This document shows positions 1 through 64,000 of a stretch of DNA of 64,000 nucleotides, in pieces; positions within the stretch are counted from its first letter, which is position 1, and each line of letters begins with the position of its first letter. Made by a program: the position numbers and the translations under genes. The notes beneath the pieces were generated by a model. The model saw only the letters and a list, made by a program, of their open reading frames with translations. It ran no database searches and was not told where the DNA came from. Source of the stretch: Ignavibacterium sp. (GTDB taxonomy: Bacteria; Bacteroidota; Ignavibacteria; Ignavibacteriales; Ignavibacteriaceae); assembly GCA_032027145.1 (NCBI GenBank), contig JAVSMP010000001.1:1144903-1208902 (forward strand). The letters run 5' to 3'.

Positions 1-264
1 GGTGCAATCTTCAACAATTCATTCTTACAGCAGATGAAAAATAAACCATCAGATATTCCTGATTCTATAAAAGATATTATCGGAACATTCCATTCACCCA
101 ATTTAGCAGAATCATCTAAAGAGTTTTTGCGCGGGGCTATAAATACATCTATGCAGAATGTTTATCTGGGACTTGTCTTGTTTACATTGCTTGTTATTCT
201 TTGTCTTTATGTGGTTCCTCAAAGAAGTGCAAAAGATAAAACACTTATTGATACTGGCGGATGA
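1..264 (+). CDS. MFS drug-efflux-like transporter, C-terminal fragment
   Basis: The open frame runs in from the window edge, so only the last 87 residues are visible, starting GAIFNNSF. A hydrophobic segment (NVYLGLVLFTLLVILCLYVV) followed by a basic cytoplasmic tail looks like the last membrane helix of a major facilitator transporter. The preceding GAIFNNSFLQQ stretch and the charged loop resemble the end of the 14-helix EmrB/QacA drug/H+ antiporter group. An internal ATG at 34 exists but is probably not the start, because the frame is open upstream. The substrate cannot be told from this fragment. Confidence 0.6.
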   Translation, partial: GAIFNNSFLQQMKNKPSDIPDSIKDIIGTFHSPNLAESSKEFLRGAINTSMQNVYLGLVLFTLLVILCLYVVPQRSAKDKTLIDTGG

Positions 265-456
265 TTTTATTAGTCTTTAACTGAAAGTGCAGTAAGTATT
301 TTCAATAATAAACTTTTCATAGTCTCTTTAGAATTATTGGTAAACATCAATCTAATAACAATTAGTCTTTTCAAAATAAAATAAGCCCGCTTCTTCTTTA
401 ATTGTAGTCTTATAGATTTATCAACTCTTCAGTTTTTCCTAAAAATGAATTCTTGT

Positions 457-972
457 TTACTTCCGGTGTTTTGCTATCAAATCAAAATCAAAACCTGCTC
501 GACTTAAAGCATTCTTAGCCGCTTGCAATGCAAAGTCAGCTTTGTTATGCGGATGTACAGGTACCTCAGTAGTATTTTGTAACTGCTCAAGCAGATTTTG
601 TGTTTCAGCCTCTGTTAACTTTTCACAAACATCATACATACCGCCCGGTTCTTCTTCAAGTAAATCATGTTTTTCCATTATATGCCGGATTACTTTTATG
701 ACATCGTGAGTTGGCGGCACAACCATCAATGCAGTTAAAGCACCATGATCCAAACGAAGCTTTGCCTGCAGAGGTAAAGGGACATTATTATTTGCTTTTT
801 GTGCAGCCGGAAAAAGTATTTTCTCTTCCATTTTTATGTGCTTTAATAATCCTGTCCGGAATTGATGATAAAGCTCAGCATCTACTTCGTTTGGATTTTC
901 AGTTGCCTTATCAAACAATGATTCAATTCTTCTGTGGTCAGTTGTGAAATAGTTATAAAGTGGTTTGTTCAT
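457..972 (-). CDS. Hemerythrin (HHE) domain protein
   Basis: This 171-residue soluble protein has the His/Glu pattern of a hemerythrin-like di-iron four-helix bundle. It has TTDHRRIESLF near the N terminus, HIKMEEKILFP around residue 46, a central LDHGAL and a later EKHDLLEEE. Such domains bind O2 or NO, or take part in iron-sulfur cluster repair (the YtfE/ScdA type). It is transcribed divergently from aconitase across about 230 bp. A link to protecting that [4Fe-4S] enzyme is an inference from position. There is no signal peptide, so it is expected in the cytoplasm. Confidence 0.85.
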   Translation of the reverse strand: MNKPLYNYFTTDHRRIESLFDKATENPNEVDAELYHQFRTGLLKHIKMEEKILFPAAQKANNNVPLPLQAKLRLDHGALTALMVVPPTHDVIKVIRHIMEKHDLLEEEPGGMYDVCEKLTEAETQNLLEQLQNTTEVPVHPHNKADFALQAAKNALSRAGFDFDLIAKHRK

Positions 973-1205
973 CTTTCCTTAAATACATTTAAATAATTTT
1001 TAAATAATCTGCTACTCTTAAGTATATATTATCTGCAACAAAATTCTTTTTTCATTATTAAGAACTTACTGATTGATGCTGAATAATTCTAAGATAGAAA
1101 TATGTTGAAAAATATCTATTTATTTGTAAGTTGCAGAGTTAGATAAATAATCATCGGTTTTAAACTATTCTTTTTAGAAACAAAACACAAAATCAATAAT
1201 TATAT

Positions 1206-3986
1206 ATGAAGTATTCAAAAGCAAAATCGTTAAAAGAGTTTTCAGTTAACGGAACAAAGTATAATTACTGTTCCTTGAAAAATCTTAAAACAGGGGATGT
1301 AAATCATTTACCATTCAGTATTCGAATTCTTTTAGAAAATGTGCTTAGAAATTATGACGGGTTTAGCATAACAGATGAACACGTAGAAACATTGTTAAAA
1401 TGGACCCCAGAAGCGGTTGATAAAGATATTCCTTTTATGCCCGCACGAATTTTAATGCAGGATTTTACAGGAGTGCCGGCTGTTGTTGATATGGCTTCTT
1501 TACGTTCTGAGTTTGTACGACATGGAAAAGATGGACAGAAAATTAATCCAGCCATACCCGTTGATTTAGTGATTGATCATTCAGTCCAGGTGGATTATTA
1601 CGGAACTGATTATGCATACGATAAAAATGTTGAGCTGGAATTTGAAAGAAACAAAGAGCGTTACGAGCTGTTAAAATGGGCACAAAAAGGATTAAACAAT
1701 TTTACTGTTGTTCCTCCGGGAATGGGGATCTGTCATCAGGTAAATTTAGAATATCTTGCTAAAGGTGTTATTGCAAGAGATGGCTGGCTCTTTCCAGATA
1801 CTTTAGTTGGTACCGATTCACATACGCCGATGGTTAATGGTATCGGTGTTATTGCCTGGGGTGTTGGCGGTATAGAAGCAGAAGCTGCAATGCTTGGTCA
1901 GCCGATTTTCTTTACTTGTCCGCAGGTAGTTGGTTTAAAACTTACCGGTGATATTCCAAATGAATGCACCGCTACTGATTTGGTGCTTTCAATTGCAAGA
2001 CTTCTTCGGGATACCGGTGTAGTTGGAAAGTTTGTTGAAGTTTTTGGAGACGGCTTAAAACATCTGACAGTTACTGATCGTGCTACTATTGGTAATATGT
2101 CGCCTGAGTTCGGCTGCACGGTAACTTATTTTCCTATTGATGATAGAACTTTAGAGTATATGCATTCTACCAACCGTTCTGAAGAGCAAATAAAAATTGT
2201 AGAAAAATATTGCAAGGAAAATCTTCTTTGGAGAACCGGAAATGAAGACATCAAATATTCTTCAATAGTTGAGCTGGATTTATCAACATTAGAGCCAACG
2301 GTTTCCGGACCTAAACGACCACAAGATAAAATACTTGTTAAAAATTTAGAGAAAAAATTTAAAGAGATTTTAAAAACTGAGTTCAGCCGCGAATATCAGC
2401 CTAAGAATGAAAGAGCTGAATATGCAATGCTCATTGAAGGCGGTTCAGGTACAGAGTTTACTTTGGGTAAAGTACCAATCAGCGGAGAAACACATTCACA
2501 AGTTATTCTTGACGGCAGCCATCTTCACTCGGTAAGGATAAAAGAATCGAACAGAGAATTTGTTCTTAGCGATGGCAGTATTGTAATTGCAGCGATAACA
2601 AGCTGTACAAATACTTCTAATCCTGCGGTAATGGTTGGAGCGGGGTTGCTTGCAAGAAATGCTATCGAAAAAGGATTGAGAACCAAATCCTGGGTAAAAA
2701 CTTCTTTAGCTCCGGGATCAAAAGTTGTTACCAAATATTTAGAGCGCTCGGGTTTGAATGTTGATCTTGAAGCTTTACGTTTTCATACTGTTGGTTATGG
2801 CTGTACATCTTGTATTGGTAATTCAGGACCGCTTCCACCTGCTATAGCTACAGCAGTTGATAAGGGTGAATTGATTGTTGCTTCTGTTCTATCAGGAAAC
2901 CGTAACTTTGAAGCAAGAGTTCATCCACAGGTAAAAATGAATTTTTTAATGTCTCCAATGCTTGTAGTTGCTTATGCTTTAGCAGGCAGGGTAGATATAG
3001 ATTTAATTAATGATCCAATTGACTTTGATCCAAATGGTCTGCCAGTTTATCTCAAAGATATTTGGCCTTCAAGAGATGAAATTCAAAAGACTATCAGTGA
3101 CTGTATGAAGCAAGATGATTTTCAGGAAGTGTATGATGTTATTTTTAACGGCTCAGCAGATTGGAAAAATCTGAAGGTTAATCTTGATCAGAATTTTGAA
3201 TGGGATCTGAACTCAACTTATATCAGGGAAGCCCCGTTCTTCGAAAATTTAAAAGCCACACCTGACCCCGTTACGGATATTAAAGATGCAAAAGTACTTT
3301 TGTATTTAGGAGATTCTGTTACAACCGATCATATTTCACCTGCCGGATCTTTTAAAGAAACTTCAGCCGCAGGTAATTATTTAATCAGCAAAGGAATTTC
3401 TAAAGGAGATTTTAATTCTTACGGTTCCAGAAGAGGAAATCACGAAGTAATGATGCGTGGTACATTTGCAAATGTAAGAATTAAAAATAAAATTGCCGAT
3501 AAAGAAGGCGGCTTCAGCCGATATCTTCCAACAGGTGAAGTAAAAAATGTTTTTGATACTGCGATGGAATACAAAAAAGATAATACGCCGTTAATTATTC
3601 TTGCCGGTAAAGAATATGGTTCGGGGTCTTCACGTGACTGGGCGGCAAAAGGAACTTTTCTATTGGGGGTAAAAGCAGTTATTGCGGAAAGTTTCGAGCG
3701 TATCCACCGAAGTAATCTTGTAGGAATGGGTGTTGCACCATTAGTGTTCACAGATGGTCAGAATGCTGTATCATTAGGTTTAGATGGTACTGAAACTTTT
3801 AGTATAAATGGTTTAGCTGATAATTTAAAACCACATAAAATTTTAGATGTAAAAGCAATTCATTCTTCGGGAAAGGAAACTAAATTTAAAGTTGAGGCAA
3901 GATTAGATTCAGCAATAGAAATAGAATATTATAAGAATCAGGGTATTTTACAGTATGTGCTAAGAGAGTATTTGAAGAATAATTAA
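1206..3986 (+). CDS. acnA: Aconitate hydratase A
   Basis: At 926 residues this matches the AcnA/IRP-type aconitase family. It interconverts citrate and isocitrate in the TCA cycle in the cytoplasm. The three cysteines that hold the [4Fe-4S] cluster are visible: Cys467 in SCTNTSNP, and Cys533 and Cys536 in YGCTSCIG. The conserved GTDSHT, GSGSSRDWAAKG and RIHRSNLVGMG motifs are intact. The C-terminal swivel domain (about residues 680-926) is complete. The start is ATG with an AT-rich leader and no obvious Shine-Dalgarno sequence. The gene appears to be monocistronic. Confidence 0.97.
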   Translation: MKYSKAKSLKEFSVNGTKYNYCSLKNLKTGDVNHLPFSIRILLENVLRNYDGFSITDEHVETLLKWTPEAVDKDIPFMPARILMQDFTGVPAVVDMASLRSEFVRHGKDGQKINPAIPVDLVIDHSVQVDYYGTDYAYDKNVELEFERNKERYELLKWAQKGLNNFTVVPPGMGICHQVNLEYLAKGVIARDGWLFPDTLVGTDSHTPMVNGIGVIAWGVGGIEAEAAMLGQPIFFTCPQVVGLKLTGDIPNECTATDLVLSIARLLRDTGVVGKFVEVFGDGLKHLTVTDRATIGNMSPEFGCTVTYFPIDDRTLEYMHSTNRSEEQIKIVEKYCKENLLWRTGNEDIKYSSIVELDLSTLEPTVSGPKRPQDKILVKNLEKKFKEILKTEFSREYQPKNERAEYAMLIEGGSGTEFTLGKVPISGETHSQVILDGSHLHSVRIKESNREFVLSDGSIVIAAITSCTNTSNPAVMVGAGLLARNAIEKGLRTKSWVKTSLAPGSKVVTKYLERSGLNVDLEALRFHTVGYGCTSCIGNSGPLPPAIATAVDKGELIVASVLSGNRNFEARVHPQVKMNFLMSPMLVVAYALAGRVDIDLINDPIDFDPNGLPVYLKDIWPSRDEIQKTISDCMKQDDFQEVYDVIFNGSADWKNLKVNLDQNFEWDLNSTYIREAPFFENLKATPDPVTDIKDAKVLLYLGDSVTTDHISPAGSFKETSAAGNYLISKGISKGDFNSYGSRRGNHEVMMRGTFANVRIKNKIADKEGGFSRYLPTGEVKNVFDTAMEYKKDNTPLIILAGKEYGSGSSRDWAAKGTFLLGVKAVIAESFERIHRSNLVGMGVAPLVFTDGQNAVSLGLDGTETFSINGLADNLKPHKILDVKAIHSSGKETKFKVEARLDSAIEIEYYKNQGILQYVLREYLKNN

Positions 3987-3994
3987 TTCTTATC

Positions 3995-4050
3995 GCCGCG
4001 GGTTCACGAATAGTAAAACAGTTAGTGCATTCGCGGCTGTATTTTGTCTT
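3995..4050 (+). terminator. Possible acnA terminator hairpin
   Basis: GCCGCG at 3995-4000 can pair with CGCGGC at 4032-4037, helped by GAAT/ATTC inside, and is followed by the T-rich run TGTATTTTGTCTTTT. It lies between the convergent aconitase and pyrophosphatase genes. The long, imperfect loop makes this only a moderate candidate. Confidence 0.35.
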
Positions 4051-4115
4051 TTAAATTTTATTTGTTACTGATTTGTGAACAGATAAAACTATTTATGCGA
4101 TCTCGGTTCCTATAG

Positions 4116-4670
4116 TTATTTAATCAGATTGTTTTTTTCTTTCGTATATAGTTCTACAGCTTCATTAACAATTCTATATGCTTCTTCTTTGCCGATAAAC
4201 TGTTCTACAACAACCTGCTTGTGTTCAAGTTTTTTATAGTCCTCAAAAAATCTTCTTAACTCAATAACTGTATGCGGAGGTAATTCTGAAATATCATTTA
4301 TATAATTAACCGCCATGTCATTATTTGCAACAGCTATTATTTTATCATCCTGCTCGTTATCATCAAGCATATGCATTACACCGATAACCTTTGACTCGAT
4401 AATGCATAAAGGGTCAACATCAATTGAGCATATTACCAGAATATCTAAAGGATCTTTATCATCACAATAAGTTTGAGGAATGAAACCATAATTTGCAGGA
4501 TAATGTACAGACGAATAAAGGACTCTGTCCAATCTTAATAAACCGCTTTCTTTATCCAATTCATATTTTCCCTTTGAGCCTTTTGGAATTTCAATTATTC
4601 CGTTTACTGTTTTTGGCACATCTTTGCCGGGACTAACATTATGCCATGGATTAAATGATTGTAGATTCAT
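4116..4670 (-). CDS. ppa: Inorganic pyrophosphatase (family I)
   Basis: This 184-residue cytoplasmic enzyme hydrolyses PPi to two phosphates, pulling biosynthetic reactions forward. Family I motifs are present: YELDKESG near residue 37, the active-site [11 protein letters not shown] around residue 90, and [14 protein letters not shown], which supplies further metal-binding aspartates. The length is typical of bacterial hexameric soluble PPases. It lies 13 bp after the antiporter-like gene on the same strand, so the two are probably co-transcribed. Confidence 0.95.
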
Positions 4671-4683
4671 ATTCGGTACTTAG

Positions 4684-5985
4684 TTATATAAACAGCAATT
4701 GAACTATAATGAATATCGGTAATAAGATAATAATAGAAAACTTAAACATATAACTGAAAAAATCAGGCATGTTAATATTGTTTTCTTCTGCAACAGCCTT
4801 TACCATAAAATTAGGTCCATTCCCTATGTATGTCATAGCACCAAAAAATACAGAGGCTGTCGAAATTCCTTTTAACAGAATTTCAGGAATTCCTGCAACC
4901 AAAGTTCCTTCTGTTATTCCGAGTCCTAATGCAAGCGAATGAAATGTAACAGCAGTTGGTGTATTATCCAGAAAGCTGCTTAATAGTCCGGTATAATAAT
5001 AAAACTGTTCAACTGATTGGATTCCAAGATGTTTTGCATTTATTTCAAGATAGAGCAGCGCCGGAACCATCGTTATAAAAATACCGAGGAATAAATAAGC
5101 TACCTCTTCTATCGGATGCCAGGTAAAATTATTTGAAGTCCTTAGAAGTTTTGGTGTAAATAATAATGACAGATAAGCCATTAATAGAATAAATGCCTCA
5201 CGAACGAATTTGAAATAAGGATTAATGTTTATGAATGAAAGATATTGCTCATTGATGAAAGCAACTGCAAGAACAACTCCGGCTAAAAAAATAAAATTTC
5301 TTTTACCTTCAATTTTTATCGGGCGGATATCTGTTTTATCGCTGACAATAGCTGAATGTGGCTCTTTCTTATAGTAATGAGAATCAACAAAAAAGTAAAT
5401 AATAAGCAATAGTAAATTTGTAATGAACCATTCAGGTACCAAATGAAAAAACCATGTAAACGGTGCTCCTCTTAAGTACATCATAAACAGCGGCGGATCA
5501 CCAAGCGGAGTTAATAAGCCGCCACAGTTGGCAACAATACCGATAAAGAATAAAATTGTGTGAATCTTGTATTTTCTTTCTTTATTTGTCTGGATGACCG
5601 GACGAATCAATAGCATCGCAGCACCTGTTGTTCCCATAAATGAAGCAAGCACAGCACCTATTCCTAAAAACAAAGTATTAATTTTTGGTTTAGCTTCAAT
5701 ATCACCGGTTAAAAGTATTCCGCCGGTTATAGTAAATAAAGCACCAAGTAAAATTAAAAACGGAACATAATCGAAAATTATTGCATGTTCTAGTTCGTGT
5801 GTAAATCCATTTAGCAGTAAATAGATTAAAACAGGAATGCTTAAAATAATAGCGACCAAAAGTTTGTTACGGTTTTTTTCCCAAAAGTGATTCCAGAACA
5901 AAGGGAAAAGGGCAATTGATAAAAGCATTAAAACGAACGGTAAAATACTTAACAATGGTATTTCGACATTTGATGTGTGTTCCAT
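4684..5985 (-). CDS. Sodium:proton antiporter / CitMHS-like membrane transporter
   Basis: This is a 433-residue integral membrane protein with about 11 to 12 hydrophobic segments spread along its whole length. The motifs GGLLTPLGDPPLFMMYL around residue 155 and SSFLDNTPTAVTFHSLALG around residue 340 are characteristic of the ion transporter superfamily that includes NhaD/NhaP2-like and arsenite/citrate permeases. In this subfamily the two repeated loops contain the ion-binding Asp and Thr residues. The most likely role is Na+/H+ exchange at the inner membrane. The ppa gene follows it in the same operon. Substrate specificity is not proven by the sequence. Confidence 0.8.
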   Translation of the reverse strand: MEHTSNVEIPLLSILPFVLMLLSIALFPLFWNHFWEKNRNKLLVAIILSIPVLIYLLLNGFTHELEHAIIFDYVPFLILLGALFTITGGILLTGDIEAKPKINTLFLGIGAVLASFMGTTGAAMLLIRPVIQTNKERKYKIHTILFFIGIVANCGGLLTPLGDPPLFMMYLRGAPFTWFFHLVPEWFITNLLLLIIYFFVDSHYYKKEPHSAIVSDKTDIRPIKIEGKRNFIFLAGVVLAVAFINEQYLSFININPYFKFVREAFILLMAYLSLLFTPKLLRTSNNFTWHPIEEVAYLFLGIFITMVPALLYLEINAKHLGIQSVEQFYYYTGLLSSFLDNTPTAVTFHSLALGLGITEGTLVAGIPEILLKGISTASVFFGAMTYIGNGPNFMVKAVAEENNINMPDFFSYMFKFSIIILLPIFIIVQLLFI

Positions 5986-6178
5986 AATAATCTTTCGAGA
6001 GTATAAATGATTTAAAATTCAGGCGGTAACTTAAAAAAATAATTATTAAAAATTATTCCAGCTTATCACAAATCCTATTATTCTTTATAAAATTTTACTT
6101 GCTTTGATAAGCCTGTTCAAATCAGTATTTTAAGCCTCAAAATTTCACAAAAAACAAAAATTGTTTAGAAAAAAAGTT

Positions 6179-7864
6179 ATGAGATTAAGTAAATATTTTG
6201 TTCCAACACTTAAAGAAGTTCCTAATGATGCTTTAGTAGCAAGTCATATTTTAATGTTAAGATCAGGAATGGTCAGGATGCTTTCTGCAGGAATCTATTC
6301 TTTTCTTCCACTTGGATATCGTGTAATCAGAAAAATATCCGAAATTATCCGCGAAGAAATGGATGCAATTGGCGGACAGGAATTTCATCTGCCCGCACTT
6401 AATCCAAAAGAAGTTTGGGAAGAGACGAATCGTGTTGCTGCTTTTGGTGATACTTTATTTCAGGTAAAAAATCGTGAATATGTTTTAGCTCCAACCCATG
6501 AAGAGATTATGACTTTTCATGCACGCAATGTTGTTAAATCTTACAAAGATATGCCGCAGATCTGGTATCAGATACAGACTAAATTCAGAAATGAACCGAG
6601 ACCAAGAAGCGGTGTTATCCGGGGGCGGCAATTTCTGATGAAAGATGCCTATAGTTTTGATACGAGCTGGGAAGGTTTGGATAAGTCCTATGATCTGCAC
6701 GATAAAGCTTACAGAAAAATATTTGATCGCTGCGGATTAAAGTATTTTGTTGTTGGCGCATCAAGCGGTGCTATGGGTGGTACCGGCTCCGAAGAATTTA
6801 TGGTTAAATCCCCGGCAGGTGAAGATACGGTTGCTTACTGCAAATCCTGTGGTTATGCAGCAAATGTGGAAGTTGCCAGCTCAAGAGTTGATGGAGTTGA
6901 AAGAGATAGTGAAAGTAAAAGTGTTTTTGAAATTTCTACACCAAATGTTAAAAGTATTGATGAGCTTTGTGAATTCTTAAAGATTGATGAAACACAATGC
7001 GCAAAATCAAGAATATATATCCACAACGAAAAACCAATTTTGGTTTTAATGCTCGGTAATGATGAAGTAAACGAAACTAAATTAGAGAAAGAGCTTGGTG
7101 GTGCTGTACGCCCGGCTCATCCTGATGAACTAAAAGAAATTTCAGGAGCTGATGCAGGTTCAATTGGTCCTGTTGGTTTTAATGGAAGAATAATAGCTGA
7201 TAATCGTTTGAAGAATGCAAACAATATGTTCAGCGGCGCTAATAAAAATGATTTTCATATTGGCGGAATAGATTTTATTCGAGACATACAAAATGTTGAA
7301 TACGCAGATTTAAGAATAGTAAAGTCAGGTGAAGGATGCCCCGATTGCGAAAGGCTGCTTGAAGTTTTTCCAGCGATTGAACTTGGGCATATATTTAAAC
7401 TCGGTACTAAATACTCAGACTCAATGAAAGCTCTTTTTACAGATGAAAAAGGCGAAGAGCATCCGATAATTATGGGAAGCTACGGAATAGGCGTTGAGCG
7501 TGTTATGGCTTGTTCTATTGAACAGAATCACGATGCAAATGGAATTATCTGGGATAAAGCTATCGCACCGTTTCTTGTTCATTTAATTGGATTGAACTTA
7601 AAGAAGCAGGATATAGTTGATACCTGTGAAAAAATTTATAATGATCTTAATCAAGAAAGAATAGATGTTTTATTTGATGATCGCGATGTAACAGCTGGAT
7701 TCAAATTTAATGATGCAGATCTGCTTGGTATGCCCATTCAGATAGTAGTAGGTGAAAAAAAGCTTAAGGAAAACAAATGTGAAATAAAGATAAGAAAAAC
7801 GGGTGAGAGATTTGATATAGTGTTAAATGAGCTGCAAAATAAAATTAAAGAATTATTACAGTAA
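6179..7864 (+). CDS. proS: Prolyl-tRNA synthetase (bacterial type with editing domain)
   Basis: ProS charges tRNA-Pro with proline. The 561-residue protein shows class II motif 2 (FRNEPRPRSGVIRGRQF) and motif 3 (MGSYGIGVERVMAC). Between them sits the INS editing insertion (about residues 220-400), with GASSGAMGGTGSEEF at its beginning. A C-terminal anticodon-binding domain (VLFDDRDVTAGFKFNDADL) follows. The ATG at 6179 gives MRLSKYFVP, which matches the normal ProS N terminus. An in-frame TTG at 6161 would add six residues and is less likely. The gene is divergent from the antiporter. Confidence 0.96.
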   Translation: MRLSKYFVPTLKEVPNDALVASHILMLRSGMVRMLSAGIYSFLPLGYRVIRKISEIIREEMDAIGGQEFHLPALNPKEVWEETNRVAAFGDTLFQVKNREYVLAPTHEEIMTFHARNVVKSYKDMPQIWYQIQTKFRNEPRPRSGVIRGRQFLMKDAYSFDTSWEGLDKSYDLHDKAYRKIFDRCGLKYFVVGASSGAMGGTGSEEFMVKSPAGEDTVAYCKSCGYAANVEVASSRVDGVERDSESKSVFEISTPNVKSIDELCEFLKIDETQCAKSRIYIHNEKPILVLMLGNDEVNETKLEKELGGAVRPAHPDELKEISGADAGSIGPVGFNGRIIADNRLKNANNMFSGANKNDFHIGGIDFIRDIQNVEYADLRIVKSGEGCPDCERLLEVFPAIELGHIFKLGTKYSDSMKALFTDEKGEEHPIIMGSYGIGVERVMACSIEQNHDANGIIWDKAIAPFLVHLIGLNLKKQDIVDTCEKIYNDLNQERIDVLFDDRDVTAGFKFNDADLLGMPIQIVVGEKKLKENKCEIKIRKTGERFDIVLNELQNKIKELLQ

Positions 7865-7998
7865 CAGTATTCATTGATCATATAAATTGTAAAACTCTGG
7901 CGGGTTATACTATAGCTTGTAAATTATAGCTGAGTAAAAAAGAAATCGTAAGAATTCAAATAGATAGAAAAAAATTTTTTAATATTAACTTAAGAAAT

Positions 7999-10556
7999 TT
8001 GAAAACTCCGGTACCTGAAAAATTTTGGCTGCCAATAATTTCCCTCCTTATAATCTTTGGAGTATCTTTCGGATATTCTCAAACAAACGATCTGGCGGGA
8101 ATTAAATTCAATTCCAAAAATGTATCCAAACATCAGAAAACATCAATTTTTCTGAATGAAGGAAAGCCATTAGAATTAAGTAATTCTTTTTACATCTCTT
8201 TCGATATTTCTTTTTGGGACTTTAAGAGATTTGGACCAATACTCAGAATTGAAGACGAAAAAGGAAATGAAATACGGGTAGTCTATGTACCATTTAAAAA
8301 CAAAGATACCTCGTACATACAAATTACAGAACCATTTAATAAAACATCTTTAGAGATTAAAATCCCCCGAAATGAACTGACAAGAAACAGATGGTTTAAT
8401 TTTAAATTGGAAATTGATCGAAAAGATAAAATTTTAAGAGCATACTGGAGTAATAATTCCATAGATAAAATTAATTATCCGATAAAAAATCAAGATCAAT
8501 TTAAATTTGTTTTTGGCATAAAGGATTTAAAAGACTTTAGTGATTATGATGTGCCGGCTATAGCTGTAAAAAATATTATAATTAGTGAAAATGATAAGAT
8601 AAAATATCAGTGGGAATTAAACCCTTTTAAGGAAAATCCTTTATACGATAGATTTGAAAATATTAAAGTGACAGTCGTTAATCCTGTTTGGATTTATCAG
8701 GATCATCAGAAGTGGAAACACATTACTGATTTTTTTATATCTGACTCACTGCTTAATTGTTTAGGCGTTGCATTTGATTCAGTTAATTCACGTCTTTTTA
8801 TTGATCGTAAAAGCGATTTGCTGATTTATAACCTCATATCGGGTAAAGATTCTGTTATCAAATATGATTCGATAAGTCCGGGTTATTGGAATGAATTGTT
8901 TTATGATGACAGCAATCAGGTCCTTTACTCATTTATGAATGGAATGGGTCAGGTTTCTGTTTTCGATTTAAGAGAAAAGAAGTGGACGGTAATTGATTAT
9001 TCAAGAAACTATAGCGGACATTATTTTGGCAGTGCAAAATTTATCTATCCCAAAGGAGGTAATCTCTATTTACTTGGTGGTTACGGATGGTATTCTGTAA
9101 AAAATGATTTATTCAAATACAACTTTTATCTAAAAAAATGGGAAAAGATTAACCTGAAAAAGAATGAAATGAACCCGCGTACATGGTTTGCATTTGGTAA
9201 GGGTTTTAATGAAGGGGAATATTTAATTTATGGCGGACTTGGAAACAAGTCGGGAAAGCAGGAAGATGGATTTAATAATTTAAATGATTTTTTTCTGCTT
9301 AATCTTAATGACTTAACTTTAAAGAAATTAAAATATCCCGAAGGACAAAAAATAAATTATGTTGTTTTGGCAAATTATCTTTACTTGAATAAAAAGATTC
9401 CACAGTTTATTTCTTATCAAAAACTGATGAAGATGATTATTTTAATATTTATTTAAATAAAATGAATCTCAATACAGGAGCCATATCCAGGATCAAAGAT
9501 AACTTTTGGAGCTCTCGAACCGACAAATGGGTGTATCATTATCTGCATTACAATAAATCAACTAACGAATTTATATCTGTAATATTTGATTCTGCAAAAG
9601 TTGAACTGTATTCAATCAGCTATCCGCCAATCTCTGAAACTGCTGAACTATACACTGAAAATAATGATTCGGGGGAAAATAATTTTCTCGTGTTCCTTAT
9701 TCCAATATTCATTTTAATTGCCGGCACAACAATTTTTGTTTTTCTGAAAAAAGGAAAATTAAATACTGGCGTTTCAGAAGCCGCTAATAGAGAAGTAAGC
9801 TATAATTTTATTGTCAGACGGAATAAAAATTCAGTTAATCTTTTTGGTGGATTATGGATTTATGATAAAGATGGAAGTGAAATTTTCCAATCACTTTCTC
9901 CTAAGCTTAAGGAAATATTCTTATTGATATTATTAAGAAGTTTAGGCAATCATCATAGCGGAATTACATCTGAAGAACTTTCTTCGATCATCTGGCCCGA
10001 TTCTTCTCCCGAAAGTGTTAAATCAAACAGAGGGGTGGCAATTAACAGGCTTAGAAAAGCATTGTCATCAGTTGAAGGTATAGACCTGGAATTTTCTGAG
10101 AAGCTATGGATTATTAGATTCAGTAATGGTGCAGGCTGTGATTATTTAGATTATTTAAAATTAAAAACCAATAAACAAAATATTAATGAATTCAAGGATG
10201 AATCTTTTCAAACAATATCAAATATTTTCGGCGGCGGTGAATTTTTAAAAGGAATCAGTTACGACTGGCTGGATTCCATAAAATTTGCAATCAATAATGA
10301 AGCAATAACATTTCTTAAACAATATTTTGATGACAATGAAATATTTCAGGATTTTGATAATCGTATTAAACTATGTGATATAATATTATTATTTGATTCA
10401 GTAGAGCAGGAAGCTATCAAATTGAAGATAAAAACTTTATCCGATATCGGAAGACATCACATTGCTAAAAATTCCTTCAACTTATTTGTTGCCGAATATA
10501 AAAGATTGTATGATGAACAATTTCCTCTTTCTTTTGAAGAACTAATCAAATCTTAA
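7999..10556 (+). pseudogene. Membrane-anchored kelch/SARP-like transcription regulator, interrupted by a frameshift
   Basis: Two adjacent frames (7999-9456 and 9462-10556) read as one protein of about 850 residues. The first part has a TTG start, a signal peptide (LPIISLLIIFGVSFGYSQ), a jelly-roll LamG-like region (about 30-205) and kelch-type beta-propeller repeats. The second frame continues the propeller as KKDSTVYFLSKTDEDDYF, then has a membrane helix (NNFLVFLIPIFILIAGTTIF). A winged helix-turn-helix (SSIIWPDSSPESVKSNRGVA) and a BTAD-like helical region follow, as in SARP/AfsR regulators. The frames join exactly at an A5 run (9391-9395), and one extra A would restore the gene. It may be a pseudogene, a recent mutation or an assembly error. 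Expression as two polypeptides is less likely, because the second would lack a signal sequence. Confidence 0.75.
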
Positions 10557-10571
10557 AAAATATTTTTAAAT

Positions 10572-10611
10572 TAACCGGAAATTAACCCCTTTACTAACCT
10601 TGCTGTTAACC
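10572..10611 (+). promoter_or_regulatory. Four phased TAACC direct repeats (possible SARP operator)
   Basis: TAACC occurs at 10572, 10583, 10595 and 10607, a spacing of 11, 12 and 12 bp. That places the copies on one face of the helix. They begin 16 bp after the stop codon of a SARP/OmpR-like regulator gene and precede a small zinc-ribbon gene. SARP and OmpR-type winged helices are known to bind direct repeats about 11 bp apart. That this regulator binds here is inferred. Confidence 0.4.
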
Positions 10612-10662
10612 CTTAGTCCTTTTATTTACATCTGAAATTAAAATTACTAAGGATAAACGGGA

Positions 10663-10703
10663 AGTCCCCCAATATTCTTTTTCTCCAGCCTGGGGGACTG
10701 GAG
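10663..10703 (+). promoter_or_regulatory. Hairpin overlapping the ribosome binding site of the zinc-ribbon gene
   Basis: AGTCCCCCA (10663-10671) is perfectly complementary to TGGGGGACT (10691-10699). In a competing pairing, CTCCAG (10683-10688) pairs with CTGGAG (10698-10703), which contains the GGAG ribosome binding site at 10700-10703. The first fold leaves GGAG free and the second hides it. This has the form of a two-state translational switch. No ligand or family is recognised. Confidence 0.4.
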
Positions 10704-10711
10704 AGTATAAA

Positions 10712-10831
10712 ATGGGATTAATAATGATATCAAAAAAAACAAAAACTAAACTCTGCCCACACTGCGGTAAGCCAATCAGTATAAATGCCTTAAGATGCAA
10801 ATGGTGTAAGGTTTGGCTTGTTATGGTGTGA
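10712..10831 (+). CDS. Small zinc-ribbon protein, 39 residues
   Basis: A short frame from ATG 10712 to TGA 10829-10831 encodes a basic 39-residue peptide with two CxxC knuckles, CPHCGKP and CKWCKVW, separated by 12 residues. This is a minimal zinc ribbon. GGAG at 10700-10703 lies 8 bases before the ATG, which supports translation. The N terminus is basic (KKTKTKL). Its role is unknown. It could bind nucleic acid or protein, or be the remnant of a longer zinc-ribbon protein. It sits between a broken regulator gene and a decayed hipBA locus. Confidence 0.55.
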   Translation: MGLIMISKKTKTKLCPHCGKPISINALRCKWCKVWLVMV

Positions 10832-11053
10832 ATGATGTTGAAAATTGTTCATACCATTTAAAAGTAGAGTATTCAGTTTAAATAAAATTTGCATTCCAAT
10901 AACAAATGTTAGTGAAGGAACTTTTATAGTTGTAAGAATTAGAAAATTCACTAAGCAATAATATTGCAGAGCATCAAAACGAGTCCTTGCTTTTATAAAA
11001 GCATTAAAAATTTTCCTTAGTTAATCAATTCCAATCATTTCTCTATTATATTC

Positions 11054-11153
11054 TACACCCGCTCAGGTATAATTTCTTAGAAAACTCTTGTATTTATACC
11101 CATACAGGTATATTTCAGCTCCTGATAAATATAATTACACTCGTAAAGGTATA
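11054..11153 (+). promoter_or_regulatory. Three hipB-type operator palindromes at 41-bp spacing
   Basis: Three 18-bp sites follow the pattern TA[TC]AC[CT]-N6-GGTATA at 11054-11071, 11095-11112 and 11136-11153. The middle one is a perfect palindrome (TATACC-N6-GGTATA). Their starts are exactly 41 bp apart, about four helical turns, and the last ends two bases before the hipB ATG. The E. coli HipB operator TATCC-N8-GGATA has the same 18-bp length. This supports autoregulation sites of the former hipBA operon. Confidence 0.65.
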
Positions 11154-11155
11154 AA

Positions 11156-11200
11156 ATGAGCAAGCTATCAAACTTTGTAAAAGAAAAAAGAGAAAAATAG
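11156..11200 (+). pseudogene. hipB: hipB antitoxin remnant
   Basis: ATG 11156 begins MSKLSNFVKEKREK and then hits a stop. This is the typical opening of a HipB-like Cro/C1 helix-turn-helix antitoxin, in which the peptide normally continues into the DNA-binding helices. The rest of hipB is missing. The operator-like palindromes remain intact directly upstream, and a hipA remnant follows. The 14-residue product cannot bind DNA. Confidence 0.55.
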
Positions 11201-11219
11201 ATTAACAATAGTAGGATAA

Positions 11220-11705
11220 TGGGGAAATTATATTTTAAAACCACCTGTTGAGCAATTTCCTGAGATGCCCGAAGTAGAGGATTTAACAATGTATCCTTCA
11301 GAATTATTAGGAATCAAAACAGCAGAACATTTATTGATCAAATTAAGATCTGGTGAACTTGCATATATCAGTAAAAGATTTGACAGGTTAAAATCTGAAA
11401 AACTTCATCTTGAAGATATGGCGCAAATAACCGAGATGCTAACAGCAAGAAAATACAGCAGTCCGATGGAAAAAGTTGGAAAAGCAATCTTAAAACACTC
11501 TGATTATGCTGGTAATGATGTAATAAGATTTTTTCAATTAACATTATTTTGCTTCATAACTGGCAATGCTGATATGCATTTAAAGAATTTTTCTTTATTA
11601 AAAAATTTAGATGGAAAGATAATACTTTCGTCTGCTTATGATTTACTATCAACAAAAATTCTTTACAAAGAATTGATTGAACAGAGATTGGATCGCTTAA
11701 AATAA
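11220..11705 (+). pseudogene. hipA: hipA toxin kinase remnant (N-terminal and internal deletions)
   Basis: The frame opens after a stop at 11217-11219 and reads GNYILKPPVEQFPEMPE, which is the middle of a HipA Ser/Thr kinase. It goes on with YISKRFDR, LHLEDMAQI and the catalytic loop GNADMHLKNFSLL, then AYDLLSTKIL. At that point it joins directly to YKELIEQRLDRLK, which looks like the extreme C terminus of HipA, so an in-frame block of roughly 70-90 residues appears lost. The N-terminal region is absent. An in-frame ATG at 11265 would give 146 residues. Intact HipA is about 410-440 residues and phosphorylates glutamyl-tRNA synthetase. This remnant is very unlikely to be active. Confidence 0.7.
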
Positions 11706-11778
11706 CCTGAGACGCATCAAGATCATTGAGGACTTGATTGATAAATTTATTAGTTTCTGATTGGAAAAACCGAATAAA

Positions 11779-12687
11779 ATGAATTTATTAAATCCCAATA
11801 CACCTTTAATAGAAATATTTGATGATCTCTTTACAAAAAAGCAAATTCGAGTTTTTGTAAAGCGTGAAGATCTTACAGATCAGTATATCTCTGGTAATAA
11901 GTGGTATAAACTAAAATATAATTTGATTGAAGCTGAGAAACTTGGCTTTAGAACTCTTCTTACATTTGGTGGTGCTTTCTCAAATCATATTCACGCCGCA
12001 GCAGCCGCAGGGAAAAAATTTGGTTTCAAAACTATCGGAGTTATAAGAGGAGAAGAGCATCTGCCGTTAAATCCTACCCTGTCATTTGCTAATGAAAATG
12101 GAATGTATCTTGAATACATTGATAGAGCATCTTACAGAAAAAAATATGATCATGAATTAATCCAAAAATGGAAAAATAAGCATGGTGATTTTTATTTAAT
12201 CCCCGAGGGCGGATCAAATCATTTGGCTGTAAAAGGATGTGCTGAAATAATATCATCAATAAATATAAAGTTTGATTATGTATGCTCTGCCTGCGGTACC
12301 GGAGGGACATTAGCAGGTTTAATACTGGGTCTTAATAAAAATGCATTTGCATTAGGCTTTTCTGTACTAAAAAGCGGTGAGTTTTTGAATCAAAATATCA
12401 GCTCTTTTCTAAAATACTTTGATGCTGATGATTTTAAGAACTGGAAGATAAATTTGGATTTTCATTTTGGCGGATATGCAAAGGTAACTAAAGAACTTAT
12501 TGAGTTCTGCAATATTTTTTTGAAAAAACATAATATAACTATCGAACCAATTTATACCGGTAAAATGTTTTATGGATTATTTGATCTGATTAAAAGAGAT
12601 TATTTCCCAACGAATTCTTCAATTATCGCAATTCATACAGGCGGATTACAGGGGTTGGAAGGCTTAAAATTCAGAAAGAAGATATAA
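11779..12687 (+). CDS. D-cysteine desulfhydrase / ACC deaminase-like PLP enzyme
   Basis: This is a fold-type II pyridoxal-phosphate enzyme of about 302 residues. The Schiff-base lysine is in SGNKWYKLKYN (around residue 44). Typical family motifs are VKREDLTD, TFGGAFSNHIHAAAAAGKKFG and the phosphate-binding SACGTGGTLAG. The family deaminates D-cysteine or related amino acids, or 1-aminocyclopropane-1-carboxylate, and the sequence does not settle which. I chose the ATG at 11779 (MNLLNPNTPL). A TTG at 11761 would add six residues. The gene stands alone between the hipA remnant and a kinase gene. Confidence 0.8.
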   Translation: MNLLNPNTPLIEIFDDLFTKKQIRVFVKREDLTDQYISGNKWYKLKYNLIEAEKLGFRTLLTFGGAFSNHIHAAAAAGKKFGFKTIGVIRGEEHLPLNPTLSFANENGMYLEYIDRASYRKKYDHELIQKWKNKHGDFYLIPEGGSNHLAVKGCAEIISSINIKFDYVCSACGTGGTLAGLILGLNKNAFALGFSVLKSGEFLNQNISSFLKYFDADDFKNWKINLDFHFGGYAKVTKELIEFCNIFLKKHNITIEPIYTGKMFYGLFDLIKRDYFPTNSSIIAIHTGGLQGLEGLKFRKKI

Positions 12688-12799
12688 TTCCAAAAAGTTA
12701 TTACAATTTTCAAAAATATATTAAACCTTAAAAGCAGGTTGATTGATATTTTATTAGATTAACCACTGAAAATTTTAAGTTTTAACTTTATTGAGTTTT

Positions 12800-14278
12800 A
12801 TGGATTCTGATATAGTCCTGATTGCAATTACTGATATTGATTTATTAAAAATTCTCGAAAAAGAGTTAGCCACAAAAAAATATACAGTATTAACTGCTGA
12901 ACCTGATCAGAGATTATTTGATTCTATTTCTGCTAAAGCACCTTCTGCTCTGGTATTAGATATAAATCTTATAAATAATAATTCAAGAGTTGAGCTTGCT
13001 GACAGAATAAAAAAGATATATGACCTGCCGATTATTTTTCTTTCCGATTCTCCTGAAGAAAAAATATATGAACAAGCCAGACTTATTAATCCAACAGCAT
13101 TCTTTTCTAAACCTTTTGATTCTAAAAACATTACAAGAGCAATTGAGCTTGGTATTAACAATCACAGGTTCCATAAAGAGATTGCAGATATTAAGAACAA
13201 ATATGAGCTAGTCATTAGAGCTGCTAATGCCGGAGTTTACGAAATTGATCCTATAACTTTGGAAATTGATGCGGATGAACAGTTTATCAAAATATTTGGA
13301 TATACAAAAACTGAAGTTAAAGAGCTTGGCTGGGGCTCTTTAATGCCTATTGAAGATTTTAATAAAAAGAAAGAGCTTCTTAGTGATTTACTACATGGCA
13401 AAATTGGTTCATATTGTATTGAACATAGAGTTATTAAAAAAAATGGCGAAATTGCCTGGGCTGTTTCCAGCGGGTCTCTTTCAAAAGATTCTAACGGCAA
13501 ATCAAAAATAGTTGGAACACTTACAGACATTACAGAGAGAAAAATTGTAGAAGAAAAATTAAAAGAATATTCGGAAGAACTTAAACAAAGAAATTCGGCA
13601 AAAGATAAATTCTTTTCTATTATATCGCACGACCTTCGGAATCCGTTTAATTCACTTTTAGGATTTTCTGAGCTGCTTGCCAATAATATTGAAGACCTTA
13701 CTGAACAAGAAATAAAAGATTCCGCAAAGAGTCTTAACCGCACGGCAAATCATTTATTTAACCTGCTTACAAACTTGCTTGAGTGGTCGCGGCTACAGAC
13801 AGGTAATTTCCTGATGGAGAAAACAGATTTTAGTTTAAGCACTATCATAAATTACATTCTTGATGTTTACTCTAGCCCAATTTCTGAAAAGCAAATAAAC
13901 ATTATTAAAGAAACCGATTGTGAAATAAATCTTTTTGCAGATAGAAATATGATTGAAGCTGCAATAAGAAATGTTATTTCAAATGCAATTAAATACAGCA
14001 ATATTGGCGGAACAATAAAAGTTGGATGCAGAATTAATGATAATACTGCAGAGGTATATGTAGAAGATAATGCTGTTGGTATTGCGATTGAAGATCAGGA
14101 GAGATTATTTAAGATTGATAGACAGTTTTCAACTGAAGGTACTAACTGTGAAAAAGGAACCGGCTTTGGATTACTGCTTGCTAAAGAACTTTTAGGAAAA
14201 AACGACGGCTCTATAAAATTTACTAGCACAATAAATGTTGGTTCAACATTTATAATTTCATTGCCGCTTACTAAATAA
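12800..14278 (+). CDS. Hybrid receiver-PAS-histidine kinase
   Basis: A soluble signalling protein of about 492 residues. An N-terminal receiver domain (about 1-125) contains ALVLDINL with the phospho-acceptor Asp, and FFSKPF with the conserved Lys. A PAS domain (about 135-255) ends in TLTDITERK. The HisKA domain has FFSIISHDLRNPFNSLLGF, with the phosphorylated His. The ATPase domain shows NVISNAIKYSN, VEDNAVGI and GTGFGLLLA. There is no membrane segment, so it likely senses cytoplasmic cues or receives phosphate from another kinase. The first ATG gives MDSDIVL. A TTG nine bases upstream is possible. Confidence 0.88.
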   Translation: MDSDIVLIAITDIDLLKILEKELATKKYTVLTAEPDQRLFDSISAKAPSALVLDINLINNNSRVELADRIKKIYDLPIIFLSDSPEEKIYEQARLINPTAFFSKPFDSKNITRAIELGINNHRFHKEIADIKNKYELVIRAANAGVYEIDPITLEIDADEQFIKIFGYTKTEVKELGWGSLMPIEDFNKKKELLSDLLHGKIGSYCIEHRVIKKNGEIAWAVSSGSLSKDSNGKSKIVGTLTDITERKIVEEKLKEYSEELKQRNSAKDKFFSIISHDLRNPFNSLLGFSELLANNIEDLTEQEIKDSAKSLNRTANHLFNLLTNLLEWSRLQTGNFLMEKTDFSLSTIINYILDVYSSPISEKQINIIKETDCEINLFADRNMIEAAIRNVISNAIKYSNIGGTIKVGCRINDNTAEVYVEDNAVGIAIEDQERLFKIDRQFSTEGTNCEKGTGFGLLLAKELLGKNDGSIKFTSTINVGSTFIISLPLTK

Positions 14279-14304
14279 TTAAAATACTTTTATCCGGGAT
14301 TTAT

Positions 14305-15732
14305 ATGTCTGAAAATCAAACTGCACAACAAACAACAGAAACTGCAACGGCAAAAAGCATAATTAGAGAGTTAACTCAGCCATTTAAGGATTTATTTAAA
14401 GCTTCAAGAGCATTGTGGGGAATTAATCTATCCTATCTTTTAGAAGGAATAACTTACTTTGGTGTGGTTGGGTATCTGGTTATCTACTTTACAGATTTTA
14501 TTAAACTGGATGATATCAGAGCCGGACAAATGGTTGGATTTCAAACAGCTGGTATTACACTTGCAATGTTATTCCTTGGCGCAACAGTAGATTGGATCGG
14601 TGTAAGAAAATCACTTCTGTACTCTTTGGGTTTTATGTTAATTGGAAGAGTATTCCTTACACTTGTACCCGATATTACTTCCAATACCGGATTATGGTCA
14701 TCAGCGCATCTGATAGCAATGCTTGGTTTGTTAGGAATTATACTCGGTTATGGAATTTATCAGCCGGCATGTTATGCAGCAGTTAAACAGTTTACTAACG
14801 AAAAAACTGCTGCGATGGGTTATGCAATGTTATATGCAATCATGAATCTTGGCGGATTTCTTCCGGGAATTATTGCCCCGCCAATCAGACAATCTTTTCA
14901 GAACGATAGGGAAGGAATGCTTGCTGTTATGTGGGTGTATGTTGGACTAACTGTTTTGGGAATTATTATTGTTGCAGTAATTTTAACTAAAAAGACCATT
15001 GAAAAAACAATTCTTGAAGTAAGTGTTGAAACCAAAGAAAAAATAGAAGCAGATAAAAAAGAAGAAGAAGAGAAATCTTCCAAAGAGAAAATTCTTTTTT
15101 ATCTTAAGAATTTTCCGATTAAAGATGCAAGATTTATGTATTTCATTTTTATACTTATTCCTGTTCAAACATTATTTGCACATAATTGGTTAACACTCCC
15201 AGTATATTATAAACGGGCGTTTACAGGAGTTGTATCTGATAATTTTGAATTCTTTACCAACTTCAATCCCTTATTAATTTTCATTCTTACTCCGATGGTT
15301 GCAGCATTAACAGTAAAACGCGATACTTATAAAATGATGATCTTGGGAACATTTGTAATGGCATTTCCAACATTCATTCTTACGTTAGGTCCAACAATTT
15401 TTAATGTTTTTGCCTTTTTGATTTTGATGACAATCGGAGAAGCAATGTGGCAGCCAAGATTTTTACAATGGGTTGCAGAAATTGCACCTAAAGGAATGAC
15501 CGGTATTTATATGGGAATCGGTCAATTTCCCTGGTTCTTAACTAAAGTTGTAACCAGTTTGTATTCAGGCTGGTTCTTGATGACATACGCACCGGATGGC
15601 ATACCGCCGGAACAAATGAATACAGAAACTATGTGGTTTATATACGGCTGTATTGCAATGGTTAGCACTATTGGATTATTATTAGCCCGTAAATGGATGA
15701 TGAAAGGATTCAAGGTTAAACACGAAGGGTAA
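14305..15732 (+). CDS. MFS transporter (POT/peptide-transporter-like)
   Basis: This 475-residue membrane protein has about 12 hydrophobic helices and a charged central loop (EEEEKSSKEK, about residue 253). SYLLEGITYFGVVGYL near the N terminus and the pattern GATVDWIGVRKSL resemble the major facilitator superfamily. GYGIYQPACYAAVKQF and the glycine-rich NLGGFLPG recall the proton-coupled oligopeptide group, although the family's ExxERFxYY signature is not clear. It begins 27 bp after the kinase gene, so the two may be co-transcribed. The substrate is not known. Confidence 0.75.
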   Translation: MSENQTAQQTTETATAKSIIRELTQPFKDLFKASRALWGINLSYLLEGITYFGVVGYLVIYFTDFIKLDDIRAGQMVGFQTAGITLAMLFLGATVDWIGVRKSLLYSLGFMLIGRVFLTLVPDITSNTGLWSSAHLIAMLGLLGIILGYGIYQPACYAAVKQFTNEKTAAMGYAMLYAIMNLGGFLPGIIAPPIRQSFQNDREGMLAVMWVYVGLTVLGIIIVAVILTKKTIEKTILEVSVETKEKIEADKKEEEEKSSKEKILFYLKNFPIKDARFMYFIFILIPVQTLFAHNWLTLPVYYKRAFTGVVSDNFEFFTNFNPLLIFILTPMVAALTVKRDTYKMMILGTFVMAFPTFILTLGPTIFNVFAFLILMTIGEAMWQPRFLQWVAEIAPKGMTGIYMGIGQFPWFLTKVVTSLYSGWFLMTYAPDGIPPEQMNTETMWFIYGCIAMVSTIGLLLARKWMMKGFKVKHEG

Positions 15733-15780
15733 AGGTTTAATGAAATAATGGAATTGTGGAATTGTGAAGTTTTGAAATAT

Positions 15781-16815
15781 ATGAAAAAGAAATTTTATAA
15801 AATCTTTATATGCATATTATTTCTGATTTCTGCCGGATGTTCAACAGTTTCCTATGAGACTATCTATCCGACACTTATTGATGGAAAATATGATAGTGAG
15901 TTTCCGTACAAATCTACCTCTGAAGAATTAAAAAAAATAAGCGAAACGATACAACGAATTAACACTACTGCTTTCTACAAAATTTATATTTTTCATCAGG
16001 AAGAAAATATCACGGTTGAAGATCTAAAGAGCATTAAACTTTCTCAAAAGGCGGAAAGGGAATTAATTGCCGATAATTCTGCTGCCGGAACCGCTGTTGT
16101 TCTTTACTCTTCAAACGGCAATGTTGCTTTACTCACTTGTGCTCATACACTTACATTTAAAGATACAGTTTATTCTTTTCGATTACAGGATAACGGCAGC
16201 TATTCACAATATCTCGAGTCGATTCTTATTAAAGAAAAACAGGTTATTTATGTTGCAGGTTTTCCTGAAGGAAGCCAGCTAGACATTCTCGCGATAGATG
16301 ATGAGACTGATCTTGCATTAATTGGTAAAAGTTATGGAGCACAGCAAAAAGTTTTCTATCCGGTTTTTAACTATCCTTTTGGAAATGCAAAAGAAGTTGA
16401 GTGGGGAACTTTTGTTTATTTGCTCGGATATCCGATTAATTATAAGATTATTACTAAGGCAATTGCCAGCTATCCTAAAAAAGAAGGTGACGGTTCATTT
16501 TTTGTTGATGCAGTAATTAATCCTGGATTTAGCGGAGGACCTGTACTGGCTATTCGTGATGGTGTTCCAAACTTCGAGTTAATTGGAATAGTTCAGTGGG
16601 TTCCTGAGGAAGAAGAAAGTCTTGTTTATCCTCAAAAATTAAACAGCCATTCTGTTTATAATCCTGTGGTTCCATATAAAGGCGATTTGTTTGTAAAAAA
16701 ACATAAATCAATACGATATGGAATTGCTAAAGTTATTCCTGTTGAGAACATATTAAAATTTATTCTTTCTAATAAAACAGAGCTGAATAAAAAAGGCTTT
16801 TACATTTTCGAATAG
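15781..16815 (+). CDS. Lipoprotein trypsin-like serine protease
   Basis: From ATG 15781 the protein is 344 residues and starts with a lipoprotein signal (FLISAGCS lipobox). The catalytic triad of a trypsin/DegP-type protease is visible: His in LLTCAHTLTF, Asp in IDDETDLALIG, and Ser in INPGFSGGPVL. There is no PDZ domain. It is probably anchored to the outer or inner membrane facing the periplasm. A longer ATG at 15748 would put 11 residues before the signal peptide and is unlikely. The target is unknown. Confidence 0.8.
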   Translation: MKKKFYKIFICILFLISAGCSTVSYETIYPTLIDGKYDSEFPYKSTSEELKKISETIQRINTTAFYKIYIFHQEENITVEDLKSIKLSQKAERELIADNSAAGTAVVLYSSNGNVALLTCAHTLTFKDTVYSFRLQDNGSYSQYLESILIKEKQVIYVAGFPEGSQLDILAIDDETDLALIGKSYGAQQKVFYPVFNYPFGNAKEVEWGTFVYLLGYPINYKIITKAIASYPKKEGDGSFFVDAVINPGFSGGPVLAIRDGVPNFELIGIVQWVPEEEESLVYPQKLNSHSVYNPVVPYKGDLFVKKHKSIRYGIAKVIPVENILKFILSNKTELNKKGFYIFE

Positions 16816-16883
16816 AAAATTTTTTTTGTTTTAGTAACTTTTTCTCCTTTCTGAACGTCTTATTTATTAATACCGATATTGAA

Positions 16884-17090
16884 ATGAAAAAAGAAATTGA
16901 GCAAATATCTTTAAAAATTGTCTGTCCTGTTTGTAATAAATCAATCTCAGAAATATGGATAGCAAAAATGGATTCAGTAATTGGGATTAGATATGCTTAC
17001 ATCTGCTGTAAGTGTGATCATTTATTGAAGATTTCTAAGGAAAGATTTTCTGACAGTTCAATTAATTCATTAATCACTATTCAAGAATAA
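16884..17090 (+). CDS. Small CxxC zinc-ribbon-like protein
   Basis: A 68-residue protein with two cysteine knuckles, IVCPVCNKSI and ICCKCDHLL, likely binding one zinc ion. No domain family is recognised beyond that. The frame overlaps the 3' end of the convergent mnmA gene by 14 bp. The start ATG has no clear Shine-Dalgarno sequence. Function is unknown. The cysteine pattern supports it as a real gene. Confidence 0.6.
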   Translation: MKKEIEQISLKIVCPVCNKSISEIWIAKMDSVIGIRYAYICCKCDHLLKISKERFSDSSINSLITIQE

Positions 17091-18126
17091 TGCTTCCGCC
17101 TATACAAATATCATCTTTGTAAAAAACAGCAAACTGACCGGCGGCAATGCCAAGATCTTCTTTTTCCAGAGTAACAAATCCTTTGTCATTATTTACTTCA
17201 AGGCTGCATTGATAAGATTTTTCACCGTGTCTTATTTTTACTCTTAATCCATTGTTAGGTGGAGTATCATTTATTATCCAGTTAAATTTTCCAACCGAAA
17301 AAGTTTTTCGAGCACGCTCAGTTAAATTTTCCCGCGAAATATAAATGATATTATTCTGAACATCTTTCCTAACAACAAACCAAGGACCGCCACCTAATCT
17401 TAAACCCGAGCGCTGACCGATTGTATAAAAGTAATATCCTTTATGTTTGCCCATTACTTTACCGTTGTCAATATCAATGATATCTCCTTCAATTTCTCCA
17501 AGATGATGTTTGATAAAATCAGTGAACTTAATTTTTCCCAAAAAACAGATTCCCTGACTGTCTTTCCGCTTCATATTTGGCAGATCATATTTTTCTGCTA
17601 ATGCTCTTATTTCTCTTTTAGTAAAAGAGCCGACAGGGAACATTGCCCTGCTTAACTGGTTTTGAGTTAAGTATGCAAGAAAATAAGTTTGATCTTTTAC
17701 CGGATCGGGTGAAGTTTTTAATAAATACTGATTGTTCACTTTTTCGGCTTTAGCATAATGCCCTGATGCAACCTTTTCAAATGAATTATCAATTTTGTTA
17801 AGAAACTGTCCGAACTTAATTAATCTATTGCAGAACATATCGGGGTTGGGTGTTCTTCCTTCTTTGATTTCAGAAATTGTGTAAGAGACCACAGAATCCC
17901 AATACTCGTTTTGCATATTGATAATTTCAAGCTGTGTATCAGCTTGTTTACAGACTGCCCGGGCAAATTCAAGATCCTCTTCCCAGGGGCAATCACCAAG
18001 AAACGAAAACTCATCCTGCAGCCAAATCTTAAGATAAAAAGCAGTTACATCGTATCCTTCATCTTTCAAAATACGAAGAGCAACAGAACTATCAACTCCA
18101 CCTGAAAGCAGAACAGCAACTTTCAT
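17077..18126 (-). CDS. mnmA: tRNA-specific 2-thiouridylase
   Basis: MnmA thiolates U34 of tRNA-Glu, tRNA-Gln and tRNA-Lys in the cytoplasm using persulfide sulfur. The 349-residue protein has the PP-loop LLSGGVDSSVAL at the N terminus. The catalytic cysteine is in PNPDMFCNRLIKF, and the partner cysteine is in SQGICFLGKIKF. The central and C-terminal beta-barrel domains are present (GQRSGLRLGGGPW). The start codon overlaps the upstream 168-residue gene by four bases, so the two are translationally coupled. The end overlaps the convergent small zinc gene. Confidence 0.96.
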   Translation of the reverse strand: MKVAVLLSGGVDSSVALRILKDEGYDVTAFYLKIWLQDEFSFLGDCPWEEDLEFARAVCKQADTQLEIINMQNEYWDSVVSYTISEIKEGRTPNPDMFCNRLIKFGQFLNKIDNSFEKVASGHYAKAEKVNNQYLLKTSPDPVKDQTYFLAYLTQNQLSRAMFPVGSFTKREIRALAEKYDLPNMKRKDSQGICFLGKIKFTDFIKHHLGEIEGDIIDIDNGKVMGKHKGYYFYTIGQRSGLRLGGGPWFVVRKDVQNNIIYISRENLTERARKTFSVGKFNWIINDTPPNNGLRVKIRHGEKSYQCSLEVNNDKGFVTLEKEDLGIAAGQFAVFYKDDICIGGSIILE

Positions 18127-18629
18127 TTTACTTTTTTACTCCGTTTGACCTTTACTGCTTCTAATTTACCAATCACATCATCATAGATTTTTTTATCAAC
18201 TGTGCTCAGAATTATTGTAATCAGTTTATTGGAATTTATCATCCTGTCAAAAAATCCGATACAAATTTTATTTTTCCCATCGCAAACTTTCATTAAACCT
18301 CTGTATCTGGCATCAAAAATACCTCCGGTTAAAGATTCAATATCTTTGAAATAAATAGTTATTGTTTTTCTTCTGAAGATAAACTCAGAACAGATCATCT
18401 TCTGCTCATCAGCTTCTATTTTGTATGGTACCAGTTTATAAAAAATAAAATAATTTTTGTTTATGTAGTAAAGCAGAAATAATGAAATTATAAATGGAAG
18501 CAGCAATAATAAATTATTATCAAGATTAATTGCCAATGATACTAAGTAGAAAACAAGTAAAACAGACACAACAAGATTTGCGTACCGGTAAATAAGCTTC
18601 CAAAACCACGAGTAAGTATAAACTTGCAT
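18123..18629 (-). CDS. Two-helix membrane protein with PH-like (EbsA/YcxB-type) domain
   Basis: A 168-residue protein with two adjacent hydrophobic helices near the N terminus (about residues 17-55). A soluble beta-rich C-terminal half follows, containing KMICSEFIFRRKTITIYFKDIESLTGGI. This layout resembles small membrane proteins with a bacterial PH-like domain, but I cannot assign a family firmly. It overlaps the mnmA start by four bases (18123-18126), so it shares that operon. Its function is unknown. Confidence 0.6.
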   Translation of the reverse strand: MQVYTYSWFWKLIYRYANLVVSVLLVFYLVSLAINLDNNLLLLLPFIISLFLLYYINKNYFIFYKLVPYKIEADEQKMICSEFIFRRKTITIYFKDIESLTGGIFDARYRGLMKVCDGKNKICIGFFDRMINSNKLITIILSTVDKKIYDDVIGKLEAVKVKRSKKVK

Positions 18630-18699
18630 AAACTTTTATAATCTTTTTAATCAAATTTACTCAAGAGAATATAAAGGTTAAAACGAATTGTGCAGAAAT

Positions 18700-18725
18700 A
18701 AGAAAGGGCTCATCAGAGCCCTTAA
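18700..18725 (-). terminator. Rho-independent terminator of the phoH-lipoprotein-DUF4920 operon
   Basis: AAGGGCTC (18704-18711) and GAGCCCTT (18716-18723) form an eight-pair stem with loop ATCA. On the minus strand it is followed by TCTTATTTC. It lies 22 bp after the stop of the DUF4920 gene. Confidence 0.75.
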
Positions 18726-18745
18726 TTATCAATTAAAGTTATTTG

Positions 18746-19201
18746 TCAATTAATCTCAGCTCCAAGACCTTTAATCTGATAAATTGTTACTGGTCCTGTA
18801 ACCGTTGATGGATCAAAAGTAACGCCTTGTTCTGCTGCTACGTGCTCATAATACTCTAACGCTTCTTCCTTTGTGAGATTTATTTTATAAACAGTTCCTT
18901 CTACAACTGCAGTTTTTCCCTTCGCTTCAACCGGAAATACAATATCTCCGTCTTTAACTTTTATTTTGATTTTCTGATTTTCAGCATCACTTTTTAATTC
19001 CATCCAACACCCAGCCATTGAGCAAACATCAAGAATTTCGCCTTCTACCAGAACTGTTTTGTCAATAAACTCCTCAGGGTTTGCCAATATTTTTGAAATA
19101 CTGGTTTTGTCTTTAAGAGTAATTTCTCTTCCTAATTTTTCTGTTTGTGAAAAAGCAGAAAAAGAAGTTATCATTATCAGAAATAAAATTAGTTTATTCA
19201 T
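18746..19201 (-). CDS. DUF4920 family secreted protein
   Basis: This 151-residue protein has a signal peptide (LILFLIMITSFSAFSQ) and an OB-like beta domain. The hallmark VEGEILDVCSMAGCWMEL contains two cysteines, as usual for DUF4920 proteins of Bacteroidota. KIKIKVKDGDIVFP and the C-terminal YQIKGLGAEI complete the family. The function is not established. It is predicted to be periplasmic and possibly to bind metal or cofactor through the CSMAGC cysteines. A GGAG ribosome binding site supports this ATG. It is the last gene of a three-gene operon starting at phoH. Confidence 0.8.
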   Translation of the reverse strand: MNKLILFLIMITSFSAFSQTEKLGREITLKDKTSISKILANPEEFIDKTVLVEGEILDVCSMAGCWMELKSDAENQKIKIKVKDGDIVFPVEAKGKTAVVEGTVYKINLTKEEALEYYEHVAAEQGVTFDPSTVTGPVTIYQIKGLGAEIN

Positions 19202-19218
19202 ATCATCTCCTTTTTTGA

Positions 19219-20040
19219 TTAAAATTTAACAGTAATTTTATCTTTAAATTCTACTTTAATACCTTTAGTGTCTCCGACAATTTCTTTGAACTCTTCCATT
19301 GATTCAGGTTTTTTCTTTTGCAGGTTTTTCATTACTTCTTTGTTTTTTATTAATTCAGAAAAATCTACCTCAAGCAATGTTATGGTATTACCTTCAACAA
19401 AGGAAGCATCAGTTTCATTAATATTATTATTAAAGTTAATAAAAGTAGAAATCTTCAGTCCATCAAACATACCGGTTAATTTTTCAAGCTCCTGATTATT
19501 AAAGGTTGAATCTTCATATTCAGAAGTATCTTCTACATCATCGCTGCTTTTATGTTGTGGCTTCGGAAAATCAACTTCTAATACAGCGGGATTTCCTTTT
19601 GAAAATTTAAATTTTATAAAATCATTATCTGTAGTTGTATCTTCAGATTCTGCAGTATTTTCTCCGAAAGGAATCTTGTCTTCGGGACTTGGGTTTAGTT
19701 TGATTTTATTAATGTCTGTAAATGAATAAAGGGCTTTAAAACCTTCATAACCCGGAATTGAAAATTTTTCGCCCGAAACATATTTAACATCTTCTCCAAA
19801 ATCAGAGACTCTTTCTTTTAATATGTCTTCATTAAACATATTAAACTCTTCTGTTTTAGCGGAGTCAAAAGCTGCAATAAATTCTTTCATCATGTTAATA
19901 AATTCAGTTTTCATCAAAACAGTTTCTTCAATTGTTCCGCTTCCATCCTGATTAAGATTTACTTTGGTATCAACCTGCAAACAGCCGCTGAATAATGTAA
20001 TTGTAATAAGTCCGGCTAAAACAAATTTTATTTTTTTCAT
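19219..20040 (-). CDS. Lipoprotein of unknown function (LppM-like)
   Basis: This 273-residue protein begins with a lipoprotein signal (VLAGLITITLFSGC). The mature part starts LQVDTKVNLNQDGSGTIEETV, a pattern seen in a broad group of bacterial lipoproteins related to LppM. An acidic stretch with ESEDTTTDNDF and SSDDVEDTSEYEDS follows in the middle. No catalytic motif is visible. It lies 9 bp after phoH and 17 bp before the DUF4920 gene, so all three are likely co-transcribed. Confidence 0.7.
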   Translation of the reverse strand: MKKIKFVLAGLITITLFSGCLQVDTKVNLNQDGSGTIEETVLMKTEFINMMKEFIAAFDSAKTEEFNMFNEDILKERVSDFGEDVKYVSGEKFSIPGYEGFKALYSFTDINKIKLNPSPEDKIPFGENTAESEDTTTDNDFIKFKFSKGNPAVLEVDFPKPQHKSSDDVEDTSEYEDSTFNNQELEKLTGMFDGLKISTFINFNNNINETDASFVEGNTITLLEVDFSELIKNKEVMKNLQKKKPESMEEFKEIVGDTKGIKVEFKDKITVKF

Positions 20041-20049
20041 AATATTCCT

Positions 20050-21411
20050 TTATAAAAGATTACTTGCTAATTCAGCTAATTCAGAACGCTCACCTTTTTC
20101 AAGATTAATGTGAGCATATAATTTTTGTCCTTTAAATCTATCAATAAGATACGAAAGTCCATTCGATTGTCCATCAAGGTATGGATGATCAATTTGATAA
20201 ACATCGCCCGTAAAAACAATTTTTGATCCTTCACCAGCACGTGTGATAATTGTTTTAATTTCATGCGGAGTAAGATTTTGTGCTTCATCAACAATAAAGA
20301 AAATTCTTTGCAGGCTTCTGCCTCTAATGTAAGATAACGGTTCTATTACCAGCTTTTGATCTTTAACCATAGTATCAATTGCGGTATGTTGTTTATCGTG
20401 TTCAGGAAACTGATCCTGAATAACTTTTAAATTATCCCATAAAGGCTGCATATAAGGTGCAAGTTTGCTTTCAACATCTCCCGGCAAAAATCCAATATCT
20501 TTGTTGCTTAAAGGAACTATTGGACGGGCAATAAAAATCTGCCGGTAACTTTTTTTAACATAAAGTGCGGCAGCTAATGCAAGTAATGTTTTACCTGTGC
20601 CGGCTTTACCTGTAAGGGAAACAAGTCTTATTTCCGGATTTATCAAAGCATCAACTGCAAATGTTTGTTCGGCATTTCTTGGGGTTATTCCATATACAGT
20701 AGTTTTATCAATCTTAATCAGTTTTTCCCGGGTTGAGTTTAAATGAGCCAATACTGATCTGAACTGATTTTTTAGAATGAAATATTTGTTAGGAAATGCT
20801 TCGCCGTTTAGTTTCTTTAAAAGTTTATTGGAGTTTACTTCATACGGCGGATGAAACAAATTTAAAAGAACATCGTCATCAAAATTTTCAATTATAGCTT
20901 TTCCGCTGTAGAGTTCTTCGATACTTTTTACTCTGTCAGTCGTATAATCTTCGGCAATTATCCCAAGAGCCTTTGCTTTCATCCTGAGGTTTACGTCTTT
21001 TGTAACAAGTATAACCTGAGATTTGTTTTTTAATCTATTCTGCCATTCGTATGCAACACTTAAAACACGATGATCCGGTGTATCATCAATGAAAACATCG
21101 CGTATAGCTGGTGAAATTCCTTTAGAGATAGCAATACGCAGTTTTCCTCGCCCTTTGCCCATCGAAATGCCGCCATTAAACAAAGCCGATCCGGTTATTG
21201 AATCAAGAGTTCGTGCAAACTGACGGGCATTCAGATTGATAACCTGACTTCCGCGTTTAAATTGATCAAGTTCTTCTATTACAGTTAGAGGTACGATTAC
21301 ATTATTTTCCTGAAACATATTTATTGATTCTGCATCGTGCAAAATTACATTTGTATCAAGGACAAAAGTTTTTGGTTCTTTTTTTGTTTTAGGAGTTTTT
21401 TTTATCGGCAT
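20050..21411 (-). CDS. PhoH family protein with PIN domain (YlaK/PhoH2 type)
   Basis: This 453-residue cytoplasmic protein joins an N-terminal PIN ribonuclease domain (about 15-150) to a C-terminal PhoH ATPase/helicase domain (about 230-450). PIN residues include FVLDTNVILHD and VTKDVNLRMKAKALG. The PhoH half has the Walker A motif SLTGKAGTGKTLLALAAAL and the Walker B-like FFIVDEAQNLTPHE. PhoH2 proteins of this layout unwind and cleave RNA. The gene begins the operon with a lipoprotein and a DUF4920 protein. The usual length and motifs are intact. Confidence 0.92.
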   Translation of the reverse strand: MPIKKTPKTKKEPKTFVLDTNVILHDAESINMFQENNVIVPLTVIEELDQFKRGSQVINLNARQFARTLDSITGSALFNGGISMGKGRGKLRIAISKGISPAIRDVFIDDTPDHRVLSVAYEWQNRLKNKSQVILVTKDVNLRMKAKALGIIAEDYTTDRVKSIEELYSGKAIIENFDDDVLLNLFHPPYEVNSNKLLKKLNGEAFPNKYFILKNQFRSVLAHLNSTREKLIKIDKTTVYGITPRNAEQTFAVDALINPEIRLVSLTGKAGTGKTLLALAAALYVKKSYRQIFIARPIVPLSNKDIGFLPGDVESKLAPYMQPLWDNLKVIQDQFPEHDKQHTAIDTMVKDQKLVIEPLSYIRGRSLQRIFFIVDEAQNLTPHEIKTIITRAGEGSKIVFTGDVYQIDHPYLDGQSNGLSYLIDRFKGQKLYAHINLEKGERSELAELASNLL

Positions 21412-21556
21412 AATAATATGATTGATTTAATTTAAAAGTGAAGACCACGATTAAAAGGTTGGGTATATTGTAATTGATTGTTGTAAAACTGTTGCTCAAA
21501 ACAGCAGATGATTCCGTTTTTTTGATTTATATGCAAAAATCTGAAATTGGATTATC

Positions 21557-21572
21557 AATATCAATTGATATT
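21557..21572. promoter_or_regulatory. 16-bp perfect palindrome upstream of phoH
   Basis: AATATCAATTGATATT is a perfect inverted repeat in the 179-bp gap between the TPR kinase stop and the phoH start. It could be an operator for the phoH operon or a chance AT-rich palindrome. No protein is known to bind it. Confidence 0.25.
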
Positions 21573-21590
21573 TAATCGAAAAATTTACTA

Positions 21591-23660
21591 TCAGAAGCCC
21601 TTAGATACCGGAATTGTTATTAAAAACTCTGTTCCTTTATTAATTTTACTTTTAACTTCAATATTCCATTTAAGTATATCAATCAGATCTTTTACAAGTA
21701 CCAGTCCTAAACCAGTTCCGGCTTCGCCCATAGTTCCCCTGCCGGTCTGCATTTCGCCAAGTAAAAAAATATTTCTTAACTGGGATTCGTCAATTCCGAT
21801 ACCATGGTCTTTAATCGAAAGGGTGTAATGGTCATTATTATCTTTTACAGAAATAATTATTTCACTCAATGAATTTGAAAACTTGATTGCATTATTTATC
21901 AGATTGCCGATAATAGTTTGTATCATAAATTTATCTGAGTTAACAACTATTTCGCTAGAAAGGTTAGTAACTATTTTTATCTTTTTGTTTTGTGCAGATT
22001 GCAGATATGGAGTTATTGCTGATTCAATTACATCTGATAAAATAAGCTCTTCCGGATACATTTCGATCTTTTGATTAGATAGCCTTGCCCATGTCAAAAG
22101 ATTTTCAAGTAGTACTATAAGATTCTTTGATGAAACATTCATCTGGCTGACAATTTCTTTTTTATCTGAGTTGCTTAATCTGTCAAAATCGTGTTCCAGC
22201 AAATCTGAAATGTTAACAAAAGCTGCAATGGGATTTCTTAAATCGTGTGCAATTATTGAGAAGAACTTATCTTTTGTTGCGTTTAAGTTTGCAAGCTCAT
22301 CATTCTTTTGACTGATTTGCTTTCTTTGAATATTAACTTCTTCGTGTTTTATGAATAATTCGTTTCTGGTTTTAAGAATATTATTTCTGTTTCTTAAAAG
22401 CACCCAGATAAAAATAATTGATGCCACAGTAAACAAAGAAATGATCAATGCAATTATTCTTTGAAAATCTATAATTTTCTTTTGCAGTTCATTTTCAACT
22501 TTCAATATCTCTGATTCACTCTCAACTTTTTTCAACTCATTTTTTGTTTTTATATCAGCTATCATCTTAGTGTTAGATATGGTAAATAAACTATCACTGA
22601 TTGTTTTATACTTTTGATGATATTCAAAAGCGTCTTTATAGTTTCTTTTCTTTGCGTATAAAGATGATAATCTGCCATAGATTACACTTAGATCAGTTAG
22701 CGAATTTAGTTCCTCAGAAAATTTCAATGCGGACTTAAAGTATTCTTCAGATTGATCAAGCTTATTGGTTGTTAAGTAGAAATGTCCAAGGTCAGTAAGT
22801 GAATGGATTATCTCAAGTTTAAAATCGGTTTTTTCAGCGAGCAGCAAAGATTCCTTAAAATATTTTTCAGCTTGATTATTGTTTTGCTTTTCAAGTTCAA
22901 TTTTTCCCAAGCTGGAGTATACCCATATTAAACTTTTTGTGTCATTGGAAGCTTTGGAATTTTCAAGAGCTTTTTTAAGATACTCCTCAGCCTTTACATG
23001 GTTTTTTAATGTTAAATACACCTCTGCAATATAACTTTGAAGTAAAGCTATTACGGCTTTGTTATTTTCATTAACTGTTTCTAAAGCCTCAAGATAATAT
23101 TTTAAACTGTTGTCAAGATCGCCGTTATTATCATAAGTAACACCAATATTAAGAAGGGTATTAACTATTGTTTCATTATCGCCGACCTTTTTTGCATAAT
23201 CGAGCGAGTAAAAGAAAATCTTAAATGTTTGTTCAACATTACCTTTCAGATTCTGATTTATTGCCTGCGAATTAAAAACTCTAATCAAACTCAATGAATC
23301 TTTAAGTTCTTCATAAATTGGTATTGCTAATTCATATTGTATGTCAGACTCTGCTATTTTGCCAAGATGCCATAATGCTACACCTTTGTTAAAATATGCA
23401 TCGGCAAGACTCCACTCTTCATCAGATTCTTTTGCAAGTTCAATCGCTTTATCAAGATATTGAAGTGCTTCATTAGGATTCTCAGATGATAAAAAATATC
23501 CGGCTTCTATTAATAGCTTTATCTTCTCTTTTCCTTTTGCAGTGGATAAAAGAGTCTTCAATGAATCAATTTCTGACTGAGTGAAAACTGTTGCAGATGA
23601 GATGAAGAGAAATATTAAGATTGTCAGAAAGAATATTTTAGTTTGATTAATAAGACCCAA
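21591..23660 (-). CDS. TPR-containing sensor histidine kinase
   Basis: This 689-residue protein has a signal sequence (KIFFLTILIFLFISSATVF) and a periplasmic TPR array of about seven repeats (about residues 30-350). A coiled coil and a transmembrane helix (RIIALIISLFTVASIIFIWVL) follow, then the kinase core. HisKA is FFSIIAHDLRNPIAAFVNI. The ATPase motifs are IGNLINNAIKFSN, IKDHGIGI and GTGLGLVLVKDL. This architecture is common in Bacteroidota and Ignavibacteria. The stimulus is unknown. The start is TTG, with no good ATG near the signal peptide. No response regulator lies next to it. Confidence 0.87.
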   Translation of the reverse strand: MGLINQTKIFFLTILIFLFISSATVFTQSEIDSLKTLLSTAKGKEKIKLLIEAGYFLSSENPNEALQYLDKAIELAKESDEEWSLADAYFNKGVALWHLGKIAESDIQYELAIPIYEELKDSLSLIRVFNSQAINQNLKGNVEQTFKIFFYSLDYAKKVGDNETIVNTLLNIGVTYDNNGDLDNSLKYYLEALETVNENNKAVIALLQSYIAEVYLTLKNHVKAEEYLKKALENSKASNDTKSLIWVYSSLGKIELEKQNNNQAEKYFKESLLLAEKTDFKLEIIHSLTDLGHFYLTTNKLDQSEEYFKSALKFSEELNSLTDLSVIYGRLSSLYAKKRNYKDAFEYHQKYKTISDSLFTISNTKMIADIKTKNELKKVESESEILKVENELQKKIIDFQRIIALIISLFTVASIIFIWVLLRNRNNILKTRNELFIKHEEVNIQRKQISQKNDELANLNATKDKFFSIIAHDLRNPIAAFVNISDLLEHDFDRLSNSDKKEIVSQMNVSSKNLIVLLENLLTWARLSNQKIEMYPEELILSDVIESAITPYLQSAQNKKIKIVTNLSSEIVVNSDKFMIQTIIGNLINNAIKFSNSLSEIIISVKDNNDHYTLSIKDHGIGIDESQLRNIFLLGEMQTGRGTMGEAGTGLGLVLVKDLIDILKWNIEVKSKINKGTEFLITIPVSKGF

Positions 23661-23744
23661 AATGCCGCCAATAATTCTCTATGAAATTATTTTTCTTTAT
23701 TAAATTCTTAAAAGATTATTATATATTTACAGACAAAAATAACG

Positions 23745-23789
23745 ATGCCTTTGCTCAAAAACTATTTAATACTAGCTGTTGGAAATTGA
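23745..23789 (+). CDS. Possible carA leader peptide (14 residues)
   Basis: ATG 23745 opens a frame MPLLKNYLILAVGN that stops at 23787-23789, four bases before a terminator-like hairpin and 90 bp before carA. A leader peptide abutting an attenuator is typical of translation-coupled attenuation. It has no run of arginine codons and no strong ribosome binding site, so it may be coincidental. Confidence 0.25.
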   Translation: MPLLKNYLILAVGN

Positions 23790-23793
23790 AGAT

Positions 23794-23821
23794 TAGCCGC
23801 TTTAGGAGTGGCTATTTTTTT
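23794..23821 (+). promoter_or_regulatory. Terminator-like hairpin in the carA leader (possible attenuator)
   Basis: TAGCCGCT (23794-23801) pairs with AGTGGCTA (23807-23814), with one G-U pair and a TTAGG loop. Seven T bases follow immediately (23815-23821). It is a good intrinsic terminator on the plus strand, 58 bp before the carA ATG. No plus-strand gene ends nearby that would need it, because the neighbour at 23660 is divergent. This fits attenuation of carAB expression. Confidence 0.5.
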
Positions 23822-23879
23822 AAATTGAGTTTTTATTATCAGGAATTATGAATTGTAATTGAAAATATTTAATAGAATT

Positions 23880-24956
23880 ATGGCTAAACAAAAAACAAAA
23901 GCAAAACTGATACTTGAAGATGGAAGTGAATTTTACGGATTTAGTTTTGGATATGAAGCAAATACCAACGGAGAAGTTGTTTTTAATACCGGAATGGTTG
24001 GTTATCCTGAAACAATGACTGATCCGTCGTATAGAGGACAAATCCTGGTTTTTACTTTTCCAATGATTGGAAATTACGGAGTTCCGCCCAAAGAAAAAGA
24101 ATATGGGTTATTAAAGAATTTTGAATCTGATATTATCCAATGCCGTGCTGTAATAGTTTCAGAATATTCTTTTAATCATTCGCATTGGAGTGCAGAGAAA
24201 TCTTTATCCGATTGGATGATTGAAGAGAAAATTCCGGGTATTTATGGAATTGATACAAGAATGCTTACAAGAAGGTTAAGAGATAAAGGAACAATGCTTG
24301 GTAAAATTGTAATTGATGAAAAAAGTAAAATTGAATTTCAGGATCCGAATCAAACAAACCTTGTAAGCGAAGTTAGTGTTAAAGAAGTCGTTGAATATAA
24401 AGCCGGCAAACAAAAAATTATTCTCGTTGATTGCGGAACAAAGAACAATATAATCAGAGCTTTTCTTGGAAGAAATATTACAGTAATTCGCGTTCCTTAT
24501 GATTATGATTTTACTAAAACTGATTCAAATGGAATTGTAATTTCAAACGGTCCAGGTGATCCAAAACTCAATAAAGTTACAATTGCTAATGCTAAAAAAG
24601 CTATGGAACTTGGTAAGCCAATTCTTGGAATCTGCCTTGGTTCTCAGATTCTTGCACTTGCCGCAGGTGCAAATACATACAAATTAAAATATGGTCATCG
24701 CGGTCATAATCAACCCTGTAATGAACTTGGTACAAAGCGATGCTACATCACTTCGCAAAATCATGGTTATGCAGTTGATTCGAAAACTTTAACTGAAGAC
24801 TGGCGTGAATGGTTTATCAACGATAACGATGGAACCAATGAAGGAATAATTCATATTTCAAAACCTTTTTTTGCATCTCAGTTTCATCCGGAAGCTTCTC
24901 CAGGACCAGATGACAGCGAATTTATTTTTGATATGTTCGTCAGAGCATTAAAATAA
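23880..24956 (+). CDS. carA: Carbamoyl-phosphate synthase small subunit
   Basis: CarA is the glutaminase subunit and delivers ammonia to CarB for making carbamoyl phosphate, used in arginine and pyrimidine synthesis. The 358-residue protein has the small-subunit N-terminal domain (VVFNTGMVGYPETMTDPSY) and a class I glutamine amidotransferase domain. The catalytic Cys252 is in GICLGSQ, and His336 and Glu338 are in QFHPEASPGP. ATG 23880 (MAKQKTKAKL) is the usual start. A TTG at 23859 would add seven residues. An attenuator-like hairpin lies just upstream, and carB follows after 104 bp. Confidence 0.97.
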   Translation: MAKQKTKAKLILEDGSEFYGFSFGYEANTNGEVVFNTGMVGYPETMTDPSYRGQILVFTFPMIGNYGVPPKEKEYGLLKNFESDIIQCRAVIVSEYSFNHSHWSAEKSLSDWMIEEKIPGIYGIDTRMLTRRLRDKGTMLGKIVIDEKSKIEFQDPNQTNLVSEVSVKEVVEYKAGKQKIILVDCGTKNNIIRAFLGRNITVIRVPYDYDFTKTDSNGIVISNGPGDPKLNKVTIANAKKAMELGKPILGICLGSQILALAAGANTYKLKYGHRGHNQPCNELGTKRCYITSQNHGYAVDSKTLTEDWREWFINDNDGTNEGIIHISKPFFASQFHPEASPGPDDSEFIFDMFVRALK

Positions 24957-25022
24957 ACCCGCTCAGCGGCTTTCTGCGTATTGCAGTGTTTTTATATTTA
25001 AGGATTATCACAGTGGGATTGA

Positions 25023-25064
25023 ATGAAAAGAAACAGACTTACACTTAGAAAGAAAGATCTATGA
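25023..25064 (+). CDS. Possible arginine/lysine-rich leader peptide overlapping carB
   Basis: ATG 25023 opens the 13-residue frame MKRNRLTLRKKDL, whose TGA stop overlaps the carB ATG as ATGA (25061-25064). It carries three Arg codons (all AGA) and three Lys codons. Such an overlap usually gives translational coupling. Arginine content in front of a carbamoyl-phosphate synthase gene suggests possible arginine sensing. A weak GGGA lies upstream. Chance cannot be excluded. Confidence 0.35.
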   Translation: MKRNRLTLRKKDL

Positions 25065-28000
25065 TCAAAAAAGGAAAACCTAAAAAAGTTTTAATACTTG
25101 GCAGCGGCGCCTTACAAATCGGCCAGGCGGGCGAGTTTGATTATTCAGGCTCACAGGCAATTAAGGCTCTTAAAGAAGATGGAATAACAACAGTTCTGGT
25201 TAATCCGAATATTGCAACAATTCAAACTTCAGAAAATTTTGCTGATAAAGTTTACTTTGTTCCGATTAAAACCGATTTTGTTGAAAAGATAATTATTAAA
25301 GAACAGCCCGATTCTATCTTATTACAATTTGGCGGACAAACGGCACTTAATGTTGGTGTTGATTTATATGACAAAGGAATTTTAGAAAAATACAACATCA
25401 AAGTTCTTGGAACTCCGGTTGATACAATTAAAGATACTGAAGACAGATTGCTGTTTGCTGAACGAGTTTCGGAAGTTGGATTAAAAGTAGCACGAAGTAA
25501 AACAGCTATAAGCGTTGATGATGCTGTAAAAGCTGCAGAAGAAATTGGTTTCCCTGTAATGGTTCGTATTGCTTATGCTCTTGGCGGATTAGGTTCTGGG
25601 ATTGTGAACGATAAAGAAGAGCTGATTGAAAAAGCAAAAAGAGCATTCTCTTTTACAAATCAGATATTGATCGAAGAATCATTATATGGCTGGAAAGAAA
25701 TTGAGTATGAAATTGTTCGGGATAAGTATGATAATTGCATTACTATCTGCTCAATGGAAAATATTGATCCGATGGGGATACATACCGGAGATAGTGTTGT
25801 TATCGCACCGGTTCAAACGCTTTCAGCAAAAGAAAATTTTAAACTTCGCTCAATTGGTATAAAACTAATACGTCATCTTGGGATTATCGGCGAGTGCAAT
25901 ATACAATATGCACTTAATCCAAACTCGGAAGATTACAGAATAATAGAAGTTAATGCCCGATTGAGCCGAAGCTCGGCACTCGCATCAAAAGCTACAGGTT
26001 ATCCTCTTGCCTTTATTGCAACAAAACTTGCACTTGATTATGCACTGAATGAAGTTGCAAACATTATTACTCAAGAGACCTCAGCCAACTTTGAACCTAC
26101 TCTTGATTATGTAGCGTTAAAATTTCCACGCTGGGATTTACAAAAATTTCAGCAAGTAAGCACATTGCTTGGCTCTGAAATGAAATCAGTCGGCGAAGTA
26201 ATGTCTTTAGGAAGAAGCTTTGAAGAAGTTTTACAAAAAGCAATTCGTATGCTTGATGTTGGTATGAATGGATTTGTTGGTAATAATATTAGTTTTAACG
26301 ATCTCGATAAAGAATTATCCGAGCCCTCGGATAAAAGAATTTTTGCAATTGCTCAGGCTTTACAACAAGGATATTCTGTTGATAGAATTCACGAGCTTAC
26401 AAAGATTACAAAATGGTTTTTGTATAAGATGAAAAATATTGTTGACCTGCAAGAGGAAATTGCTGGTAATGATATTACATCAATTGATTTTGGTTTAATG
26501 AAAGAACTAAAACAAACCGGATTTTCTGATATTCAAATTTCACAAGCAACAAATACAAAAGAGCTTGAAGTCAGGTCATATCGAAAATCATTAAATGTTA
26601 TCCCTGTTGTAAAACAGATAGATACAATGGCGGCAGAGTTTCCTGCACAAACAAATTATCTTTATTTAACTTATCACGGAGTTGAAGATGATATTCATCT
26701 TGGAGAAAAAGATCAGATTGTTGTTTTGGGCAGCGGGGCTTATCGGATTGGTTCATCTGTTGAGTTTGACTGGTGTTGTGTTAATGCTGTTAATCAGGTA
26801 AATAAAAGCGGTTTTAAATCCATAATGATTAACTGTAATCCCGAAACTGTAAGCACCGATTATGATATTTGTGATAAGCTTTATTTTGAACAACTAACAT
26901 TTGAAAGAGTCCTTGATATTTATGATAAAGAAAATCCAAATGGAATAATTGTTTCTATGGGAGGTCAGGTTCCCAATAATCTTTCAGTAAAACTGCATAA
27001 TGCAGGAATAAAAATCATAGGCACATCTCCAGAGCAAATTGATAATGCAGAAAGCAGACATAAGTTTTCAAAAATACTTGATGAAATTGAAGTTGATCAG
27101 CCTGAATGGAAAGAAGTTACAAAGCTGGATGATGCAAAAACTTTTGCTGAAAAAGTTGGATATCCTGTCTTAATCAGACCAAGTTATGTGCTTAGCGGTG
27201 CTGCAATGAGTATTGTGCTTACAGAAGACGAACTTGAATTTTATCTGAAGAAAGCAACTGAATTAAACACAGAACATCCGGTTGTTATTAGTAAGTTTAT
27301 TACCGATGCGCGAGAGATTGAAGTTGATGCTGTTGCAAATGGAGGCGAGCTGTTTTGTTATGCAATATCAGAACACGTTGAAAACGCCGGTGTTCATTCA
27401 GGTGATGCAACTCTTGTTCTGCCGCCGCAACGTACCTATCTTGAAACAATGCGTAAAGTAAAAATAATTACAAAGAAAATTGCCAGAGCATTAAAAATAA
27501 CCGGGCCTTTTAATATTCAGTATATTGCAAAAGATAATAAGGTAAAGGTTATAGAATGTAATCTCCGGGCATCAAGAAGTTTTCCTTTTGTTTCAAAAAC
27601 GCTGAAAATTAATTTTATAGAAATTGCAACAAGATTAATGCTTGGTGAAAAAGTACCGCACATTGATAAATCCTCATTTGATCTTGATTATGTCGGGGTT
27701 AAAGCTTCACAATTTTCTTTTACAAGATTAAAAGGCTCTGATCCGGTTACAGGTGTAGAAATGTCGTCAACAGGAGAAGTTGCTTGTCTTGGAGATGATT
27801 TTAACGAGGCATTTTTAAAAAGTCTTTTTGCAATCGGACAAAAAGTTCCAACGAAAGGAGTGTTGCTTTCTACTGGTACTCCTAAAAATAAAGCTGAACT
27901 TATTGATGAGCTAAAAGCCTTACAAACAATGGGATTAGAGTTTTACGGTACAAAAGGCACTTCCGATTTCTATAAAGAAAATGGTAGTATAGATATTAAA

Positions 28001-28258
28001 GTGCTGTTTCGTCCGCTTGATAATCAGGAACCCAGTATATTAAGTTATATGGCAAATGGTAAGATTGATTTAGTTATTAACATTCCGAAAACAACTGAAA
28101 AAGTTGAACTGGATAGCGATTATATTATCAGACGAAAAGCAGTTGACCTTAATATTCCGCTTTTTACAAATATTCAGATAGCTAAAAGATTTGTTAAAGC
28201 ATTAAAGAACTATACACTCCAAACTCTTCCGGTTAAGAGTTGGGATGAATATGAGTAA
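25061..28258 (+). CDS. carB: Carbamoyl-phosphate synthase large subunit
   Basis: CarB makes carbamoyl phosphate from bicarbonate, glutamine-derived ammonia and two ATP. The 1065-residue protein has two duplicated ATP-grasp halves. The first begins [22 protein letters not shown] and the second has [19 protein letters not shown] near residue 555. [22 protein letters not shown] and its second-half partner [15 protein letters not shown] mark the ATP sites. The C-terminal MGS-like allosteric domain (about 935-1065) is complete. The length matches the family. carA lies upstream. A small frame overlaps the start codon. Confidence 0.98.
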   Translation: [1065 protein letters not shown]

Positions 28259-28331
28259 AGACTATTTAAAGTACTTTTAACCTTAAGCCGCGGGTTTGCC
28301 TAACCTTTGACAATTAGCTGAAAAGATATTC

Positions 28332-28757
28332 TTATTTTGAATAAATGTAATTATGCAGCACCTCAACAGTTGTTCTGCAATGATGAAGATCAATTTCAAG
28401 AAGATCACGAACAGAAAGCACTCCGGCAAGCTTCTCGTTATCGATTATCAGAATGTGTCTGATCTTTGCCTCTTTCATTTTTGCAAGAACTGCTTCGGTT
28501 GATTCATCAATTTTTGCCACAATAAGATTAGTGCTCATTACATCACTAACCAGGGTTGTGTTTAAATCTTTTTCTTTGGCTATAACCCTTTTAACTAAAT
28601 CCCGTTCTGAAAAAACACCAACTAGCATATCATCTTTCATAACAGGAACAAGTCCAACACCTCTGTTAGCCAGCTTGCTTACAGTTTCTTTTACGGATGA
28701 ATCAGACTGGACTGTAAAAATTTCACGTCCTTTTAAAATCTCTCTAATTGATTCCAT
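28332..28757 (-). CDS. Tandem CBS domain protein
   Basis: A 141-residue protein made almost entirely of two CBS domains (about 8-65 and 72-130). The paired VPVMKDDMLVGVFSERDLVKR and ILIIDNEKLAGVLSVRDLLE show the repeat. Stand-alone CBS pairs bind adenosine nucleotides and act as energy sensors. The binding partner is not known. A good AGGAG site precedes the ATG. It is convergent with carB and otherwise monocistronic. Confidence 0.88.
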   Translation of the reverse strand: MESIREILKGREIFTVQSDSSVKETVSKLANRGVGLVPVMKDDMLVGVFSERDLVKRVIAKEKDLNTTLVSDVMSTNLIVAKIDESTEAVLAKMKEAKIRHILIIDNEKLAGVLSVRDLLEIDLHHCRTTVEVLHNYIYSK

Positions 28758-28991
28758 TTTCAGCTCCTTGTAAAAAATGATAGTTATTTAAAGCGAAAGT
28801 AAAAAAATATTTGACATTTACAAATTATTAATGAGCCCTAAATTGTATGATTTTGAAAAGGGAAAAAAATGCGGTATTCTTTAGATAGTTAATTGAAATA
28901 ATCAAATCTGAATCAGTATTTGCAAATGTTGGGTTTTTCAGATGGGCAATAAAGTAGTTAATAAAATAAGATCATAGGGGATCCAGATTTA

Positions 28992-29723
28992 TTAAATTTC
29001 GGTTCTTCTTATAAAATCTTCGATCACTTTATCAGAAGAATTAACCAATTCCTCAGGTGTGCCGGTAAAATAAATAACTCCTTCGTGCATCATTGCAACT
29101 TTTTTTGCAACATTTTTAACGCTGTACATATCGTGAGTTACAACAATAGAAGTAACCTTCAATTTATCAGCAAGGTCTTTAATTAAATGATCTATTGAGT
29201 CTGACATTATAGGATCAAGCCCGGTAGTAGGTTCATCATATAAAATATAGTTTGGGTTTGTTACTAATGCACGAGCCAATGCAACTCTTTTTTTCATACC
29301 GCCTGAAAGTTCTGATGGTTTTAAATTAAGAATACCGGTTAAACCGACAAGCTCTAATTTTTCATTTACAATTTTTAAAATATCATTCTTTGTATATCCG
29401 TTTTTGGACTCAACAAGCGGCAGGGAAACATTTTCAAATACTGTCATTGAATCAAAAAGAGCAGAGCCCTGGAAAAGAAATCCGAAATTTTTTCTAAGCT
29501 CGTACAATTCTATTTGAGAAAGATCAGATACAATTTTACCCTCAACTTTTACAAACCCATAATCCGGCTCTAATAATCCTACAATGTGTTTTATTAAAAC
29601 GCTTTTCCCGCAGCCGCTTCTGCCGATAATAACAATTGTTTCACCGGCTTCAATTGAAAGATTAACGCCTTGTAAAACTTTTTTGCTTCCAAAGCTTTTT
29701 TGTAAATCATTTATTTCAATCAT
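28992..29723 (-). CDS. ABC transporter ATP-binding protein (MlaF-like)
   Basis: This 243-residue cytoplasmic ATPase has Walker A IGRSGCGKSVLIKH, the signature ELSGGMKKRVALARAL and Walker B YILYDEPTTGLDP with the H-loop VVTHDM. LFQGSALFDSMTVFENVSLPL is typical of MlaF-type ATPases. These power phospholipid or other lipid movement between inner and outer membranes with MlaE permease and MlaD lipid-binding partners. Neither partner is in the neighbourhood, so it is an isolated subunit here. It is divergent from sppA. Confidence 0.85.
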   Translation of the reverse strand: MIEINDLQKSFGSKKVLQGVNLSIEAGETIVIIGRSGCGKSVLIKHIVGLLEPDYGFVKVEGKIVSDLSQIELYELRKNFGFLFQGSALFDSMTVFENVSLPLVESKNGYTKNDILKIVNEKLELVGLTGILNLKPSELSGGMKKRVALARALVTNPNYILYDEPTTGLDPIMSDSIDHLIKDLADKLKVTSIVVTHDMYSVKNVAKKVAMMHEGVIYFTGTPEELVNSSDKVIEDFIRRTEI

Positions 29724-29889
29724 AAAACTATTTTTGTTAACCGAACAAAAATAAATAAAAAGTATTATTTATAATCAGATTATTTTGCAGTGGAATGACT
29801 AATCTAATTTTTAATTAGTCTCAATCATTTATTGTTCATTATTTCTTAATTTGTCATATTCAATTTTCAAAATGTATTAAGGTAAAAAT

Positions 29890-32316
29890 ATGTTTAGAAA
29901 AGTCGTTTATATTACAATCTTTATATTAACAGCCGCATTTAATCAGGCTCAGATTAGATTTCCATCTTATTATTCACAGAATGATATGGAATTTGCAACT
30001 CCGGGAACTATCCTGTTCAGCTTGGGAGGGTACAGTAATCCTGCAATACTATCCTTTACAGAACAACCGAACTTACTTTTTACCTGGAATGATCTTAATG
30101 CAGATTTTAATGATTTCAATAATTACAGCTTGTTTGCTTCTATGCCATATTTTGGTTTTAGTATGGTTGATAGAAAAGAAAGTGGTTATTCAATAACAGA
30201 TTACAAAATTTCTACTGCTTTCGGTTCTTCGTCTTTTAGTTTTGGTTTGGGTTATGGCTGGTCTTCCGGCGATATAATTCATTTTGACAGATCCAATGTT
30301 CTGACAATCGGGACAATATACAGACCTGTAAACTTTTTATCATTCAGCTTAATCGGAAATCTTCCGGCAAATAATGAGCGGGAAGGAATTATTGGAGTAG
30401 GATTAAGACCGTTTGGTAATTACAATCTTACTTTGTTTGGAGATTATCTCTTTACTCAGGATACTATTCCTGAAAATGTTAATTGGAGTGCAGGTGCAAT
30501 TTTTGAACCGGTTGATGGGCTTAGAATTATCGGGCGTTACTTTGAAGCTAAAGCTTTTAATGTTGGAGTTCAGCTTGGTTTTGGAGCATTAGGTATATCA
30601 ACAATAACTCATTTTAACAACGATGCAAAGCACTCTTACAATACTTATGGAATCAGACTCGGTGCAAGAGACAGAAATCTTCTGAATGTATTTAAAAGTG
30701 ATAATTCTTTTGTTGAAATTAATCTGGCAGGAGGACTAAAATATCAGAAATTTAAATTTTTTGATAACTCTAATACTTTATTCAATATAATTGAACAGCT
30801 TGATGCCGTGATTAAGGATAACTCGGTTTCAGGTATTGCTATTAACTTGTCAGGTGCAAACATCAACAAGGAAATGCTTTGGGAGTTGCGCGAAAAATTA
30901 AAAGAGATTAAATATTACGGTAAAAAAGTTTATGTGTATGTTGATCGTGCAGGAATTGAATTATATCATTTTGCTTCTGTTGCTGATAAGATTATTCTTG
31001 ATCCGATGGGAACTATTTCTTTAGAAGGATACCTGATGGGCAGAACCTTTTTTAAAGGCACACTTGATTTACTTGGACTTGGATTCCATGAACTCAGATA
31101 TTTTAAGTATAAGTCCGCTGTAGAAAGTTTTTCACGCGAAGATTTTAGCGATGCTGACCGCGAGCAAAGGCAGAAGCTTGTTGATGATAATTTTAGCTTG
31201 GCTCAACGGGATATTTGTGAAGCAAGAAAGTTTTCTACTTCTTATTTTAACGAACTTGTTGATAGCAACGGTATATTTTTACCTGATGATGCAATAAAAT
31301 ATAAACTTGCCGATACACTTGCACGCTGGAGCGATATTTCTGAGATTATTAATAAATATGAAAAAGAAAATAAAAGTCTTATCAATGCCGGTTCACTTGA
31401 TGAATTTGTATTACCGGATGATTATTGGGGTCCAAAACCTAAAGTTGCGTTAATTTATGCTATTGGCGGAACAAGTATGGACGATGGAATTAAGGCTTGG
31501 TCTCTTGTTAAATATGTTGAAGATGCAATAAATAGTAATAATGTTAAAGCGATCGTTCTTCGCGTAGATTCACCGGGCGGTGATGCACTTGCGGCTGATC
31601 TTATTGCTGAGGTTTTAAGAAAGGGGAAAGGAAAGAAGCCAATCATTGTTTCGCAGGGTTATGTTGCAGCATCCGGCGGTTATTGGCTTTCTATGTATGC
31701 AGATACAATTGTTGCAGCCCCAAATACAATAACTGGTTCAATTGGCGTTATCGGTTCTTTTATTTTCAATAAAACTCTTAAACAGAATATTGGGTTATCT
31801 ACAGACTTTGTTAAAAAAGGAAAGTTTGCTGATCTTGGTTTTGGTGCTGTACTTCCTTTGATTGGCATATCATTACCCGACCGTGATTTTTCTGATGATG
31901 AACTAAAATTATCTGAAACTGTTATCAAAACAATGTATAAAGGTTTTGTTGATAAAGTTGCTTTAGGCAGAAACAAATCATTTAATGAAATTGAACAAAT
32001 AGCACAAGGAAGAGTATGGTCCGGCAGTGATGGATTAAATAATGGTCTTGTTGATGTCCTTGGCGGGCTTGATACTGCAATTAAAATAGCCTTACAAAAA
32101 TCAGGATTATTAAACAAAGAATATGAAATTATCCAATTACCAGAACCTGGCTGGTTTGATCTTAGCTCTTTGTTGCCTGATATTTTTAGAATTAAACAAA
32201 AAGTAAGCGAAGATCAGTTTATTAGAGATCTGAAATTTCGATTGCAGTATAATGGAATACCGATGCCGCTGCTGCCGATAGATTTTATTGATGATAATAT
32301 GATAATAAGAGAGTAA
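29890..32316 (+). CDS. sppA: SppA-type signal peptide peptidase with N-terminal barrel-like extension
   Basis: An 808-residue protein with a signal sequence (VVYITIFILTAAFNQAQ). Residues about 22-270 are rich in short amphipathic, Gly- and aromatic-rich strands (FGSSSFSFGLGYGWSS), resembling an outer-membrane beta-barrel. Two peptidase S49 domains follow. The catalytic Lys408 is in FKYKSAVESF and Ser595 in YVAASGGYWLSMYAD, the same arrangement as the E. coli Lys/Ser dyad. SppA degrades cleaved signal peptides. A barrel extension is not part of the classical enzyme, so location and substrates may differ. AAGG precedes the ATG. Confidence 0.85.
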   Translation: MFRKVVYITIFILTAAFNQAQIRFPSYYSQNDMEFATPGTILFSLGGYSNPAILSFTEQPNLLFTWNDLNADFNDFNNYSLFASMPYFGFSMVDRKESGYSITDYKISTAFGSSSFSFGLGYGWSSGDIIHFDRSNVLTIGTIYRPVNFLSFSLIGNLPANNEREGIIGVGLRPFGNYNLTLFGDYLFTQDTIPENVNWSAGAIFEPVDGLRIIGRYFEAKAFNVGVQLGFGALGISTITHFNNDAKHSYNTYGIRLGARDRNLLNVFKSDNSFVEINLAGGLKYQKFKFFDNSNTLFNIIEQLDAVIKDNSVSGIAINLSGANINKEMLWELREKLKEIKYYGKKVYVYVDRAGIELYHFASVADKIILDPMGTISLEGYLMGRTFFKGTLDLLGLGFHELRYFKYKSAVESFSREDFSDADREQRQKLVDDNFSLAQRDICEARKFSTSYFNELVDSNGIFLPDDAIKYKLADTLARWSDISEIINKYEKENKSLINAGSLDEFVLPDDYWGPKPKVALIYAIGGTSMDDGIKAWSLVKYVEDAINSNNVKAIVLRVDSPGGDALAADLIAEVLRKGKGKKPIIVSQGYVAASGGYWLSMYADTIVAAPNTITGSIGVIGSFIFNKTLKQNIGLSTDFVKKGKFADLGFGAVLPLIGISLPDRDFSDDELKLSETVIKTMYKGFVDKVALGRNKSFNEIEQIAQGRVWSGSDGLNNGLVDVLGGLDTAIKIALQKSGLLNKEYEIIQLPEPGWFDLSSLLPDIFRIKQKVSEDQFIRDLKFRLQYNGIPMPLLPIDFIDDNMIIRE

Positions 32317-32419
32317 TAATTTTATCTGCACTGATAGAAGAATAACATTGTTTCTTTCTGACTCTGTTAAAGAGTGTTCTTCATCAGACTTTAAATCAAT
32401 ATAACTTTCTTACTCTTAA

Positions 32420-32932
32420 TTAATATTTTCTTAACAACTCGATAACTAATGGTATTGCACCCGCTGCCCATTCAGAATTTTTAAGTGCAGATAATAATTT
32501 TTCTATCGGAAATCCGGCTGGGAGTTCATCTTTATCACGCAAATCATAAAAAACATGATGAACACCTTCTAAAATAAAAACGGAGTCTGATTTCTTTGTT
32601 AGTGTTTCAAGAAGCGGTTTAATTGATTGTTTGCCAAGTTTAATAAGTCCTTCTGCAGCTATCCAGCGGATACCTACTACGTCATCTTCTAAAGCCTGAA
32701 TTAACAGCGGTATAGCAATCGCGTCTCCTATCTCCGCCAATGTTTTTACAGCTTCCCAACGATAGATATGTTTGGGATAAGAGACAAACTCTGCCAAATA
32801 ATCTATTGAGTCTTTTCCTATCTTAACTAATTCTTCACGCGCTTTTTGTCTTTCCAAACCATTATTGCTTTTCAGACTACTGATCAGTTTCTTTATTTCT
32901 GTGTCTTTTATTTTTTTACTTTTGTTTTCCAT
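32420..32932 (-). CDS. HEAT-repeat (PBS lyase-like) protein
   Basis: A 170-residue protein built of HEAT-like helical repeats. The clearest units are EAVKTLAEIGDAIAIPLLIQALEDDVVGIRWIAAEGLIKLG in two pieces around residues 62-100. No enzyme motif is seen, so a scaffolding or binding role is likely. It starts 19 bp after the P-type ATPase stop on the same strand, so the two are probably co-transcribed. That suggests it binds or regulates the pump, which is an inference. Confidence 0.75.
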   Translation of the reverse strand: MENKSKKIKDTEIKKLISSLKSNNGLERQKAREELVKIGKDSIDYLAEFVSYPKHIYRWEAVKTLAEIGDAIAIPLLIQALEDDVVGIRWIAAEGLIKLGKQSIKPLLETLTKKSDSVFILEGVHHVFYDLRDKDELPAGFPIEKLLSALKNSEWAAGAIPLVIELLRKY

Positions 32933-32951
32933 TACTTAACCTTTAATAATT

Positions 32952-35405
32952 TTAGTTTTTGAATTTAATATCACGATGATCTAATATCTTATAGATTTTT
33001 ACTTTTAAAAAATCAGTTATTAAAAAAGCAGCTAAAGCGTATCCCCATATAAATAAAGCCAGTTCCCAGGAAATTGGAGAAATAAACAATCCATACACTG
33101 CAACTAAAGTAGCAAGAATTTTTGTAATAACAGCAGCCCAAAACATAGTTGCACTTGGTTTGATTGACCAAAAAGGACCGCGTGTTCTCGTCAGAAAGAT
33201 TGTTAAGTGACCTGCAATTGCCAGTTTAAGAAAAATAAAAGTCTGGATTGATTCTTTTGACAATCGTAGTACCTCTTGTCCAATATAAAATATTCCGAAA
33301 GAGCTGACAACTCCAATTAAACCCAGGAAAGTAGCCATACTCAAGATAATTCTCATATCCCATTTTTCCGGTTCATTGGAATACTTTACATTATCAAAAG
33401 CAATAGCCATTATTGGTGCATCATTAAATAATGCAAGAAGCACAATCATTACAGCAGTTACAGGATAAAAGTTAAACACAATTATTGTCAGTGCAATAAA
33501 AAACAGAACGCGTATGGTTTCAGTTATCCTGTAAATTGCAAAACTATTCATCCGTTGAAATATTTTGCGGCTTTCTTTTAATGCATCAATTATTACCGAA
33601 AGACCCGGCAGAGTTAGAACAATTGCGGCGGCTGATTTTGCTGCATCGGTTGCTCCTGCTACTGCAATTCCCACATCAGCTTTTTTAAGTGCCGGAGAAT
33701 CATTTACACCATCGCCTGTCATTCCAACTATGTGTTTTGTTTCCTGAAGCAGCTCAACAATTTTGTATTTATGTTCAGGAAAAACCTGAGCAAAGCCATC
33801 CGATGTTTCAATAATTTTAATTGCCTCTTTTTCTGGTTTATCTATAAATGCAGAAGCTTCCTGAATATTAGTTTTCAGATTTACTTTTTTAGCAATTTGT
33901 TTTGCAATGGCAGTATGATCTCCGGTAATCATTTTAACTTTAACTCCCAAATCAAGTGCAGCTTTAATTGTTTCAGCAGAATCATCTCTGGGCGGATCAA
34001 ACAGAGGAACCAAACCAACATATTCCCACTTACCTTGCTCATTAGTCTTTGCTGTGCCCAGTGTTCTGAAACCATTTAATGCAAATTCATCAACCTGTTT
34101 ATTGATAAGCTCAGATGTTTTTTCTTTTTCAGAGTTTTCTAACAAAGCTAATATTACCTGAGGTGCTCCTTTAGTAATTTTAAATACTTTATTACTCTTA
34201 TCTGATACAGTTACTTCGCATCTTTTTATTACAGGATCGAAAGGTATGAATTCTTTTATTTCATAAGATGATAATTTACCTGCCAACGTGCCAGCAGATT
34301 TTACTTTTTGTATAATGGCACTGTCAATAGGATCTTTATCTTCCTCTCTTGATGCAAGTGAAGCAAAAAGTAAAACATCATCCGAAGTAAAGTTTCCGAA
34401 TGATTTCACATCAGCAAGAGTTAGCTTGTTTTTAGTAATAGTGCCGGTTTTATCTGAGCAAAGAATATCCATTCCTGCCATTTCTTCAATTGCAACCAGT
34501 TTGCTGACAATTGCTTTTTTCTTTGCTAAGTATGAAGCTCCAACTGCCATTGTAACAGATAATACCGCAGGCAATGCAACAGGAATAGCCGCAATTGTTA
34601 ATACAAGACCAAACTGCAGCGTATCTAAAAATGATTCGTGTCTGTAAAATGATACTAAAAAAATTATTGAGATTATAAAAGCAGCAAGAATAATTAAGTA
34701 GTGACTGATTTTTATAATTGCTTTTTGAAAATGACTTATTGTTTTCGCCTCTTCGACAAGCTTAGCAGTTTTACCAAAAAAAGTGTTTAGTCCCGTTGCA
34801 ACAATTACACCATCCATCTCACCCTGTTTTACTACTGAACCTGAATAAGCAATATCAGTTTTATGTTTTTCCACCGGCAAAGATTCACCGGTTAAAGCAG
34901 ATTCATCAATTGAAACATACTCGCCTGAAAAGAGTTTTGTATCAGCAGGTACAACATCTCCCAATCTTATTCTGACAATATCTCCCGGGACAAGCTCTCT
35001 TGCAGGTATGCTATTCCAATTTCCATTTCGCTTAACCCGCGCATTAAGAGCAAGCCTTTGTTTTAGCAGACTTATTGCATCATCCGCTTTATATTCCTGC
35101 CAAAAACCAACGATGGCATTTAATAAAAGCAAAGCAAATATTATCCAGAAGTCCTCCCAATGCTTGATTATTGCAGAAAGAATAGCGGCAAATTCGATCA
35201 TCCAGGGAATCGGACCCCAGAAGTAACTTAGAATTTTTAAAAGTGGATTTATCCGTTTTTCTTCAATCTCGTTAAAGCCGTATAGTTGAATTCTTTCCTT
35301 TACAGATGATTCAGAAATTCCGGAATCACCGGATTCAAATTTTTTAAATATTTCTTCAACAGAAAGATTTTTCTCCTCCTCATTATTTAAAATTTCCTTT
35401 TTCAT
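32952..35405 (-). CDS. Plasma-membrane H+-ATPase (P-type, P3A)
   Basis: This 817-residue pump belongs to the P3A proton-exporting ATPases. It has a soluble N-terminal cation-ATPase domain, then membrane helices (SYFWGPIPWMIEFAAIL). The actuator motif IDESALTGESLPVEK is intact. The phosphorylation site is CSDKTGTITKNKL near residue 313, and MTGDGVNDSPALKKADVGIA marks the hinge. The FWGPIPWMIE start of helix 1 is typical of fungal/plant/bacterial proton pumps. It would expel H+ using ATP. GGA-type ribosome binding precedes the ATG. A HEAT protein follows in the operon. Confidence 0.93.
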   Translation of the reverse strand: MKKEILNNEEEKNLSVEEIFKKFESGDSGISESSVKERIQLYGFNEIEEKRINPLLKILSYFWGPIPWMIEFAAILSAIIKHWEDFWIIFALLLLNAIVGFWQEYKADDAISLLKQRLALNARVKRNGNWNSIPARELVPGDIVRIRLGDVVPADTKLFSGEYVSIDESALTGESLPVEKHKTDIAYSGSVVKQGEMDGVIVATGLNTFFGKTAKLVEEAKTISHFQKAIIKISHYLIILAAFIISIIFLVSFYRHESFLDTLQFGLVLTIAAIPVALPAVLSVTMAVGASYLAKKKAIVSKLVAIEEMAGMDILCSDKTGTITKNKLTLADVKSFGNFTSDDVLLFASLASREEDKDPIDSAIIQKVKSAGTLAGKLSSYEIKEFIPFDPVIKRCEVTVSDKSNKVFKITKGAPQVILALLENSEKEKTSELINKQVDEFALNGFRTLGTAKTNEQGKWEYVGLVPLFDPPRDDSAETIKAALDLGVKVKMITGDHTAIAKQIAKKVNLKTNIQEASAFIDKPEKEAIKIIETSDGFAQVFPEHKYKIVELLQETKHIVGMTGDGVNDSPALKKADVGIAVAGATDAAKSAAAIVLTLPGLSVIIDALKESRKIFQRMNSFAIYRITETIRVLFFIALTIIVFNFYPVTAVMIVLLALFNDAPIMAIAFDNVKYSNEPEKWDMRIILSMATFLGLIGVVSSFGIFYIGQEVLRLSKESIQTFIFLKLAIAGHLTIFLTRTRGPFWSIKPSATMFWAAVITKILATLVAVYGLFISPISWELALFIWGYALAAFLITDFLKVKIYKILDHRDIKFKN

Positions 35406-36051
35406 TTATCTTATCCTTTCTAACAATATCTACAAGTAATAATCTGAGCGCAAATTTTTAGTAATATTTTTTATTGATACTTTTAATTATAGAACAAATT
35501 AAAAAAATACTATTAAATCAAGGTAAAAAGTCAATTGAAATTTAAATATGTGATTTCACTTGTAATATAGAGATGAAAAATAAAATGATTGGTGAATAAT
35601 TATTCTCTTTACATCACTTAGCGAAAATTTCTTTTCATTCAAAGACAATAATTCAATTTTGATAAAAATAATAAACAGTATTTGAGTAAAATTATGTTTG
35701 AAAGAACTGAATAATTTTCGTTAGTGTTGTTCAAATTGTTTTTTCTGCGAAAATTAATGACAAGAAAGAAATCATAAACAAAGAAATAATAGAAGAGATA
35801 AAATCCGAAATAGAAAGACTCAAAAAATTAAAATAGTGTTTATGTCATTCAATTCAACCATGCAGGTAAGAAGTCAATAGATTAAGTAAATGTTCTTAAT
35901 AATATTTTATTTTGAAACTAAAAGAATTATCTGCCGCTGTTTTGATTCCGAACTAATTCAGATACTGAGTGAATTCAGAAGTATCCTTGATTAGTCCGGA
36001 ATAACAATAACTAAAATTTTTCAGAAACCTCTATTTAAAATCAGATCTATT
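35406..36051. other. 646-bp gene-free region with a possible decayed short frame
   Basis: This AT-rich gap lies between the upstream side of the H+-ATPase and the end of the T9SS peptidase. A 41-codon frame without ATG (35711-35836) ends in a charged coiled-coil-like peptide, NKEIIEEIKSEIERLKKLK. It may be the tail of a lost gene. Otherwise I see no gene, RNA or strong hairpin. Confidence 0.4.
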
Positions 36052-38742
36052 TTACTTCATCAGGACCATCTTGCGTGTTGCTGTAAAATTGCCTGATTTA
36101 ATTGTGTATAAATATACTCCCGAAGTTAGAGCAGAAGCATTGAATTTAATTGTATGCTTTCCGGCTTCCATAAAATCATTAACAAGTGTTGCCACTTCTG
36201 ATCCGAGTATATTATAGATTTTTAATGTTACATTATCATATTTTGCAAGCGCAAAAGAAATTTCTGTTTCAGGATTAAATGGATTTGGGAAATTCTGTGA
36301 AAGAGAATATTCCTTAACAATACTAAAGTCAACCTCAACAGCATTAAATATTTTTACGCTTCCGTCAAAGTCAGTTTGTCTTAATCTGTAAAAAGATTTT
36401 CCTTCAACAGGATTCACATCAGTAAAGCTGTATGATGATCTCTCTGTTGTTGTTCCTTTTCCGGCAACAAATCCTATTTTTTGCCAGCCGGTATTATTAT
36501 TAACAGATCTTCTTTCAATATCAAAACCCAGATTATTTGTTTCGGATGCTGTAATCCAGTTTAATAGAACATCATTGCTTTGCGGGATAGCAGTAAACAA
36601 GCTTAGCTCTACAGGCACAATTCCGTAAATAAGAATTCCAATATCATCAACATACCATCCATCTCTGTTAATTGAACCATCTGACTTTAGTTGAAATTGC
36701 AGTTTAACCTGATTGGAATTATAATTAGATAGATCCATCATTTCATTTACCCAGGTAGATTGTGTTCCGCTATAGACTGGCTGACCAGATGGTTGGAATG
36801 AACCGCTGCCGGATTTTGTATAATTTCCGGAAAGCGGAAAGAATGTACTTCCATTATTTGAGGAAACTTTAACCTGTCCATAATCCCATCCGGATTCTAT
36901 ATCGTATTTTGTCCAGAAAGATAATTTTGGGTAGTTGTTTGCACTAAGATCAATTGAGTTTTTTAACGTCATGGTTACAGTTGCACTGTTTGCATAATTT
37001 CCACTCTTACTATCTGTAAAAGATGTTGGAGCGGAGTGATAAGAAAGTGTTGTTGCTTCCCATTTCGGACTAGAAGTTGGTGCACTTGTAATATCCCATA
37101 ATAATGCAGGATCATTTGTTGAATCAGCAAATGCTAAAACGGGTACACCTGTAATAAAACTTAATGTATCAATAAACATTGGTATTCCGGATGAATATAT
37201 TGTCAAAAACATCTTAACCTGAATATCAGCTTGAATAGTTTCTCCAATAGTAAAAGCAAAATTCTGATTATTGGTTACTGTTGTTCTTGCAGGAACATTT
37301 CCAATATTGATTGTACCTGTAAGTACAGTGATAAGCGGGTTATCTGAACTAAGTGACAAAGTAATATCAGATGCGTTGCTTAATCCTTTGTTTTTCAACT
37401 TCGGAATAATCAGTTCAACATTATCTCCCGGATTAAAATACTGTTGTGTAAAATGTGAATTAACCGGCTGAACAAAATCACCGGCAACATAAGCATAATA
37501 TATATTTGGCATTAAGTTCTCGATTGCTAACGGAAAAATTTCAGGTTGACTTGGCCAGAAACCTGTACTCCCAACTTCAGGAGTCATTGCAAATATTTTT
37601 CCGTGATTTAATACTGTATCACCATCATAGAAATAATCATCACTGTTACCGCGTGTAGGGTATCCAACTGTTTGCTGATCAGTTCCGTATTCGTAACCAT
37701 TATAAGCTGTCATATCGCGGGCAAATTCGCGAAAGGTTGCTGAATCAGGAGTTTCCATCACTAATGCACCATAAGGATAAATTAATAAATTGCTGTAAGT
37801 ATGATAATTAAGGGCATTTTTAATATATCGTGAAGCTAAAAATTCTTTAAGATTAGCTGTCTCCGGTTCAGAAAATGGAGCAGTTCCTCTGTATGTATCA
37901 CTTGATGGTGATGTGCTTGATCCTCCGTTTGGTGCATTCCAATAAGCATAAGGTCCAAAATTTCTGTTAAGATCTACACCATAACTTCCGCCGTTATTCT
38001 TTCTGTTTTTTCTCCACATTCCACCGCCGCCTGGATTTGTACTTCTGTTATATTCATATCCGTCGGGGTTTAATACAGGAATAAAATACATTTCTCTGTT
38101 ATTAACAAGGTATTGAATAGAAGGATTTGTACTATAATTTTCAAGCAGATAGTACATAAAATATATCATCTGCATCATACTTTGAGGTTCACGTGCATGT
38201 ATAAGTGCTGTATAAAGTATTTCAGCTTCATCTTCATCAATATCCGGATTATCAGATATCTTAACCATATACATTGGTCTGTTTTCAATTGTGCTGCCGA
38301 TTGAAGTTTTAGCAGTAATAAGGCTCGGATATTTTTGTCTCATACTATCAAGATGGGCAATAACTTCTGTAAGAGTGTAGAAACCACCCATCGAACCAAA
38401 TCCAAAACCTTCAACTCCATATCTTTCTTTACTATCTTTAATGAACGAAGCTTTTTCAGATTCAGTAAGTGAAGGAAGTTTTGAGTAATAATCGAACCAG
38501 TCATCTATTAATACTTCGTAGCTGAAACTTGTCATCTGAAGTTTATGAAAATCATCCTCACTTAGAAAAACAGTAATTGCATTATCTTTTGTAAGGTAAG
38601 GATGGTCGAATTGCAAACCAATATTCTGAAGTTCTGCAATATCCTGCAAGGTTTGAATTTTAATTTTAACTTCTTTATAGTTTTGCGGCAGAGCAACGGT
38701 AATCAATAAAAATGAGAACAGAAGAACCAGTTGATATTTCAT
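36052..38742 (-). CDS. Secreted M14 zinc carboxypeptidase with T9SS sorting domain
   Basis: An 896-residue secreted protein with signal peptide (QLVLLFSFLLITVALPQ). The peptidase M14 domain (about 115-420) has metal ligands in LIHAREPQSMMQ and NYHTYSNLL, and the catalytic Glu in TPEVGSTGFWP. The middle region has CARDB-like and jelly-roll parts ending in DGWYVDDIGI, then an FN3-like segment. The last 85 residues (SLSQNFPNPFNPETEISF to the end) form a Por secretion C-terminal domain, exporting the protein by the type IX system and often anchoring it to the surface. AAGG precedes the ATG. Confidence 0.92.
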   Translation of the reverse strand: MKYQLVLLFSFLLITVALPQNYKEVKIKIQTLQDIAELQNIGLQFDHPYLTKDNAITVFLSEDDFHKLQMTSFSYEVLIDDWFDYYSKLPSLTESEKASFIKDSKERYGVEGFGFGSMGGFYTLTEVIAHLDSMRQKYPSLITAKTSIGSTIENRPMYMVKISDNPDIDEDEAEILYTALIHAREPQSMMQMIYFMYYLLENYSTNPSIQYLVNNREMYFIPVLNPDGYEYNRSTNPGGGGMWRKNRKNNGGSYGVDLNRNFGPYAYWNAPNGGSSTSPSSDTYRGTAPFSEPETANLKEFLASRYIKNALNYHTYSNLLIYPYGALVMETPDSATFREFARDMTAYNGYEYGTDQQTVGYPTRGNSDDYFYDGDTVLNHGKIFAMTPEVGSTGFWPSQPEIFPLAIENLMPNIYYAYVAGDFVQPVNSHFTQQYFNPGDNVELIIPKLKNKGLSNASDITLSLSSDNPLITVLTGTINIGNVPARTTVTNNQNFAFTIGETIQADIQVKMFLTIYSSGIPMFIDTLSFITGVPVLAFADSTNDPALLWDITSAPTSSPKWEATTLSYHSAPTSFTDSKSGNYANSATVTMTLKNSIDLSANNYPKLSFWTKYDIESGWDYGQVKVSSNNGSTFFPLSGNYTKSGSGSFQPSGQPVYSGTQSTWVNEMMDLSNYNSNQVKLQFQLKSDGSINRDGWYVDDIGILIYGIVPVELSLFTAIPQSNDVLLNWITASETNNLGFDIERRSVNNNTGWQKIGFVAGKGTTTERSSYSFTDVNPVEGKSFYRLRQTDFDGSVKIFNAVEVDFSIVKEYSLSQNFPNPFNPETEISFALAKYDNVTLKIYNILGSEVATLVNDFMEAGKHTIKFNASALTSGVYLYTIKSGNFTATRKMVLMK

Positions 38743-38885
38743 TTTGCACCTTTGAAGAAAATGATTTATTAGTAATTCTAAATTACAAGATATTTTTTTA
38801 ATACTTTATATCTTTGTTAGAACATTTTTTTAAGTGATGATACTTAAAACCGCTATTTTTATAATTGTAAATTAAGGAGTTAATT

Positions 38886-39236
38886 ATGAGTAAGATAACC
38901 GTTTATGAAAAGCCAACCTGTACTACTTGCAGAAGAGTAGCAAAAGCTTTTTCGGAACAAGGTATAGATTTTCAGAAAGTGAATTATTACATCAAACCAT
39001 TCAGTAAACCGTTGTTAAAATCTTTACTGAAAAAGATGAATATGAAGCCTTTGGAATTACTTAGAACTAAAGATGAATCATATAAGAAATTGAAGAATAC
39101 AATTGAAAAACTTTCTGATGATGAAGTTCTAAATCTTATGATAGAAAATCCTGACTTGATTCAAAGACCGATTGTTGAAAAAGGTGATAGGGCAATTCTT
39201 GCCAGACCGCCTGAAAGAATAAAAGAGCTTCTCTGA
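38886..39236 (+). CDS. ArsC/Spx family thioredoxin-fold protein
   Basis: A 116-residue protein with the ArsC/Spx fold. It begins ITVYEKPTCTTCRRVAKAF, with two cysteines in the CxxC position, and keeps LLRTKDESY and the C-terminal LIQRPIVEKGDRAILARPPE. The arginines seen in glutaredoxin-linked arsenate reductases are largely conserved. Whether it reduces arsenate is not proven, since many relatives act as Spx-like or generic disulfide proteins. A strong AAGGAG site precedes the ATG. Confidence 0.85.
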   Translation: MSKITVYEKPTCTTCRRVAKAFSEQGIDFQKVNYYIKPFSKPLLKSLLKKMNMKPLELLRTKDESYKKLKNTIEKLSDDEVLNLMIENPDLIQRPIVEKGDRAILARPPERIKELL

Positions 39237-39245
39237 ATAGTGAAT

Positions 39246-40112
39246 TTATTCCTTTTCTTTAAGTAAGATCTCTTTGGATTTATTTAATTCAGTAAGCCAA
39301 TCATCAGAAGGTTTGGGATATTCCAGTTTTAATTTTTCCAGAGTTTCAACAATTATTTCGCTTACAACTAATCGGGTAAACCACTTCTTATCAGCCGGAA
39401 TTACATACCAGGGCGCAAAGTTCTTACTCGTGGCATTTATTGCATCCTCATAGGCTTTATGGTATTCGTTCCAAAACTTTCTTTCATTGATATCATCAGC
39501 AGAAAATTTCCAGTGCTTAGCCGGATCTTCAATTCTTTTTAGAAATCTTTTCTTTTGTTCGTCTTTAGAAACATTCAAAAAGAATTTTAGTACAATAGTT
39601 CCGTTTTCATGAAGATACTTCTCAAAATCATTTATTTGTTCATATCTTCTTTGCCAGATTTTATCATCCACAAGTTCAGACGGAATCTGTTGATTCTTTA
39701 GCAGATTATGAACCTTAACCACTAATACTTCTTCATAGTGTGATCTGTTAAAAATTCCGATTCTGCCTCTTTCAGGAAGTGCTTTATTAATTCTCCATAA
39801 ATAACCGTGGTCCAGTTCTTCTTTAGATGGCTGTTTAAAAGAATAAACTTGTGTCCCTTGTGGATTAAGACCGCTCATTACGTGTTTTATCGTACTATCT
39901 TTTCCTGCAGCATCCATTGCTTGAAAAATAAGCAGCAACGAATACTTGTTTGAAGCATAAAGTTTATCCTGAAGTTTAGTCATTTTATCAATATTTTTCT
40001 TTAACAGTCCTTTTGCATCGTCTTTGGATTTAATACCAGAGGTGTCATTTGTGGGATAAGCAGAAAGTATAAAATTACTATTTGCTTTTATAAGATAATC
40101 TGATGTTTTCAT
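39246..40112 (-). CDS. ppk2: Polyphosphate kinase 2 family (polyphosphate:nucleotide phosphotransferase)
   Basis: A 288-residue cytoplasmic enzyme of the PPK2 family. It transfers phosphate from polyphosphate to nucleotides. Walker A is FQAMDAAGKDSTIKHV around residue 68, and the Walker B-like FNRSHYEEVLV follows near residue 120. The single-domain length and the GLNPQGTQVYSFKQP segment fit the form that phosphorylates AMP or ADP. The exact nucleotide preference cannot be read. It is convergent with the ArsC-like gene, with only 9 bp between stops. Confidence 0.9.
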   Translation of the reverse strand: MKTSDYLIKANSNFILSAYPTNDTSGIKSKDDAKGLLKKNIDKMTKLQDKLYASNKYSLLLIFQAMDAAGKDSTIKHVMSGLNPQGTQVYSFKQPSKEELDHGYLWRINKALPERGRIGIFNRSHYEEVLVVKVHNLLKNQQIPSELVDDKIWQRRYEQINDFEKYLHENGTIVLKFFLNVSKDEQKKRFLKRIEDPAKHWKFSADDINERKFWNEYHKAYEDAINATSKNFAPWYVIPADKKWFTRLVVSEIIVETLEKLKLEYPKPSDDWLTELNKSKEILLKEKE

Positions 40113-40434
40113 TGTTTGTCCATTTTTATTAAAACTAACAAAATCTCAAAATTCTTTTACAAATTAAAAAAATTTAGCCTTAAGACTAAACAAACTTTGG
40201 TTTTATCCGATAATAGTAAGAATGATTTTTAGGGACTCAAACTAGTGCTGTTTGATAATGAGACGTTAAATATTTTTTACTATCGCAATAATTACACGCT
40301 AAAAATGACTGAAAAGTAAAAAAAAGGTGATAAAGATATGTTTTCAATCATTCAATATTAAAAAGATACTTGGCATAAGTGTTGTCAAAAATATATGGTT
40401 TTGTTAGCAAAATATTTAATTCCAATACATAGAA
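40113..40434. other. 322-bp divergent intergenic region, no gene seen
   Basis: The gap lies between the starts of ppk2 (minus) and a TPR gene (plus), so it must hold both promoters. It is AT-rich, with no strong hairpin, operator repeat or small coding frame that I can support. Confidence 0.5.
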
Positions 40435-41664
40435 GTGACAGATAAAATTAATAAAAGTATATCAGAAATATTACCTGATTTTTTCAGCAAAAAACAGGTT
40501 GATGAGTTCGTTTACATCTTCAAAGCTTCATTAGAAAGTAAATCAGATACAGAGATATTTCAGCAGGAAAATTCACTTGATTTAAAAATTGAATCAGGAC
40601 TAAGCTACAGATCGCAAATTGATCTATTGGTTACTTTTGCTGAAAATAAACTTGAGCGGGAAAAATTCCTTTCTTTACTTCTTTATTTAGCCCAGGCTTC
40701 AATTACTAATGGAGAGTTTTCGGCAGCAATAGATGTAAATGAAAAGATTATTAACCTTACCAAAGAAGACCGCAACATGACAAATCTTGCTGCAAATGCT
40801 CATCTTTTAATTGGTGAAATTTACAGCAGACAAGCAAGCTGGCAGAATTGTCTTGAAGCAATCAACATAGCAATCGGATTGTTCTCTTCAATAAATGATA
40901 TTAAAGGCATTGCAAAGTGTGAGAATTTACTTGGAACTGTTTATGGCGATCTTGGTGATATTCAGAAAGCTGTTGAGAACTTTGAATCGGCACTTGAAAA
41001 ATCAAATGACGAATTAAACTATACCCAAAAGGGAAAAATCGAAATTAATCTCGGTATTGTTAAAAGCATTAAAGGGCTTTTTGATGAAGCACTTGCCTAT
41101 TTTAAAAGAGCACTTATTAATTACGAAAAAGTAAATGATAAAAAGCGGGTCGCTGAAATTCATCAGAATATTGGTATGGTATATTTTAAAAAAGGCGAAT
41201 ATAAACTCGCTCTTAATGAATTTGATGAAAGTCTTGCTCTCGGAATTGAAACAAACTATCAACAGCAGATTGGGATTGTATATCTTAGCAAAGCTTCAGT
41301 TTATTCAAGTTTAAATGATTATTCGCTTGCAAATGCTTTTGCCGATAAATCACTTGAAGTATCACATAAGCTAAATGATAAGCTTACAATTGCAGATGTT
41401 TATAAAATAAAGGGGATAATTCAGAAGAATGTTTCTAACTTTTTGCTCGCAGAAAATTATTTGTTAACCAGTATGCGATTGAATGATGAAGCAAGCAATC
41501 AGTTAAATCTTGCAGAAACATATCAGGAGTTAGGACTATTGTATAAACAGATGGATAAAGTTGAAGAAAGTAAGAAGTATTTAAATCTTGCAATGAAGTA
41601 TTTTAAAGAAATCAATTCAGAAACAGATATAGCATCTATCCAAAAATTACTTGGTGATTTTTAA
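40435..41664 (+). CDS. TPR-repeat protein
   Basis: A 409-residue soluble protein whose residues about 85-405 form about eight tetratricopeptide repeats. Examples are AKCENLLGTVYGDLGDIQKA and AEIHQNIGMVYFKKGEYKLA. No signal peptide, kinase or enzyme domain is present. The start codon is GTG. The TPR array suggests a protein-binding role, possibly as a partner of one of the TPR-linked signalling systems, but no neighbour confirms this. A bidirectional terminator follows. Confidence 0.8.
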   Translation: MTDKINKSISEILPDFFSKKQVDEFVYIFKASLESKSDTEIFQQENSLDLKIESGLSYRSQIDLLVTFAENKLEREKFLSLLLYLAQASITNGEFSAAIDVNEKIINLTKEDRNMTNLAANAHLLIGEIYSRQASWQNCLEAINIAIGLFSSINDIKGIAKCENLLGTVYGDLGDIQKAVENFESALEKSNDELNYTQKGKIEINLGIVKSIKGLFDEALAYFKRALINYEKVNDKKRVAEIHQNIGMVYFKKGEYKLALNEFDESLALGIETNYQQQIGIVYLSKASVYSSLNDYSLANAFADKSLEVSHKLNDKLTIADVYKIKGIIQKNVSNFLLAENYLLTSMRLNDEASNQLNLAETYQELGLLYKQMDKVEESKKYLNLAMKYFKEINSETDIASIQKLLGDF

Positions 41665-41666
41665 AA

Positions 41667-41705
41667 AATAATGCCTGCAATAAAACAGGCATTATTATTT
41701 AATAA
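41667..41705. terminator. Bidirectional terminator between TPR gene and Yip1 gene
   Basis: AATAATGCCTG (41667-41677) pairs perfectly with CAGGCATTATT (41686-41696) around an 8-base loop. It is followed by ATTTAATAAAA on the plus strand and by TTTTTTAAAAA on the minus strand. It sits between two convergent genes and can serve both. Confidence 0.75.
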
Positions 41706-41713
41706 AATTATTA

Positions 41714-42328
41714 TCACTTACCGAAATCAAATCCCTTTAAACTTTCAAGACTTCCGAAACTTGGCAATGCAATTGCAGCAACTACCAGACCTATAACAAA
41801 ATAAACTATTATCGCAATGATTATAACAACTATAAGATAACCTACAAGTTTATCCTGTGGTGTTTCTTTAACTATCTTTAATCCTAAGTACATCAGGTAA
41901 AGAGAGTACAAACCTAAAATCCCAAGAATTCCTAAAAATGGAATAATATTGAAAATTCCGGCTATCCAAAATGCAGTGTAGGAATATACGGCTACCTTTA
42001 ATGATGCATCCATATTTTTTGTAGAACCGAAGGATGGTGCAAGAGCATCAATGATAAAGGCAATTAGATAAACCCCCGCAAGATTAAGAACATAATATAA
42101 AACTGCATAGATCAATCCGCTTGTAACCGGAATTTTAAATGATCCAAATGGACCCAAAGATACTCCGATTAATGATTGTCCGATAAAAGTTGCAACAACA
42201 GGAATCAGTGCAAGTATCAGCGCATACTTTGTAAAAAGATCAGAAGTTGTAGTTTGTTCATTCTTTATTACTTCCCATTCAGTTTTTGGTGTAATAAGAA
42301 TATTTTTAGCACGTTCAACAAGATTCAT
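41714..42328 (-). CDS. Yip1-family membrane protein
   Basis: A 204-residue membrane protein with about five hydrophobic helices. It begins VERAKNILITPKTEWEVIKNEQ, the usual start of bacterial Yip1/DUF1282 proteins. The helices (LILALIPVVATFIGQSLIG and others) fill the rest. Its function is unclear. AGGAG upstream fixes the ATG at 42328. A 210-residue lipoprotein gene lies on the same strand just upstream, so an operon is possible. Confidence 0.8.
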   Translation of the reverse strand: MNLVERAKNILITPKTEWEVIKNEQTTTSDLFTKYALILALIPVVATFIGQSLIGVSLGPFGSFKIPVTSGLIYAVLYYVLNLAGVYLIAFIIDALAPSFGSTKNMDASLKVAVYSYTAFWIAGIFNIIPFLGILGILGLYSLYLMYLGLKIVKETPQDKLVGYLIVVIIIAIIVYFVIGLVVAAIALPSFGSLESLKGFDFGK

Positions 42329-42379
42329 ATTTGTACTCCTATAATTATTTGTTTAATGCGTACCAGTGACTAATAATAA

Positions 42380-43012
42380 TTACTGTTCGACTCCAAAATC
42401 TTTCCAGCTTTCAAGTTTACCAAAATCAATCATCTCTGCAGCAGCTTTAATTTCATTCATACTAACATTATTTCCATTTGCCTCCACTACAAATCTTTTA
42501 GCTACCAGAATATTTAACTCTCCATACTGACTCTGTTTATCGTATTTTTCGTAAGCTTTGTTTCCTTTGAAGGTTGTTGTTTTTTCATAACCAGTTTCAT
42601 TTTCTTTATCAATATCAACCATATACCAGCCATACGCAGCCAAACCTGATAAGCCTGAAATGTTTCCTAAATCTGTAATCTTAAGATCAATTGACTTATT
42701 ACCTTCTTCGTCAGAATAATCTGCATTTGCAGTTGAGATATTCATTCCCATTGTTCCAACTTTTTCGCCTTCAATATTGGTTCTCTTTAGATTTGCAATA
42801 GCTTCTGGTAATAATGCCTTTAACTCTCTAAAGTCCACAGGATTAACTTTTTTACCTTCTGTAAATCCTTCTGACACATCTTTCATTTTATCGGTAAACT
42901 CTTCAAGATCCTTGGATTTATTAGCAATTTCGTCTATCGGAGATTCTTTCTTTTCACCGCAGCTAAAAAAAAGTGATGTAAAGAAAATGAGCAAATAAAT
43001 ATTCTTTTTCAT
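42380..43012 (-). CDS. Hypothetical lipoprotein
   Basis: A 210-residue predicted lipoprotein. It starts MKKNIYLLIFFTSLFFSCGEKK with a lipobox Cys, followed by a charged linker and a mixed alpha-beta domain (VDFRELKALLPEAIANLKRT). I recognise no family. The AGGAG site before 43012 makes that ATG the start, in place of an in-frame one at 43054. It is 51 bp before the Yip1 gene. Confidence 0.7.
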   Translation of the reverse strand: MKKNIYLLIFFTSLFFSCGEKKESPIDEIANKSKDLEEFTDKMKDVSEGFTEGKKVNPVDFRELKALLPEAIANLKRTNIEGEKVGTMGMNISTANADYSDEEGNKSIDLKITDLGNISGLSGLAAYGWYMVDIDKENETGYEKTTTFKGNKAYEKYDKQSQYGELNILVAKRFVVEANGNNVSMNEIKAAAEMIDFGKLESWKDFGVEQ

Positions 43013-43236
43013 GATTACTCCTGTTAAATAATTAAATACTGTTTCAAAATTCATCAGACAAACCCATTGTTTGATTGGTATGGAAAACTAAGAAAAATAC
43101 TTCATCATCACAATAAGATTATTTGTTTTAAATTGTTTAACAAGCAACAATTAACATTTTTAAAATGTAATCATTTAGTTATTTGTTGTTAAATTAAAGT
43201 TATTAAAAAAATATTTAATTTTCTTAAAGGATTTGT

Positions 43237-43449
43237 ATGATAAGTAAAGAACTACTTAATATTTTATGTTGTCCGGAAACAAAAGCAGAGCTTATACTTG
43301 ATAATAACACTTTAGTTTCTGTTGATAAAAACACCAGAAGAAGATACCGGATAGAAGACGATATCCCGATAATGCTGATTGATGAATCAGAGCAGCTTAG
43401 TTTAGAAGAATGGACTAAGATTATGAAAAAATATGGAAAAGAAACATAA
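43237..43449 (+). CDS. Trm112-like (UPF0434) small protein
   Basis: A 70-residue protein with the Trm112 pattern KELLNILCCPETKAEL at the start and RYRIEDDIPIMLIDES later. Trm112-type proteins are small zinc-binding activators of methyltransferases. Here the usual CPxC is reduced to CCPETK, so zinc binding may be altered. AAAGG lies upstream of the ATG. A methyltransferase-like gene follows 88 bp downstream, which is suggestive but unproven. Confidence 0.75.
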   Translation: MISKELLNILCCPETKAELILDNNTLVSVDKNTRRRYRIEDDIPIMLIDESEQLSLEEWTKIMKKYGKET

Positions 43450-43537
43450 TCTTTAATCAGCAAGTCTTTAATAGAAATTAAAACTTTAAAAGAAATTTTT
43501 TTTTATCTGAACAGCTGAAAAATTAATTTATCTATAT

Positions 43538-44116
43538 ATGGATCCAATAAATATTATAATTGGTTTAAACATCATTGCTACTTTTAGTGCAAATATCGGA
43601 GCTGCAAAACAGGGTGTTAAAGAGAAGGTGGGTGTTTTTAAAGATAAACCCAATACTTATCTTCAGACATTACCGCTTTTATTATCAACGATAACCCTTG
43701 TTGTTCTAATTATTAGTCTATTTCAAGTCGGAACTTTGGAATACAAACAGGAAAACCAAATAACAAGAATATCAGGATTGGTTTTTTACCTGTTCTTTTC
43801 CTGGGTGCAAATATGGTCTGTTAAAGTGCTGGGTGAAAATTATTCACAGGATATTGCTATCAAAAAAGACCACAAATTAATTACTAATGGTCCATTTAAA
43901 ATTGTAAGACATCCTCAATATCTGTCTCAGTTTTTAATGGATATCGGAGCTGCAGTTGCTACATTAAGTTTTATACTTGCACCGATTGCACTGATTCAGA
44001 TCCCATTTTTATTTATGCGTGCGTCATTAGAAGATAAACTTCTTGAAAAGCATTTTGGTGAAAGTTTTAAGTATTTTAAAAAGAAGACAGGACAGATTTT
44101 TCCTTTTATCAGATAA
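43538..44116 (+). CDS. Isoprenylcysteine carboxyl methyltransferase-like membrane protein
   Basis: A 192-residue membrane protein with about four helices. The motif LITNGPFKIVRHPQYLSQFL followed by a C-terminal EKHFGESFKYFKKKTG is the S-adenosylmethionine-binding signature of the ICMT/PEMT methyltransferase group. The substrate is not known, and bacteria do not usually carry prenylated proteins. The stop overlaps the following amidase ATG by one base (TAATG), so the two are translated in series. Confidence 0.8.
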   Translation: MDPINIIIGLNIIATFSANIGAAKQGVKEKVGVFKDKPNTYLQTLPLLLSTITLVVLIISLFQVGTLEYKQENQITRISGLVFYLFFSWVQIWSVKVLGENYSQDIAIKKDHKLITNGPFKIVRHPQYLSQFLMDIGAAVATLSFILAPIALIQIPFLFMRASLEDKLLEKHFGESFKYFKKKTGQIFPFIR

Positions 44117-45654
44117 TGTTTGTGATGAAATATTTTCTATTCATTTTAATAATAATATTCTCTTACTTATCCTATGGGCAGGATGGTAATAATGTTTTAA
44201 TTGTTACAAAAGATGGAATGAAAAATATTCCCGCTTATATAAGAGAAGGAACTGTTTATTTTTCTCTTAAAGATTTTGCGGATGCGCTAGCTATCAATTA
44301 CTACTATAATGAAGATGTACAAAAAATCGAATTGAAATTTGATGGATATTCTTTAAAGGCTTCTGCAAAAAATCCATTCTTTGTATTAACGGAAAGAAAT
44401 ACAACTACACAAACCGTATTTCAGCTTCCAACATCAACATACCGTATAAATAATAAAGTATTTGTTCCGCTTAAATATAGTTTAAGTTCTTTATCGCTTG
44501 CTTACGGAAAAGATTTATCGTTTGAAGCTCCAAATAAAATTCTTATCGGTAAAGTAAAGGAAGAGATAACATCTACAGAAACAAAAGGCAATTTTAATAT
44601 TACCGGAATTGTGCTGAATGAAAAAGCAAATGGAACTTTAATCAGAGTTAAATCCAATAAAAGAATTCCCTCTTATCATAGTGCCTTTAAAAATAATGTT
44701 CTTACGTTAATATTCAGAAAGGTTAATGTAGATGCAGCAGGAGTTAAGTTTATAGGTGAAGAAGGAGTAGTTAAGAAAATAGATGCAAAAAATGTTGGGA
44801 GTGATGCGGTTTTTGAAATAACAGTCAGTAAAGAATATACAACCAACGAAGTTATTAATATTGAAAACAGCAATGATCTTCAGATAACGATTCATAATAA
44901 GTTGTTTAAGAAAAATGAAACAGCTAACAGATTAAAAGATAAGTGGGAATTTGATGTAATTGTTATTGATGCGGGACACGGCGGTAAAGATGCTGGTGCA
45001 ATCGGTGTAAATGGTGTAAAAGAAAAAGATATAAATCTTTCAATTGCTCTTAAACTCGGGAAGCTGATTGAGAAAAACATGAAAGATGTAAAAGTTATTT
45101 ATACAAGAAAGACAGATACTTTTGTTGATCTTTACAAGCGTGGTAAAATTGCAAATGAAAATAATGGAAAACTTTTTATCTCAATTCATTGTAATTCAAC
45201 TCCTAAAAAACCAACTGACGCAAATGGATTTGAAGTTTATCTGCTTCGCCCCGGCAGAACAAAGGAAGCTATTGCAATAGCTGAGTTTGAGAACAGTGTT
45301 ATCCAGTATGAGGAAAACCCCAACCGATATGAAAAACTAACTGACGAAAATTTTATTCTCGTTAGTATGGCACATTCATCTTATATGAAATACTCAGAAA
45401 AATTTGCGGAGTATCTGCATAAAGAATTTGACAAGCACCCAAGCTTAAATTCACGAGGTGTAAAACAAGCAGGTTTTTATGTTTTGGTTGGTGCTTCAAT
45501 GCCAAGTGTACTTATTGAAAGCGGATTCCTTTCCAACTCAAACGATGCAAAACATTTGAGTACTGATTCCGGACAGCAAAGATTTGCTGAATATGTCTTT
45601 AGCGGGATTAAAAAATACCGCGAGAGTTATGAGCTTGAAATGCAGAGTGAATAA
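44116..45654 (+). CDS. N-acetylmuramoyl-L-alanine amidase (Amidase_3, AmiC-like)
   Basis: A 512-residue exported cell-wall amidase that splits the amide bond between muramic acid and L-Ala in peptidoglycan. A signal peptide is followed by a copper-amine-oxidase-like repeat (YFSLKDFADALAINYYYN) and an AMIN-like region (about 155-270). The Amidase_3 domain has IVIDAGHGGKDAGA, ISIHCNSTPKK and the catalytic Glu in LIESGFLSNSND. It likely acts in the periplasm during cell separation. The start at 44116 overlaps the preceding gene, and ATG 44125 is also possible. Confidence 0.93.
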   Translation: MFVMKYFLFILIIIFSYLSYGQDGNNVLIVTKDGMKNIPAYIREGTVYFSLKDFADALAINYYYNEDVQKIELKFDGYSLKASAKNPFFVLTERNTTTQTVFQLPTSTYRINNKVFVPLKYSLSSLSLAYGKDLSFEAPNKILIGKVKEEITSTETKGNFNITGIVLNEKANGTLIRVKSNKRIPSYHSAFKNNVLTLIFRKVNVDAAGVKFIGEEGVVKKIDAKNVGSDAVFEITVSKEYTTNEVINIENSNDLQITIHNKLFKKNETANRLKDKWEFDVIVIDAGHGGKDAGAIGVNGVKEKDINLSIALKLGKLIEKNMKDVKVIYTRKTDTFVDLYKRGKIANENNGKLFISIHCNSTPKKPTDANGFEVYLLRPGRTKEAIAIAEFENSVIQYEENPNRYEKLTDENFILVSMAHSSYMKYSEKFAEYLHKEFDKHPSLNSRGVKQAGFYVLVGASMPSVLIESGFLSNSNDAKHLSTDSGQQRFAEYVFSGIKKYRESYELEMQSE

Positions 45655-45774
45655 AAAGACTCGATTTAATAATTTTATTATAGTCTATTTATTTAATGTA
45701 ATTGAATTTTATCTCTGTTTAATACTCATTATATTATTTCGGAATTGTACAACAAATATTGATGGAAAATTTTC

Positions 45775-47097
45775 ATGAAGATTTTTACCGGATTTATTAT
45801 TGTTATCTCATCGGGCTGCTTTTTTATCTCCTGCCATAGTGAAGTAGTTTTTCCTGGCCCTGCTCTTGGATTAGGATTAAAAGCTCATACCTGTACTGAA
45901 GCATGGATTGAAATTCAAATTGGAAATAATGATAAGACTGATAATATTTATCTGAAAAAAGATGGTCAGATTATTAAAACAATAAGAATGGGTCAGTCGG
46001 ACAGTGTTATTTATTTTGATGACTTAATGCCGAACACAAGTTACAAGTTTGATGCGTTAACCTATGTTGATGGAAAAGAGTTAAACAGCAATCCACTAAT
46101 TTTTACAACGTTAGATACAACTAGTCATAACTTAATCTGGCAAACTTTTTCTTTTGGAGAGCATAGCAGCAGTGTGTTATATGAAGCAGCTATAATTAGT
46201 GAAAACAATATTTGGGCTGTTGGTGAAATCTATTTAAACGATTCACTTGGCAATCCAGATTTTGAGAAGTATAATGCTTTAAATTGGAATGGGTTGAGCT
46301 GGGATATGTATAGAATCCCATATACTTATCAAGGATCGGATTACAATCCGATTCAATCCGTTTGTGCTTTTAATGCTAATGATGTCTGGTTTGGCGGAAA
46401 TGGTATTATTCATTGGAATGGTACGGAATTTAAACCGGTAACAATTCCAAGCAGTGTTTGGGATGGCTATAGAATAAAAAAAATTTGGGGAAAAAGCAGC
46501 GATGATTTATATATTGTGGGCATTAAAGGAAGCATTGCTTATTACAACGGTAATAGCTGGTCAAAAATTGAAAGCGGCACTACATCTAATCTTATTGATA
46601 TCAGAGGTACACAAGATGGAAAAACAATTTGGGTTTGTGGTGTTAACAATGATCATGGAATTTCAACATTATTAAGAATTAAAAATGGTATTTCTCAAAT
46701 AGTATTTGAAGGCTCGAGCAATACACGGAACAACGGATATTATGTGGGACCAGTAAGCAGTCTTTGGTGCGATAATGATTACAGAGTTTTTTTAATGAAT
46801 TGGAGCGGAATTTGTTTACAAAGAAATTGTGATAAACTATTTTTAGAAAAACAGATTGCCACTTTTGGTAATTTAGGTTTGAGTATAGATGGTTCAGCTT
46901 ATAATAATGTTTTTACTTGTGGTCAAAGGTTTATTGGTCACTGGAATGGAGTTAGTTTTGTAAAATACGAGGAACTATCAGCTTCGCTAAGAACACTTAT
47001 GAGTATTAATACTAAATCTAATATCCTATGTTCAGTTGGTTTGGATTATAATGGACCAGTTTACTCTAAGGCAGCAATTATTTTAGGCAGGCAGTAA
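45775..47097 (+). CDS. Lipoprotein with FN3-like domain and propeller-like repeats
   Basis: A 440-residue lipoprotein (signal FIIVISSGCFFISC). Residues about 35-115 form an FN3-like beta sandwich (LMPNTSYKFDALTYVDG). The rest has repeated W-containing strands such as NIWAVGEIY, NDVWFGGNG, DDLYIVGI and TIWVCGV, typical of a beta-propeller. No catalytic residues are seen. It is probably on the cell surface or in the periplasm. It follows the amidase gene after 120 bp. Confidence 0.72.
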   Translation: MKIFTGFIIVISSGCFFISCHSEVVFPGPALGLGLKAHTCTEAWIEIQIGNNDKTDNIYLKKDGQIIKTIRMGQSDSVIYFDDLMPNTSYKFDALTYVDGKELNSNPLIFTTLDTTSHNLIWQTFSFGEHSSSVLYEAAIISENNIWAVGEIYLNDSLGNPDFEKYNALNWNGLSWDMYRIPYTYQGSDYNPIQSVCAFNANDVWFGGNGIIHWNGTEFKPVTIPSSVWDGYRIKKIWGKSSDDLYIVGIKGSIAYYNGNSWSKIESGTTSNLIDIRGTQDGKTIWVCGVNNDHGISTLLRIKNGISQIVFEGSSNTRNNGYYVGPVSSLWCDNDYRVFLMNWSGICLQRNCDKLFLEKQIATFGNLGLSIDGSAYNNVFTCGQRFIGHWNGVSFVKYEELSASLRTLMSINTKSNILCSVGLDYNGPVYSKAAIILGRQ

Positions 47098-47099
47098 GA

Positions 47100-47561
47100 T
47101 TAGTCAGAAACTCTTACTTCATTTGGCAATTCATTAATATCATCTGGCTTGATAGGGAAGTGTTGTGAAAGAATTTTTCCGGCTTGCTCAATTCCGTTGA
47201 TTATTCCTTTACAATATTCCTCTTGCTTAAAACTGTTTTTTATATCTTCAGCTATTTCATCCCAAACAGATTGTTTAACTTTTTCATTAATTCCTTTATC
47301 CGCAAGTATGCAGAACTCTTTTGCTTTAAAGATTATAAATATCAGTATTCCTGTTGCCTCTGCTGTTTTACCAATCTTTGCTGATACAAATTCCTTTTCT
47401 GCAAGTCTTCTTACAGATTTTGTCCTTTCTGACCAGCTTCGCTTTTCTTTAATAGTAATTACAATCTCACCGGAGGTTTTCTTTTCAATCTCTCCAATTA
47501 TTGTAGATATACTTTTCAGTTCTTCTTCACTTAAGTATTTATAGATAAAATTCTTTGACAT
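47100..47561 (-). CDS. TPM-domain protein
   Basis: A 153-residue protein covered by a TPM domain. The features are EKKTSGEIVITIKEKRSW, ATGILIFIIFKAKEFCILAD and the C-terminal GIINGIEQAGKILSQHFP. Related domains occur in YgcG-like proteins and plant TLP18.3 phosphatase. There is no obvious signal peptide or transmembrane helix outside the short hydrophobic ILIFIIF, so this is a cytoplasmic or peripheral form. It is convergent with the lipoprotein gene, with 2 bp between stops. Confidence 0.8.
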   Translation of the reverse strand: MSKNFIYKYLSEEELKSISTIIGEIEKKTSGEIVITIKEKRSWSERTKSVRRLAEKEFVSAKIGKTAEATGILIFIIFKAKEFCILADKGINEKVKQSVWDEIAEDIKNSFKQEEYCKGIINGIEQAGKILSQHFPIKPDDINELPNEVRVSD

Positions 47562-47749
47562 TTTATATAATTCAAAATCTTCGTTTCAAAATTCAAAAGT
47601 ATTAGGTTAAAATCAAATTGAAAAAATGGAAGAAAAAAAGACTTATTGAAGACAGAAAGAAAAGGAGTTCTATGGAAAAATTATTCGGAGGTTAAATGTT
47701 GAATAACAAGATATCAAAACTTTGTCTAACTATTATATGTTTTTAATTC

Positions 47750-47781
47750 ACGTCACGCTTCGAATACTCTTAGCGTGACAG
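47750..47781. repeat. Palindromic dispersed-type repeat
   Basis: GTCACGCT (47752-47759) and AGCGTGAC (47772-47779) flank a TTCGAATACTCTT-like loop. The reverse complement resembles the TGTCA...TGAG...TCGAAG...TGACA elements found scattered in Bacteroidota intergenic regions. A second, differing copy lies at 53597-53630. It has no strong U-tract and may act as a weak terminator. Confidence 0.45.
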
Positions 47782-47817
47782 TTAAGATTATCTTTGAGAC
47801 GATTTGAGATTAAAAAA

Positions 47818-48621
47818 TTATTTTTTCAATACAGTGATATTACCACCTGAGGTTATCGCAACTAACGGATTTCCGCCTTTATTAATATTTGCATCAATTT
47901 TAGTATCACTAAGTTTTATAACTTCATTTAAAGTTAAATTACAATCAATGTCGCCGCCTGATGTTTTTAATTCTGCTTTAGCGTTAAAATCAGCCGGAAG
48001 TTTAATATCAATATCCCCGCCGCTTGTTTTTAATTCGATACCTTGATTGAAACCAGTGTATTCTAATTCAATATCTCCACCTGAAGTATTTGCATCAATC
48101 TTTGCATTATTGCAGAAAAGATTTATATCTCCGCCAGAAGTTCTGGCTGAGAAATTTCCCTCGAATCTATCGCCCCAGATATCACCACCGGATGTCTTTA
48201 ATTTAATATCACCATTAACACCAGCTACTTTAATGTCTCCGCCGGAAGTATTTGCATAAACATTAAAACTGGAAGGAACTTTAATTTCAAACTTCAGATT
48301 AATACTAGAAAACCAGTTCCAGCCGCTTTTTCTTTCTGCTTCAATTGTTACCTCTTCAGATGTTGCATTAAAAGAAAAATCAAATTTTTCCTCAACATTT
48401 TTGTTACCAAGAACTTTAACATACACTTCAGCTTTGTTCCAGGGAGTAATTTGTATATCTCCGCTGCTTGTATTCAATAAAATCTTTTTGCCAGCCGCGA
48501 TATTAAATGACTTTTCTTTGATCACTCTTTCATCACCATATCTTAAACTTGCAAAGGAGAAATTAAGAGCAGTGACACTCAATAGAATTATTGCTGTTAT
48601 TGCTTTAATGTTGGATTTCAT
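47818..48621 (-). CDS. DUF4097-family secreted repeat protein
   Basis: A 267-residue protein with a signal peptide. From residue about 50 it carries eight copies of a TSGGDI-type turn (one SSGDI, six SGGDI, one SGGNI), spaced roughly 15-22 residues in the main block. This makes a right-handed beta-helix or solenoid, as in DUF4097 adhesin-like proteins. The function is unknown; surface or periplasmic. The ribosome site AGGAG precedes the ATG. Confidence 0.85.
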   Translation of the reverse strand: MKSNIKAITAIILLSVTALNFSFASLRYGDERVIKEKSFNIAAGKKILLNTSSGDIQITPWNKAEVYVKVLGNKNVEEKFDFSFNATSEEVTIEAERKSGWNWFSSINLKFEIKVPSSFNVYANTSGGDIKVAGVNGDIKLKTSGGDIWGDRFEGNFSARTSGGDINLFCNNAKIDANTSGGDIELEYTGFNQGIELKTSGGDIDIKLPADFNAKAELKTSGGDIDCNLTLNEVIKLSDTKIDANINKGGNPLVAITSGGNITVLKK

Positions 48622-48784
48622 GTTTATCTCCTGATTTTTTTACTGATCAAAAGTAAGATTTAACAATTAGCAGAAGAACAAATTATTTGTAACCGGCAAT
48701 ATTATCTGACTAAAGGAAACAGGGACAGATAATTCAGATTGATATTATTGGCTGTTTTATTATCAGAAGAATTTGATATTAGAT

Positions 48785-49165
48785 TTAATTATTTTCTTTC
48801 GTGATATCTGATGAAGAAACGAATCCAATAACCCCGTGAGTTAACAAGAAAAATGGAAGGATTAAAATAAATAAATCTTTAACAGGAGGCAGCTTTGATT
48901 GATAAGCAGGAATAAACTGAATACTAATGATAATCAGGATTAACATTATAAAAATAATACTTAAACTATTAGATAAAACTTTGTAAAATATTTTAAAATA
49001 AGCTTCAGGATTTTTGATTTCTTCTTTTTTCATTAAAACAGGGCGCAAGGCAATTAAAGCAAGCGCTGTTATTCCTTTAGGTCCCATCAATGCAATTGAA
49101 ATAATTGTGGTAAAGCCGACAAATATTTCCATCAAAAACGCAAGGCGAAGATTCTTATATTTCAT
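48785..49165 (-). CDS. Small membrane protein
   Basis: A 126-residue protein with four hydrophobic helices: FLMEIFVGFTTIISIALMG near the start, GITALALIALRPVLM, SLSIIFIMLILIIISIQF and FILILPFFLLTHGVIGFV. No family is recognised. The ATG (49165) lies inside the end of the receiver/ATP-grasp gene, overlapping by 11 bp, so it is probably translated after it. A role with that protein is possible but unproven. Confidence 0.55.
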   Translation of the reverse strand: MKYKNLRLAFLMEIFVGFTTIISIALMGPKGITALALIALRPVLMKKEEIKNPEAYFKIFYKVLSNSLSIIFIMLILIIISIQFIPAYQSKLPPVKDLFILILPFFLLTHGVIGFVSSSDITKENN

Positions 49166-52160
49166 TAAATCTGACCCCGGGTTTATAAATTATTCCGCGG
49201 TTTTCATGTCCGTTCATCCTTACAGTAATTGGCTGATCAAATCTGAGATGTCTTGTATAAATCATCTCCTCTGAAGCGTTTTGTTCAGAGAGCCATTGCC
49301 AATCAATAAATGAATTGTTATCAGTATTCACAGTAAAATATCCAACCCTAAACGAAGTTAAGTTCTGAAAAAAGTGAGAGCCTTGTGATGGTTCAACGGC
49401 AAAATCTTTAAAGCTGGATTCCACAATAACCGAAGCACCAGATATTTGATCCCACTTTACCGGGATTCCGAGCCAAGGATCAAGCGTGCCCCATCTGCCG
49501 ACTCCAAATAAAATATAAGGTCTTTTTTCAGAAAGAAGTTTTGCGTTCAACTTACTAATTTCCAAAACTACCTCGTTACTTTTTGCACGATTAAATTTTT
49601 CATAATCAACAACAATAATATCCATTAAGCCTGTAACAGCTCCATTGCCAAGCACCTGTGTGCTGTAACAAATTGTTTCATCTTTTTTTATTTCACCTAT
49701 TACCAGTTCTTCACTTTCACGGCTAAGAATCATTGGTCTCATCTGAAGCATTGCAAACTCTTTCCTTTCGCCAGCAGGTACTTCCAGATTAACTGCAAAT
49801 TCAATTTCGATCGGAGTGCCCATTCCCCATGAACCAAAATCAAGAAGCAGATCAAGAATTTCGGGTAAAGGAAAAAGTTTGTGCTTAAGTATTGGTGCAA
49901 ATGTAACTACTCTTATACCATCGCGTGAAAGTCCATCAAAAACTGCTTCATCTTCAGATGAATAAGTTGAACCAACAGAGAATAAAGTTCCGTCTTTCTC
50001 AGAATCGGATAAATCATAACTTCTGACGAGCTGGTCTTCTATGCTTTCCGGATGATGCTCAAGTTTTTTGTTCAGATCAAGTGCATAGAATTTTTGCTGA
50101 GCAGTTTTTAATGTTTCCTTAGTTGAAAAAAACTGAAGCATGTGTTTTGGATATTTTGGACAAAACCTTATACAATTACCGCCATCAACAACTGTTTTTC
50201 CGAGACCAAGAGCTGCCTGTGCAATTCCATCACCTGGCTTTTGTGGTCCGGTTGGATAAAAATTATATGACTTTGCGACGCCTGCAAAATCCGGATAAAA
50301 TCTCTCCTGTCGTTTTGCGCCAACTAATCTTTGCACTACCACAGCCATCTTTTCTTCTTCTAATCGGTATGGTGATGATTTTATATAATCCTTTGCTCTT
50401 AAATGAAAAGTTGAAGCATATACACTTTTTATTGATTGAAGCAATTCATCTAATCTAATCTCAATATCCGGATTGCTGTTGGGTATCATATAAGTTTCGT
50501 AAACTCCTGCAAACGGCAGAAACTGTGAATCTTCCAATAGACTTGATGAACGCACAGCAAGCGGGCAATGTGTTATCTCCAAAAACTCTCTAAGTTTATT
50601 TGTTATTTCTTCGGGAAAGATTTTTGAATCTACAAACTTTTGTGTTAAGGTTAAATCATCAATTTCTGTAATTGCAAAATTTTCGAGTTTGTTATCTGTG
50701 ATAAAATGATCAAAGACATCTGTACCAATAACAATTGCCGAAGGTACGCTGATTTCCACCCCATCAAACTTATGCTTAAGGTTATAATTTGTAAGCAGTA
50801 TATTTATAAAGCCCAGTCCTCTTGCTTTACCGCCTAATGAGCCTCCGCCAATTCTTGCGAAACTATTTTTGGTATCGAAAATATCTTTATTGAAATCCAG
50901 AATAATTCCGCTTTGCTGTAGTTTTCTGTACTCCTGAAGTGAAGTCAGCAGTCTGTCACGCAATCCTTGCACTGATCCAAAATCTGTAACTTTGTGAGGT
51001 CTTAATTCATGTGCAAGATAAAATTCAGTTCTTGCTTTGAGCCATTTAGAAAAATGATTTCTTGAGGCATGGTAAACAAGACTTTCATCCGGAATTCGTT
51101 TCAACGCTTCTTCTAACTGTGATAAATTTGAAGCTCTGAAAACTTCCTTTCCATCATTGTTTATAAAAATAAAATCACCAAAACCAAAATTTTGAAGCAT
51201 GAACTCTCTTAATTCCTGAAGTAATCTTGGTGAGTTTTTGTGGACGAATGCCGCATCTATCTGATAGGCTTTTTCGCGGAAGCTGTCATCGCTTGATTGA
51301 AGTAAAATCGGTATGTCCTTATGCTGTGCTTTTACTGCACGGGCAAATTTAATTCCAGCTTCAGGATCTTTAACTCCGTTATGCTTAAAATTTATATCGA
51401 GAATTAAACCAAGTACGTCTTGTTGATATTTTTCATAATACGACCATGCATCTTCGTAATTTGTGCAAAGTAAAATTTTAGGACGTGCACGCATACGCAA
51501 AAATTTATGTGTAAGATTTATGCCTTCTTTTATCAGCCGCTGTGATTGTTTAAATACTTCTGTATAAATTATCGGAAGGTAAGATGAATAAAATTTTATA
51601 TTATCTTCCACTACGATTATCGATTGAACCCCTATATTTTTTGTATCGTTTTCAACATTGACTCTATCCTCGATATATTTAACAATTCCTATTAATAAAC
51701 GGTAATCGCCGTTCCAGATAAAAATTCGTTCAAAAATCGAAGTATCATAATTAGTTGTTAATTCTTTTCTTTCACGGTTATCATAAGCAAGCAAAACAAT
51801 CGGCAGGTTTATGCCTGATTTTCTAACCATTCTTGCAAACTTTACAACGTGCATATCCTCTATATGTAAAGTAGTAATTATAAGATCAAACGTATTTTCG
51901 GTACTAAGCATTTCCAAAGCTTCTTCACCTGTGGTAACATGGATAAGTTCAGGTGCAAAACTCAAGTTAAGAGATTGATATTCTTCCCGCACCAATTCAT
52001 AAAGTCGTCCATCTTCTTCAAACAAGTAATTATCATAAATGCTGGAAACTAAAAGAATCTCGCGGATTTTATACCGCATTAGCTTCTGGAATTTTTTTAC
52101 TCTCGAATTTAATACATCTTCAAAACTGTGCTGTTTAACTTTAGATGATCTGTTCTCCAT
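49155..52160 (-). CDS. Receiver-domain protein with PEP/pyruvate-binding (PPDK-type ATP-grasp) domain
   Basis: A 1001-residue cytoplasmic protein. Two receiver-like domains lead: the first (about 35-165) lacks the acceptor Asp (FDLIITTLHI), while the second (about 175-325) keeps it in LGLILDINF. The C-terminal half resembles the PPDK/PEP-synthase nucleotide-binding domain: IGGGSLGGKARGLGFINIL, CPLAVRSSSLLEDSQFLPFAG and EIEFAVN. No phospho-His GGxTSHAA domain or TIM-barrel domain is seen, so normal PEP synthesis is unlikely. It may be a signalling phosphotransferase or a PEP-binding enzyme. A small membrane gene overlaps its end. Confidence 0.8.
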   Translation of the reverse strand: MENRSSKVKQHSFEDVLNSRVKKFQKLMRYKIREILLVSSIYDNYLFEEDGRLYELVREEYQSLNLSFAPELIHVTTGEEALEMLSTENTFDLIITTLHIEDMHVVKFARMVRKSGINLPIVLLAYDNRERKELTTNYDTSIFERIFIWNGDYRLLIGIVKYIEDRVNVENDTKNIGVQSIIVVEDNIKFYSSYLPIIYTEVFKQSQRLIKEGINLTHKFLRMRARPKILLCTNYEDAWSYYEKYQQDVLGLILDINFKHNGVKDPEAGIKFARAVKAQHKDIPILLQSSDDSFREKAYQIDAAFVHKNSPRLLQELREFMLQNFGFGDFIFINNDGKEVFRASNLSQLEEALKRIPDESLVYHASRNHFSKWLKARTEFYLAHELRPHKVTDFGSVQGLRDRLLTSLQEYRKLQQSGIILDFNKDIFDTKNSFARIGGGSLGGKARGLGFINILLTNYNLKHKFDGVEISVPSAIVIGTDVFDHFITDNKLENFAITEIDDLTLTQKFVDSKIFPEEITNKLREFLEITHCPLAVRSSSLLEDSQFLPFAGVYETYMIPNSNPDIEIRLDELLQSIKSVYASTFHLRAKDYIKSSPYRLEEEKMAVVVQRLVGAKRQERFYPDFAGVAKSYNFYPTGPQKPGDGIAQAALGLGKTVVDGGNCIRFCPKYPKHMLQFFSTKETLKTAQQKFYALDLNKKLEHHPESIEDQLVRSYDLSDSEKDGTLFSVGSTYSSEDEAVFDGLSRDGIRVVTFAPILKHKLFPLPEILDLLLDFGSWGMGTPIEIEFAVNLEVPAGERKEFAMLQMRPMILSRESEELVIGEIKKDETICYSTQVLGNGAVTGLMDIIVVDYEKFNRAKSNEVVLEISKLNAKLLSEKRPYILFGVGRWGTLDPWLGIPVKWDQISGASVIVESSFKDFAVEPSQGSHFFQNLTSFRVGYFTVNTDNNSFIDWQWLSEQNASEEMIYTRHLRFDQPITVRMNGHENRGIIYKPGVRFNEI

Positions 52161-52391
52161 AATACTTTCGGATGAGAATGTTTAATTGATAACTAAAATA
52201 TAATAATTAGTTAATTAGAATTCAGTAACACTTTATTGAAATACTATAATAAGAGTATAAAGAAAAATTGTTGATAAATTCATCCCGAACTGTTTTTGAA
52301 ATCATAACAACAAGATTCTGAAATATTCCGCCTTAACAGACAGAATGATATCCCTTGCTTTTTTCTGATAATAGTATTTGATGGACTAAGT

Positions 52392-53474
52392 TTAACTATG
52401 TCTTACAGAAATTATATCGCCATCTTTAACAACATAATCTTTTCCTTCAAGCCGCCACTTGCCGATGTCCTTTGCTTTTGCAAACGAGCCTGCTTCAACA
52501 AAATCATCGTAGTGCACAACTTCTGCACGGATAAACTTTTTATAAAAATCTGTATGGATTTCTCCTGCGGCTTCTTGTGCAGTCATTCCTTTTTTTATCG
52601 TCCAGGCACGGCACTCGTCTTCACCAACAGTTAAAAATGATTGCAAACCAAGCAGATCATAAGCTTCTCTGATCAGCTTATTCAGAGCAGATTCTGTAAT
52701 TCCATAATCACTCATAAAGACCAGTGCATCTTCATCAGAAAGATCCGCCATTTCTTTTTCAATCTGCCCAAAGAATGATAGCGCTTTTGTGTTATGCCCG
52801 AGCTTATGTTTTACAAGTTCGTTCATATATTTTTCTGTATCGTTTACCTGACTTTCACCAAAGTTTAAAGCAATCAGCATAGGCTTGATGGACAAAAGCT
52901 GGTAAGTTTTTAATATCAGCAGATCTTCTTTGGGAAAATGATGATCACGCAAAGGTTTTTCTTCCTGCAAAAGTTCGTTGCACTTTTCAAGCACCGGGAC
53001 TTCACGCTTTAATTTTTCATCCTGAGTTTTCAGGATTTGCTTTTTAATCGTTTCAAGTCTTTTCTCAACAATTGCCAGATCGGATAAAATAAATTCGGTT
53101 TCAAATGAATTAATATCGCGCATCATATTTATAGAACCATCAGGATGAGGAACAGCATCGTTATCAAATAATCTTACAACCTGAACCAGTGCATCATTTG
53201 TTTTAACTTTTGCTAAAAAATTTCCTGTAAACTGTGTGGAGCCTGAATCACCTTTTTGCAGACCGACAACATCAACAAATTCAATTATGGCATTAACTTT
53301 TTTCTTTGGGTTAAACATCTCGGTTAATTTATCTAATCGTGTATCAGGTACTTTTACAACAGCCTGATGAGATTCTGATTTTGCCAATTCAGATGGATCG
53401 AAATGTGTTTTTGTTATTGTTTGAAAGAGAGTTGATTTTCCTGTAAACGGCAATCCAACAATTCCTATTTGCAT
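52392..53474 (-). CDS. YchF/OLA1-type GTP/ATPase
   Basis: A 360-residue cytoplasmic P-loop nucleotidase of the Obg/YchF group. It opens GIVGLPFTGKSTLFQTI. The G3-like switch is FVDVVGLQKGD, and the C-terminal TGS-like domain is ECRAWTIKKGMTAQEAAG...ISVRHS. YchF proteins bind ribosomes and prefer ATP. The P-loop departs from the family's GLPNVGKST (Asn-Val replaced by Phe-Thr), which may affect nucleotide binding. GAGG upstream supports the ATG. Confidence 0.88.
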   Translation of the reverse strand: MQIGIVGLPFTGKSTLFQTITKTHFDPSELAKSESHQAVVKVPDTRLDKLTEMFNPKKKVNAIIEFVDVVGLQKGDSGSTQFTGNFLAKVKTNDALVQVVRLFDNDAVPHPDGSINMMRDINSFETEFILSDLAIVEKRLETIKKQILKTQDEKLKREVPVLEKCNELLQEEKPLRDHHFPKEDLLILKTYQLLSIKPMLIALNFGESQVNDTEKYMNELVKHKLGHNTKALSFFGQIEKEMADLSDEDALVFMSDYGITESALNKLIREAYDLLGLQSFLTVGEDECRAWTIKKGMTAQEAAGEIHTDFYKKFIRAEVVHYDDFVEAGSFAKAKDIGKWRLEGKDYVVKDGDIISVRHS

Positions 53475-53868
53475 TTATTCCTCTTAGTTCTTTTTTCTTA
53501 ATGATTATATGCAAATATACAAAGATTCTCTGCTTAGTTTTGTTTAACCTTTGTTCTCTGATGTCGTGATGAGCCTGTCCGGGTGTAACTTTTACTTTGA
53601 ATGTCAGTCTTCGATAAGTTTAGACTGACAAATTAAATTGCTCTTCGTCTTTCTTGACATTCAAAATATCAAATTTTATCTTGCGGTAGAAATTAAAACA
53701 ATAAAATCTTGAACAAAGAACTTACATATAACAACTTTTCATTTACTGCTAATCATACCTGGCCTTGGCGCCGCTAATCTTTTACATACTCTAAAAATCC
53801 GTTACATTTTTTAACACTTAGTTAACACTAATTATCTATTCAATAATTTATTATATAAGGAGTGCTCT
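53475..53868. other. 394-bp divergent intergenic region with palindromic repeat
   Basis: The region separates the starts of the YchF-like gene and trpB2 and must hold both promoters. It contains a palindromic element at 53597-53630 and a degenerate GAGCCTGTCCGGGTG piece nearby. No RNA gene or extra coding frame is supported. The trpB2 ribosome site AAGGAG lies at its end. Confidence 0.5.
53597..53630. repeat. Palindromic dispersed-type repeat, second copy
   Basis: TGTCAGTC and GACTGACA surround a TTCGATAAGTTTA loop. It shares the layout (GTCA arm, TTCGA, TTAG-like inner end, TGAC arm) with the element at 47750-47781, but the arm bases differ in compensating ways. It looks like a member of a scattered intergenic repeat family. 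Confidence 0.45.
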
Positions 53869-55236
53869 ATGAGTGCATCAAAAAAGATTCTGTTAGATGA
53901 ATCCGAAATACCGCAAAACTATTACAACATTCAGGCTGATATGCCTAATCCAATGCTTCCGCCGCTACATCCCGGAACAAAGCAGCCAATTGGTCCGCAG
54001 GATCTTGCTGCATTATTTCCAATGGAATTAATTAAACAGGAAGTATCACAGGAAAGATATATTGAAATTCCGGATGAGATAAGAAAAATTTATAAACTTT
54101 ATCGCCCAACTCCGCTTTACCGTGCTTTTGAATTAGAAAAAGCATTAGACACACCAGCCAAAATTTATTATAAGTATGAAGGTGTAAGTCCTGCAGGATC
54201 ACACAAACCAAATACTGCGATTGCTCAGGCATATTATAACAAGCAGGAAGGTATCAAAGGGTTGACAACCGAAACTGGTGCAGGGCAATGGGGCAGTGCA
54301 TTAAGTTTTGCTTGCCACAAGTTTGGATTAAGCTGCGAAATATATATGGTAAAGATAAGTTATGATCAGAAACCTTACAGAAAAGTTATGATGAATACGT
54401 GGGGCGCTACTGTAATTGCCTCACCAAGCAGGAATACAAATTCAGGCAGATCAATTTTAGAACAAGATCCAAATTCTCCCGGCAGCTTAGGTATTGCAAT
54501 TTCTGAAGCAGTCGAGAGAGCTGCATCCACTGAAGGGATAAATTATGCTTTGGGTAGTGTGCTGAATCATGTTCTGCTTCATCAAACTATAATTGGGCAG
54601 GAGGCAATAAAGCAATTAGAGATGACAGGAGATTTTCCGGATATTGTTGTTGCACCGTTTGGCGGCGGGTCAAACTTCGCAGGAATCGCTTTTCCATTCT
54701 TGCGATATAATTTTCAGGAAGGAAAAAATGTTCGCTGTATTGCTGTTGAACCTGCATCCTGTCCTAAACTTACAAAGGGAGAATTCAGATATGACTTTGG
54801 CGATACAGTTGGATTAACTCCGCTTATTCCAATGTACACACTCGGTCATACATTCGTTCCGGAACCAATTCACGCTGGCGGATTAAGATATCACGGAGCT
54901 GGTGCAATTATAAGTCAGCTATTAAAAGATAAACTGATTGAAGCATCTGCTATTCCGCAATTAGAATGTTTTGAAGCAGGAGTTAAGTTTGCTCAGACCG
55001 AAGGAATCATTCCTGCACCAGAAGCTACACACGGAATTGCTCAAGTTATCCGCGAAGCACAAAAAGCTAAGGTTGAAGGAAAACAAAAAACTATTTTATT
55101 TAATCTTTGCGGACACGGTTACTTTGATATGGGGGCTTATCAGGCTTACTTTAATGGGGAATTAGTTGATCACGAATTAACAGAAGAAGAACTTTATTCT
55201 GCATTACGAGAATTAGATACACCGGTTTCTGTTTAG
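53869..55236 (+). CDS. trpB2: TrpB-like tryptophan synthase beta (TrpB2 type)
   Basis: A 455-residue pyridoxal-phosphate enzyme. The TrpB2 features are the long N terminus before RPTPLYRAFELEKAL, the PLP lysine in SPAGSHKPNTAIAQAY, the phosphate-binding GGGSNFAGIAFPFL and the C-terminal LFNLCGHGYFDMGAYQ. TrpB2 makes tryptophan from indole and serine and often acts without TrpA. No other trp gene is near. AAGGAG precedes the ATG. A strong terminator follows. Confidence 0.93.
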   Translation: MSASKKILLDESEIPQNYYNIQADMPNPMLPPLHPGTKQPIGPQDLAALFPMELIKQEVSQERYIEIPDEIRKIYKLYRPTPLYRAFELEKALDTPAKIYYKYEGVSPAGSHKPNTAIAQAYYNKQEGIKGLTTETGAGQWGSALSFACHKFGLSCEIYMVKISYDQKPYRKVMMNTWGATVIASPSRNTNSGRSILEQDPNSPGSLGIAISEAVERAASTEGINYALGSVLNHVLLHQTIIGQEAIKQLEMTGDFPDIVVAPFGGGSNFAGIAFPFLRYNFQEGKNVRCIAVEPASCPKLTKGEFRYDFGDTVGLTPLIPMYTLGHTFVPEPIHAGGLRYHGAGAIISQLLKDKLIEASAIPQLECFEAGVKFAQTEGIIPAPEATHGIAQVIREAQKAKVEGKQKTILFNLCGHGYFDMGAYQAYFNGELVDHELTEEELYSALRELDTPVSV

Positions 55237-55248
55237 TTATTATTTTAT

Positions 55249-55282
55249 AGATGACATCTTTTAAAAAGATGTCATCTTTCTA
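55249..55282 (+). terminator. Rho-independent terminator of trpB2
   Basis: AGATGACATCTTTT (55249-55262) pairs with AAAAGATGTCATCT (55264-55277) in a near-perfect 14-pair inverted repeat (with some inner pairs forming the loop). TTCTATT follows. It lies 12 bp after the trpB2 stop. Confidence 0.75.
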
Positions 55283-55373
55283 TTAAATATTTATACTTTA
55301 TTTAGTCACGCTTTCCTTCCTTAATATTTTATATATTTCGTCATACAAAAACGATAACATTTATGAGGGCAAA

Positions 55374-56177
55374 ATGAAAATACTTAAAATATTTGCACCA
55401 ATAATCTTGCTTGCACTTACTGTTTACTATTGCAGTACTGTTCCAATTACCGGGAGATCTCAGTTAAATCTTATTTCATCAAATGAAATGAATGCAATGA
55501 GTTTTCAGCAGTATGATGAATTTTTAAAACAGAATAAACTCAGTTCGAATAAAAGCGATGTTGATATGGTTAAAAGGATCGGGGCAAAAATTCAAAAATC
55601 TGTTGAAACTTATTTTGCCCAGCATAATTTGTCTAATGAACTTGATGGTTATCAGTGGGAATTTAATCTTGTTGAAAGCAATGAAATAAATGCCTGGTGT
55701 ATGCCCGGTGGAAAAGTAGTTGTTTATACAGGTATTCTGCCGGTTGCAAAAGATGAAACTGGTTTAGCGGTTGTGATGGGACACGAAATTGCTCATGCTG
55801 TTGCTCAGCACGGGAATGAAAGAATGAGTCAGGGATTGTTGCAGCAGCTTGGCGGTGTAGCGTTAGCAATTGCATTAAAGGATCAGCCTGAAACAACTCA
55901 AAATATTTTTATGGCGGCTTATGGAATCGGAAGTACAGTCGGTATAATGCTTCCTTTCAGCAGAACACACGAAAGTGAAGCTGACCATCTGGGGCTGATA
56001 TTTATGGCAATGGCAGGATACAATCCAAACGCAGCTGTTGATTTCTGGACAAGAATGGCTGCTAACAGTCATGGTACGCCACCAGAATGGCTGAGTACAC
56101 ACCCTTCAAACGAAACAAGAATTGCTGATATTAAAAAACTTTTACCCGAAGCTTTAAAATATTATAATCCAAATTAG
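55374..56177 (+). CDS. M48-family zinc metalloprotease lipoprotein
   Basis: A 267-residue protease with a lipoprotein-like signal ending LTVYYCS and an M48 peptidase domain. The zinc motif is VMGHEIAHAVAQH (HExxH), and the third ligand is in RTHESEADHLGLIFM. GGKVVVYTGILPVAKDETGLA is typical of the LoiP/YcaL-like group that works at the outer membrane. It probably takes part in envelope protein quality control. GAGGG precedes the ATG. The DUF2721 gene starts 9 bp later. Confidence 0.9.
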   Translation: MKILKIFAPIILLALTVYYCSTVPITGRSQLNLISSNEMNAMSFQQYDEFLKQNKLSSNKSDVDMVKRIGAKIQKSVETYFAQHNLSNELDGYQWEFNLVESNEINAWCMPGGKVVVYTGILPVAKDETGLAVVMGHEIAHAVAQHGNERMSQGLLQQLGGVALAIALKDQPETTQNIFMAAYGIGSTVGIMLPFSRTHESEADHLGLIFMAMAGYNPNAAVDFWTRMAANSHGTPPEWLSTHPSNETRIADIKKLLPEALKYYNPN

Positions 56178-56185
56178 TTTATCAG

Positions 56186-56668
56186 ATGATACCCAATATT
56201 AATTCAATAGTTGAGATAATTCAGCTAATGCTTGCACCGGGAATAATGATTTCTGCGTGCGGACTTTTACTGCTTGGTATGAACAACAAGTACTCACTTG
56301 TTGTAAACAGAATAAGATTACTTAATGAAGAAAGAAGAAAGACTATTCACAGATCTGATAATTCGGATTTTAAACCTTATGAAAATCTCCGCTTGGAAAG
56401 CATATCAGTTCAGATTTCTAAATTAGTTTACAGAGTTAGTATTGTCAGAAATGCCTTTTTATGTTATACAATAGCCGTTGCACTGTTTGTTCTTACATCG
56501 CTTTCTATTGGTGTTGGTTTTTTGTTTGATATTACAAAATTAAATTCACTTATAACTGTTGAATTTCTGCTTGGGATGCTCTCGGTATTATTTGGAGTTA
56601 TTTTTGCAGCTTATGAAACTTATAAAGGTTACGAGATAGTAAATTTTGAAGTTAAGATTGATGAGTAA
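56186..56668 (+). CDS. DUF2721 family membrane protein
   Basis: A 160-residue protein with an N-terminal hydrophobic helix (IQLMLAPGIMISACGLLLLG) and two more near residues 95-150, matching the DUF2721 layout with NRIRLLNEERR in the cytoplasmic loop. The function is unknown. It starts 9 bp after the M48 protease gene, so the two are likely in one operon. Confidence 0.8.
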   Translation: MIPNINSIVEIIQLMLAPGIMISACGLLLLGMNNKYSLVVNRIRLLNEERRKTIHRSDNSDFKPYENLRLESISVQISKLVYRVSIVRNAFLCYTIAVALFVLTSLSIGVGFLFDITKLNSLITVEFLLGMLSVLFGVIFAAYETYKGYEIVNFEVKIDE

Positions 56669-56674
56669 GTTTTA

Positions 56675-56706
56675 TTAACCCAATTCTTAAAAAAGAATTG
56701 GGTTAA
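56675..56706. terminator. Hairpin between DUF2721 and argF
   Basis: TTAACCCAATTCTT (56675-56688) pairs with AAGAATTGGGTTAA (56693-56706) in 14 perfect pairs with loop AAAA. It lies between convergent genes and may stop both. It has no clean U-tract on either side. Confidence 0.55.
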
Positions 56707-56726
56707 TAGTTAAAACCTTTGGAAGC

Positions 56727-57659
56727 TTACATAATTAAAATCATTATCGCCTTCTGCACGTGCAATCTGTTTTCTGCTTCGTCAAAAATTACAGAATTTG
56801 GTGAATCAGCAACCTCGTTTACTACTTCATCGCCACGATGCGCCGGTAAACAGTGCATAAATAAATAATCTTCTTTAGCGTGTTTAATCAACTTTGGATT
56901 TACCTGATATTTCATAAATTTCTTTCTGCGTTCAGCAGCTTCAGATTCCTGGCCCATACTTGCCCAAACATCTGTATAAACAATATCAGCATTTTTAACT
57001 GCTGCAACAGGATCTTCTAGAATTTCGATTTTACTGCCCATATATTTGGCAGACTTTTTAGCATTATCAACAATTTCTTTATTTGGTTTGTAACCGGAAG
57101 GAGAAGCAATTGCTATATTCATTCCTACCTTTGAACAGCCATTTAACAGACTGTGAGCCATATTGTTACCATCACCAATATAGGCGAGTTTTAATCCCTG
57201 CAGTTTGCGTTTCTTTTCTAAAATAGTAAATAAATCAGTTAGAACCTGACATGGATGAAGAAGATCTGTTAAGCCATTAATAACTGGAATGCTTGCATAC
57301 TTTGCCAATTCTATAACATCTTCATGTGCAAAAGTACGGATCATAATTCCGCTTAAATATCTTGACAAAACGCGGGCGGTATCTGCAACGCTTTCACTTG
57401 TTCCAAGCTGAAGATCATTTGGTCCAAAGTACATCCCGATCCCGCCGAGTTGATAAATACCTACTTCGAAAGAAACCCTTGTTCTTGTTGAGCGCTTTGT
57501 AAAAATCATTCCAAGAGTTTTTCCTTCCAGCAAGCGATGCGGCTCTCCGGAATACAGTTTTTCTTTTAATGATTTGCTCACATCAAAAATTTCATAAATT
57601 TCTTCAAGGGTTAGATCAGCAATAGAGATTAGATCTTTGCCCTTCATATTAATTGCCAT
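56727..57659 (-). CDS. argF: Ornithine carbamoyltransferase
   Basis: ArgF joins ornithine and carbamoyl phosphate to make citrulline. The 310-residue protein has the carbamoyl-phosphate motif KRSTRTRVSFEVG, the HPCQVLTDL site and the ornithine-side HCLPAHRGDEVV. GGAG six bases upstream fixes ATG 57659. A carbamate kinase gene lies immediately upstream on the same strand, so this could be anabolic (fed by CarAB) or part of citrulline breakdown. Confidence 0.94.
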   Translation of the reverse strand: MAINMKGKDLISIADLTLEEIYEIFDVSKSLKEKLYSGEPHRLLEGKTLGMIFTKRSTRTRVSFEVGIYQLGGIGMYFGPNDLQLGTSESVADTARVLSRYLSGIMIRTFAHEDVIELAKYASIPVINGLTDLLHPCQVLTDLFTILEKKRKLQGLKLAYIGDGNNMAHSLLNGCSKVGMNIAIASPSGYKPNKEIVDNAKKSAKYMGSKIEILEDPVAAVKNADIVYTDVWASMGQESEAAERRKKFMKYQVNPKLIKHAKEDYLFMHCLPAHRGDEVVNEVADSPNSVIFDEAENRLHVQKAIMILIM

Positions 57660-57732
57660 AAGTACTCCATTTTATTTTTTGATTTAAATTCACTGATAAA
57701 TTAAAATTCAGATATTAAAAACTCAGAACTAA

Positions 57733-58680
57733 CTATTTGCTGTTTACAACCCGCGTTCCGCAATTATGGTTTCCAAGCATAGTAGAGTCGGTAATGACTG
57801 TCTCTTTTCCGCCATTCTTAACAAAATGAATTGCGGCAAGGATTTTCGGTCCCATACTTCCATCAGGAAATTCCCCATTATCATAATATCTCTGTGCTTC
57901 ATCAGCGGTAACGATATCAAGAGCCTGCTGATCTGGTTTATGAAATTTTAAATAAACTTTCGAAACATCTGTAAGGATATAAAAAGCTTCTGCACCAATT
58001 TCTTCTGCAAGCAGTGCTGATGCATAGTCTTTATCAATTACAGCCTCGACACCGTAAAGTTTTTTATCTTTTCCAAGATAAACAGGAACACCGCCTCCTC
58101 CGGAAGCAATAACAATATTACCTTTATCAACAAGGCTTTTAATAACTTTTCTGTTCAGTACATCAATTGGTTTAGGTGAAGGAACAACTCTTCTCCATCC
58201 GCGTTTCCTTGGGTCTTCCTTAAAAACAAAATTGTTTGCCCTTGCTAAAAGTTCAGCTTCTTCTTTCAGATAAAATGCACCTACCGGCTTTGTTGGATTT
58301 GAAAAAGCAGGATCATCTTGGTCAACCAAAACCTGTGTTACTACCGTAATAACATTTTTTTTGATTTTGTGTTCACGTAAGATATTAATCATCTGTCTTT
58401 CAATCATATAGCCAATTCCGCCTTGTGAATCGGCTACACAAATATCAAGTGGCATTTTGGGTATTTTATAACTGTTATAACCTGCTTCATTGCGAAGCAT
58501 GATATTACCGACCTGCGGTCCGTTACCGTGAGTAATTACAATATTATAATCTTCCCTGATAAGATTAATTAGATTTATGCAAGTGTTATAAGTGTTTTTT
58601 TCCTGTTGCTGGATAGTGCCAATTTCATCTCCCCTGAGAAGTGCGTTTCCTCCAAGAGCAACAACAGCAGTTTTTTTCAT
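57733..58680 (-). CDS. arcC: Carbamate kinase
   Basis: A 315-residue amino-acid-kinase-fold enzyme that converts carbamoyl phosphate plus ADP to carbamate plus ATP (or the reverse). It shows VALGGNALLRGDE at the start, ITHGNGPQVGNIMLRNE and the central IASGGGGVPVYLG, followed by GVEAVIDKDYASALLAEE. The family length is normal. It is 73 bp before argF on the same strand. No arginine deiminase gene is present in the window, so a full ADI pathway is not shown. Confidence 0.95.
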   Translation of the reverse strand: MKKTAVVALGGNALLRGDEIGTIQQQEKNTYNTCINLINLIREDYNIVITHGNGPQVGNIMLRNEAGYNSYKIPKMPLDICVADSQGGIGYMIERQMINILREHKIKKNVITVVTQVLVDQDDPAFSNPTKPVGAFYLKEEAELLARANNFVFKEDPRKRGWRRVVPSPKPIDVLNRKVIKSLVDKGNIVIASGGGGVPVYLGKDKKLYGVEAVIDKDYASALLAEEIGAEAFYILTDVSKVYLKFHKPDQQALDIVTADEAQRYYDNGEFPDGSMGPKILAAIHFVKNGGKETVITDSTMLGNHNCGTRVVNSK

Positions 58681-58794
58681 AAAGAACTTTTTAGATAGCT
58701 TTATTTACAAAGTATTTTAAAATTGATGTGTTAACTTAAACAAGGTAAATTTCAAATAAAAAATAATTTGTTTTTTTGCATTTAAGTGATAAAA

Positions 58795-59397
58795 ATGAGC
58801 GGTCCTGTTAACAAATTTTCTGATGAATTTCTTAAACCTAATAATATGATTAGGTTATATGCTACCGGTGCATTTCCAATGGCAGATGAAAAAACAGGTG
58901 CTATCGAATGGTATTTGCCTGAAATAAGGTGCATAATTCCTTTAGATAGTTTTAATGTTCCCCGCTCTGCAAAGAAAGAAATTGAAAAACAAAAATTTGA
59001 AATAAAATTTGATTCGGATCCACTTTCGGTTATAAGAGGATGTGCAGACCGTGAACATACCTGGATTTCAGAAAAACTAATTGAGGCTTATATAAGATTG
59101 ATAAAACGCGGTCATCTGCATTCAGTTGAAACCTGGCAAAACAATGAATTGGTCGGAGGTTTGTATGGTATTACGTTTCGCGGAGCTTTTTTAGGTGAGT
59201 CAATGTTTTCAAAAGTATCTCAGGCTTCAAAAGCTGCGCTTCTAAAACTTATTTATCATTTAAGGGAGAATGATTTTGTTCTGCTTGATGTTCAATATAT
59301 GACTGAACACTTAAAGATGTTTGGCGCTGTTGAGATATCTCTCGAAGATTATCGTGCTAGATTATTGGAAGCATATCAGCGTCCCTGCATGTTTTAA
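58795..59397 (+). CDS. aat: Leucyl/phenylalanyl-tRNA--protein transferase
   Basis: Aat adds Leu or Phe to proteins with N-terminal Arg or Lys, marking them for ClpS/ClpAP breakdown. The 200-residue protein has YATGAFPMADEK and WYLPEIRCIIPLD at the start, then VIRGCADREHTWIS, HSVETWQNNELVGGLYG and GESMFSKVSQASKAAL. ATG 58795 (MSGPVNKF) was chosen; a GTG at 58786 is possible. Its stop overlaps the end of the giant kinase gene by 3-4 bp. Confidence 0.93.
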   Translation: MSGPVNKFSDEFLKPNNMIRLYATGAFPMADEKTGAIEWYLPEIRCIIPLDSFNVPRSAKKEIEKQKFEIKFDSDPLSVIRGCADREHTWISEKLIEAYIRLIKRGHLHSVETWQNNELVGGLYGITFRGAFLGESMFSKVSQASKAALLKLIYHLRENDFVLLDVQYMTEHLKMFGAVEISLEDYRARLLEAYQRPCMF

Positions 59398-62300
59398 TTG
59401 GAAATCTGATTTACTTCTGAATTACTGATATAGTTTCTTACTTTATTAATAAGATCTTTTTTAGCAAATGGCTTTGACAGATAATCATTAAATCCTGAAT
59501 TAATGAACTTCTCTCTGTCACCAACCATTGCATGTGCTGTAACTGCAATAATTGGTATTTGTTTAAACTTAGGGTTTTCTCTGATTATTCTGAGCACATC
59601 AATACCGCTTGCACCTTTACCAAGACTGATATCCAACAGAACTAATGAGTATTCATTTTTGTTCATCAACTCCATGCCTTCTTTATCAGTTGAAGCTGAC
59701 TCTATTTCAACCTCTCCTCTTAAAAACAGTTCAACAATTTTTCTTGAAGAAAAATCATCATCAATTACCAGCACTTTCTTGTTCCTGCCGATTTTTTGTG
59801 GAAGATCGTTTTCATCTGGCAGATGGTTATTTGTCTTGTTATTTGAAGATGATTCTTCAACCGGAAACACAACTGTAAATGTTGAGCCTTTCCCTTGTTC
59901 GCTTTGCAAAGTAATGCTGCCTCGCATTTTCTCAGTAAACTTTTTCGCTATAGTTAAACCAAGACCAGCACCTTCAAAATATCTGTTATAACCTTCACTA
60001 ACCTGTCTGAACTCTTCAAAAATTGTTTCCTGATCTTCTTTTGCTATTCCGATTCCTGTATCAATAATGTTTATCATAGCATAGGTGCTTCCATTACTAT
60101 TGATAACATTAAGTTCAATTGTAATCCCGCCCTTATCAGTGTATTTAACAGCGTTATTAATTAGATTAGAAATAATTGAATGAAACAGTCTCTTATCCAA
60201 TCTTGCCAGCACTATATCGGACTCGATTTTCGATTTAATATAAAGATTTTTCTTCTGAGCAGCTGGAATGAATAAGTTTATAATATCACTGGTCTCTTCT
60301 GCAATATTCAACTCATTATAATTAACCTGAACTTTATCAGCCTCTACTTTTGAAAGATCAAGAATAAGATTTAGTGTTTCAAGAAGTCTTTTACCGCTGC
60401 TCATAATTGTAGAGATCATTTCATTCCACTCCTGGTGGTCAATCTCTGTTTTAAGAATTTCGGTATAACCAAGAATTGCAATAAGCGGTGTTCTTAATTC
60501 GTGGCTCATATTAGCAAGAAAGTTGGATTTTAACTTGCTCATTTCTTCAGCAGTTTCTTTAGCCTCAATCAGTTCTTTTTTAGTAATCTCACGCTCTATA
60601 ACAGCACCTAAATTTGCTGCGGTCGTCTGAAGTGTGGAGATTTCACTTTCACTCCAGACTCTTTCTGATTTACAATAGTCAAAGCCGATAAAACCCCAAA
60701 ACTCTTTTTTAACCATGATCGGAACAATCAAAATAGATTTGATTTTTTGAATTGACAATAAATCACGCAATTCCGGTTTAAGGTCTTTTATAAGACTGTT
60801 TATTGTACCGCCGGTTTTTAAAGTCGGATACCACTCTTCAAACATTGGGAAATAACTTAGGTTTTGCAGATCAGGATTATTTAATTCTGAACTGAAGTTA
60901 CCATTTGTCCATTCAAATTTTTGACTCATTAAATACTTGGATTTTTCTTCATCAAAATCATTTTCGAAAATATAAACTCTGTCAATATCTGATGATTCAC
61001 CTAAAGATTTCAGTGTATTCTTGATAGCAATATCAAAATCTCTTTCAGTTAAAAGTATGTTTGCAGCTTCCGCAATACCTTTAAAGAGATTTTTCTGATT
61101 AAGAAGTGTGTGCTCAAGTTCTTTTTGTAAGGTAATATCTTTAAGAGTACCAATTGTAGCTTTCTTATTCTGATAGTTAATTACTCTGGCGCTCATATTA
61201 ACAAATACTCTGCTGCCGTTTTTATGCAGCATCCGCCACTCATAAGATGCAGGTGTAATTTTACCTTCTTGTCTTAACTTATAATTTCTTTTTACAAGTT
61301 CAAGATCTTCAGGTGCAACAAACTTAGTAAATGGCTCTCCTACAATCTCATCATTGATGTATCCAACCATTTTTTGAAAAGCACGATTTACAAAAGAAAC
61401 CCTTCCATCAACTATCAGAAACACGCCATCCTGAATGCTGTCTATTAGTGTCCGGTATTTTTCTTCGGACTGAGCAAGCTCGGTTTCAGCTTCTTTTCTG
61501 CTTGTTATATTACGGCAGGAAAAAATCAATCCATAAGGAGATCCGTCGATTGATTTCAAAACTTCTTTTTGTATCTCAAACAGAGCCTGTTTGCCGTTAA
61601 TATTTTCAAAAGTATATTCTTCCGGACCGGTATTTTGAATGAAAATCTTTTTAAAGCTTAAGAATGCCCGCTCTTTATCCTTTTGAGCAACAAACATCAA
61701 AAAACTTTTTTGTCTTATCTCTTCAAAACTTGAATAGCCTGAAATCTTTATTCCTATTTCATTAAGAAATACTATCTCACCTTTAAGGTTGGTTATTGCA
61801 ATTATATCAGGAAGAGTAGCAATTAATTTTCTATAAAGTTCTTCACTTTCCTTTAATGCAGATTCAGTTTGTATTCTGCTGGTAATGTCGGTGATAAATC
61901 CTTCCAGAGCTTCTATCTTGCCTTTGCGTGAAAACTGGGCGGCACCTTTTTCCCAAACCCATTTTTCTCCGGCATTTTTTGTTCTGATTCTGTAGACAAT
62001 CTGATACGGTTCTTTATTTCTAACTGCTTCTCTGACTGAAATAAAAACATTTTCTTTATCTTCAGGATGAATAAGTTCAGCATAGGTAGCAACTTTATTT
62101 TGAATCAGTTCATCAGGTAAAAATCCGGTAAGCTCAATAGACCCCTGGCTGACAAACTCCATAATCCAATCAGAATTGTACTTGCGTATATATGCCATTC
62201 CCGGCAAGTTTGACATCAGATTAGATAAGTACTTTTCACTTTGAAGAAGCTTTGCTTCGGTTCTTTTTCTTTCAGTAATGTTTCTTAAAATTGCCTGGAT

Positions 62301-63887
62301 TCCTATCAGTGAATCTTTTTCCCGGATAGGAGCTGCTCTTAATTCATAAGTGAATATACTTCCATCTTTTTTTATAAGATCAGTTTCAAATATCGGTACA
62401 TCTTTCCCCTGAATTATCTTTGTAATATAAAATGCAGATGAAACAGCCGATTTAGTAGTCAGCACTTGTGAAGAAAATATGTTTTGTCCGATTAATTCTG
62501 ATCTGGTATAACCAGTTTCTACTTCAAATAAATGATTCAGCTCCAGCACTTTGCCATGCGGGTCCAGAATAATTATAATATCAGCAGCTTTATCAAAAAG
62601 TAAATGATATCGCTCTTCGCTGCTTTTTAATAGATTATGGGTTCTGGTTCTTTCAATAGCAAGCGCAATTTGGTCGGATACATAGATCAAAACATTTAGA
62701 TCTCGGGTACCAAGTCTTATCGCTTCGTTGTATGACTGGACAACAATTACTCCTATTGTATTATCACCAATCTTTAGCGGTACGCCAATCCAATCAAGCG
62801 AGTCAGTACCATAAAGATCAACTTCACCGGCATCAACAAGTTCTTTAAATATTTTTTGATCAACGTGTAGCGGGTTTCCATTTCTTAATACATATTCGGT
62901 TAAGCCTTTTCCGGGCGGAGCAGTTTCATAAGGCTCATCAAATTCATCAACCATATAAGGAAAGCTTAACAGATTGCTTTCTTTATCATAGATTGCAATG
63001 AACAGGTTTTCGACAGGTAAAATATCGCCAAGTGATCTATGTATTGATTTATAAAGATCATCAAGATTTTCATTATCAATAACCGCTCTTGATATTTGAT
63101 AGAGTGCTTTTTCAAGAGTTTCAGAGTTTTTGAATCCGCTGATTTCTTCTTTTACAGCAAGATAGTGTGTTATCTGATCTTCGGAATTTTTAACAGGTGA
63201 AATTGAAACTAATTCCCAGAACAGATCCCCATTCTTTTTTTTATTCAGTAATTCTCCCTGCCACTCTCTGCCGCTGGAAATTGTTTCCCATAATTGCTGA
63301 TAAATATTCTCATCAATTTTACCCGACTTAAGTATTTGAGTGCTTTTCCCGATTACTTCTTCGGCAGTGTAGCCTGTTACCTCTGTAAATCGCGGATTAA
63401 TGTATTCAATAATTCCATTGATATCTGTAATAATAACAGTTGATTTACTCTGCTCAACAGCAGTTGATATTTTAGTTAATTGTTCTTCTAAAAGTTTATG
63501 TTCAGAAATATCTAAACCAATTGCCTGATATTCAAAATCATTTGTTGATTTTTCATTGATCTTATTTATTGTCCATTCAATCCAGAAGACCGAACCATTT
63601 TCAAGTCTTAGCGAATATTGTTTTTTTAAATCGTTGGTTGGCGATTCAATTGAAACAGATTTTTCAAGTTCCGGAGTATCTATAAAAAACTTAGAGCCAT
63701 AAATGTTTTCCTTTGTGGAATGAAAGAATTTTGAATAGGCATAATTAACAAAAAAGATTGTGCCGTCTTTTCTGAAACGACATAGTAAAACGGGAAGTTC
63801 ATCTGCAATTATCAGATGATCCTGAAGATTTATGTTTTCCAATTTTCTGTTTGAGTTTTCACTCGAAAAGGTTTTGTCGTTTTTCAA
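59394..63887 (-). CDS. Giant multi-PAS/GAF hybrid histidine kinase
   Basis: A 1497-residue soluble kinase. In order: PAS (about 25-135), PAS (140-255), GAF (265-420), four PAS (425-545, 550-675, 685-800, 805-930), a second GAF (935-1100), HisKA with FLANMSHELRTPLIAILGY, an ATPase with ISNLINNAVKYTDKGG and GAGLGLTIAKKF, and a terminal receiver domain (VLVIDDDFSSRK, LVLLDISLGKG, YLSKPFAK). No membrane helix is seen. Several PAS domains end in the typical DITERK or NITxRK. It likely integrates many internal signals. It converges on aat. Confidence 0.92.
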   Translation of the reverse strand: MKNDKTFSSENSNRKLENINLQDHLIIADELPVLLCRFRKDGTIFFVNYAYSKFFHSTKENIYGSKFFIDTPELEKSVSIESPTNDLKKQYSLRLENGSVFWIEWTINKINEKSTNDFEYQAIGLDISEHKLLEEQLTKISTAVEQSKSTVIITDINGIIEYINPRFTEVTGYTAEEVIGKSTQILKSGKIDENIYQQLWETISSGREWQGELLNKKKNGDLFWELVSISPVKNSEDQITHYLAVKEEISGFKNSETLEKALYQISRAVIDNENLDDLYKSIHRSLGDILPVENLFIAIYDKESNLLSFPYMVDEFDEPYETAPPGKGLTEYVLRNGNPLHVDQKIFKELVDAGEVDLYGTDSLDWIGVPLKIGDNTIGVIVVQSYNEAIRLGTRDLNVLIYVSDQIALAIERTRTHNLLKSSEERYHLLFDKAADIIIILDPHGKVLELNHLFEVETGYTRSELIGQNIFSSQVLTTKSAVSSAFYITKIIQGKDVPIFETDLIKKDGSIFTYELRAAPIREKDSLIGIQAILRNITERKRTEAKLLQSEKYLSNLMSNLPGMAYIRKYNSDWIMEFVSQGSIELTGFLPDELIQNKVATYAELIHPEDKENVFISVREAVRNKEPYQIVYRIRTKNAGEKWVWEKGAAQFSRKGKIEALEGFITDITSRIQTESALKESEELYRKLIATLPDIIAITNLKGEIVFLNEIGIKISGYSSFEEIRQKSFLMFVAQKDKERAFLSFKKIFIQNTGPEEYTFENINGKQALFEIQKEVLKSIDGSPYGLIFSCRNITSRKEAETELAQSEEKYRTLIDSIQDGVFLIVDGRVSFVNRAFQKMVGYINDEIVGEPFTKFVAPEDLELVKRNYKLRQEGKITPASYEWRMLHKNGSRVFVNMSARVINYQNKKATIGTLKDITLQKELEHTLLNQKNLFKGIAEAANILLTERDFDIAIKNTLKSLGESSDIDRVYIFENDFDEEKSKYLMSQKFEWTNGNFSSELNNPDLQNLSYFPMFEEWYPTLKTGGTINSLIKDLKPELRDLLSIQKIKSILIVPIMVKKEFWGFIGFDYCKSERVWSESEISTLQTTAANLGAVIEREITKKELIEAKETAEEMSKLKSNFLANMSHELRTPLIAILGYTEILKTEIDHQEWNEMISTIMSSGKRLLETLNLILDLSKVEADKVQVNYNELNIAEETSDIINLFIPAAQKKNLYIKSKIESDIVLARLDKRLFHSIISNLINNAVKYTDKGGITIELNVINSNGSTYAMINIIDTGIGIAKEDQETIFEEFRQVSEGYNRYFEGAGLGLTIAKKFTEKMRGSITLQSEQGKGSTFTVVFPVEESSSNNKTNNHLPDENDLPQKIGRNKKVLVIDDDFSSRKIVELFLRGEVEIESASTDKEGMELMNKNEYSLVLLDISLGKGASGIDVLRIIRENPKFKQIPIIAVTAHAMVGDREKFINSGFNDYLSKPFAKKDLINKVRNYISNSEVNQISN

Positions 63888-64000
63888 ATCAATTTCTTAT
63901 ACTTTCTTTAAAATCCCTTTGTTTTAGCATCGTAAAATTTGCAAGATTCATTCCAGAGAATAATATCTTTCATCGCTTAAAGGCTTGGATTTTCTTTTAA
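63888..64000. other. Upstream region of the giant kinase gene
   Basis: This stretch is AT-rich and cut by the window edge. It holds the presumed kinase promoter. A 21-codon minus-strand frame at 63908-63973 is too short to support as a gene. Confidence 0.4.

Follow-up and report, generated by a model that had tools for sequence, protein, structure and literature searches.

A probable fossil operator array in front of a decayed HipBST-type toxin-antitoxin module in Ignavibacterium

The operator array and the broken genes

Multiple 18-nt inverted repeats, evenly spaced with a period of 41 bp, precede the remnant of a hipB gene in Ignavibacterium sp. In the window (the whole stretch of DNA analysed, 64,000 nucleotides) three sites of the form TAYACY-N6-GGTATA lie on the + strand at 11054–11071 (operator 1, TACACCCGCTCAGGTATA), 11095–11112 (operator 2, TATACCCATACAGGTATA) and 11136–11153 (operator 3, TACACTCGTAAAGGTATA). 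Starts are 41 bp apart in both steps, and 2 bp separate the end of operator 3 from the hipB ATG at 11156. The window sequence rests on assemblies, and two independent assemblies agree. A previous sequence-only reading of this DNA had reported the same positions, steps and gap, all of them correct, and had described three palindromes; the sites are there, but perfect 6+6 symmetry is a feature of operator 2 only, as one arm pair is broken in operator 1 and two in operator 3.

Site counts were obtained by pattern searches of the 3.67 Mb genome, with the reversed pattern as control. TAYACY-N6-GGTATA has 4 exact + strand matches, three of which form the array, so that the objection that such sites may be frequent genome-wide does not hold. 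The fourth match lies within a transporter gene, and this additional site might speak for a chance repeat in AT-rich DNA. Sites paired at a distance of 20–26 bp, however, occur nowhere in the genome outside this array and are absent (zero) from the control, and most relatives carry orthologous arrays at the same place, as detailed below. On these two grounds a chance origin is refuted, its residual probability being practically nil.

The hipB relic (11156–11200, + strand) retains the first 14 codons, MSKLSNFVKEKREK, followed by a stop. The hipT relic (11199–11705, + strand) encodes the toxin kinase from about RLTIVG on (HipA_C domain, E 4e-28), in a frame different from that of hipB, and is interrupted by an internal TAA stop at 11217. 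By comparison with intact genes, a first deletion took away everything between hipB codon 14 and mid-hipT, including the whole of hipS, so that the two truncated genes are now joined; a second one removed about 70 codons near the hipT 3' end, where STK is now joined to ILYKELIEQRLDRLK. No trace of hipS is found between the hipB and hipT relics, either in the window or in the near-identical sister genome IGN3 (CP053447.1, locus L034). With hipB truncated, hipS deleted, and hipT cut at both ends and carrying an internal stop, the locus is a pseudo-locus, not a working module.

In the closest intact relatives the gene order is hipB (~70 aa), hipS (~111 aa, HipA N-terminal domain), hipT (~310–320 aa), and therefore the module is assigned to the HipBST, not to the HipBA, type. 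hipS is present in all of these relatives (the congener G300, and loci L035, L005, L006 and L007). The first gene is an HTH repressor: the window hipB codons 1–14 are homologous to MSKLSDFVKEKRKK of G300, whose HipB matches TIGR03070 above the cut-off (E 1.4e-24). The G300 HipS matches Couple_hipA (E 5e-27), and the hipT orthologue, 310 aa long, features HipA_C only. Relic and orthologue alike correspond to a HipT, i.e. a toxin kinase with HipA_C but without N-subdomain 1. The label of a dead hipBA locus, given in the sequence-only reading, was right as to the broken genes and wrong as to module type; the two-gene type was rejected because hipS and hipT are split in the relatives, and operators of the TATACC-N6-GGTATA kind, with 40/41 bp steps, are unlike those of E. 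coli K-12. Over the final 54 bp of hipT, the window (11652–11705) shows 93% identity to two congeners (L135, 1996–2049; L137, 2067–2120); the remaining hipT is 84% identical to that of G300, a contrast which may reflect selection bias towards short matches.

The array in intact relatives

Loci were gathered by using the toxin relic as query, and the DNA 5' of hipB was scanned for TATACC-N6-GGTATA, allowing up to 2 mismatches. The relatives, mostly metagenome bins, belong to Ignavibacteria, Bacteroidota, Chlorobiota, Kiritimatiellae, Lentisphaerae and other groups. At least one site was found upstream of hipB in 95 of the 98 non-redundant intact loci, and two to four sites in 90 (none in 3 loci, one in 5, two in 36, three in 45, four in 9). 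Intact relatives devoid of sites, which would have spoken against the assignment to hipB, are hence not the rule, and the view of the palindromes as hipB-type operators is borne out by the same array preceding hipB in these loci. Sites total 248, against 2.65 in Markov-resampled controls. Neighbouring sites are spaced by 40 or 41 bp in 139 of 152 cases, and the commonest gap between the last site and the ATG is 2 bp. Loci with two sites often hide a weaker third one, one step (−40/−41) upstream: a site with up to 4 mismatches was found there in 16 of 30 two-site loci, vs 1 of 240 control offsets. Similarly, 5 of 6 gaps of 79–82 bp hide a middle site with 3–4 mismatches. The family operator consensus reads TATACCCG-W-W-A-R-GGTATA.

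The 41/41/2 layout of the window is ordinary within this set. In G300, where hipB, hipS and hipT are intact, sites TATACCCATTCAGGTATA and TACACCCGTAAAGGTATA are 41 bp apart and end 2 bp before the ATG. A different hipB-hipS-hipT locus, found in the congener G297 (L152), encodes a HipB with recognition helix GISLRSLVDIENG and is not preceded by TATACC-N6-GGTATA sites, a pattern in line with HipB and operator changing together. Searches of the literature yielded nothing relevant on HipB operators of the TATACC/GGTATA kind, and no description of the 40/41-bp step in FCB-type HipBST operators was found in the literature searched, though one may exist elsewhere; the conserved 40/41-bp three-operator array seems to be undescribed.

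Operator 2 of G300 is flanked by a TTG and by the TAnnTTTG element TATTTTTG, which together we take to be a Bacteroidota-like promoter; TAnnTTTG is kept in G300 and L035. The corresponding putative promoter of the window spans 11088–11121 (+ strand, TTG at 11088–11090). Sequence comparison places the former −7 element at 11111–11118, which now reads TATTTCAG and differs again in IGN3; the window promoter is for this reason probably dead. A TTG/TAnnTTTG promoter at operator 2 common to the whole family was considered and rejected, the form being exact in 6 of 85 arrays only, and the proposed placement, a minority pattern in the family, is accordingly to be viewed as local. A sigma-70 scan detected nothing at the expected place (2 matches, vs 5.6 expected).

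The relic lies directly upstream of a PLP-enzyme gene (11779–12687) on the same strand, and no terminator-like site is found between the two. Promoter and operators might have been co-opted to drive this gene, now unrepressed. We regard such a takeover as improbable, in view of the change of the −7 element from the TATTTTTG of G300, different in the window and in IGN3. In congeners, moreover, the PLP-enzyme gene resides behind other genes without any hipBST, and hence needs no such promoter.

Decay of the module and possible users of the sites

IGN3 and the window are about 97% identical at the DNA level across the locus, and each carries the two deletions as well as the internal stop; the death of the module consequently predates their split. 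In addition, the hipB start codon is lost in IGN3 (ATG to ATA). The operator block diverges at 3 of 100 positions (3.0%), the dead flanks at 3.2–3.3% (16 of 497 in the upstream intergenic DNA, 18 of 552 in the relic). In the operator arms taken alone 1 change was counted in 36 positions, with ~1.2 expected, numbers at which a neutral test has low power. No selection on the operators was seen in this comparison, a weak test with 36 arm positions, and the block diverges like dead DNA. Codon changes relative to IGN3 are 5 synonymous and 11 nonsynonymous in the relic, 24 and 18, respectively, in the neighbouring intact gene.

Erosion of the operators has already begun. The T found at left-arm position 6 of operator 3 occurs in 2 of 231 functional sites, and G300 has a C; in IGN3 the left arm of operator 1 reads TAAACC, i.e. 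one arm base has been lost relative to the window, besides the loss of the ATG. The sequence-only reading had regarded both operators and spacing as intact: the 41-bp steps are indeed kept, the arms are not entirely so. Its suggestion that decay may be recent is favoured by the neutral-like divergence of the operators and by the deletions common to IGN3, and the sites would still be readable because the module died recently.

The remains of another hipBST module were identified in the congener G298 (L137, 2052–2120), adjoining proS. There, a single operator-like site, TATACCCGTCAAGGTACA, abuts the last 54 nt of hipT. hipBST has been lost independently in two lineages of one genus.

It had also been supposed that another HipB-like repressor in the cell might use the sites. 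Selection would in that case keep the operators, and the array can still be made out, sites and spacing alike, in a genome which encodes further XRE-type proteins. However, no intact HipA or HipT is found elsewhere in the window's genome, HipA_C being confined to the relic, and no protein scores above the HipB family cut-off (71.65 bits), so an intact cognate HipB is missing. The best match, 43.5 bits, looks by eye like a HigA-type antitoxin next to a RelE/HigB-like gene; the recognition helices compared, GVQKSQISKLE in this match vs GVGLRFIRELE, are unrelated, and no TATACC-N6-GGTATA site is found near its gene. A surviving HipB paralogue was rejected on account of these weak HTH matches. A regulon of single sites was rejected as well, since sites with up to 1 mismatch are not in excess genome-wide (39 matches, vs 44 in the control). 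IGN3 retains the array, yet features one HTH match only, weaker than the best one of the window's genome (the IGN3 genome is 90% complete), and the operators have diverged to the same extent as dead DNA. Lacking both intact HipA, HipT or HipB and an excess of single sites, a trans-acting repressor is unsupported, and selection by such a protein appears very improbable. The putative HigA-like antitoxin and its RelE/HigB-like neighbour (L153, 962–1713) are absent among the IGN3 matches.

Alternatively, the array could act as a sink for the HipB of an incoming hipBST, carried by a mobile element or a mate, and disturb its autoregulation. The array is still near consensus, and intact hipBST modules circulate in the genus (G300, G296). 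Selection is not seen, though, a single chromosomal array would titrate few dimers only, and no mechanism favouring this role was found; we assign to it a very low likelihood.

A probable fossil array and its known counterparts

The three palindromes most likely once served the autoregulation of a HipBST-type toxin-antitoxin module and persist as its fossil operators, still readable because decay is recent, and now drifting (probability about 0.92). In such a module hipB encodes the repressor, hipS the antitoxin and hipT a toxin of the kinase kind. A dimer of HipB is expected, by homology, to sit at each site in living relatives; binding is predicted from position, conservation and the analogy with the Legionella HipBST. 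Bound at operator 2, HipB would cover the promoter, and at operator 3 the beginning of the hipB transcript; the operon would be repressed, by analogy with the Legionella and E. coli HipBST modules. The array normally comprises three sites repeated every 40/41 bp, the last one ending 2–3 bp before hipB. Before the window's species and its sister IGN3 separated, a deletion had fused hipB codon 14 to mid-hipT, removing hipS, and a second one had shortened hipT near its 3' end. The operators, presumably devoid of function at present, would drift like the surrounding DNA, and be readable only since little time has elapsed.

The locus itself is ordinary, another decayed toxin-antitoxin module of a known kind. 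It is of interest because it points to a rule that holds across the family, with three operators for HipB repeated every 40/41 bp and ending at the hipB start, by which HipBST operators can be predicted from sequence, and as a warning that young decay can make seemingly preserved regulatory DNA misleading. A step of 40/41 bp corresponds to ~3.9 turns of DNA. The array raises the testable question of a cooperative assembly of HipBST on DNA: the chances are even that the near-invariant repeat, which recurs in many phyla, reflects a geometry that is required, at which touching HipBST complexes form a cooperative repressor chain. The 71-bp layout of Legionella and the 28/39/28-bp layout of E. coli are unlike it, and the window would harbour a natural dead copy of it.

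HipBST is widely present in the FCB group (PMC10653801). The closest known counterpart is the module of Legionella pneumophila (Lpg2368–2370), where hipB-hipS-hipT genes are preceded by three operators at even intervals, each 18 nt long with arms of 6 nt, the nearest ~24 nt before hipB, and binding of HipB to the operators has been shown by gel shift (PMC10653801). Among PDB entries, too, the relic is matched best by Legionella HipT (8ezr, E 1.5e-30; also 7vkb and 7wcf). The two arrays, compared by layout, differ in spacing, as the Legionella operators are separated by 53 bp (71-bp step; PMC10653801), those described here by 22–23 bp (period 40/41), and in symmetry, which is lost in O2 and O3 of Legionella (PMC10653801) and perfect in the middle site of the window. 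The HipBST module of E. coli O127:H6 has the same gene order, with an HTH repressor and a split HipA (PMC6581861, PMC10627512), and HipB represses its own promoter (PMC10627512). Its toxin is distant, in contrast, as the relic matches E. coli HipT (7ab3–7ab5) at E 1e-7, vs 1e-30 for Legionella HipT, and no operator of the TATACC-N6-GGTATA kind has been reported for it. In the HipBA module of E. coli K-12 a HipB-type repressor acts on four 18-bp inverted repeats located before hipB. These differ from the array described here in having 5-nt arms (TATCC-N8-GGATA) and steps of 28/39/28 bp, as measured in the present analysis, and the toxin, HipA, is made in one piece and is matched by the relic at E 2e-3 only.
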